Assembly: GCA_025465135.1 (NCBI GenBank)
Contig: JAODNA010000161.1
Location: 1 to 34,773 of the forward strand
Length of the DNA: 34,773 nucleotides
Direction: 5' to 3'
DNA from: Frankiales bacterium
GTDB taxonomy: Bacteria > Actinomycetota > Actinomycetes > Mycobacteriales > SCTD01
The notes beneath the pieces are model-generated. The model was not told the DNA's origin. It was given only the letters and a program-made list of their open reading frames with translations, and searched no databases. Shown here one piece after another: positions 1 to 34,773 of the stretch. A program made the position numbers and the translations under genes. The first letter of the stretch is position 1, and every line of letters begins with the position of its first letter.

Positions 1-461
1 CGCAGGACCATCAGCCCGCCGTGCTCGCCGTCCGGCACGTCGCCCTGTGTGGTCCGCGTGTAGGAAATCCCCTGCCAGGGCTCCCAGCCGAGTCGCTCGT
101 AGAACGGCTTCGCCCGTCCCGTTGACAGCAGGGCAACAGACCAGCGAGCCGCGATCTCCACGTGCAGCTGCTGCATCATGCGCCGGCCGACGCCCTCGCC
201 CTGGCGCGTCGGATCCGTCGCGACGCCCTCGACGTACCCGACGGTGCGCCACGTTCCATCGCCGAACGCGAGCCGGCGGGGTACGGCGCTGGCGTGGCCG
301 ATGAGGGTGTCGCCGTCGCGCACCAGGACATGCACGCCGCCGTAGGCGTGGTCGGCATCCTCGTCGCTGAAGCGGCCACCGAAGGCGCGGTCCCAGAGGC
401 CACGCAACGCTGCCCGCATCACGGGGTCGATGTCGTCGCTCTCGACGACTGTCAGGTCCAC
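1..461 (-). CDS. AAC(2')-like GNAT acetyltransferase (3' end cut by window)
   Basis: Translating the minus strand from GTG at 461 gives an open frame of 153 codons running off the window edge. It has a GNAT fold pattern: an FxxRFSDEDxxH-like N-terminus, the core strand GYVEGVATDP, and an acetyl-CoA loop RQGEGVGRRMM (the usual Q/RxxGxG/A). The end reads ALLSTGRAKPFYERLGWEPW. The GGVHVL, GYVEGVA and LGWEPW segments resemble what I recall of aminoglycoside 2'-N-acetyltransferases of mycobacteria, so acetyl transfer to an amino sugar is the best guess; the true substrate cannot be read from sequence. The GTG is chosen because a TAGGTT hexamer sits 7 nt upstream and no ribosome-binding site is visible; an in-frame TTG at 470 is an alternative. 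Confidence 0.75.
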   Translation of the reverse strand, partial: MDLTVVESDDIDPVMRAALRGLWDRAFGGRFSDEDADHAYGGVHVLVRDGDTLIGHASAVPRRLAFGDGTWRTVGYVEGVATDPTRQGEGVGRRMMQQLHVEIAARWSVALLSTGRAKPFYERLGWEPWQGISYTRTTQGDVPDGEHGGLMVL

Positions 462-468
462 GACCGCC

Positions 469-474
469 AACCTA
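469..474 (-). promoter_or_regulatory. -10 hexamer TAGGTT, probable leaderless start
   Basis: TAGGTT on the minus strand ends 7 nt before the GTG at 461. This spacing would place the transcription start on or next to the start codon. No convincing -35 or Shine-Dalgarno sequence is seen. Confidence 0.4.
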
Positions 475-512
475 TGCGCGCAGAGGGCATGCGTCCGGGC
501 TCGCGCGGCCGC

Positions 513-968
513 TCAGTGCGTCTTTGCCGCGACTGCCTCGCAGGCGTCCTGCGCGGCGCGGGCTTGCGCGTCGCTCAAGCTGCCTGGGGCGAACTGGTAC
601 GCCGGTGGCACGCCCTTGCCCTGCGCGCGCGTCGTGACGAGGAAGCCCTTGCTCTCCATGCACGAGGCCTCTGCCGCGAGGTAGTCCGCGTCGAACGCGT
701 GCGGGTTCAGCCCGCGGTCCAGGGTCGTGGCGACGATGCGCCCGCCGACGTCGTACGCGGTGATGCGCGTCACCGATGCGGACGGCCACGGGGCGATGAA
801 GTAGGCGCGGTGGTCCCAGCGCTTGCCGCCGTCGTACGCGACGAAGTCTGCGGAGGTACGGCCTGCCGACGAGAGCCGCACCCGCACGGTGCCGGAGGGA
901 GCAGAGCCGGTGAGCAGCTGCTCCTGCGGCTGACCGGACCCAGCGACGAAGGAGCGACCGACTCCGAT
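513..968 (-). pseudogene. C-terminal remainder of the sigma-linked membrane protein, cut off by an in-frame TAG
   Basis: This open frame directly continues, in the same reading frame, the gene ending at the TAG at 971-969. Coding character starts on the first codon after the stop (IGVGRSFVAG...), well before the first possible GTG start at 887, which has no ribosome-binding site. The piece carries SGTVRVRLSSAGR, then WDHRAYFIAPWP, which align with AGTAAVLLRSPGR and WQHRPYFVAWWP in the upstream part, so it is most of a second copy of the same extracytoplasmic domain. It then has a roughly 70-residue tail with two cysteines. If it is made at all it must come from readthrough or an internal start. 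Alternatively the TAG is a sequencing error and this is the true C-terminus of one protein of about 507 residues. Confidence 0.6.
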
Positions 969-2036
969 CTAGGGGCCGGGGCCGGTGCGCATGCCGCAAG
1001 ACATGGCGCCCCCACCCGCGGGGGCTCCTCCGCTGTAGTCCTGCACGTAGTCGAGTATGCAGGCCTCGCCGTCAGCCGCGACGAAACCCAGGGTCATCAG
1101 CGTGACGGTGCTGCTGAGCCGGGTGCGCGCGAGAACGTCCGAGAGCGCCGGTGGCTTTCTGGGCTGGCGACCGAAGCTGAGGCCGAACCACGCGTCGAGC
1201 GGTGACTCGACGACGCCGAGCTGCGGATCTGCGGACCTGCGATGGATGAGCACGTCGCTCGGCAGGCGGGTGCGGGCGAGCTCGTGTCCCTTGCGATTCA
1301 CGGCGACAACATCGGTCCCCTTGCGAGGCCACCAGGCAACGAAGTACGGGCGGTGTTGCCAGGCTGTCCCGGGGTCGGCCGTGGGTACGGCGACATCCGC
1401 CCGGCCGGGCGACCGAAGGAGCACGGCGGCGGTGCCGGCCGGCGCCGTGCCGCTGATCCAGGTGCTCCCCGGTGGACCGGAGACCAGCAGCGTGAGCGGA
1501 CGCGACGCGGGCTCGGGTGTGGAGGACGTGGCCCAGTCGCAGCGGCCCGCGAGAACCAGCTCGCCAGGATGGCTGTAGGTGTAGAGGCAGCGGTCGAGAC
1601 GCGGCCGCCCCTTCGCATCCGGTGTGGCATGCGGTCGGACCACACCGACCGTGCGGAGGACGCCGCCGTCGTGCGTCGTGGGCGAGATCGCAAGGAGGTC
1701 CGCGGTGCTGACGGCTGGACCGTTGAGATGACCGGGCGGTGCGCCGAGGCGCTGGCGCACCACGAGCGGAGGCACCACGGGACCCAGCTTCGGCGGCGGC
1801 GGGATCGTTGCGACCTCGCCCCTGTGCGCGAGCGGTCGCAGCAGGAACGTCGCGCCCACGGCCACGGCCAGGACGAGGAGTGCCGCCAGCACCGGAGCCA
1901 GCCGGCCGGAGCGGCGCCGCGAGAGGGTCCGCTGCGCGGACGCGCGTGCGTGCACCGCGGCCACGTGAGGGACCGGCTCGCCCACCGCCGCGTCGTACGC
2001 CGCATCAGTGAGCACCGTGCGCAGCTGCTCAGACAT
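969..2036 (-). CDS. Membrane-anchored partner of ECF sigma factor, truncated by TAG
   Basis: 355 residues as it stands. The start ATG at 2036 overlaps the last 8 nt of the sigma-factor gene, so the two are translationally coupled. The N-terminal ~50 residues are cytoplasmic and charged. One membrane segment follows at about residues 50-68 (LAPVLAALLVLAVAVGATFLL), then a long Pro/Gly/Ser-rich extracytoplasmic region. This topology and position fit an anti-sigma or sensor partner, although no zinc-binding ZAS motif is visible, so the role is inferred. The extracytoplasmic part holds one complete domain (CLYTY ... GRCDW ... WQHRPYFVAWWP) and the first part of a second copy (CILDY ... SCGM) that stops abruptly at TAG 971-969; the rest of that copy lies in frame downstream. 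Confidence 0.7.
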   Translation of the reverse strand: MSEQLRTVLTDAAYDAAVGEPVPHVAAVHARASAQRTLSRRRSGRLAPVLAALLVLAVAVGATFLLRPLAHRGEVATIPPPPKLGPVVPPLVVRQRLGAPPGHLNGPAVSTADLLAISPTTHDGGVLRTVGVVRPHATPDAKGRPRLDRCLYTYSHPGELVLAGRCDWATSSTPEPASRPLTLLVSGPPGSTWISGTAPAGTAAVLLRSPGRADVAVPTADPGTAWQHRPYFVAWWPRKGTDVVAVNRKGHELARTRLPSDVLIHRRSADPQLGVVESPLDAWFGLSFGRQPRKPPALSDVLARTRLSSTVTLMTLGFVAADGEACILDYVQDYSGGAPAGGGAMSCGMRTGPGP

Positions 2037-2544
2037 CGAGGGTCGCCTCCGCAGGCACGCGCAAGCGGGCGGCCAGCGCCGTGCGCCCACGGGCCAGGTT
2101 GGTCTTGACGGTGTTGACCGGACGCCCGGTCTCGTCGGCGATCTGCGCGACGCTCAGGTCGAGCAGGTAGTGCAGCACGATGGCTTGCCGCTGTGCAGCG
2201 GGGAGCGTCGCGAGTGCGCGCGCCACGTCCACGCCCTCGCTGTCCGGCGCCGGCACTGAGCTCGGCCGGCCGAACAACCGCCGGTGCGCAGCTCGGCCGC
2301 TGCGCTCCCGTCTGCCCAGGTCGATGGCCGCGTTGACCGCCACTTTGCGCACCCACCCCTCGGGGGCCTCGAGGCAGCCGACCACGTCCCACCTGGACAG
2401 GGCTCGGGCATACGCCTCTTGTACGACGTCGTGCGCGTCCTCCCGCGTCGGGACCAGCAGCACCACCGCGCGCAGCACCGACGCGTAGGACGCGTAGTAC
2501 AGGTCGTCGAAGCCTGGCTGCACGTGCTGGCTCACCTGTCGCAT
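2029..2544 (-). CDS. SigE-family ECF RNA polymerase sigma factor
   Basis: 171 residues. Region 2 is at about 12-80 (FDDLYYASYASVLRA, the DAHDVVQEAYARAL helix, then WVRKVAVNAAID). Region 4 is at about 108-165 with LPAAQRQAIVLHYLLDLS, then IADETGRPVNTVKTNLARGR, the helix-turn-helix that reads the -35. The length and VKTNLARGR ending are typical of the actinobacterial SigE-like ECF group. It directs RNA polymerase to stress or envelope promoters; the target regulon is unknown. It is the first gene of a minus-strand pair with the membrane protein that starts inside its last codons. ATG 2544 is used; an in-frame GTG lies three codons further on. No clear autoregulatory promoter was identified upstream. 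Confidence 0.88.
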   Translation of the reverse strand: MRQVSQHVQPGFDDLYYASYASVLRAVVLLVPTREDAHDVVQEAYARALSRWDVVGCLEAPEGWVRKVAVNAAIDLGRRERSGRAAHRRLFGRPSSVPAPDSEGVDVARALATLPAAQRQAIVLHYLLDLSVAQIADETGRPVNTVKTNLARGRTALAARLRVPAEATLDV

Positions 2545-2626
2545 CGAAACGGCACACCTCTAACACGCACGAGGAGCCCGGCAGGTTTCACGGGCCGTCG
2601 GCATGCTCAGACGGCAGGATGGTGCC

Positions 2627-3460
2627 ATGTGCCGACTGGTGGGATGGGTCAGTGAGACCCCGCGGACGCTGGCCGAAGTGCTCGGCGGGTCCGGCCTGGC
2701 CGAGCTGATCGCCCTGTCGCACCAGCACGAGGACGGGTGGGGGACGGCCTGGTGGGACGCCGACCGGCTGCAGACCGTGTCCTCGCACCTGCCGGCACAC
2801 GCGTCGCCGGACTTCGGCGCGTGGGCCCGCGACGTCCGCGCCGATGCGGCTCTCGTGCACCTGCGCTGGGCGACGCCGGGTATCGCGGTCCGCCCTGAGA
2901 ACACGCATCCGTTCGTCATCGGCGACTACGCCTTCGGGCACAACGGTGCAGTCCGCCCGAAGGACGGCCTGCTGCCGATGCTGTCCGCCGACACCCGCGC
3001 CGGCCTCGGGGGAGACACCGACAGCGAGCGCCTGCTGCACGTTCTCGTCGACCGGGTGATCGAGCACGGCCTGGACGACGGTCTGCGTCGCACGGTCACC
3101 GACGTCTGCCGGGATCTGACGCCGAGCAGCCTCAACGTGCTGCTGCTGGGACGCGAGGAGCTGACGGCCCTCTGCTGCCACGGCGCGGCGTCGGAGGGCG
3201 ACGCCCCCGTGCTCGAGGGCCCTCCCGAGGACCAGCCCGGCTACTTCGACATGCGGTGGCGGCGCGACGGGGACGCGGTGGTCGTCGCCTCGCAGCCGCT
3301 GGGTGACCGGGGCTGGCAGCGGATGGACAACGGAACCGCCCTCGTCGTGAGGCGCGGAAGCGTAGAGCACAGAACGGTGCAGATCGGGATGTTCTCGGAC
3401 GAGGCGCTGCGCCGTGAGCAGGCCCGGAGACAGGTTGCTGCAGTTTCCGGCGCGCCGTAA
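2627..3460 (+). CDS. Class II glutamine amidotransferase (EgtC/YafJ-like)
   Basis: 277 residues. The start ATG at 2627 is chosen over an upstream in-frame ATG (2603) because it puts Cys at position 2, which becomes the N-terminal nucleophile after Met removal (MCRLVGW). Other Ntn-type glutaminase features follow: HQHEDGWG near residue 37, LVHLRWATPG, NTHPF and the FGHNGAV loop. The enzyme should release ammonia from glutamine or act on a gamma-glutamyl amide. There is no synthetase domain, so the acceptor is unknown; an EgtC-like gamma-glutamyl hydrolase role is possible, but no egt genes are nearby. It lies 34 bp before two transglutaminase-like genes on the same strand. CAGGAT ends 6 nt before the ATG and could be a -10 of a leaderless message. 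Confidence 0.82.
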   Translation: MCRLVGWVSETPRTLAEVLGGSGLAELIALSHQHEDGWGTAWWDADRLQTVSSHLPAHASPDFGAWARDVRADAALVHLRWATPGIAVRPENTHPFVIGDYAFGHNGAVRPKDGLLPMLSADTRAGLGGDTDSERLLHVLVDRVIEHGLDDGLRRTVTDVCRDLTPSSLNVLLLGREELTALCCHGAASEGDAPVLEGPPEDQPGYFDMRWRRDGDAVVVASQPLGDRGWQRMDNGTALVVRRGSVEHRTVQIGMFSDEALRREQARRQVAAVSGAP

Positions 3461-3494
3461 CAGGACGGAAACGCACGGGTTGCATGCTCTGCCC

Positions 3495-4322
3495 ATGGCG
3501 ACCGCTTCCCCGGCCGCCCGACTGCGGGTCGGGTGCGAGTTCTCCTTCGACGTGCCCGCTGCGGTCGCCGGCGTCTTCCAGGTCGAGCCGGGCGACGAAC
3601 CGCGCCAGCACGTCGTCGAGCAGTCGCTGTCGTTCGACCCCGCAGCCGAGCACACGGCGTACCGGGACACCTTCGGCAACCGCTGCTCGCGGCTGGCCCT
3701 GCGGCCCGGGCCGTTCTCGCTGCGCTACGACGCGCTCTTCGACGTGCCGCGGGCGGCCGACGACATCGACCTGGACGCCCCCGAGGTGCCCGTGGAGGAC
3801 ATGCCTGACGACGTCCTGCTCTACCTGATGCCGAGCCGGTTCTGCCTCTCGGACGTGCTCTGGGACGCAGCCGTCGAGCAGTTCGGTGCTGTTGCTCCCG
3901 GCTGGCGGCGCGTGCAGACCATCGTCGAGTCCGTCAACGGGCACCTCGCCTTCGGCTACGGCACCAGCTCGCCGACCTACACGGCGGCCGATGCGTTCGC
4001 GGCCGGCAAGGGCGTCTGCCGCGACTTCGCCCACCTGGCCATCAGCTTCTGCCGGGCCCTCAACATCCCGGCCCGCTACGTCTTCGGCTACCTGCCCGAC
4101 ATCGACGTCCCACCTGATGACGCGTTGATGGACTTCGCGGCCTGGATGGAGGTCTGGCTCGGCGACCGCTGGTGGACCTTCGACCCGCGCAACAACGCGC
4201 ACCGCATCGGGCGCGTCGTCATCGGCCGCGGTCGAGATGCCGTCGATGTCGCGATGGTGACGACGTACGGCGCCGCAACGCTCAAGGGCATGACCGTCTG
4301 GGCCGACGAGGTCCACACATGA
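3495..4322 (+). CDS. Transglutaminase-like protein lacking the usual catalytic His
   Basis: 275 residues. An N-terminal beta-rich domain (about 1-120) is followed by a transglutaminase-like core. The nucleophile region is GKGVCRDFAHLA (Cys175), then ARYVFGYLPDID, and the acid is in WWTFDPRNN (Asp230). The His normally found as FHAW is replaced: the sequence reads MDFAAWMEVW, with Ala215 at that position. I believe some members of this bacterial family also lack this His, so the substitution may be a subfamily trait. Such proteins act as peptidases, amidases or transamidases on peptide bonds, substrate unknown. The 3' end overlaps the next gene by ATGA, indicating coupling. The start at 3495 follows CATGCT by 6 nt with no ribosome-binding site; upstream in-frame sequence does not look coding. 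Confidence 0.78.
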   Translation: MATASPAARLRVGCEFSFDVPAAVAGVFQVEPGDEPRQHVVEQSLSFDPAAEHTAYRDTFGNRCSRLALRPGPFSLRYDALFDVPRAADDIDLDAPEVPVEDMPDDVLLYLMPSRFCLSDVLWDAAVEQFGAVAPGWRRVQTIVESVNGHLAFGYGTSSPTYTAADAFAAGKGVCRDFAHLAISFCRALNIPARYVFGYLPDIDVPPDDALMDFAAWMEVWLGDRWWTFDPRNNAHRIGRVVIGRGRDAVDVAMVTTYGAATLKGMTVWADEVHT

Positions 4323-5188
4323 ACGCCGAGCGCGGTACGGCGTCGGCTGCGGCCCTGCAGATCGAGGGCGCGGTCCGATACCGCCTGCGCCAGTCCTTCA
4401 CCTACGAGTACGACGGCCCGGCGCGCGACCTCGTGCACCGCCTCGTCGTCGTACCGCCCCCGGCTCACGGCGACCAGCGGCTGTGCGAAGGGACGGTCGA
4501 GGTGTCCGACCCGGCCGCTGACGTCCGCTGGCACAACGACGCGTTCGGCAACCGGCACTGCGTCGTGCGGGTGAAGGACGTCCCACCGCGGCTCGAGCTC
4601 GTCGTGTCCGTCACCGTGGACCGCGGCTGGCCGGCCGCCGGCCTGGCGATGCGGGCATCGCGACACCCGGCCGGGTCGTGGGCCAGACTGCGGCTGCCGA
4701 GCACGCTGACGGTGCCCGACGCGCACATCGCGAGCCTGGCCCGCCGGCACGAGGTGCCGGGCGACACCCTCGCGACCGCCGATGCCTTCTGCAGCCTCGT
4801 GCAGGAGCGGATCGCCTACGGCTTCGGCGCCACCGACGTGACCACGACGGCGGCCGAGGCGCTGTCCGTCGGCACGGGGGTCTGCCAGGACCAGGCACAT
4901 CTGATGCTCGCGCTCTGCAGGTCCGTCGGGATCGCCGCGCGCTACGTCTCTGGGCATCTCGTCGGGCAGGGCGGCACCCACGCCTGGACCGAGGTGCTCG
5001 TGCCGGGTGGCGCCGGCGTCGTCGCACTCGACCCGTGCCATGGCCGCCGGGCCGACTCCCGCTACGTCACCGTCGCAGTCGGCCGCGACTACTGCGACGT
5101 CCCGCCGACGTCCGGCAGCTACCGCGGCAAGGCCGTCGGCCAGCTGACGACGTCGAGGCTGCTCGAGTGCGAGCCGCTCGCGGCGTGA
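4319..5188 (+). CDS. Transglutaminase-like cysteine peptidase with full triad
   Basis: 289 residues, starting at the ATG of the ATGA overlap with the preceding paralogue. An N-terminal beta domain of about 30-120 residues (RLRQSFTYEYDGP ... FGNRHCVVRV) matches the transglutaminase N-terminal domain. The core holds GTGVCQDQAHLM with Cys189, GGTHAWTEV with His221 and ALDPCHGR with Asp238, so the Cys-His-Asp triad is complete. The pairing of a complete and an incomplete transglutaminase-like protein, both after a glutamine amidotransferase, suggests they handle a shared glutamine- or peptide-derived substrate; this is inference. In other bacteria related proteins sit with alpha-E and ATP-grasp genes, which are absent here. 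Confidence 0.82.
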   Translation: MNAERGTASAAALQIEGAVRYRLRQSFTYEYDGPARDLVHRLVVVPPPAHGDQRLCEGTVEVSDPAADVRWHNDAFGNRHCVVRVKDVPPRLELVVSVTVDRGWPAAGLAMRASRHPAGSWARLRLPSTLTVPDAHIASLARRHEVPGDTLATADAFCSLVQERIAYGFGATDVTTTAAEALSVGTGVCQDQAHLMLALCRSVGIAARYVSGHLVGQGGTHAWTEVLVPGGAGVVALDPCHGRRADSRYVTVAVGRDYCDVPPTSGSYRGKAVGQLTTSRLLECEPLAA

Positions 5189-5189
5189 G

Positions 5190-5573
5190 CTAGCGCGGTT
5201 TGCCGAACGCGATCCGCAACGCGCTGAGTGCTTCGTCGTGGTCCGCGCCGAGCTGCTGGGCCTGCTGCGCGAAGCGATCGGCGAGACCCGTCAGCAGCGC
5301 CTTGCGCCGGGACTTCTCCACCGCCTTCGCGCTGACGAAGGTGCCCTGCGGCCGGCGTGACCGCACCAGTCCGGCGTGCTCCAGCTCGTCGTAGGCACGC
5401 GCGACTGTTCCGGCCGCCAGGCTCAGGTCGGCCGCGAGCTGGCGGATCGTCGGCAGCTTCTGCCCGGGCACGAGATGACCGCCGGCGATGAGGCGGGTCA
5501 GCTGGTCGACGAGCTGCTCGTACGGCGGCACGCTGCTCGCGGTGTCGACCGCGATGACGGGAGTCTCGGTCAT
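5190..5573 (-). CDS. GntR-family (YtrA subfamily) transcriptional regulator
   Basis: 127 residues. The N-terminal winged helix is complete: PPYEQLVDQLTRLIAGG, LPTIRQLAADLSLAAGTVARAYDELEHAGLV and the wing RRPQGTFVS. Only about 50 residues follow, too few for a FadR- or HutC-type ligand domain, which places it in the YtrA subgroup that usually controls a linked membrane or ABC system. Its ATG lies in an ATGA overlap with the stop of the upstream membrane protein, so the two are translated together and the regulator probably controls its own operon from the promoter at 6416-6445. The convergent transglutaminase gene ends only 1 bp away. Confidence 0.88.
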   Translation of the reverse strand: MTETPVIAVDTASSVPPYEQLVDQLTRLIAGGHLVPGQKLPTIRQLAADLSLAAGTVARAYDELEHAGLVRSRRPQGTFVSAKAVEKSRRKALLTGLADRFAQQAQQLGADHDEALSALRIAFGKPR

Positions 5574-6409
5574 GCCGCGCGCGGGTGCCAGGAGCGCAGC
5601 GGGATCAGCAGCGCGATGACGACGCCGGCGGCGGCCATCATCGACAGCGTGATCACCTGTCCGGTCACCATGCTTGCGGGCAGTCGCTGCCCGGCCATGC
5701 CGACGGACAGCAGCAGGCCGACCATCCCGCCGCCAAGACCGGCGGCTGTCGCGATGCGGGCGCTCGCCACCCGGATCGCGGTGTCGATCTGCAGATCGAG
5801 GGTGCGGTCCGGCAGTGCGCGCCGGGTCAGCCGATCCAGTGCCACCTCGAGGCCGATCGCGGCGACGAGCATCAGCGCGCCGTGCGTGACGGCCGCTCCG
5901 AGGTGGTGCGCGGACTGCGTGCTGAGGAACGGCGCTGTGAGCCCGAGCACGGCGCCGGACCACAGCGCGCAACGCGCCCATGCCAGTGCGTAGACCGGGG
6001 CGAAGTAGGAGCGGGACCGCCTCTGCATGGAGGCAGAGCGCACCCGGCCGCGACGAGGCGCCGGCGAGAGCGACTCCGCGATCAGGATGCAGAGCAGGTA
6101 CGGCGTCGTGACGAAGCCGAGCGGCCAGTGGAGAGCCCACGCAGAGAGGGCCCCGAGCGCGACGAAGATGAGGGTCGCGGCGACGCGCGACCAGCGCAAC
6201 CGCCACAGGTAGCGCCGCACGACGGCCAGGTTGCGCTCGTCACTGACGAGTCCGCGGGCGGCCAGCCATCGGCGCGCCGCCTTCTCGTTGAGCATGAGCG
6301 CCCGGATGACGTAGACGACCAGCAGGACACAGCCGAGAGCTGTCGCCGAGAAGCTCACCGGGTGCAGGGTGCCACTGACGTGGTGCACGACCACATGTCC
6401 TGATGTCAC
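5570..6409 (-). CDS. Multi-pass membrane protein of GntR-linked operon
   Basis: 279 residues from GTG 6409; function not recognised. Hydrophobic segments include VSFSATALGCVLLVVYVIRA, a paired ATLIFVALGALSAWAL / TTPYLLCILIAESL region, and a C-terminal half with three or four further helices ending in VITLSMMAAAGVVIALLIPL. Charged cytoplasmic loops (RRGRVRSASMQRRSR) separate the halves. The frame is open further upstream to ATG 6424, but the probable -10 TATCAA lies on those codons, so the GTG 6 nt after it is preferred and the message would be leaderless. The downstream YtrA-type regulator overlaps by 4 bp. No ATP-binding partner of a transporter is present. Confidence 0.7.
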   Translation of the reverse strand: MTSGHVVVHHVSGTLHPVSFSATALGCVLLVVYVIRALMLNEKAARRWLAARGLVSDERNLAVVRRYLWRLRWSRVAATLIFVALGALSAWALHWPLGFVTTPYLLCILIAESLSPAPRRGRVRSASMQRRSRSYFAPVYALAWARCALWSGAVLGLTAPFLSTQSAHHLGAAVTHGALMLVAAIGLEVALDRLTRRALPDRTLDLQIDTAIRVASARIATAAGLGGGMVGLLLSVGMAGQRLPASMVTGQVITLSMMAAAGVVIALLIPLRSWHPRAA

Positions 6410-6415
6410 AGGGCA

Positions 6416-6445
6416 TTGATACATGAGGCGATCGCAGGCCGTCAA
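6416..6445 (-). promoter_or_regulatory. Promoter TTGACG-N18-TATCAA for membrane protein/GntR operon
   Basis: On the minus strand TTGACG (6445-6440) and TATCAA (6421-6416) are separated by 18 bp, a good housekeeping sigma match. The hexamer ends 6 nt before GTG 6409. It lies directly downstream of the terminator of the preceding minus-strand gene. Confidence 0.6.
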
Positions 6446-6453
6446 GGGAGGTC

Positions 6454-6497
6454 ACGTCGAAGCCCCGCCGCGGGGGGATGCGGCGGGGCTTCGACGT
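6454..6497 (-). terminator. Strong hairpin terminator after the PepSY-like gene
   Basis: A perfect 18-bp inverted repeat (arms 6454-6471 and 6480-6497, ACGTCGAAGCCCCGCCGC and its complement) with an 8-nt G-rich loop. It begins 7 bp after the TAG of the minus-strand gene at 6505. There is no long U-tract, as is common for actinobacterial hairpin terminators. It insulates that gene from the promoter just beyond. Confidence 0.75.
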
Positions 6498-6504
6498 ACA
6501 GGGG

Positions 6505-6924
6505 CTAGCGATGGCCGCCCATGGTCTGGGTGCCCGTGACGGCGAAGTCGCTGCCGACCTGCACGATCAGCTCGCTGCCGGCCGACACGATGTGGGCCTC
6601 GTAGACCCCGTCGCTGTCGGTCTCGATGCGCTGGATCGTGGCGCTCGGGTACTTCGCGAGCGCGGCCGCCTTCACCTTCGCGGCGGTGTCACCGGTGAGC
6701 AGCGTCTCGTCCGATCGCTGCGGCTTGCTGAGGTCACCCGGGTTGGGGTTGGTCGGACGTACCGGGTCCGCCGCTGCCGTGGAGCTCGCCGTCGCGGCGG
6801 GGGTCGCCGTCGTGCCCGTGTCGGCGCTGGCGGTCAGCGTGCCGGCGAGGATGCCGCCGGCCACGAGGCCGCTGCCGATGAGGCCGGCGGTCCCGGCGTA
6901 CCTACGAAGCTTCTTCGAGTTCAT
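6505..6924 (-). CDS. Secreted/anchored PepSY-like protein
   Basis: 139 residues. The N-terminus MNSKKLRRYAG is positively charged, followed by a hydrophobic stretch GLIGSGLVAGGILAGTLTASA that looks like a Sec signal or anchor. An Ala/Thr/Pro-rich linker spans about 35-60. The C-terminal ~75 residues (AAKVKAAALAKYPSATIQRIETDSDGVYEAHI) match the PepSY pattern of one helix and a beta-hairpin, a domain that often inhibits or modulates secreted peptidases. Partner and role are unknown; no peptidase is adjacent. It is a single-gene unit ending in the strong hairpin at 6454-6497. A weak AGGA lies upstream of ATG 6924. Confidence 0.75.
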   Translation of the reverse strand: MNSKKLRRYAGTAGLIGSGLVAGGILAGTLTASADTGTTATPAATASSTAAADPVRPTNPNPGDLSKPQRSDETLLTGDTAAKVKAAALAKYPSATIQRIETDSDGVYEAHIVSAGSELIVQVGSDFAVTGTQTMGGHR

Positions 6925-7124
6925 GGAAGGTCCTGCTCTCTGGTGTGGGCCCCGGTGGGGCCGCTGACGACGAGACTCGGCGGCGTTGCTGTGACGTGGA
7001 TGTCGCGTCGCTGTGAGGTCTCTGCGAGACCAAGAACACACGAGACTGCAGGCAGATTCAGGCTGTCGTCAGTCGCTGCGGGGCACGTTCGCGGTGAGTC
7101 CACTCCCTCGTCCCCGGAGCTCCC
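6925..7124. other. Divergent intergenic region with short inverted repeat
   Basis: About 200 bp between two divergent genes and the main candidate regulatory region here. It contains the perfect palindrome GGTCTC-TGC-GAGACC at 7017-7031, a possible operator or small hairpin. I see no confident promoter and no open frame with good coding character. Confidence 0.35.
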
Positions 7125-7553
7125 ATGACGACGACGTACGCCGACCGATCCACCGACACCACCGCGAGCGCTCGCAGTCCGCTCTTCAGTGTCCTCATCG
7201 GTCTCACGACCCTCGCGGTCCTGCTGCAGGGGCTGTGGGCCGGCATCTTCCTTCAGCACGACGGACAGCGCGACAACGCGTCGAGCTGGATCGACGTGCA
7301 CGCGCGCGGCGCCGACATCGGCATCCTGCTTGCCGCGGCCGCGACGGTTGCGGCCTTCGTGAAGCTGCGCGCTCGCAAGGACCTCTGGGGCGGCGCCGCG
7401 GTGCTTACCGCGCTGCTCGTCGCCGAGTCCTACATCGGCGGGCTGATCCGCGACGCGAGCAAGGACACCCTCACGGTGGTCCACGTGCCGCTGGCGATGG
7501 CGATCATGGGGCTCGCCGTCTGGCTCCCGGTCCGGACGCGTCACACCACCTAG
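7125..7553 (+). CDS. Small four-helix integral membrane protein
   Basis: 142 residues, family not recognised with certainty. Four hydrophobic helices are visible at roughly 20-42, 63-81, 88-106 and 118-136. A His precedes helix two (SSWIDVHARGADIG) and another lies at the start of helix four (TVVHVPLAMAIMG); such paired membrane histidines could bind haem or metal, which is speculative. A CGGAG ribosome-binding site lies about 6 nt before ATG 7125. The TAG stop shares the palindrome CTAG (7550-7553) with the stop of the convergent gene, so no intergenic space is left. Confidence 0.7.
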   Translation: MTTTYADRSTDTTASARSPLFSVLIGLTTLAVLLQGLWAGIFLQHDGQRDNASSWIDVHARGADIGILLAAAATVAAFVKLRARKDLWGGAAVLTALLVAESYIGGLIRDASKDTLTVVHVPLAMAIMGLAVWLPVRTRHTT

Positions 7554-8047
7554 AGGTAGGCCGCCGTCGTACCGCCCAGGGGAACCGGGTCCATGCCGAG
7601 CTTGCGGTGGTCCCAGGAGCGCACCCGCTCGGGATCGACGCGGACAGCGACCCGCTTGTTGAGCATCAGCGCGACGAAGGGCCGCATCTCCTCGGTGTAG
7701 GGCCCGGTGTAGCGCTCCCAGATGCTGACGCCGACCTGCCACAGGGCATCAGCGTCGTCGACGATGACGCCCTGCCCCTCGATCGACACCCCCCGAAGGG
7801 TGTCGTAGGTCTGCCCGTCCTCGACCATGCAGGTCATCCGCGGGTCGCGGCGCAGGTTCTGCGCCTTCTGTGACTTGGCCTTCGTCTCGAACCAGATCTG
7901 ACCGTCGATGACCGCGAACCACATCGCGACGACGTGAGGTGTGCCGGTCGGCCCGTTGGTCGCCATCGTCGCCGTCCGGCTGCGCTCGACGAACGTCGTG
8001 ATCTCGTCGTCGGTCATCGTGATCTGCGCGCGCTGGTTGACCCCCAT
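7550..8047 (-). CDS. PPOX-class split-barrel oxidoreductase (flavin or F420)
   Basis: 165 residues from ATG 8047. It shows the pyridoxamine-phosphate-oxidase-like split beta-barrel pattern: RTATMATNGPTGTPHVVAMWF, then IWFETKAKSQKAQNLRRDPR (the strand and phosphate-binding KxxNLRRDPR loop), then a VSIEGQGVIVDD strand. The KAxNLRRDPR signature is common in actinobacterial F420/FMN-binding members. Substrate is unknown. Another in-frame ATG at 8059 exists, but TATGGT ends 7 nt before 8047, pointing to a leaderless message from there. It is divergent from a second split-barrel gene, and the two promoters overlap. Confidence 0.8.
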   Translation of the reverse strand: MGVNQRAQITMTDDEITTFVERSRTATMATNGPTGTPHVVAMWFAVIDGQIWFETKAKSQKAQNLRRDPRMTCMVEDGQTYDTLRGVSIEGQGVIVDDADALWQVGVSIWERYTGPYTEEMRPFVALMLNKRVAVRVDPERVRSWDHRKLGMDPVPLGGTTAAYL

Positions 8048-8054
8048 GCTCGGG

Positions 8055-8064
8055 ACCATAGTCT
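8055..8064. promoter_or_regulatory. Overlapping divergent -10 hexamers sharing TA
   Basis: The 10-bp sequence ACCATAGTCT contains TATGGT on the minus strand (8060-8055) and TAGTCT on the plus strand (8059-8064), overlapping on TA. The minus hexamer ends 7 nt before ATG 8047, the plus hexamer 6 nt before GTG 8071, so both genes could be leaderless products of one symmetric promoter. Confidence 0.5.
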
Positions 8065-8070
8065 CGGGGT

Positions 8071-8613
8071 GTGGGGAAGACGTACGACGGCATCGATGAC
8101 GACCTGGCTGCGTGGCTCACCGCACAGCCGCTCTGGTTCGTCGCCACGGCTCCGCTGGCCGCCGATGGTCATGTCAACGTGTCGCCCCGCGGCCACGACA
8201 CCTTCTCGGTGCTCGGATCGCACCGCGTGGCCTGGGTCGACTACACCGGCAGCGGCATCGAGACGGTCGCGCACCTGCGCGAGAACGGCCGCATCTGCTT
8301 GATGTTCTGCTCCTTCGACCAGCGCCCGAAGATCGTCCGCCTGCACGGCACCGGCACCGTGGCACTGCCGGGCGAGCCGGTCTACGACGAGGTCGTCTCG
8401 CGTCACCCGCCCCACCCGAGCACGCGCGCGGTCGTCGTCGTGGACGTCGAGCGAGTCAGTGCCTCGTGCGGTTTCGGCGTGCCCGTCATGGACCTCATGG
8501 GGGAGCGGGACCTGCTGCGGCTCGGGGCCGAGAAACGCGGCCCCGACGGCCTCGTCGCCTATCGGGCCGACAAGAACGCCGTCAGCATCGACGGGTTGCC
8601 GGGCATGCCGTGA
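8071..8613 (+). CDS. Pyridoxamine 5'-phosphate oxidase family protein
   Basis: 180 residues, GTG start. The split-barrel pattern appears as LWFVATAPLAADGHVNVSPRGHDTF, VAWVDYTGSG, a HLRENGRICLMFCSF segment and KIVRLHGTGTV. These match the PPOX family that binds FMN or related flavins near the dimer interface. The C-terminal 50 residues extend beyond the barrel. The true reaction is unknown; pyridoxal synthesis is unlikely for this subgroup. The stop TGA overlaps the GTG of the cupredoxin lipoprotein gene (GTGA), so the two are co-translated, which hints at a redox theme. It is a divergent neighbour of another split-barrel protein. Confidence 0.82.
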   Translation: MGKTYDGIDDDLAAWLTAQPLWFVATAPLAADGHVNVSPRGHDTFSVLGSHRVAWVDYTGSGIETVAHLRENGRICLMFCSFDQRPKIVRLHGTGTVALPGEPVYDEVVSRHPPHPSTRAVVVVDVERVSASCGFGVPVMDLMGERDLLRLGAEKRGPDGLVAYRADKNAVSIDGLPGMP

Positions 8614-9761
8614 GACCCACGGCAGGCGCGTTCGCCGCGGCGTGCTGCCTCGTCGTGGCCGGCTGCGGTGGTGGCTCACCCACGACCGTGCCCTCGCAGT
8701 CCTTCACGGTTCTCGTCGACGGGCACCAGGCCGACAGCCCCGTCGCCTTCAGCGCGTTCTTCCCGCGGGTCGTGCGGATCCATGCCGGCGACACGGTCGT
8801 GTTCCACCCGCAGTACTCCGGACTGCCGCACACCGTCGCGTTCGGACGCGCGGTCGACCGGGCGCTCGGACGCATCGACGCCATCGCCGCGAGCGACCCG
8901 TCGGCACTGAGCGGCGGACCGCCGCCGGAGTACGCCGCGCTGCCACGGCTGCTGCCCACCGGCCTCGGTGACGTGATCCAGGCAGCGGCACAGCCCTGCG
9001 TCGTCGCGGGAAAGGCGGCGCTCCCGACGAGCGAGGCGTGCCCCAGCCAGCACCTCGAGGAGTACGACGGCTCTCAGCAGCTCGCCACCAGCGGCTGGCT
9101 CGGTGCGGACCAGGACTGGTCGCTGCGCTTCGCGAAGAGCACGAAGCCCGGGACCTACCGCTTCCTCTGCCAGGTGCACGGCCCGGACATGTCCGGCTCG
9201 GTGCGGGTCGTGAAGGCCTCGGTGGCGGTCAAGGACCCCGCTGCTGTGGTGAGCGAAGGAGCCGCGGCTCGCCAGGCGGTGCTGCAGCGGGTGCAGCCAG
9301 GCTTCGCGTTGCTGTCCGAGGCGACCCGCGCCCGTCCGCTGGCCGGGTCGGGCGACCCGTCGGCACCCGACGCCCTCATCGCCGCCTTCGCGCCCCGCGA
9401 CCTCTCCGTTCCGGTCGGTGGGTCGCTCTCGTGGGTCGTGATCGGCACCCACAGCATCGCGTTCAAGGCGCCGCCCGATGCGATCGGCCTGCGCCGTACA
9501 ACGGCGGACGGCGGCGTGCACCTCTCCGAGCTCGCCGAGTTGCCCGCGGGTGGTCCGGGCGCCGGCCCGGCGGTGCAGCAGCCGCCGTCGTTGATCGACG
9601 GCGGCAGCTGGGACGGGCGGGGGTTTCGCAGCTCCGGGATCATCTTCGGCCCGCCACCTCCCCACACGTCGTCGTACCGGCTGCGTTTCACGAAGGCCGG
9701 GCGCTACGCGTTCGTCTGCACCGTCCACCCTGGGATGAGCGGCACCGTCACGGTCCGGTGA
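8610..9761 (+). CDS. Lipoprotein with two cupredoxin domains
   Basis: 383 residues, GTG start in a GTGA overlap. A short lipoprotein signal ends in LVVAGC (Cys19), so the protein should be anchored on the outer face of the membrane. Domain one (about 30-205) has His74 (GLPHTVAF) and the C-terminal loop Cys187-x2-His190-x3-Met194. Domain two (about 255-383) has His281 (GTHSIAF) and Cys370-x2-His373-x2-Met376. Each set is a complete type 1 copper ligand set, as in plastocyanin/azurin folds. Between His74 and Cys187 there is a long insert with two more Cys (130, 144). Likely a periplasmic copper electron carrier or copper-binding protein; its redox partner is unknown. Confidence 0.82.
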   Translation: MRPTAGAFAAACCLVVAGCGGGSPTTVPSQSFTVLVDGHQADSPVAFSAFFPRVVRIHAGDTVVFHPQYSGLPHTVAFGRAVDRALGRIDAIAASDPSALSGGPPPEYAALPRLLPTGLGDVIQAAAQPCVVAGKAALPTSEACPSQHLEEYDGSQQLATSGWLGADQDWSLRFAKSTKPGTYRFLCQVHGPDMSGSVRVVKASVAVKDPAAVVSEGAAARQAVLQRVQPGFALLSEATRARPLAGSGDPSAPDALIAAFAPRDLSVPVGGSLSWVVIGTHSIAFKAPPDAIGLRRTTADGGVHLSELAELPAGGPGAGPAVQQPPSLIDGGSWDGRGFRSSGIIFGPPPPHTSSYRLRFTKAGRYAFVCTVHPGMSGTVTVR

Positions 9762-9774
9762 CCCCCCGTCACCG
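9756..9774 (+). terminator. Hairpin over the stop codon of the cupredoxin gene
   Basis: CGGTGAC (9756-9762) pairs perfectly with GTCACCG (9768-9774) around a CCCCC loop, covering the TGA at 9759-9761. There is no U-tract. It could be a terminator or 3' end stabiliser. Confidence 0.4.
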
Positions 9775-9873
9775 CGCAGAGGACAGGTGGATGTGACATA
9801 GCCGACGGCGTGCGCAGCCCCAGCCAGGGCAAGAACAGGGTGACCCCGTCATCCACTGCTTGGAGTGCCCCTC

Positions 9874-10437
9874 ATGCCTGACGCCAGCCCCGCCCAGGAG
9901 GCCCGCAAGGGCCTGCTCTCATCCGTGACGGGCAAGGCCAAGGAAGTCGCCGGTGCCGTCCTTGGCAACGACTCGCTCGCCGCCGAGGGCCAGCTTCAGC
10001 AGGCCGAGGCTGCCGCCCGCAAGGACGCCAGCGCCCGTGAGGCCGTCGCGCAGGTGGAGGCCCGCGAGGCGGCCGAGAAGCTCGCCCGCGAGGCCGCCAT
10101 CGCCGACCGCCAGCGCGACGCCGTCGAGGATGTCGCCGAGGCCCGTCTGGATGCCACCGACCGGGAGGCCGAGGTCAAGGCTCAGCTCGTCGAGGCTGAC
10201 GTCGCGGCGGAGCGGTCGCTCGCCAAGCGCGAGGCCGAGCTGGAGGCCCAGCAGGAGCTCGAGCGCACGGCCGCGCAGACCCGCCAGCAGCTCGCGGCCG
10301 CCGACCAGCAGGAAGCCACCGCGCGCCGTGAACGCGAGCAGGAAGCTGCCCGCGCCGAGGTGGCCGAGCAAGCCGCTGCCCGGGCCCGCGCCGAGGCCGA
10401 CCGCCTCGCTGCGCAGGCCGACCTGCCCACCGCCTGA
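9874..10437 (+). CDS. Charged coiled-coil protein with CsbD-like N-terminus
   Basis: 187 residues, ATG 9874 with GGAG 8 nt upstream. Residues 10-50 (KGLLSSVTGKAKEVAGAVLGNDSLAAEGQLQQ) resemble the CsbD stress-protein motif with its K-x-KE-x2-G and D-L/S-x2-EG pattern. From about 50 to the end the sequence is a nearly uninterrupted Ala/Glu/Arg/Gln heptad coiled coil without signal peptide or membrane segment. Similar actinobacterial proteins are, as I recall, sometimes labelled 'IF2-family', but no GTPase is present. It could form filaments or bind the cell envelope; function unknown. It is followed after 31 bp by a related coiled-coil gene. Confidence 0.72.
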   Translation: MPDASPAQEARKGLLSSVTGKAKEVAGAVLGNDSLAAEGQLQQAEAAARKDASAREAVAQVEAREAAEKLAREAAIADRQRDAVEDVAEARLDATDREAEVKAQLVEADVAAERSLAKREAELEAQQELERTAAQTRQQLAAADQQEATARREREQEAARAEVAEQAAARARAEADRLAAQADLPTA

Positions 10438-10468
10438 TCCGCCTCCCTGACTGAAGGGCTCCACCTCC

Positions 10469-11140
10469 ATGAACGTGCTCTCCCTCCCCAAGGCCGCTGC
10501 CGCCCTCGAGTACAAGGCGCTGCGCCTGCCCGCCACCCTGCTCGAGAAGCAGGTCGTCGTCCGCTTCCTGGCCGAGGAGAGCGCGCTGCGCCTCGGCTTC
10601 GAGAAGGCCCTCGGCACCCTCGACGCGAAGGCCGGCTCGCTGCTCGGCAACGACGGCCTCGAGAGCCGCGGCCGCGCTCTGCGCCTCCGGTCGCAGGTCC
10701 TCGGCAAGGCGGTCGAGCTCGAGACCAAGGCCGAGGCTCGCAAGGCCAAGGCCGACGCGAAGCTGAAGGCCGAGAAGCAGAGCGCCGAGCAGACCCGCGA
10801 GCAGGCCCGCCGTGCCCAGCGCGACGGCGTCCAGGAGGCCCTCCGCGAGGAGCAGGCCGAGAAGCGCCGGGTCGAGCAGGAGGCGAAGGCCCGTCTGCAG
10901 GCCGAGAAGAAGCGCGTCGAGGACGAGGCTCGCGCGAAGGCTCAGGCGGTGACCGCGCAGCTCGAGGCGCAGGAGCAGCGGATCGACCAGGTCACGAAGG
11001 CTCGTACGGCGGCGCCCAAGGCGCAGCTGTCCGACGCGGTCGCCGAGAAGAAGGCCGCCGACGCCGAGCGTGCGAAGGCCGACCGGCTCGCCAAGCTCGC
11101 TGCCGACGAGAAGGAGACGCGGCGCGCCGCCAGGGGATAG
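10469..11140 (+). CDS. Second coiled-coil protein of the tandem pair
   Basis: 223 residues. A conserved-looking N-terminal region of about 70 residues (MNVLSLPKAAAALEYKALRLPATLLEKQVV ...) is followed by TLDAKAGSLLGNDGLESRGRAL, which shares the G-x2-LGND-x-L-x3-G core with the CsbD-like part of the preceding protein. The rest is a Lys/Glu/Ala/Arg coiled coil rich in EARKAKADAKLKAE-type heptads. No signal peptide or transmembrane helix. The shared module and 31-bp spacing argue that the two genes form one operon and possibly hetero-oligomeric coiled coils. It ends on a TAG inside a hairpin that separates it from the convergent PAP2 gene by 7 bp. Confidence 0.7.
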   Translation: MNVLSLPKAAAALEYKALRLPATLLEKQVVVRFLAEESALRLGFEKALGTLDAKAGSLLGNDGLESRGRALRLRSQVLGKAVELETKAEARKAKADAKLKAEKQSAEQTREQARRAQRDGVQEALREEQAEKRRVEQEAKARLQAEKKRVEDEARAKAQAVTAQLEAQEQRIDQVTKARTAAPKAQLSDAVAEKKAADAERAKADRLAKLAADEKETRRAARG

Positions 11141-11147
11141 CCCCTGG
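11130..11147. terminator. Bidirectional hairpin between convergent genes
   Basis: CCAGGGG (11130-11136) and CCCCTGG (11141-11147) form a perfect 7-bp stem with loop ATAG, overlapping the TAG of the plus-strand gene and abutting the stop of the minus-strand gene. It can serve both directions; no U-tract. Confidence 0.5.
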
Positions 11148-12149
11148 TCACTCCTTGCGTTGCCGGCGGAAGTAGCGGTCGACGCCGTAGACGGATGCGG
11201 CGGCGTAGACGTAGCCGACGAGGATGTCGGTGACGTAGTGCTCCCCGGCGTATACGAGGGTGAGAAGCATGGCTCCCACGTAGGTGCCGAGCAGGATGCG
11301 CGTCCGGGCCCGTACGAGGGGCCAGGCGAACAGCAGCAGCATCATCGGGATCGCGCCGTGCAGTGAGGGCATCGCCGCGACGCGGTTGGAGTAGGCCGCC
11401 CCGCGCTCGACCGCGGAGTTGACCGTATGGCCGCCGAGCGCCTTCAGGGTGTCGGGCACGACCCGCGCGACGTCGGGAAGTGAGTGGTTGGCCGGCAGCC
11501 CGGCCATCCACGGCGGCGCTGCCGGGAAGAGCGCGTAGGTGATGAGGGTGATGACTGTCAGGGTCACCAGGGTCCAGACGTAGCGGCGAAAGAGGCGGTA
11601 GCTCAGCGCCCAGAGCAGCACCGCCACCCCGAGCGAGACGAAGAAGTGCGAGAAGTAGACCGGTACGGCGACGACGTCCCACCAGTGCAGGTGACCGGCC
11701 GTGTAGAAGTGCTGCTGCAGCCAGACCGTCGGGACGTGCCCGCCGAACAGCAGCCGATCGCCCTGGATGGGCTCCGTCAGGTGAGCCTTGGTGGTCACCG
11801 CGGGGTTCACCAGGTCCGCCTGCAGCGTCGGCAGGTGCGCAAGCCGGGCGCCGATCTTCGGCGCGAACCCGCGGAGCAGGTCGTAGGCGAAGAGCACCGC
11901 GAACAGCGGCAGCCAGTCACGAAGGACCGCGCGGCCCCACACCCGGACGTTGCCGGCGCAGGCGGCGAGCAGGAAGAGCAGGACCCATCCGGTGAGCACC
12001 TCACGCCCGGTCGGGAAGCCGAAGACCGCGGCCACCCCTGCGAACAGGAGGGTCACCAGCACGAGGAGCTGGCGCCGTCGTACCCGCTCCACGGGCCCCG
12101 CGCTGCGCCACGGGGACTCCAGGTGCCCCCGTATTGCCGTGTCGGTCAT
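11148..12149 (-). CDS. PAP2-superfamily membrane phosphatase/phosphotransferase
   Basis: 333 residues with about seven hydrophobic helices. The PAP2 catalytic motifs lie in the C-terminal third: AAMPSLHGAIPMM (motif 2, His) and GEHYVTDILVG (motif 3, HxxxD). An extra conserved-looking loop, LFPAAPPWMAG, precedes them; this APPW pattern recalls inositol-phosphorylceramide-synthase/AUR1-like proteins, so lipid phosphate transfer or hydrolysis at the outer membrane face is likely. The ATG at 12149 is chosen because TACGCT ends 7 nt upstream; the open frame extends further but through the divergent leuS leader. Single gene facing the coiled-coil pair. Confidence 0.82.
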   Translation of the reverse strand: MTDTAIRGHLESPWRSAGPVERVRRRQLLVLVTLLFAGVAAVFGFPTGREVLTGWVLLFLLAACAGNVRVWGRAVLRDWLPLFAVLFAYDLLRGFAPKIGARLAHLPTLQADLVNPAVTTKAHLTEPIQGDRLLFGGHVPTVWLQQHFYTAGHLHWWDVVAVPVYFSHFFVSLGVAVLLWALSYRLFRRYVWTLVTLTVITLITYALFPAAPPWMAGLPANHSLPDVARVVPDTLKALGGHTVNSAVERGAAYSNRVAAMPSLHGAIPMMLLLFAWPLVRARTRILLGTYVGAMLLTLVYAGEHYVTDILVGYVYAAASVYGVDRYFRRQRKE

Positions 12150-12156
12150 CGCGATC

Positions 12157-12166
12157 AGCGTAGGAT
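12157..12166. promoter_or_regulatory. Symmetric divergent promoter for PAP2 gene and leuS leader
   Basis: AGCGTAGGAT holds TACGCT on the minus strand (12162-12157), 7 nt before ATG 12149, and TAGGAT on the plus strand (12161-12166), 6 nt before ATG 12173. The two -10 elements share TA. TAGGAT is a near-ideal actinobacterial -10. No good -35 is visible on either side. Confidence 0.55.
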
Positions 12167-12172
12167 GCCCGC

Positions 12173-12214
12173 ATGAGCTGCCACACCGCCCTGCTCCTTC
12201 CCGGGCCGCGCTGA
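12173..12214 (+). CDS. Putative leucine-sensing leader peptide of leuS
   Basis: A 13-residue open frame (MSCHTALLLPGPR) with three consecutive Leu codons CTG CTC CTT at 12191-12199. It starts 6 nt after the TAGGAT hexamer and so may be translated from a leaderless end. Its last codons run into the left arm of a perfect hairpin that precedes a terminator and leuS. This is the classical arrangement for ribosome-mediated attenuation by leucyl-tRNA; leader peptides before leuS have been predicted in Streptomyces. Confidence 0.6.
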   Translation: MSCHTALLLPGPR

Positions 12215-12266
12215 CCAGGAGTCCTGTCAGCGCGGCGCCCTCGTGATGCACGGGGGCTTCTTCTTT
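12205..12266 (+). promoter_or_regulatory. leuS attenuator: pause hairpin plus U-rich terminator
   Basis: Hairpin one is GCCGCGCTGAC (12205-12215) paired perfectly with GTCAGCGCGGC (12226-12236) around a 10-nt loop. Hairpin two is GCCCTCGTG (12237-12245), loop ATG, CACGGGGGC (12249-12257), a 9-bp stem with one G-U pair, followed by TTCTTCTTT (12258-12266), unusual for U-richness in this GC-rich sequence and a good intrinsic terminator. leuS begins 26 bp later. A ribosome stalled on the Leu codons would cover the left arm of hairpin one. I could not define a convincing antiterminator pairing. Confidence 0.6.
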
Positions 12267-12292
12267 GTCCGGGACCGAACGAGGGGACAGCG

Positions 12293-14773
<2,481 letters not shown>

Positions 14774-14783
14774 CCTGCACCCC

Positions 14784-15629
14784 ATGAGCCGGGTTGCCGT
14801 CGTCACGGACAGCACGGCGTACCTGCCCGAGGGCATCGCGGCCAAGCACGAGATCGGCGTGGTGCCGCTGCATGTCGTGCTCGGGCTGCGCAGCGGCACC
14901 GAGGGCATCCAGGTCGCCCCTGCCGATGTGGCGTCTGCCCTCACCGAGCGCCGCGTCGACGTCTCGACCTCGCGGCCCACGCCGTCGGAGTTCGCCGCCG
15001 CCTACCGCGAGTGCGGCTGCCCGTGCATCGTGTCGGTGCATCTGTCCGGAGCCCTTTCCGGCACGGTGGAGGCCGCCCGTCTCGGAGCGGAGGAAGTGCT
15101 CGCCGAGGGGATCGAGGTGCGCGTCGTCGACAGCGGCACCATCGCGATGGGTCTCGGGTTCGCGGTCATCGCTGCCGCGGAAGCCGCCACGTCGGGTGCC
15201 GACGTCGATGCGGTCGAGGCCGCTGCGACGAAGACCGCCGCGGCGACCGAGACGCTGTTCTACGTCGACACGCTCGAGCACCTGCGCCGCGGCGGCCGGA
15301 TCGGCGCGGCAGCGGCGTTGTTCGGCACGGCGCTTGCCGTGAAGCCCTTGCTGCACGTCGTCGACGGCCGCATCGCGCCGCTCGAGAAGGTCCGTACGGC
15401 GAGCAAGGCGCTGGCCCGGCTCGAGGACCTCGCGGTCGGAATCGCTGGGGACGACGCCGTGGACCTCGCAGTGCACCACCTGGCCGCGCCGGACAAGGCG
15501 GGCGCGCTCGCCGACCGCCTCCGGGCACGGGTCACCGGCCTGGCGTCCCTGCACGTCTCCGAGGTCGGCGCCGTCGTCGGCGCACACGTCGGCCCGGGCC
15601 TGCTCGGAGTCGTGGTCTCCCGCCGGTGA
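14784..15629 (+). CDS. DegV family fatty-acid-binding protein
   Basis: 281 residues. It opens with AVVTDSTAYLP, the DegV signature around the DST motif, then has SRPTPSEF, SVHLSGALSGT and VVDSGTIAMGLG. The second half carries TLEHLRRGGRI and KPLLHVVDGRI, also family hallmarks. DegV proteins bind a fatty acid in the cleft between two domains; some (FakB) present it to a fatty acid kinase, but no fakA is in this window. The TGA overlaps the GTG of plsY (GTGA), and plsY uses acyl-phosphate made by such kinases, so the pair suggests a shared role in phospholipid acyl supply; this is inference. Confidence 0.93.
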   Translation: MSRVAVVTDSTAYLPEGIAAKHEIGVVPLHVVLGLRSGTEGIQVAPADVASALTERRVDVSTSRPTPSEFAAAYRECGCPCIVSVHLSGALSGTVEAARLGAEEVLAEGIEVRVVDSGTIAMGLGFAVIAAAEAATSGADVDAVEAAATKTAAATETLFYVDTLEHLRRGGRIGAAAALFGTALAVKPLLHVVDGRIAPLEKVRTASKALARLEDLAVGIAGDDAVDLAVHHLAAPDKAGALADRLRARVTGLASLHVSEVGAVVGAHVGPGLLGVVVSRR

Positions 15630-16171
15630 TCGTCGTCGCGGGCCTCCTGGGCTACCTCATCGGCGCGGTCTCACCGGCCACGTTCCTCGCGCGCCGCCGC
15701 GGCGTCGACCTGCGCGGCATCGGTTCGGGCAACCCCGGAGCGTCGAACGCCGGTCGCGCCCTCGGCCGTCGTACCGGTGTCGTCGTCGCGCTGCTCGACG
15801 TGCTCAAGGGCCTGGTCGTCGCGGCGGGCTTCGGGATGGTGGACCACCGGGCCGGACTCGTGGCGGGGGTCGCTGCCGTGCTCGGTCATGTGACCTCGCC
15901 GTTCCTGCGCGGGCGGGGCGGCAAGGGGGTCGCGACCGCACTGGGCGCGGTGCTCGGCTCACACCCGCTGTGGGCACCCGTCGTGCTGCTCGTCTGGGTG
16001 CTGGTGCTCGGGGCGTCCCGTTGGATCGCTCTTGCCTCGGTCGTCGCCGCTGCGTCGATCCTCGTCATCGCCGCGGTCGTGGGCGAGGACGTCGTGTGGG
16101 CCGCTGCGCTCGCGGTCGTCGTCGTCGTACGCCACCAGACGAACTTCATGCGTCGCCTCGCGCGCAGCTGA
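15626..16171 (+). CDS. plsY: Glycerol-3-phosphate acyltransferase PlsY
   Basis: 181 residues, GTG start overlapping degV. The protein has about five membrane helices and the three PlsY motifs: GSGNPGASNAGRALG near residue 31, the glycine-rich LGHVTSPFLRGRGGKGVAT near 83-101, and a C-terminal RHQTNFMRRL. It transfers the acyl group of acyl-phosphate to glycerol-3-phosphate, the first step of phospholipid synthesis, at the membrane. The GTG is supported by translational coupling and by the hydrophobic helix VIVVAGLLGYLIGAVSP starting immediately. It ends 75 bp before comEA. Confidence 0.92.
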   Translation: MIVVAGLLGYLIGAVSPATFLARRRGVDLRGIGSGNPGASNAGRALGRRTGVVVALLDVLKGLVVAAGFGMVDHRAGLVAGVAAVLGHVTSPFLRGRGGKGVATALGAVLGSHPLWAPVVLLVWVLVLGASRWIALASVVAAASILVIAAVVGEDVVWAAALAVVVVVRHQTNFMRRLARS

Positions 16172-16234
16172 TCCACAGGCCGGCTGCTCACCCACAGGAC
16201 GACCGTCGGCGCGCTGCAGGGGCGTCGTTGTTCC

Positions 16235-16240
16235 TAGCGT
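16235..16240 (+). promoter_or_regulatory. -10 hexamer TAGCGT before comEA
   Basis: TAGCGT ends 6 nt before GTG 16247; no ribosome-binding site is present. Probable leaderless promoter of the comEA-comEC-holA run. Confidence 0.4.
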
Positions 16241-16246
16241 CCGGCT

Positions 16247-17032
16247 GTGCGCCGACCCCGTCCCGACCCGATTGCCGCGGGCGCCCGTCTCGCCGCGCTG
16301 GTGCCGTCGTCGGCGGTCGGAGGGTGGATCCCGCCGCCCGTCGAGGAGGTGCCTGTCGAGGGCGAGGAGCCGTCGATGCCGCGGTCGTGGTCCGCACGGG
16401 CGGCGGAGGAAGCATCGGCTGCCCCGGACGGGCTTCTGGCCGGCCTGGTGCCCGCCGGGTTGCGTGGCGGGCGCTGGGATCCCGGCCGTCAGGGGCTCGC
16501 CGCCCTGGCGACGGTCGCGCTGCTGGCCGCGGTCGTCGCGGGGGTCGTGCTGCTGCGCGGCCGTCCGCACGAGGTGGCGCCGCCGGTTGCCACCACCTCG
16601 TCCTCGGTGCAGGCGTCCGGTGGTCCTGAGCTCATCATCGATGTGGCCGGCAGGGTGCGGCATCCCGGCATCGTGCGGCTGCCGATGGGTGCCCGCGTCG
16701 ATGACGCCGTGCGCGCCGCCGGCGGCCCACTCCCCGGTGCGACGTACGACGGACTGAACCGCGCGCGCAAGCTGACCGACGGCGAGCAGGTGCTGGTCGG
16801 CGTACAGCCTCCGCCAGGATCCCCCGCCACCGGCGGTGACGGCCGGGTCGACATCAACCTGGCCGATGCGGCCGCCCTCGATGCGCTACCCGGGATCGGG
16901 CCGGTGCTCGCGCAGAAGATCGTCGACTGGCGGACCGAGCACGGTCGGTTCGCGAGCATCGACCAGCTCCGTGAGGTCGGTGGGATCGGCGAGAGCAAGT
17001 TCGCCGCCTTGAAGAACAAGGTGCGCACGTGA
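16247..17032 (+). CDS. comEA: ComEA-family DNA-binding protein
   Basis: 261 residues, GTG start. A Pro/Glu-rich cytoplasmic N-terminus precedes one membrane helix at about 82-104 (GLAALATVALLAAVVAGVVLL). An SLBB domain follows (IIDVAGRVRHPGIVRLPMGARVDDAV), then the helix-hairpin-helix pair at the C-terminus: VDINLADAAALDALPGIGPVLAQKIVDWR and FASIDQLREVGGIGESKFAALK. It binds DNA nonspecifically outside the membrane and hands it to ComEC. The TGA overlaps the GTG of comEC. No pilus genes are in the window, so transformation competence is not established. Confidence 0.92.
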   Translation: MRRPRPDPIAAGARLAALVPSSAVGGWIPPPVEEVPVEGEEPSMPRSWSARAAEEASAAPDGLLAGLVPAGLRGGRWDPGRQGLAALATVALLAAVVAGVVLLRGRPHEVAPPVATTSSSVQASGGPELIIDVAGRVRHPGIVRLPMGARVDDAVRAAGGPLPGATYDGLNRARKLTDGEQVLVGVQPPPGSPATGGDGRVDINLADAAALDALPGIGPVLAQKIVDWRTEHGRFASIDQLREVGGIGESKFAALKNKVRT

Positions 17033-19506
17033 CGACCCCCGACCTGCGGCTGTTCGCGCCCGCTGTCGCGGTCTGGGTGGTCGCTGCACTCGCCTTGCAC
17101 GTCGCTCCCGGCCGGGTTGTTGCCGCCGCGGTGGCGACCGTGCTGCTGGCGGGGGCGGTGGCGAGGCGCTCGGGCAGCGCGCTCGTCGTCGCGATCCTCG
17201 TCTGCGCCGCTGCGGCGGGGCTCTCGACTGCCGCGAGAGTGCATGCCCGCACGACAGGTCCGGTGCATGCCGCGGCCGTGGCGGGATCCGCCGTGACGAT
17301 CGAGGGCGTGCTCGTCGACGATCCGAGAGCTCTCGTGCCGAAACCGGGCAAGGGCACGCTCGCTGTCCGCGAGCTCGTCATGGCACGCCTCCGGGCCGAG
17401 CGGCTGACGACGGCCGGGCGAGTGCTCCGCGTCCGCACCCCCGTGCTCGTGGTGACGACGGACCAGAGGTGGCTGCGGCTGCTGCCCAGCCAGCACCTGC
17501 GGGCCGACGGCCTGCTCCGTCCGGCGACCGGCGACGTCGCCGCCCTGTTGTCGGTGCGCGGATCGGTGCAGCTGCAGGGCGAGGCGAGTCACCTCCAACG
17601 CGTCGCCGCAAGCCTTCGGGCCGGACTGCGTCGCGCCGTGGGGCCTCTGCCGCCCGCCGAGCGCGGTTTGCTGCCCGGACTCGTGGTCGGTGACGTCAGC
17701 CAGTTGCCGCCGGAGCTGACCGACGACTTCCGGACCGTCGGCCTCACGCATCTCGTGGCTGTCAGCGGTACCAACGTTGCTGTCGTGCTCGGTGCCGTGC
17801 TGCTGGTCTGCATCCGCCTCGGCATCCCGCTGCGCGCCCGCCCGCCGATCGCCTTGCTCGCGCTGCTGGCCTTCGTCGTGCTTGTCCGGCCGACGCCGAG
17901 CGTCCTGCGGGCCGCGGTGATGGGCAGCATCGCGCTGCTGGCCCTCACGACCGGGCGGCGAAGAGCGGCGCTGCCGACCCTGTCTGCGGCGGTGATGCTG
18001 CTGGTTCTGCTGTCTCCGGACCTCGCCGTCTCCGCTGGGTTCGCCCTGTCGGTGCTCGCAACCGGCGGCATCGTCGTCCTCGCGCCGGGCTGGCGGGACC
18101 AGTGGGCGCTGCACCTGCCACTCGGCTTCGCCGAGGCGCTCGCGATCCCTGCCGCCGCGCAGGTCGCGTGCGGTCCGGTCATCGTCGCGCTGTCAGGGCA
18201 GCTCGGGCTGCTGTCTGTGCCGGCCAACCTGCTCGCCGTGCCCGCGGTCGCACCCGCGACGATCCTCGGACTCGGTGCGGCCGTCGCCGCTCCGTTCTCG
18301 AGCAGCGCCGCGACCGGGCTCGCGTGGGCCGCGTGGCTGCCGACGACCTGGCTCGTTCACGTCGCGCAGCTCGGTGCTTCCCTTCCCGGTGCCGCGCTGC
18401 CCTGGCGCTCGGGATCCGCGGGTGCACTGCTGCTGGTGCTCGTCACAGTGGCCGGCGCCGCCGTCCTGCGCTCCCCGGCACTGCGCAAGCTCTGCGCCGC
18501 CGCCGCCCTCGGCGTACTGACCGCCGTCTCCGTCCTCTGGTTCGTCGCGCCGGGCTGGCCGCCGCCGGGCTGGTTCCTGGTCGCCTGCGACGTCGGGCAG
18601 GGAGACGGGCTCGTGCTCAACGCCGGGCCGCACACGGCCGTGGTCATCGACACCGGGCCCGACCCGCGCGCGATGGACCGCTGCCTGCGGCGGCTGCGCG
18701 TGCACCGAGTCCCGCTCGTCGTCCTGACCCACTTCCACGCCGACCACGTCGAGGGGCTGCCGGGCGTCCTGCGGCGGCGACAGGTGGGCGAGATCGAGGT
18801 GGGGCCGCTCGACGAGCCGGCCGTCGAGCGGGCGCGCGTAGTGAGGTGGGCAGCCGCGGCGCACGTCCGCGTCGTGCCCGCCCAGGTCGGAGAGGAACGC
18901 ACGGCCGGCGGTGCGCGCTGGCAGGTCCTCGCACCGGACCACCCGCACCGCGGCACCAACAGCGACCCCAACAACTCCTCGCTCGTGCTGCGGTTGACAG
19001 CGGCGGGCGGGCGCACGGTGCTCCTCACCGGCGACGTCGAGAAGGAGGCGCAGCAGGTCCTCCTCGACCTCGGCATCCCGCTGCGGGCCGACGTGCTGAA
19101 GGTCCCGCACCACGGGTCGTCGCACCAGCTGCCGGAGTTCCTCGCAGCGGTGCACCCGCAGATCACGATGACGTCGGTCGGCGCCGGCAACCCGTTCGGC
19201 CACCCGTCTCCCGCGACCATCGGACAGCTCGTCGACGAGGGCGCGCGCTCCTACCGGACCGACCGCGACGGCGACATCGCGCTCGTGGACCGGGGCGGCG
19301 TCCTGTCCAGCGCCGCCCGCCACGGCCCCGGCACTGTCCGGCCGCGCCCACGGGCGCGCGGACTCGAGCTCATCCCGGGCACGACTCTGACCGCTCGGGC
19401 GGAGGCGCTGTCGCGGCTCCCGTCGAGCTGGTGCAGCACCCCAGGGGCGGCCGCCCGCGATCCCACGCGAGAGCGCCCGTCGAGCCGACCGGCCATGGGA
19501 CGATGA
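17029..19506 (+). CDS. comEC: ComEC/Rec2 DNA uptake channel
   Basis: 825 residues. Two or three N-terminal helices and an OB-like segment (VTIEGVLVDDPRAL) are followed by the Competence domain with many helices, beginning GLLPGLVVGDVSQLP and LTHLVAVSGTNVAVV. The C-terminal metallo-beta-lactamase-like domain from about 515 has ACDVGQGDGLVLN, THFHADHVEGLPGV (His568, His570, Asp572, His573), LTGDVEKEAQ and KVPHHGSSHQ, so the nuclease-like metal site appears intact. It should pass single-stranded DNA across the membrane. The final ~50 residues are a low-complexity tail. It is coupled to comEA by GTGA and followed 4 bp later by holA. Confidence 0.95.
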   Translation: MTTPDLRLFAPAVAVWVVAALALHVAPGRVVAAAVATVLLAGAVARRSGSALVVAILVCAAAAGLSTAARVHARTTGPVHAAAVAGSAVTIEGVLVDDPRALVPKPGKGTLAVRELVMARLRAERLTTAGRVLRVRTPVLVVTTDQRWLRLLPSQHLRADGLLRPATGDVAALLSVRGSVQLQGEASHLQRVAASLRAGLRRAVGPLPPAERGLLPGLVVGDVSQLPPELTDDFRTVGLTHLVAVSGTNVAVVLGAVLLVCIRLGIPLRARPPIALLALLAFVVLVRPTPSVLRAAVMGSIALLALTTGRRRAALPTLSAAVMLLVLLSPDLAVSAGFALSVLATGGIVVLAPGWRDQWALHLPLGFAEALAIPAAAQVACGPVIVALSGQLGLLSVPANLLAVPAVAPATILGLGAAVAAPFSSSAATGLAWAAWLPTTWLVHVAQLGASLPGAALPWRSGSAGALLLVLVTVAGAAVLRSPALRKLCAAAALGVLTAVSVLWFVAPGWPPPGWFLVACDVGQGDGLVLNAGPHTAVVIDTGPDPRAMDRCLRRLRVHRVPLVVLTHFHADHVEGLPGVLRRRQVGEIEVGPLDEPAVERARVVRWAAAAHVRVVPAQVGEERTAGGARWQVLAPDHPHRGTNSDPNNSSLVLRLTAAGGRTVLLTGDVEKEAQQVLLDLGIPLRADVLKVPHHGSSHQLPEFLAAVHPQITMTSVGAGNPFGHPSPATIGQLVDEGARSYRTDRDGDIALVDRGGVLSSAARHGPGTVRPRPRARGLELIPGTTLTARAEALSRLPSSWCSTPGAAARDPTRERPSSRPAMGR

Positions 19507-19510
19507 CGGC

Positions 19511-20479
19511 GTGCCGGCTGACCTGCTCTCCCCGCTGACGCTGGTCGTCGGCGACGAGGAGCTGCTCGTCGCGCGGGCGGTCTCGGAAGTGGTTCGTACG
19601 GCGCGCGCTGCTGACCCCGACGTCGACATCCGCGATCTCGACGGCCCCGACGTCGTGCCGGGCGATCTCGCCGAGCTGCTGAGCCCCTCGCTGTTCGCCG
19701 AACGTCGTGTGCTCGTGCTGCACGCCGCCGAGAGCCTCAGCAAGGAGGCTGCCGCGGAGGTGCTCGCCTACGTCAACGACCCGCTGGACGAGGTGACCCT
19801 GCTGGTCGTCCACGCCGGCGGTGCCAAGGGCAAGGCCCTGCTGGCACCCCTGCAGAGCGCTGCCGGCCGCACGCTCGCCGCCGCGAGGATCACGCGGCCG
19901 GGCGAGCGGCGCGACTTCCTGCGCGCAGAGCTGCGCGTGGACGGCCGGGCGGTGGAGGAAGAGGCCGTTGGCGCGCTCTTGGAGGCGGTCGGCAACGACC
20001 TGCGCGAGCTTGCCTCCGCGGCCGGCCAGCTGGTCTCCGACACGGAGGGTCCCATCACGGCCGAGGCCGTGGCCCGCTACCACCGGGGTCGGGCCGAGGC
20101 CAACGGCTTCGCGGTCGCAGAGCGCGCGGTCGAAGGAGACCTCGCCGGTGCCCTGGAGCTCGTGCGCTGGTGGAGCATGGTCAAGCTCGAGCACGTTCTC
20201 GTGACGAGCGCGCTCGCCAACACCCTGCGATCAATGGCGATGGTGGCTTCCGCCGGCCGCGCACCCGCCGCCGTCCTCGCCGGCCAGCTCAGCATGCCGC
20301 CCTGGAAGGTCGAGAAGACGCAGCGGCAGGTGCGTGGCTGGCGGCCGGAGGCGCTCGTTCAGGCGTTCCAGGCCGTTGCCGCCGCCGACGCCGACGTGAA
20401 GGGGGGCGCGGTCGACCAGGACTACGCGGTCGAGCGGATGCTGCTCGCCGTCGTACAGGCCCGCGAGGTCGGCCGATGA
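19511..20479 (+). CDS. holA: DNA polymerase III subunit delta
   Basis: 322 residues, GTG start 4 bp after comEC. The pattern matches HolA: SPLTLVVGDEELLVARAVSEV at the start, a SLFAERRVLVLHAAES segment, LLEAVGNDLRELASAAGQLV, and C-terminal MPPWKVEKTQRQVRGW plus ADADVKGGAVDQDYAVERMLLAV. The protein is part of the clamp loader that opens the beta clamp during replication. As in other actinomycetes it sits after comEC and opposite rpsT. The TGA overlaps the next ATG (ATGA). Confidence 0.95.
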   Translation: MPADLLSPLTLVVGDEELLVARAVSEVVRTARAADPDVDIRDLDGPDVVPGDLAELLSPSLFAERRVLVLHAAESLSKEAAAEVLAYVNDPLDEVTLLVVHAGGAKGKALLAPLQSAAGRTLAAARITRPGERRDFLRAELRVDGRAVEEEAVGALLEAVGNDLRELASAAGQLVSDTEGPITAEAVARYHRGRAEANGFAVAERAVEGDLAGALELVRWWSMVKLEHVLVTSALANTLRSMAMVASAGRAPAAVLAGQLSMPPWKVEKTQRQVRGWRPEALVQAFQAVAAADADVKGGAVDQDYAVERMLLAVVQAREVGR

Positions 20480-20835
20480 CGGCCGCCGAGCTCGAGACCG
20501 CCAGCGAGACCGCCGGCGAGACCGCCGGCGAGACCGAGACCGCCGCGGTACGTCGCCCGCTCTACCCGCGGCTGCTGCGCCTGCGGCACGTGCACCCCAA
20601 CGGCTGGCAGCGGGCGCTGCTCGGTGAAGGGGCGATCGCGTTCGCTGCGCTGCTGGTGCTGGCCGACCTCGCGACGTCGTGGACCCTGCTGGTGCTCCCG
20701 CTCGCCGTCGCCGGCGTGGTGAAGGCGCACGACCTCCTCGCCGGCCTCCTCTCTGCAGACGATCTTCGTCATCCGGCAGAGTCGCACGCTGAGGTTCACG
20801 ATCACCTCGGGCCGGAAGACGTAGATCGTTCCTGA
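20476..20835 (+). CDS. Small membrane protein downstream of holA
   Basis: 119 residues, not recognised. The N-terminal 25 residues are an acidic Glu-Thr-Ala repeat (ETAGETAGET) encoded by a 12-bp tandem repeat. A basic region RPLYPRLLRLRHVHPNGWQRALL precedes two closely spaced hydrophobic helices (IAFAALLVLADLATSWTLLV and LPLAVAGVVKAHDLL). The C-terminus is hydrophilic and His/Asp-rich. The ATGA overlap with holA shows co-translation. It ends 22 bp from convergent rpsT with no clear terminator. Confidence 0.65.
   Translation: MTAAELETASETAGETAGETETAAVRRPLYPRLLRLRHVHPNGWQRALLGEGAIAFAALLVLADLATSWTLLVLPLAVAGVVKAHDLLAGLLSADDLRHPAESHAEVHDHLGPEDVDRS
20494..20544 (+). repeat. 12-bp tandem repeat GAGACCGCCGGC
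   Basis: Units start at 20494, 20506 and 20518, with two partial copies at 20530 and 20536. It encodes an ETA(S/G) repeat at the start of the small membrane protein. In-frame copy-number change is possible without frameshift. Confidence 0.7.
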
Positions 20836-20857
20836 GGGCCGGGGGTGCGGGCGGGGC

Positions 20858-21136
20858 TCAGGCCTTCGGTGCACCCGACAGCGCAGCGGTGCGCTTGGCC
20901 AGCGCGCTCTTGCGGTTGGCGGCCTGGTTGGCGTGGATGACGCCCTTGCTGGCGGCCTTGTCGAGCGCCTTGCTGGCGTCCTTCATGAGCACCGTCGCGG
21001 TCGCGACGTCGCCCGCGTCAGCCGCCTCGCGGAACTTGCGGATCGCGGTCTTCAGCGAGGACTTGACGGACTTGTTGCGCAGCCGCGCCTTCTCGTTGGT
21101 CTTGATGCGCTTGATCTGCGACTTGATGTTCGCCAC
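20858..21136 (-). CDS. rpsT: 30S ribosomal protein bS20
   Basis: 92 residues, usual length. It reads [22 protein letters not shown] at the start, with the helical, basic pattern of S20 and the [19 protein letters not shown] block near the end. It binds 16S rRNA in the body of the small subunit. The start is GTG 21136, preceded by GAGGA about 11 nt upstream. It is transcribed alone on the minus strand and opposes holA and its small partner, the usual actinobacterial arrangement. Confidence 0.97.
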
Positions 21137-21254
21137 GCGAAAGGGTCCTCGGTCAGTCGGGGGTGTGGTGCTGGGCAGGCGCGCGGCACCGACGGCGCGG
21201 CGCGCGAGGCTCCAGAATAGCAGCGGCGCACACGGCGGGCCAAACCGCTGATCG

Positions 21255-22169
21255 TCACCAGCCGGTGCGCTGCCGGAGCCAGGCTCCCGCCGTACCGGCC
21301 TGCGCGGCCTGGAAGGCCCGCACTGTCGGGATACCGGGCGGCGGGGGCCGCCTCCGCGCCTCCTCCATGAACCCGGCGAAGGCCGCGACCAGGGAGGTCA
21401 CCGCGTGCGGTGCCGCTCGGCGGCCGGCGACCGTCGCGGCGAGCACCGCCTCGGGTTCCGTGATCCCGCGCAGCATCGCGCTCGGGAGGAACCCCACGAC
21501 GTCAAGGACCGGGTCGCCCGCCGCGGCCCACGGCCAGTCGACCAGCACCACGTCGCCGTCCGGCGTGACCAGCATGTTGTCGTCGCGGGCATCGAGGTGC
21601 AGCAGCCGGTCGCCGGCAGCGGCCTGCGGCCAGGCGGTCTCCAGCGCGACGAGCTCGTCGAGGTGCCGCAGCTGCCAGGGCTCGAGATCGTCCGGGGGTC
21701 CGGCGGCGAGCGTGCGCCAGCCGTTGAAGTCCTCGCTCAGCATCTCGGCAGCTGTCGGCAGGCCAGGCAGCGCCGGCACCTCGGCCAGGCGGTCCAGGGC
21801 GCGAAGGGCCGCCGCCAGCTCGTCCGGCCGCCAGGGCACCCGCGGAGGACGGCCGTCGATGGCCTCGAAGAGCAAAGCGACCCAGGTGCCGTCGTCGTAC
21901 ACATCGAGCAGGCGCGGTGAGCGGAGCTCCGGCGGAAGCGCTGCCGTCACGCGCGCTTCGGTCCGGTGCATGTCCGGCGTGACGGGGTTGGCATCGGACG
22001 AGACGGCCTTCAGGAACGCGCGCGTGCCGTCGGCGCAGCTCACCCGCGCGGCGACCCCGGGGGAGAAGCCGCCGCTCTCGCTGTTCCAGGACACGACCGG
22101 GGAGCCGAGGACGCCATCGGCCCAGGCGCGCACTGCGACGGGCAGTGCGTCGTACGGCGGGCGGCCCAT
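21255..22169 (-). CDS. APH-family phosphotransferase (kinase fold)
   Basis: 304 residues. The protein-kinase-like fold shows [10 protein letters not shown] (ATP-binding Lys), then the catalytic loop [12 protein letters not shown] (HxDxxxxN) and the metal-binding [13 protein letters not shown]. These are the Brenner and DFG-equivalent motifs of aminoglycoside phosphotransferases and related small-molecule kinases. Chromosomal members often phosphorylate unknown metabolites, so antibiotic resistance should not be assumed. It lies 118 bp before rpsT on the same strand and is divergent from lepA with a 52-bp gap. The ATG at 22169 has no clear ribosome-binding site. Confidence 0.85.
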
Positions 22170-22221
22170 CCGTCCACGGTGCCAGAACCGGGCAACGGGT
22201 TAGTCGGTGCGAGAATGGAAC

Positions 22222-24045
22222 GTGCCCACCACCGATCCGAAGATCATTCGGAACTTCTGCATCATCGCCCACATCGACCATGGCAAGTCGACGCTGGCCG
22301 ACCGGATGCTGCAGCTCACCGGTGTGGTGGACGCGCGGCAGATGCGCGCGCAGTACCTCGACAAGATGGACATCGAGCGCGAGCGCGGCATCACCATCAA
22401 GGCGCAGAACGTCCGGCTGCCGTGGACGGCCGACGACGGCAAGGACTACGTCCTGCACATGATCGACACGCCCGGGCACGTCGACTTCACCTACGAGGTG
22501 AGCCGCAGCCTTGCGGCTTGCGAGGGCACGCTGCTGCTCGTCGACGCGGCGCAGGGGATCGAGGCGCAGACGCTCGCCAACCTCTACCTCGCGCTCGAGA
22601 ACGACCTCCACATCATCCCCGTGCTCAACAAGATCGACCTGCCGGCTGCGCAGCCGGACAAGTACGCCGGCGAGATCGCGCACATCATCGGCTGCGAGCC
22701 CGACGACGTGCTGCGGATCAGCGCCAAGACCGGCGAGGGTGTTGCCGACGTCCTCAACGCGATCGTGCGTCAGATCCCCGCGCCGATGGGATCGGTCGAC
22801 GACCCTGCCCGCGCGATGATCTTCGACTCTGTCTACGACTCCTACCGCGGCGTCATCACCTACGTCCGCGTCTTCGACGGCCAGCTGTCCACCAAGGACC
22901 GCGGCCTGATGATGTCGACGCAGAACCAGCACGAGATCCTCGAGGTCGGCGTCGTGAGCCCCGAGATGATGCCGACCGAGACGCTGTCGGCCGGCGAGGT
23001 CGGCTACGTCATCCCCGGCGTGAAGAACGTCCGCCAGGCCCGCGTGGGCGACACGCTCACGACCGTCCGCAACAGCGCGCGCGAGTCGCTCGGGGGCTAC
23101 CGCGACCCGAAGCCGATGGTCTACTCCGGCCTGTAGCCGCTCGACGGCAGCGAGTACCCCGCGCTGCGCGAGGCGCTCGACAAGCTGCGGCTCAACGACG
23201 CCGCCCTCGTCTACGAACCGGAGACGTCCCTGGCGCTCGGGTTCGGCTTCCGCGTCGGCTTCCTCGGCCTGCTGCACCTGGAGATCGTGCGGGAGCGGCT
23301 GGAGCGCGAGCACGACCTGGCGCTGATCAGCACCGCGCCGAACGTCGTCTACAAGGTCATTCTCGAGTCGGGCGAGGAGATCGTCGTCACCAACCCGAGC
23401 GACTGGCCCAACACCGGCAAGATCCACGAGGTGCGCGAGCCCGTCGCCAAGGCGATGGTCCTGCTGCCGAGCGAGTACGTCGGAACCGTCATGGAGCTGT
23501 GCCAGGGCCGCCGCGGCGTCATGCAGGGGATGGACTACCTGTCCGAGGACCGCGTCGAGCTGCGCTACACGCTGCCGATGGGCGAGATCATCTTCGACTT
23601 CTTCGACCAGCTGAAGTCGCGGACCAAGGGCTACGCCAGCCTCGACTACGAGGTCGCGGGGGAGCAGGTCGCCGACCTGGTAAAGGTCGACATCCTGCTG
23701 CAGGGCGAGCCGGTGGACGCGTTCAGCGCGATCGTGCACAAGGACAAGGCGTTCGCGTACGGCACGAACATGACGACCAAGCTGCGCGGGCTGATCCCGC
23801 GACAGAATTTCGAGGTGCCCATCCAGGCAGCCATCGGCGCGCGCGTCATCGCCCGCGAGAACATCCGCGCGATCCGCAAGGACGTCCTCGCGAAGTGCTA
23901 CGGCGGCGACATCACCCGGAAGCGCAAGCTGCTCGAGAAGCAGAAGGAGGGCAAGAAGCGCATGAAGATGGTCGGCCGCGTCGAGGTCCCGCAGGAGGCC
24001 TTCATCGCCGCGCTGTCGACCGGCGAAGAGACCGCCAAGAAGTAG
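22222..24045 (+). pseudogene. lepA: Elongation factor 4 (LepA) with in-frame TAG at codon 305
   Basis: 607 codons, the normal LepA length, from GTG 22222. The G domain is intact (AHIDHGKST at 16-24, [33 protein letters not shown]), as is domain II up to KPMVYSGL. Codon 305 (23134-23136) is TAG where actinobacterial LepA has Tyr in GLYP. The frame then continues perfectly: [17 protein letters not shown], domains III and V, and the unique C-terminal domain with [23 protein letters not shown] and [24 protein letters not shown]. No frameshift or other decay is seen, so the change is recent or a sequence error. As written, only domains I-II would be made. EF4 remobilises stalled ribosomes and is dispensable in several bacteria. 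The final TAG overlaps the GTG of the transporter. Confidence 0.9.
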
Positions 24046-25256
24046 TGGCGCTGATCCCACCGCCGGGGCCGTCCCGGCTGCTGGCACTGGCGACGTTCGT
24101 CAACACGCTCGGCAACGGCCTGTTCTACACCGGCAGCGTGCTGTTCTTCACCCGCAGCGTCGGCCTCTCGCCCGGGCAGGTCGGGCTCGGCCTCACGCTT
24201 GCCGGAGCGGCCGGGCTGCTCGCGGGCATCCCGTTCGGCCACCTGGGTGATCGCCGTGGTGCGAGGGAGATCCTGGTCGCCCTCATGGTCGGAGAGGGCG
24301 CCGCGGTGGCGTGCCTCGCGCTGGTTCACTCCTTCGGCCCGTTCCTCGTCGTGGCGTCGGCCTACACCGTGCTCGACCGCGGCGCCAACGGTGTGCGCCA
24401 GGGTCTGATCGCGTCGGCGTACGCACCCGCCGAGCGCGTGACCGGGCGCGCCTACCTGCGATCGGTGACCAACCTCGGCCTGGCCCTCGGCGCTGCGTCG
24501 GCGGGCCTGGCCCTGCAGCTCGACACGCGCGCGGCTTATGTGTCGCTCGTGCTGGGCGACGCCGTGACCTTCGGGCTCGCCGCCGTCGTACTGCTCCGGC
24601 TGCCGCGCAGCGTGCGCCCGACCACGCCGTCTGTCGGGGGGATGCTGGTTGCGCTGCGAGACCGGCCGTTCCTCGCGGTCACCGTGCTGAACGGTGTCCT
24701 GTCGATGCACTACGTGGTGCTCGAGGTGGCCGTTCCGTTGTGGGTGACGCGCGCCACCGACGCGCCGCGCTGGACCGTCGCCTTGCTGTACGTCGTCAAC
24801 ACCGTGTGCTGCGTGCTCTTCCAGGTGAGGGCGTCCCGCAGCTCTTCGGACATCCCGTCCTCGGCGCTGGCCGTGCGCAACGGCTCGCTGCTCATCGCAG
24901 CCTCGTGCCTGGTCTTCGCCGCGTCGGCGCACCGGTCTGCGCTCATCGCGGTGGGGGTGCTGGTCGTCGCCGCGCTCGTCAACGTGGGGGGTGAGCTCCT
25001 GCAGGCCTCCGGCTCGTGGGGACTCGGCTTCGGTCTGGCGCCCGAGCACGCGCAAGGCCAGTACCAGGGCCTGTTCGGCACCGGCATGGCTGCTGCGCAG
25101 ATGCTCGGGCCGATCGTGATCACGTCGACCGCGATCGAGCACGGCACCGCCGGCTGGGTGCTGCTCGCGGGGCTGTTCCTCGGGTCGGGTGCGGCGATGA
25201 GACCCGTCTCGGCGTGGGCCGAGCGCAACCGCCCGGCGGTGCTCACGGCAGGATGA
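24045..25256 (+). CDS. Major facilitator superfamily transporter
   Basis: 403 residues, GTG overlapping the lepA TAG by one base. About twelve hydrophobic helices are visible. The loop between helices 2 and 3 has GIPFGHLGDRRGAREIL, the MFS motif A variant (G-x3-D-R-x-G-R). A YTVLDRGANGVRQGLIA segment in helix 4 and AEHAQGQYQGLFGTGMAAAQMLGP-like sequence in the second half (residues are PEHAQGQYQG) are typical of drug-exporter-like MFS proteins. Substrate unknown. Translation is probably coupled to lepA, so the premature stop in lepA could reduce its expression unless it has its own promoter. Confidence 0.87.
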   Translation: MALIPPPGPSRLLALATFVNTLGNGLFYTGSVLFFTRSVGLSPGQVGLGLTLAGAAGLLAGIPFGHLGDRRGAREILVALMVGEGAAVACLALVHSFGPFLVVASAYTVLDRGANGVRQGLIASAYAPAERVTGRAYLRSVTNLGLALGAASAGLALQLDTRAAYVSLVLGDAVTFGLAAVVLLRLPRSVRPTTPSVGGMLVALRDRPFLAVTVLNGVLSMHYVVLEVAVPLWVTRATDAPRWTVALLYVVNTVCCVLFQVRASRSSSDIPSSALAVRNGSLLIAASCLVFAASAHRSALIAVGVLVVAALVNVGGELLQASGSWGLGFGLAPEHAQGQYQGLFGTGMAAAQMLGPIVITSTAIEHGTAGWVLLAGLFLGSGAAMRPVSAWAERNRPAVLTAG

Positions 25257-25260
25257 GCGC

Positions 25261-25683
25261 ATGACGGAGACCCCAGCGACAGAGCCCGAGCCCGGCGACC
25301 TGGACCAGCTGCTCAGTGCCGCCATCGAAGCAGCGAGCTCGCTGCTGTCGGTCGACGGTGAGTTCTACCCGTTCGCCGTCGCACTGACCCACAGCGGCGA
25401 GCTCGTCTCGCCGGCCGTGGATCCCGGCACCGAGCAGCCGGACGCCGAGGACGTCGTCGACCTGCTGATCGAGGCGCTGCGCGACGGCCGCGACACCATC
25501 CGTGCCGCTGCCCTCTGCAGCGACGTGACGCTGGCGTCCGACGCGGGCGACCAGGACGCGATCCGGGTCGAGCTCGAGGCACCGGACCACCAGCCGGTGA
25601 CCATCCTTGTCCCGTACGACGAAGGACCGGTGCTCGGAGACCCCTTCGGTGTCGACGCTGAGGCCAGGATCTTCACGGCCTGA
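25261..25683 (+). CDS. Conserved-looking acidic protein of unknown function
   Basis: 140 residues, not recognised. It is strongly acidic with no membrane segment or signal peptide. Beta strands alternate with a helix (EDVVDLLIEALRDGRDTIRAAALCSDVTL) and the end reads VTILVPYDEGP, suggesting a small alpha/beta fold. GGATGA and CAGGAT lie just upstream of ATG 25261, 4 bp after the transporter stop. The peptidase gene follows after 17 bp, so it probably belongs to the same transcription unit. Confidence 0.7.
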   Translation: MTETPATEPEPGDLDQLLSAAIEAASSLLSVDGEFYPFAVALTHSGELVSPAVDPGTEQPDAEDVVDLLIEALRDGRDTIRAAALCSDVTLASDAGDQDAIRVELEAPDHQPVTILVPYDEGPVLGDPFGVDAEARIFTA

Positions 25684-25700
25684 GGTGGTAGGCACGAGGG

Positions 25701-27716
25701 ATGCCGGAGCAGACCCCGTTCTCTGACCTCGACGCCTACCTCGCGCTCCCGCGCGTGTCCGAGCTCGCCCTCAGCCCTGACGGCACTCGTCTCGTGACCA
25801 CCGTCGCGACGCTCGACCCCGAGAGCGTGCGCTGGACCACGGCCGTGTGGCAGGTCGATCCCACCGGAGGGGCCCCCGCGGCGCGACTGACGCGCAGTCG
25901 CAAGGGCGAGACGTCGCCGGCGTTCCTGCCCGACGGCTCGGTGCTCTTCACCTCGGCCCGTCCCGATCCTGACGCCAAGGAGCCCAAGGACGACGCACCG
26001 ACCGCGCTGTGGCTGCTGCCCGTTGACGGCGGCGAGGCGAGCATCGTGGCGACCAGGGCCGGTGGCATCAACGGCATCGTCGTCGCGCGGGAGTCGGGAA
26101 CGGTCCTCGTGTCCAGCCCGACCCTGCCGGGCGCGGCCGGCAGCGACGAGGACGAGGAGCGGCGCAAGGCGCGCAAGGACAAGAAGGTCAGCGCGATCCT
26201 GCACACGGGCTACCCGGTGCGCTACTGGGACCACGACCTCGGCCCCGACGAGCCCCGGCTGGTCACGGGCACGGTCGAGGCCGACGAGCGGCTGGACTGG
26301 CGGGAGCTGACTCCCGCCCCCGGGCGAGCCCTCGACCACGCCGAGTACGACGTCTCGGCCGACGGCGCCACGATCGTCACCACGTGGCGAGCCGCGGAGC
26401 CGCGCGGCGAGCACCGGTCGACCCTGGTCGTCCTGCGCGACGGTCAGAGGGTCGAGCTTCTCGGCGACGACGCCCACGAGTACAGCTCGCCCGTCCTCTC
26501 GCCCGACGGGACCCTCGTCGCCTGCACGCGGTCGAGCCGAAGCACTCCGCACGAGCCGGAGGACGCACGCCTCGTCGTCGTACCGGTCGACGGTTCTGGA
26601 GAGCCGCGCGATGTTGCTCCCAGCTGGGATCGCTGGGCCAACGACCGCAGGTGGACGCCCGACGGCTCGGCGCTCCTGGTCACGGCGGACGAGGGCGGCA
26701 GCAGCCCGGTGTTCCGCATCGACGTGAGCACGGGCACCGTCGTACGGCTCACTGCCGACCACGGCGCCTACACCGACCTGTGCGTCAGCCCCGACGGCCG
26801 CCACGTCTACGCGCTGCGCGCAGCCATCGACGCCGCACCGGCCCCGGTCCGGCTCGACGCCGCTGCGCCGGATCAGCAGCCGGTGCTGCTGCAGGGCCCA
26901 CTCGACGAGCTCGCCCTGCCCGGCACGCTGACCGAGGTCACGGCGACCGCGGCGGACGGCACGGCCCTTCATGCCTGGCTGGTGCTGCCCGAGGGCGCCG
27001 AGGGACCTGCGCCGCTGCTGCTGTGGGTCCATGGCGGCCCGATCGGGTCGTGGAACTCCTGGTCGTGGCGCTGGAACCCGTGGCTCATGGCGGCCCAGGG
27101 CTACGCGGTGCTGCTGCCTGACCCCGCGCTGTCCACCGGCTACGGCCTGGACATGGTGCGTCGGGGCTGGGGCGCCTGGGGTGCGGAGCCCTATGACGAC
27201 CTCATGCAGATCACCGATGCCGCCCTCCAGCGCGACGACCTCGATGCGTCGCGCACCGCGGCGATGGGCGGGTCGTTCGGCGGCTACATGGCCAACTGGA
27301 TCGCCGGGCACACCGACCGGTTCCGCGCGATCGTCACGCACGCGAGCCTGTGGAACCTCGACCAGTTCGGCCCGACGACCGACGTCGCCTACTACTGGGG
27401 TCGGGAGATGACGAAGGAGATGGCCGAGGCCAACAACCCGAGCGCGCACGCCGACGCGATCTCCACGCCGATGCTCGTCATCCACGGCGACAAGGACTAC
27501 CGCGTGCCGATCGGTGAGGCGCTGCGGCTGTGGTGGGACCTCAACGCGCGCGTGACCGATCCTGCCGCTTCACCACACCGCTTCCTGTACTTCCCCGACG
27601 AGAACCACTGGGTCCTGACGCCGCAGCACGCGGCGATCTGGTACCGCACCGTGCTGTCGTTCCTCGGAGTTCACGTGCTGGACCAGCCGGAGTCGGTCGA
27701 TGAGCTGCTGCGATGA
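25701..27716 (+). CDS. S9 family peptidase (prolyl oligopeptidase/acylaminoacyl type)
   Basis: 671 residues. The N-terminal ~400 residues show repeated beta-propeller blade patterns (LALSPDGTRLV, LSPDGTLVACTR, WTPDGSALLVT, VSPDGRHVYAL). The C-terminal alpha/beta hydrolase has the oxyanion region LLLWVHGGP, the nucleophile GGSFGGYM (Ser525), HGDKDYRVP (Asp599) and DENHWV (His636), a complete triad. No signal peptide, so it is cytoplasmic and trims short peptides that fit inside the propeller. GAGGG lies directly before ATG 25701. The convergent histidine phosphatase gene ends 9 bp away. Confidence 0.93.
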   Translation: MPEQTPFSDLDAYLALPRVSELALSPDGTRLVTTVATLDPESVRWTTAVWQVDPTGGAPAARLTRSRKGETSPAFLPDGSVLFTSARPDPDAKEPKDDAPTALWLLPVDGGEASIVATRAGGINGIVVARESGTVLVSSPTLPGAAGSDEDEERRKARKDKKVSAILHTGYPVRYWDHDLGPDEPRLVTGTVEADERLDWRELTPAPGRALDHAEYDVSADGATIVTTWRAAEPRGEHRSTLVVLRDGQRVELLGDDAHEYSSPVLSPDGTLVACTRSSRSTPHEPEDARLVVVPVDGSGEPRDVAPSWDRWANDRRWTPDGSALLVTADEGGSSPVFRIDVSTGTVVRLTADHGAYTDLCVSPDGRHVYALRAAIDAAPAPVRLDAAAPDQQPVLLQGPLDELALPGTLTEVTATAADGTALHAWLVLPEGAEGPAPLLLWVHGGPIGSWNSWSWRWNPWLMAAQGYAVLLPDPALSTGYGLDMVRRGWGAWGAEPYDDLMQITDAALQRDDLDASRTAAMGGSFGGYMANWIAGHTDRFRAIVTHASLWNLDQFGPTTDVAYYWGREMTKEMAEANNPSAHADAISTPMLVIHGDKDYRVPIGEALRLWWDLNARVTDPAASPHRFLYFPDENHWVLTPQHAAIWYRTVLSFLGVHVLDQPESVDELLR

Positions 27717-27725
27717 GGGACAGCG

Positions 27726-28325
27726 TCAGAGCAGGTCTCGCACGTGCCCGGTCTCGTTGAGGCTGACGATGCCGGTCCGTCCGGTGCGCGCGATCGCGAT
27801 GCGCGTGAGGGAGCAGTACGCCGGCGCGAACCAGATGGCCCGCTCCTGCCCGACGACGTGACCCGCGTAGGCGTTGATGCTGCCGGAGTGGCTGACCAGG
27901 ACGGCCCGCCCGCCCGGGTGCGCGGCAGCGATCCGCTCGACGGCCTCGACGACGCGGGCGCGGAACTCATGCGGGTCGACGCCGACGCTGTAGAGGTCGC
28001 CCGCCACCAGCCGCTGCCACCGCGGGTCGCCGCTGGCGCGCAGCTCCTCGACCGGCACGTACGACGGGTCGGCGGCATCGAACTCCGCGATCCCCGGCTC
28101 GAGAACCGCCCCCAGTCCCAGCGCGGCGGCCAGCGGCGCGGCCGTCTCGACTGCGCGGCGGGACGGCGACGTGTAGAGCGCGTCGATCCTGTCGCTCTCG
28201 AGAGCCGCCGCCACGCGGCTCGCCTGCGCGACGCCGAGCTCGGCCAGCCCCGGGTCGGCGGGGGTGCCGTCGGGTGTCGCGTCGATGCGCACGGGCAGCG
28301 CATGCCGGACGAGAACGATCTCCAC
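27726..28325 (-). CDS. Histidine phosphatase family protein
   Basis: 199 residues from GTG 28325. The phosphoacceptor motif is VEIVLVRHALP (RHA variant of RHG, His8), followed by LYTSPSRRAVETAAPLA and the second catalytic His in AVLVSHSGSINAY. This is the phosphoglycerate mutase-like fold; most such small actinobacterial proteins are phosphatases of unknown substrate. TAGCGT ends 8 nt before the GTG and no ribosome-binding site is visible, so the start is preferred over the longer upstream ATG at 28367, which would run into hemW. Divergent from hemW. Confidence 0.85.
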   Translation of the reverse strand: MEIVLVRHALPVRIDATPDGTPADPGLAELGVAQASRVAAALESDRIDALYTSPSRRAVETAAPLAAALGLGAVLEPGIAEFDAADPSYVPVEELRASGDPRWQRLVAGDLYSVGVDPHEFRARVVEAVERIAAAHPGGRAVLVSHSGSINAYAGHVVGQERAIWFAPAYCSLTRIAIARTGRTGIVSLNETGHVRDLL

Positions 28326-28333
28326 GAGAACGC

Positions 28334-28343
28334 ACGCTAGCGC
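28334..28343. promoter_or_regulatory. Divergent -10 elements between phosphatase and hemW
   Basis: ACGCTAGCGC contains TAGCGT on the minus strand (28339-28334), 8 nt before GTG 28325. On the plus strand TAGCGC (28338-28343) overlaps it on TA; this ends in C and lies 22 nt before hemW, which has a GGAG site. The plus side is weaker. Confidence 0.4.
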
Positions 28344-28365
28344 CGGCTGCGGCGACACTGGAGCC

Positions 28366-29547
28366 ATGGCAGGAGCGCATCCGGACGGCGAGCCGGTCCC
28401 CGCATCGGGAGAGCTGCCTGCGACGGCGGTCGGTGAGCTCGGGCGGCGGCCGTTCGGCGTCTACGTGCACGTGCCGTTCTGCGTCACCCGCTGCGGCTAC
28501 TGCGACTTCAACACCTACACCGACCTCGGCGGCCTGCAGGGCAGCTACGCGCAGACCGCGATCGCGGAGGTGCGCCTTGCGAAACGCGTCCTCGGCGACC
28601 GTGCGCCGCTGGTCGACACGGTCTTCGTCGGCGGCGGTACGCCGACGCTGCTGCCACCCGAGGATCTCGGCGCGATCCTGCGCGCGATCGACGACGAGCT
28701 CGGCCTCGCTCCGGATGCGGAGGTCACGACCGAGGCCAACCCCGACTCGGTCGACGCCGACGCGCTGAAGCGGCTTCGCGATGAGGGGTTCACGCGGATC
28801 TCGTTCGGCATGCAGTCGGCAGTGCCGCACGTGCTCGCGGTTCTCGACCGGACCCACACGGCCGGCCGGCCGGAGGAGGCTGTGCACGAGGCGAAGGCCG
28901 CGGGCTTCGCGCAGGTGTCCCTCGACCTGATCTACGGCACGCCGGGGGAGTCGGACGACGACTGGGCGACGAGCCTGCGCGCCGCGACGGAGGCGGGGCC
29001 GACGCACGTCTCGGCGTACGCGCTCATCGTCGAGGAGGGAACCCGGCTCGGTCGCCAGGTTGCCCGCGCTGAGCTGCCGGCGCCTGACGACGACGTGCTC
29101 GCCGACCGCTACCTGATGGCGGACGAGGCGCTGCAGCACCTCGGCTGGTACGAGGTCAGCAACTGGGGCGAGCCGTGCCGGCACAACGTGGGCTACTGGA
29201 CCGGCGCCGACTGGTGGGGCATCGGCCCCGGCGCGCACTCCCACGTCGGCGGCGTGCGGTGGTGGAACGCCAAGCACCCCGCGTCCTACGCCGCCAAGCT
29301 CGCTGCGGGCACGTCACCTGGCGCCGGCCGCGAGCTCCTCACCGACGAGGACCGCAGGGTGGAGCGGATCCTGCTCGAGGTGCGGCTCCGCGCAGGGGTC
29401 CCGCTCGTACTCCTCACGCCCCGCGGCCTCGAGGCCGCACGGCGGTACGACGGCGACGGGCTGCTGACGATCGACGCAGACCGGGCGACCCTGACGACGA
29501 AGGGCCGGCTGCTCGCCGACGCCGTCGTCCGCGGCTTGGTGGACTAG
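28366..29547 (+). CDS. hemW: Heme chaperone HemW (radical SAM)
   Basis: 393 residues. A Pro/Gly-rich N-terminal extension of about 28 residues precedes GVYVHVPFCVTRCGYCDF with the CxxxCxxC cluster motif (Cys39, Cys43, Cys46). The SAM-binding GGGTPTLL follows, then TTEANPDS and RISFGMQSAV. The HemW-type block is GWYEVSNWGEPCRHNVGYW with GIGPGAHSHVG. It binds heme and delivers it to membrane respiratory proteins; this family was long confused with coproporphyrinogen dehydrogenase HemN, which has an extra cysteine after CxxxCxxC that is not seen here. GGAG lies close to ATG 28366. In many actinomycetes hemW stands between lepA and hrcA, as here. Confidence 0.94.
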   Translation: MAGAHPDGEPVPASGELPATAVGELGRRPFGVYVHVPFCVTRCGYCDFNTYTDLGGLQGSYAQTAIAEVRLAKRVLGDRAPLVDTVFVGGGTPTLLPPEDLGAILRAIDDELGLAPDAEVTTEANPDSVDADALKRLRDEGFTRISFGMQSAVPHVLAVLDRTHTAGRPEEAVHEAKAAGFAQVSLDLIYGTPGESDDDWATSLRAATEAGPTHVSAYALIVEEGTRLGRQVARAELPAPDDDVLADRYLMADEALQHLGWYEVSNWGEPCRHNVGYWTGADWWGIGPGAHSHVGGVRWWNAKHPASYAAKLAAGTSPGAGRELLTDEDRRVERILLEVRLRAGVPLVLLTPRGLEAARRYDGDGLLTIDADRATLTTKGRLLADAVVRGLVD

Positions 29548-29987
29548 CTCACGAAGCGGATCGTGAGCGGGTAGCGGTAAGGCTCGCGACGGCCGGCGGC
29601 GAGCGCGGCGAGAACGCCGAGCACCATTCCGCCGATGATGACGATCGGCAGCAGGACGATCCCGATCACGACGAAGATCAGGACGAAGGAGACGACGCCC
29701 GCGATGGCCAGGGTGATGTGGAAGTTGAGCGCCTCGGCGGCGTGCTGCCGCGTGAACGGTGACTGGTCCTTCTTCACGAGGTAGATCACGAGCGGCGCGA
29801 TCAGGGCGAACGCGAAGATGGACAGGTGGGCGAGGACCGCCCACACGGTGTCCTCCTGCTGCGGCGGGCCCCAGCCCTGAGGTGGTGGGCCCCAGCCTTG
29901 TGGTGGTGGTGGGCCCCAGCCCTGCGGTGGTGGTGTGCCCCAGCCCTGCGGTGGTGGTGGTGGCGCGTCCCAGCCAGGCGTCGTCAT
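29544..29987 (-). CDS. DUF4870-like membrane protein with QGWG repeats
   Basis: 147 residues. The N-terminal 45 residues are a Pro/Gln/Gly/Trp repeat (PPPQGWG, four copies). This leads to WAVLAHLSIFAFALIAPLVIYL, then the family block KDQSPFTRQHAAEALNFHIT and two further helices, typical of DUF4870/Tic20-like small membrane proteins. Function unknown; the aromatic proline-rich tail probably lies in the cytoplasm and may bind partners. It starts 10 bp after the preceding small membrane gene. Its TAG and that of convergent hemW share CTAG at 29544-29547. Confidence 0.82.
   Translation of the reverse strand: MTTPGWDAPPPPPQGWGTPPPQGWGPPPPQGWGPPPQGWGPPQQEDTVWAVLAHLSIFAFALIAPLVIYLVKKDQSPFTRQHAAEALNFHITLAIAGVVSFVLIFVVIGIVLLPIVIIGGMVLGVLAALAAGRREPYRYPLTIRFVS
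29866..29980 (-). repeat. Tandem repeat encoding PPPQGWG
   Basis: GGGCCCCAGCC-type units begin near 29866, 29887, 29911 and 29935 with a degenerate one near 29965. Spacing is 21 or 24 bp, always in frame. Unit length differs by one Pro codon, a sign of slippage or unequal exchange. Confidence 0.7.
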
Positions 29988-29997
29988 GGCGCGCAGG

Positions 29998-30255
29998 CTA
30001 GAGCAGACCGCCCTGCGCCAGGCCGATCGCCAGCGCCAACGCGCCCGCGGTCGCGCCGACGATGTTCTCGAAGCGCTCGGGTCGCGTGCGGGACACGAGC
30101 TGCGACCACGCACCGAGGAACACGACGAGCAGTCCGACCCATGCGGCAGCGGCGTGCGAGACACCGAGCAGCACGAGAGCCGCGGCGCCGAGCGTGAGCG
30201 TGGCGAGCGCCAGCGCGTGGTCGGTGTCGAGGGTGTGCGAAGCGGTGGATTCCAT
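29998..30255 (-). CDS. Small membrane protein (three helices)
   Basis: 85 residues, not recognised. Helices are at about 13-32 (ALALATLTLGAAALVLLGV), 35-50 (AAWVGLLVVFLGAW) and 65-84 (ENIVGATAGALALAIGLAQ). A short basic loop SRTRPERF lies between the last two. A strong GAAGGAGG ribosome-binding site about 7 nt before ATG 30255 supports the start. It precedes the DUF4870-like gene by 10 bp, so both probably form one unit and might interact in the membrane. Confidence 0.7.
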   Translation of the reverse strand: MESTASHTLDTDHALALATLTLGAAALVLLGVSHAAAAWVGLLVVFLGAWSQLVSRTRPERFENIVGATAGALALAIGLAQGGLL

Positions 30256-30330
30256 ACCGAACCTCCTTCAGCAGCAGCCTGGGAGACAACTGTGACCCTC
30301 TGTGACGCACCCGACAAGGTGCGAACGGGG

Positions 30331-30356
30331 GGAATCCTGCCGCTGACCTGTAGGTT
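30331..30356 (+). promoter_or_regulatory. GGAAT-N18-GTT promoter, SigR/SigH type
   Basis: GGAAT (30331-30335) and GTT (30354-30356) are separated by exactly 18 bp, the consensus for actinobacterial SigR/SigH (thiol-oxidative and heat stress). The overlapping TAGGTT (30351-30356) could also serve the housekeeping sigma factor. It points toward the DEAD-box helicase about 170 bp downstream. Confidence 0.55.
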
Positions 30357-30526
30357 CTTGCCTGTAAGACCCCGCTGATCGAGCGGGTCCCACCTCCTGC
30401 GGACGAGCCGTCCGCACGGTCGCTGGTGTGTCGTGCTTCGTTCCCCGGTCGCCTTTCGGCCGGACCGGTCCGCGCCGCAGCTCACGCAATGCGGCCCCGG
30501 ATCCACAGCAACGGAGCACCACGTTC
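30357..30526 (+). ncRNA. Long structured 5' leader of the DEAD-box helicase
   Basis: About 165 nt of untranslated leader. It contains CCCGCT-gatcg-AGCGGG (30371-30387) and TGCGGAC-gagcc-GTCCGCA (30398-30416), then a CGGTCG/CGGCCG hairpin. CACCTCCT (30391-30398), identical to the anti-Shine-Dalgarno core of 16S rRNA, lies between the first two hairpins and could pair with the GGAG before the start codon. No coding character in frame. A cold- or stress-responsive leader is plausible but inferred. Confidence 0.45.
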
Positions 30527-32056
30527 ATGTCCCCCGCACCGAGCAGTTCCCGCACGCCCTCGTCCCGAAGTGGCGGCTCCCCGTCGCGCCGTGGCAAGCC
30601 GTCGACGCAGTCCCGTCGCCCGGCGCGCGCCGCGACGCCACCGCCCGCGCCGGTGAAGTCCGACCTCGAGGTCGCGCTCGACGCGGCCGCCGAGGTGGCC
30701 GCAGCCGACCCGCAGGCCGACGCGACCTTCGCGTCGATCGGTCTCCCGCAGAAGCTCGTCACCGCGCTCGAGCGCCGCGGCATGACCGCGCCGTTCGCCA
30801 TCCAGACCCGCGCCATCCCTGACGCGCTCACCGGCCGCGACGTGCTCGGCCGTGCGCAGACCGGCTCCGGCAAGACCCTCGCCTTCGGCCTCCCGCTGCT
30901 GGCCCGACTCGCCGGCGGGCAGCGCCGCGGTGGCCGTCCGCGCGGGCTCGTGCTCGTCCCGACCCGCGAGCTCGCGCAGCAGGTGCACGACGCGCTGCAG
31001 CCGCTCGCGCAGGGGCTCGACGTCAAGCTCTGCGCCGTCTACGGCGGCGCGTCCATGGGCCGGCAGATCGACCAGCTCCGTCGCGCCGTCGACATCGTCG
31101 TCGCGACCCCGGGCCGGCTGCAGGACCTCATCGAGCAGGGCGAGTGCTCGCTCGCGGAGGTCCAGATCGCCGTCCTCGACGAGGCCGACCACATGGCCGA
31201 CCTCGGCTTCCTCCCCGTCGTCACCGCCCTGCTCGGTATGACGCCGCCCGACGGTCAGCGCCTGCTCTTCTCGGCCACGCTCGACCGCGGCGTCGACAAG
31301 CTGGTCCGGCAGTTCCTGTCCGACCCGGCGATGCATGCGGTGGCGAGTGATACCTCGCACGTCGAGCTGATGGACCACCGCGTCTTCGCCGTGGCCCACG
31401 ACAGCAAGGTCGAGATCGCCGCGGAGATCGCGGCCCGTCCGGGCCGGACGCTCATCTTCGTACGCACCAAGCACGGAGCCGACCGGCTCGCGCTGCAGCT
31501 GCGCCGCACCGGCGTCGAGGCCGGCGCCATCCACGGCAACCTCACGCAGAACGCCCGCAAGAAGGCACTCGACAACTTCTCCCGCGGCCAGGCCCGCGTC
31601 CTCGTCGCGACCGATGTCGCGGCGCGTGGCATCCACGTCGACGACGTCGACCTGGTCGTGCACTACGACCCGCCGGCCGACCACAAGGACTACCTGCACC
31701 GCTCCGGACGTACGGCGCGGGCCGGGGCCAGTGGCACCGTGCTCTCGCTGCTGCTGTCGGACCAGGTCCGCGAGCACCAGCGGATGCGCGAGCGCGCCGG
31801 CATCGAGGCCAACGCGCAGACCGTGACCCCGGGCCACCCGGCCGTGCGCGAGCTCGCCGAGTCCGGCGAGCAGATCGTCGTTCAGCCGGCGCCGCAGTGG
31901 ACCGCTCCGACGAGCAGCAGCGCGAGCCGGCGACCGTCCCATGGGCGTTCCTACCGGCCGGCGTCGTCCTCCGGCGGGTCCGGTGGCCGCGGCGGGGCCC
32001 GTCCTGCCCGCCCCGCCGTACAGGGACGCACGTCCGCGCCTCGCCGCGCCAGCTAG
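30527..32056 (+). CDS. DEAD-box ATP-dependent RNA helicase
   Basis: 509 residues. A basic Ser/Arg/Pro-rich N-terminal tail of about 45 residues precedes the helicase core. Motifs in order: Q motif AIQTRAIP, I AQTGSGKT, Ia PTRELAQQ, GG, Ib TPGRL, II DEAD (218-221), III SAT, IV LIFVRTK, V TDVAARGIHVDD, VI HRSGRTARAG. The C-terminus is again low-complexity Ser/Gly/Arg (SGGSGGRGGARPARP), suited to RNA binding. It unwinds RNA in ribosome assembly or mRNA decay, especially under cold or stress (RhlE/CshA/DeaD-like). ATG 30527 has GGAG about 10 nt upstream. The unusual promoter and long leader suggest stress control. A hairpin terminator follows 8 bp after the TAG. Confidence 0.94.
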   Translation: MSPAPSSSRTPSSRSGGSPSRRGKPSTQSRRPARAATPPPAPVKSDLEVALDAAAEVAAADPQADATFASIGLPQKLVTALERRGMTAPFAIQTRAIPDALTGRDVLGRAQTGSGKTLAFGLPLLARLAGGQRRGGRPRGLVLVPTRELAQQVHDALQPLAQGLDVKLCAVYGGASMGRQIDQLRRAVDIVVATPGRLQDLIEQGECSLAEVQIAVLDEADHMADLGFLPVVTALLGMTPPDGQRLLFSATLDRGVDKLVRQFLSDPAMHAVASDTSHVELMDHRVFAVAHDSKVEIAAEIAARPGRTLIFVRTKHGADRLALQLRRTGVEAGAIHGNLTQNARKKALDNFSRGQARVLVATDVAARGIHVDDVDLVVHYDPPADHKDYLHRSGRTARAGASGTVLSLLLSDQVREHQRMRERAGIEANAQTVTPGHPAVRELAESGEQIVVQPAPQWTAPTSSSASRRPSHGRSYRPASSSGGSGGRGGARPARPAVQGRTSAPRRAS

Positions 32057-32064
32057 CCCCGCCG

Positions 32065-32099
32065 GACCGCGCCGGCATGCAGAGCACGCCGGCGCGGTC
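32065..32099. terminator. Bidirectional hairpin terminator
   Basis: GACCGCGCCGGC (32065-32076) and GCCGGCGCGGTC (32088-32099) form a perfect 12-bp stem with an 11-nt loop, between the stop codons of convergent genes (helicase at 32056, minus gene at 32105). It can serve both. Confidence 0.75.
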
Positions 32100-32104
32100 G
32101 AGCA

Positions 32105-32548
32105 TCAGTGAACGGTGTAGCGGACGACAGCTCGTCCGCTGCACAGCGGACGGACGTTGATCGTGTCGTCCACGCCGTTCTTGCTGACGGTCCCATCGGC
32201 CTCGAACGTGGGCTCCTGGTCGCCGCCCGTGACCTTGTAGCCGTTGGCGACGAGCGCGTGCTCGACGCTGTCACGGATGGACACCAGGTCGTCTCGTGAG
32301 CCGGGCAGGCTCGCGAAGATGACGCTGGTCTTGCCCGTCGTCTGGACGTTGAGCAGCTTCTGACCGCTCGGCAGGGTGAACCCGCTCGGCAGCGTCGGCG
32401 TGCCCTTCACGACGTCGAAGGTGTCGCAGGACTTGTTGGCGTTCTTGATCTTGTCCTGCTGGTCGAAGTGCTCGAACACGCGCCAGCCGACGAAGGCGAC
32501 GAGAGCGAGTACGACGACGCCGACGAGCAGGCTGGTCAGGCGTTTCAT
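32105..32548 (-). CDS. Membrane-anchored extracytoplasmic protein, unknown
   Basis: 147 residues, not recognised. The N-terminus MKRLTSLLVGVVVLALVAFVGW is an uncleaved anchor or signal peptide. The rest, about 120 residues, is polar with beta-strand character (FTLPSGQKLLNVQTTGKTSVIFASLPGS in two short pieces) and two cysteines (CDTF and PLCSG) that may form a disulfide. The sequence VEHALVANGYKVTGGDQEP resembles small extracytoplasmic domains seen in actinobacterial hypothetical proteins. No catalytic motif. It lies 52 bp downstream of another minus-strand membrane gene and ends at the bidirectional terminator. Confidence 0.68.
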   Translation of the reverse strand: MKRLTSLLVGVVVLALVAFVGWRVFEHFDQQDKIKNANKSCDTFDVVKGTPTLPSGFTLPSGQKLLNVQTTGKTSVIFASLPGSRDDLVSIRDSVEHALVANGYKVTGGDQEPTFEADGTVSKNGVDDTINVRPLCSGRAVVRYTVH

Positions 32549-32600
32549 GGGTTGCTCATGACAGATCAGGGTTCCTCTCGATGGACCACACAGCAGGGCG

Positions 32601-33134
32601 TCAGGTGCCTGCGGCCCTCGGTGGTCCCCGAGCAAGAACGGACAGTCCCGCAAAGGACGACGGGCAGGTCGTCGGGGACGTGGGCCTGAGGTCGCCCGGC
32701 GGGTCCGGAACGCCGACGCTCAGTGGTGCGGCTCTGAGAGCGACGGCCCAGGCCGCGGTCACTGCCAGCAGCAGGACCATCGCGAGCCCGGCCTGGAGCA
32801 GCGCGCCGGCGATGCCGTCCGGGTCGATCGGTCCCAGGCCGTTGCTGACCCGGACGGCTGCCTCTGCCGCGAAGAAGCCGACGACCTGGCCGGGAACGAC
32901 GAGGCGCGCGGTCGAGCGGATGCTCCGGGTGGCGGTCCAGCGGGCCGACGCGGCGGCTCCGATGCACGCCGCCGAGACCAGGCACGTCAGCCACGCCGTG
33001 CCCCCGCCCCGGACCTTGGCCGCTTCGGCGACGCCGGGCAGCAGGGCGGCCGCATCGAGGAACCGGCCGGTCGCGGCGGCGGCGAGCATGGCAAGCATCA
33101 GGTAGACGTCGCTGGTGCGTCCCCCCGCGCGCAT
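32601..33134 (-). CDS. Four-helix membrane protein, unknown
   Basis: 177 residues, no family recognised. Four hydrophobic segments: VYLMLAMLAAAATGRFL, AWLTCLVSAACIGAAASA, LVVPGQVVGFFAAEAAV and ALLQAGLAMVLLLAVTAAWAV. The C-terminal 40 residues are Pro/Ser-rich and cytoplasmic or disordered. The start ATG at 33134 follows TAGGGT by 6 nt without a ribosome-binding site, a probable leaderless message. It is divergent from the dehydrogenase gene with a 92-bp gap. Confidence 0.65.
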   Translation of the reverse strand: MRAGGRTSDVYLMLAMLAAAATGRFLDAAALLPGVAEAAKVRGGGTAWLTCLVSAACIGAAASARWTATRSIRSTARLVVPGQVVGFFAAEAAVRVSNGLGPIDPDGIAGALLQAGLAMVLLLAVTAAWAVALRAAPLSVGVPDPPGDLRPTSPTTCPSSFAGLSVLARGPPRAAGT

Positions 33135-33140
33135 GGCCGG

Positions 33141-33146
33141 ACCCTA
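33141..33146 (-). promoter_or_regulatory. -10 hexamer TAGGGT, probable leaderless start
   Basis: TAGGGT on the minus strand ends 6 nt before ATG 33134. No -35 or ribosome-binding site was recognised. Confidence 0.4.
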
Positions 33147-33226
33147 TGCCCCCTCGCGGCGAGGCCGTGACCGTTTGGGATGATCACGGGGACCCCACAC
33201 AGTCAGCACCCGGAGGACTCCTCAGC

Positions 33227-34123
33227 ATGGACATCGACTTCGACGGCCGCGTAGCGATCGTGACCGGCGCGGGCGGCGGTCTCGGCCGCACCTATGCCCT
33301 CGACCTGGCATCCCGCGGTGCCGCTGTCGTCGTCAACGACCTCGGCGGCAGCGTCGACGGCAAGGGCGGCGACGACAGCGCCGCGCAGAAGGTCGTCGAC
33401 GAGATCACCGCCAAGGGCGGGCAGGCCGTGCCCAGCTACGACTCCGTGTCCACCCCCGAGGGCGGCGAAAGCATCGTCAAGACCGCTGTCGACGCGTTCG
33501 GCAAGGTCGATGTCGTCATCAACAACGCCGGCATCCTGCGCGACAAGAGCTTCACCAAGCTCGAGTGGGCCGACCTCGACGCGGTGCTCGACGTGCACCT
33601 CAAGGGCGCGTTCTACGTCAGCCAGCCCGCCTTCAAGGTGATGAAGGAGAACAACTACGGGCGCTTCGTCTTCACCGCGTCCAACGCCACCTTCGGCAAC
33701 TTCGGCCAGACCAACTACGCGGCCGCGAAGATGGCCCTGGTGGGCCTGTCAAACACCATCGCCGTCGAGGGCGCGCGCAACGGCATCCTGTCCAACGTCA
33801 TCATGCCGGTGGCCAAGACGCGGATGACCGAGGAGCTGCTCGGGGCGTTCGCCGACAAGCTCGCGCCAGAGCTCGTCACCCCGATGGTCGCCTACCTGTG
33901 CAGCGAGAAGTGCACGACCACGCACGGCGCCTACTCCGCTGCCGGCGGGCGCTACGCCCGGGTGTTCTGGGGCCTCGGGCAGGGCTGGTTCGCGGGCAAG
34001 GACGCGCACCCGGCAGCCGAGGACATCGCCGAGCACTTCGCGCAGATCGACGGCCAGGACGGCTACATCGTCCCGGGCTCGACGACCGACGAGATCATGG
34101 CTCTGGCGGGTCTCTTCACCTGA
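33227..34123 (+). CDS. Short-chain dehydrogenase, MFE-2/FabG-like
   Basis: 298 residues. The Rossmann motif [14 protein letters not shown] is at 13-24 and the [11 protein letters not shown] loop resembles the (3R)-hydroxyacyl-CoA dehydrogenase part of multifunctional enzyme 2. NNAG is at 99-102, VHLKGAF supplies the His seen in this subgroup, and Tyr164-x3-Lys168 (NYAAAK) is in place. The Ser expected 13 residues before Tyr (Ser151 in human MFE-2) is Ala151; Ser152 is next to it. The extra C-terminal region (from about 235) is also typical of MFE-like enzymes. Likely acts on 3-hydroxyacyl-CoA in fatty acid breakdown. GGAGGA lies 8-9 nt before ATG 33227. The stop lies just before the hrcA promoter. 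Confidence 0.86.
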
Positions 34124-34149
34124 CCCGCACCGGCCCGCCGCCGTACACT
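34120..34149 (+). promoter_or_regulatory. hrcA promoter CTGACC-N18-TACACT
   Basis: TACACT (34144-34149) with CTGACC 18 bp upstream (34120-34125) is a fair housekeeping promoter. The -10 abuts CIRCE, so bound HrcA would block RNA polymerase. Confidence 0.5.
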
Positions 34150-34175
34150 TGGCACTCGTAGGACCGGAGTGCCAG
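34149..34175 (+). promoter_or_regulatory. CIRCE operator
   Basis: TTGGCACTC-N9-GAGTGCCAG (34149-34157 and 34167-34175), a near-consensus match to TTAGCACTC-N9-GAGTGCTAA. It is the HrcA binding site, here controlling hrcA itself and the chaperone genes that normally follow (grpE/dnaJ, outside the window). Confidence 0.9.
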
Positions 34176-34190
34176 GAGGTGCAGATCCAC

Positions 34191-34773
34191 GTGCTCGACG
34201 ACCGCAAGCTCGAGGTGCTGCGCGCCATCGTCGAGGACTTCGTCTCCACCAACGAGCCGGTCGGGTCGAAGAGCCTCGCGGAGCGCCACTCGCTCGGCGT
34301 GAGCCCTGCGACGGTGCGCAACGACATGGCCGCCCTCGAGGACGAGGGCTTCATCACGCATCCCCACACGAGCGCCGGCCGGATCCCGACCGACAAGGGC
34401 TACCGGCTCTTCGTCGACCGCCTGTCGTCGGTCAAGCCGCTGTCCGGTGCGGAGAAGCGGGCCATCCAGAGCTTCCTCGAGGGCGCCGTCGACCTCGACG
34501 ACGTCGTACGCCGATCGGTGCGGCTGCTCGCGCAGCTGACGCGGCAGGTCGCGGTGGTGCAGTACCCCAGCCTGTCGCGCAGCGCGGTCCGCCACCTCGA
34601 GATCGTCCACCTCGCGCCCAACCGGCTCCTGCTCGTCACCATCATGGACACGGGGCGCGTGGAGCAGCGCGTCCTGGAGCTGCCGACGGTCGTGAGCGAC
34701 GAGGACGTGGCGCAGCTCCGGCAGGCCTTCGGCGCCCGGCTGCACGGGGCTCGGCTGGTCGACGTGCCCGCGG
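34191..34773 (+). CDS. hrcA: Heat-inducible transcription repressor HrcA (3' end cut)
   Basis: 194 codons to the window edge; the full protein is usually about 340. It begins [18 protein letters not shown], the winged-helix start of HrcA, then [35 protein letters not shown] and the signature [18 protein letters not shown]. The GAF-like domain starts near 100. The GTG start at 34191 has a perfect AGGAGG about 11 nt upstream and CIRCE between promoter and start. It represses heat-shock genes until released when GroEL is occupied by unfolded protein. Confidence 0.95.

Follow-up and report, generated by a model that had tools for sequence, protein, structure and literature searches.

The window, by which we mean the whole stretch of 34,773 nucleotides that was analysed, carries the leucyl-tRNA synthetase gene leuS preceded by a compact leader (Table 1). 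Six nucleotides, GCCCGC, separate the -10 hexamer TAGGAT from the leader start codon, and a scan for a -35-like hexamer at the leader promoter found none. The leader ORF (ATG AGC TGC CAC ACC GCC CTG CTC CTT CCC GGG CCG CGC TGA) has 13 codons before its stop, three of them for leucine, and the last of these three is CUU. Five nucleotides lie between this codon and the first paired base of hairpin H1, a perfect 11-bp stem (GCCGCGCUGAC / GUCAGCGCGGC) with the leader stop UGA within its 5' arm. The second hairpin, H2, adjoins H1 with a gap of 0 nt and is followed by a U-rich tract. An initial annotation had already placed the leader, TAGGAT and both hairpins, and its coordinates proved exact on direct reading of the sequence.

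Table 1. Features of the leuS leader and of the two related leaders in the same genome.
Feature	Position	Strand	Basis or remark
-10 hexamer TAGGAT	12161-12166	+	direct sequence reading; TANNNT spacing kept in homologues
Leader peptide ORF, MSCHTALLLPGPR then stop	12173-12214	+	sequence; kept in homologues; probably leaderless
Leader start codon ATG	12173-12175
Regulatory codons CTG CTC CTT (Leu-Leu-Leu)	12191-12199	+	third is the rare CTT
Hairpin H1, 11 bp	12205-12236 (arms 12205-12215 / 12226-12236)	+	sequence, folding, compensatory changes
Hairpin H2, 9-bp terminator stem	12237-12257 (arms 12237-12245 / 12249-12257)	+	terminator scan, folding
Terminator U-rich tract TTCTTCTTT	12258-12266	+	sequence, terminator scan
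leuS, leucyl-tRNA synthetase, 826 aa, putative regulated gene	12293-14773	+	ORF; LeuS homologues in 41 of 41 relatives
cimA leader MSPATIITRAR then stop (L302)	C167:17454-17535		same genome, outside the window
ilvB leader MRLFVVVS then stop (L303), Val codons GTC GTA GTT	C22:1305-1386		same genome, outside the window

H2 and its tail form the sole terminator-like site in positions 11900-12500 (1 found, 0.2 expected). The 94-nt RNA folded at -48.8 kcal/mol (z = -4.25), and 0 of 200 shuffled sequences were equally stable. At the Rfam gathering threshold the element had no match. Weak matches lay far under the cut-off, and T-box sequence and structure models were absent even from these.

Conservation and probable leaderless start of the leuS leader

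A LeuS protein search in 40 relatives gave 30 loci, and in 16 of the 23 loci whose upstream region was read the element preceded leuS. A covariance model built from these 16 elements had matches in 192 of 299 genomes of the order, in 119 of 297 of the class and in 11 of 198 of a phylum sample. The last set included one true leuS leader from outside the class (G646); the match in G668 was rejected as a leuS leader and is an unrelated terminator. Directly upstream of leuS lay 169 of the 185 non-redundant elements, the remainder being nearly all cimA leaders or contig run-offs, with two spurious cases (the weak matches L139 and L149 were rejected as such). This recurrence before leuS in 169 non-redundant loci puts the element far beyond chance. 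When named genomes were scanned for the pattern, matches came from Micromonospora, Nocardioides, Actinoplanes, Streptomyces, Kitasatospora, Geodermatophilus, Jiangella, Glycomyces and Knoellia, among other genera. In a minority of relatives (L015, L016, L017 and L018) leuS is present without the element. These four have a TANNNT-like -10 box about 7-8 nt before the ATG of leuS itself, as if the stretch from promoter to gene had been deleted and the gene left nearly leaderless.

In every one of the 168 leuS leaders for which the upstream sequence suffices, TANNNT ends 6-9 nt ahead of a start codon, ATG or GTG, in frame with the Leu run (6-7 nt in 160 of them), as compared with a background of 6/3864 ATG/GTG triplets (0.16%) in leuS coding sequence. 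On the strength of this spacing the leader is read, with good support, as leaderless. The homologous leader LeuL2 of S. lividans TK24 (MRAVRLLLSEPR) is listed as leaderless in the RNA-seq results of PMC8079986. A leaderless leader peptide had been put forward as a possibility in the initial annotation, and both lines of evidence favour it. The accompanying remark that such a design would be unusual does not stand, because leaderless attenuator peptides are not unusual in Actinobacteria and the S. lividans leaders listed in PMC8079986 include several.

LeuL2 shares with the window element its gene, its hairpin with a U stretch and probably its leaderless start, and its 12-residue peptide has the form LLL-x-E-P-R-stop. 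In the window, too, a short Leu-run ORF lies immediately before leuS, with hairpin and U tract between them. The leuS entries of PMC1262725 predict an attenuator before the same gene in S. avermitilis and S. coelicolor, in line with the statement in the initial annotation that attenuation before leuS was predicted in Streptomyces. The leaderless design is thus not new, and for Streptomyces the leuS element has already been described. The sections on leuS leaders in these two sources are confined to Streptomyces, and we found in those sections no mention of a conserved rare codon, of hairpins that abut with zero gap, of a missing antiterminator or of a spread across the class.

The initial annotation had made its compact leucine attenuator before leuS depend on conservation of the Leu codons and hairpins in relatives. 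Both are kept, as is the promoter spacing, and all three speak for that reading. The comparison supports a real, conserved, leaderless leucine attenuator, whose function in the uncultured source organism is inferred.

Putative sensor codons, hairpin pairing and ribosome position

Leu codon 3 is CTT in 99 of 107 leaders, against 0.5% of the 2328 Leu codons of the downstream leuS genes; the 107 leaders are the set found by a model trained on CTT-bearing leaders, which biases this count somewhat. Of the 16 loci that the protein search had identified without the model, 15 have CTT at this position. Leu codon 2 is CTC or CTT in 91 of the 107, and tRNA-Leu(GAG) decodes both of these codons. Codon decoding is a better reason for keeping the rare CTT than anti-Shine-Dalgarno pairing, since the AUC and AUU codons of the related cimA leaders, in which ATT is used repeatedly, cannot pair with a Shine-Dalgarno sequence. 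The kept CUU also offers a natural way to ask which isoacceptor of tRNA-Leu signals leucine starvation.

We compared duplex energies within species and across species for all region pairs of 64 representatives. Clear own-species complementarity was limited to two of these pairs, namely the arms of H1 (t = -4.5) and the arms of H2 (t = -10.8), with compensatory changes in H1 such as CCGTCCTGA/TCCAGGACGG in L011. The H1 3' arm and the H2 5' half paired no better within species than across (-4.99 vs -5.02 kcal/mol), and the Leu run had no own-species excess with the leuS start region (t = +0.9). Two further candidates for an antiterminator were rejected. A duplex between the Leu run and the H2 3' arm (-10.3 kcal/mol) shows no own-species excess, and the ribosome covers the Leu run in either state; a longer H1 that reaches into the H2 5' arm is unsupported by folding before the H2 3' arm is made.

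Folding of 63 leaders with the ribosome footprint blocked gave H1 probabilities of 0.97, 0.84, 0.35 and 0.00 with Leu1, Leu2, Leu3 and the stop codon in the A site. As its probability falls in this way from Leu1 to the stop, H1 is the ribosome-controlled part of the modelled leaders and the one element that responds to ribosome position. H2 stayed at 0.85-0.86 throughout, and the two hairpins are compatible at equilibrium. Before its 3' arm was made, the H2 5' arm was sequestered at 0.15, 0.04 and 0.19 with the ribosome stalled at Leu1, Leu2 and Leu3, and at 0.34 with the ribosome at the stop, whereas in the E. coli trp leader, our control, the values for region 3 were 0.62 with the ribosome stalled and 0.01 with it at the stop. 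Neither pairing nor folding of the representatives detected a mutually exclusive, stall-dependent antiterminator in leuS leaders. The absence of a standard antiterminator pairing, first noted for the window, therefore holds for representatives of the whole set, with a control in which such a pairing is seen.

The spacing of the two hairpins is conserved. In the 169 leuS leaders the gap between H1 and H2 is 0 nt in 129, 1 nt in 23, 2 nt in 14 and 3 nt in 3, while the length of the H1 loop varies widely. At least four U residues occur within 8 nt after H2 in 159 of 169 homologues. One strict criterion, applied alike to both groups, found a hairpin of 9 bp or more abutting 57 of 84 leader terminators and 0 of 37 other terminator-like sites on the same contigs. 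The constant gap and these control sites suggest that H1 acts by lying against the terminator. Moreover, in 138 of the 169 leaders the first H1 base is 5 nt past the third Leu codon, so that a ribosome waiting at CUU would meet H1 at its entry site.

Related leaders before cimA and ilvB

The leuS model also matched nine Ile-run elements before a gene read from its sequence as cimA (citramalate synthase). A model of these Ile-run elements had matches in 175 of 297 genomes of the class, and 74 matches were inspected, of which 65 lay before cimA and 8 before ilvB, with one unclassified. The gap between H1 and H2 was 0 nt in 56 of the 65 cimA leaders (0-2 nt in all 65) and in 6 of the 8 ilvB leaders (0-1 nt in all 8). 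For cimA leaders only the codon run, hairpins and gap were used, as the automatic start choice hit internal starts in a few rows (such as L332 and L336). The codon run changes with the gene, encoding Leu before leuS, Ile before cimA and Val, Ile or Leu before ilvB, and the source genome itself has this one architecture before all three genes, each with a run that suits its gene (Table 1). Members before ilvB are already known as leaders from entries in PMC1262725 and PMC8079986; a literature search on cimA leaders found nothing. In cimA leaders of several families (such as L136, L137 and L148), TGGCA(C/G)ACT stands 6-8 nt before the start in place of TANNNT, as a different, conserved -10-like box.

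Proposed mechanism and its alternatives

We consider leucine-responsive attenuation with a leaderless leader very probable, and it is likely that the element works as a ribosome-mediated transcription attenuator of leuS, with H1 perhaps as antiterminator by abutment. A 70S ribosome would initiate directly on the 5' AUG. With tRNA-Leu(GAG) charged, it would reach the stop codon and cover the 5' arm of H1, H2 would close, and transcription would terminate before leuS. At low charging the ribosome would wait at CUC or CUU with H1 intact just ahead, and H1, standing against the base of H2, would keep H2 from closing readily where the RNA leaves the polymerase and permit readthrough into leuS. H1 would thus be an antiterminator that shares no bases with the terminator. 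The abutment step itself, in which intact H1 keeps H2 from closing, is argued from geometry and is tentative. The state with Leu3 in the A site, where H1 is already partly open when modelled with a 15-nt footprint, counts against the proposal, as do the compatibility of H1 and H2 at equilibrium and the minority of relatives that have leuS without the element. As for polarity, induction is lost when AAAA replaces the regulatory codons LVVI of the M. tuberculosis ilvB1 leader, and in the scheme proposed there a ribosome that has reached the stop hides the antiterminator (PMC13236596); the codon requirement and the masking proposal support the polarity assumed here. The S. coelicolor ilvB leader has the same architecture, and work cited in the discussion of that leader in PMC1262725 found changes of its regulatory codons without effect, which counts against a codon-sensing reading. 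These two ilvB results come from relatives of the source organism.

One alternative is the classical trp scheme, in which a stalled ribosome lets the H1 3' arm pair with the H2 5' arm as a mutually exclusive antiterminator. The E. coli trp attenuator resembles the leuS leader in its codon-run leader peptide, its hairpins and its terminator before the gene, but it has a ribosome-binding site on the leader and a true 2:3 antiterminator, which was detected in the control only; the leuS leaders, then, have the cognate-codon leader and the intrinsic terminator and no detected stall-dependent exclusive antiterminator. Antiterminator and terminator hairpins are described for the leuS attenuators of two Streptomyces species in the relevant part of PMC1262725. 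Mutually exclusive folds are also proposed for the M. tuberculosis ilvB1NC attenuator (PMC13236596), where, as here, branched-chain codons are present (there they are required) and a ribosome positioned at the stop is proposed to let the terminator form, although that leader is longer (166 nt) and precedes another gene. The ilvB-II uORF motif of Corynebacterium likewise combines a branched-chain-codon uORF with a P1 hairpin and a P2 terminator, but its antiterminator is formed by the P1 loop and the 3' shoulder of the terminator (PMC10272879). In the leuS leaders, however, the required partners lack an own-species excess and the H2 5' arm is paired less when the ribosome is stalled than when it is at the stop, the reverse of what the scheme requires and of what the trp control gave, which makes it distinctly unlikely. 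Control of leuS translation, in which read-through RNA would have its leuS ribosome-binding site paired with the anti-Shine-Dalgarno sequence CUCCUU until a stalled ribosome frees the site, may operate in addition to the terminator. Duplexes between the Leu run and the leuS start region have a mean energy of -11.5 kcal/mol, and a stem between Leu run and Shine-Dalgarno is described, in the account given in PMC1262725, for the leuA LEU element, which shares the actinobacterial Leu-run leader peptide but differs by a pseudoknot, by the Shine-Dalgarno pairing and by having no terminator. Any Shine-Dalgarno sequence will pair with any CUCCUU, however, the own-species excess is absent, and the cimA leaders have an identical architecture with codons unable to form such a stem; we regard this reading as unlikely.

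H1 might instead be only a polymerase pause or an RNA-stabilising hairpin, with the terminator fixing leuS at a low level and the leader sensing no leucine. In favour are the statement in PMC1262725 that altering the regulatory codons of the S. coelicolor ilvB leader had no effect, and the folding result, which by itself gives no switch of H2. Without sensing one would not expect the amino acid of the run to fit the pathway in three gene contexts, nor a rare CTT kept at one position, and in M. tuberculosis ilvB1 the regulatory codons are required; we find this account very unlikely. A chance ORF before an ordinary terminator might be suspected in G+C-rich DNA, where short ORFs bearing CTG or CTC are common, but start, run, stop and hairpins kept in 169 loci, together with the promoter spacing, refute it and leave it practically no probability.

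Extending the preferred reading, abutment by an intact H1, to all three genes would make the leaders of leuS, cimA and ilvB members of one class-wide group of leaderless attenuators without a base-paired antiterminator, in which the ribosome-sensitive H1, at zero distance, blocks closing of the terminator at the polymerase exit and one rare codon, CUU in leuS, sets the starvation signal. This generalisation is rather doubtful. Attenuation is taught as a competition of overlapping hairpins. These leaders have no such overlap, and yet across actinomycetes a zero-gap pair of compatible hairpins is kept before three branched-chain amino-acid genes. Antitermination by abutment of H1, if it occurs, would be a simpler design rule for attenuators, and one that searches for alternative pairings would miss. 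For the specialist, the interest lies in the missing antiterminator, the zero-gap hairpins, the kept rare codon and the architecture that leuS has in common with cimA and ilvB.

Three minor features of the leaders were also seen. The motif T[GT][TC]C[CT]GG occurs 3-28 nt past the terminator stem in 55 of 169 leuS leaders and in 0 of 169 control stretches downstream, and the window has a copy, GTCCGGGACC, at about 12267. A stop at codon 5 (TAG) is present in 9 of 169 leuS leaders; in these, and in short cimA leaders, the stop can fall just before H1 and not inside it, where a ribosome would still hide most of the H1 5' arm. Finally, CTC-N-TG (CTCGTG, CTCCTG, CTCATG) is a frequent sequence at the loop side of the terminator 5' arm in many leaders of leuS and cimA, across families.
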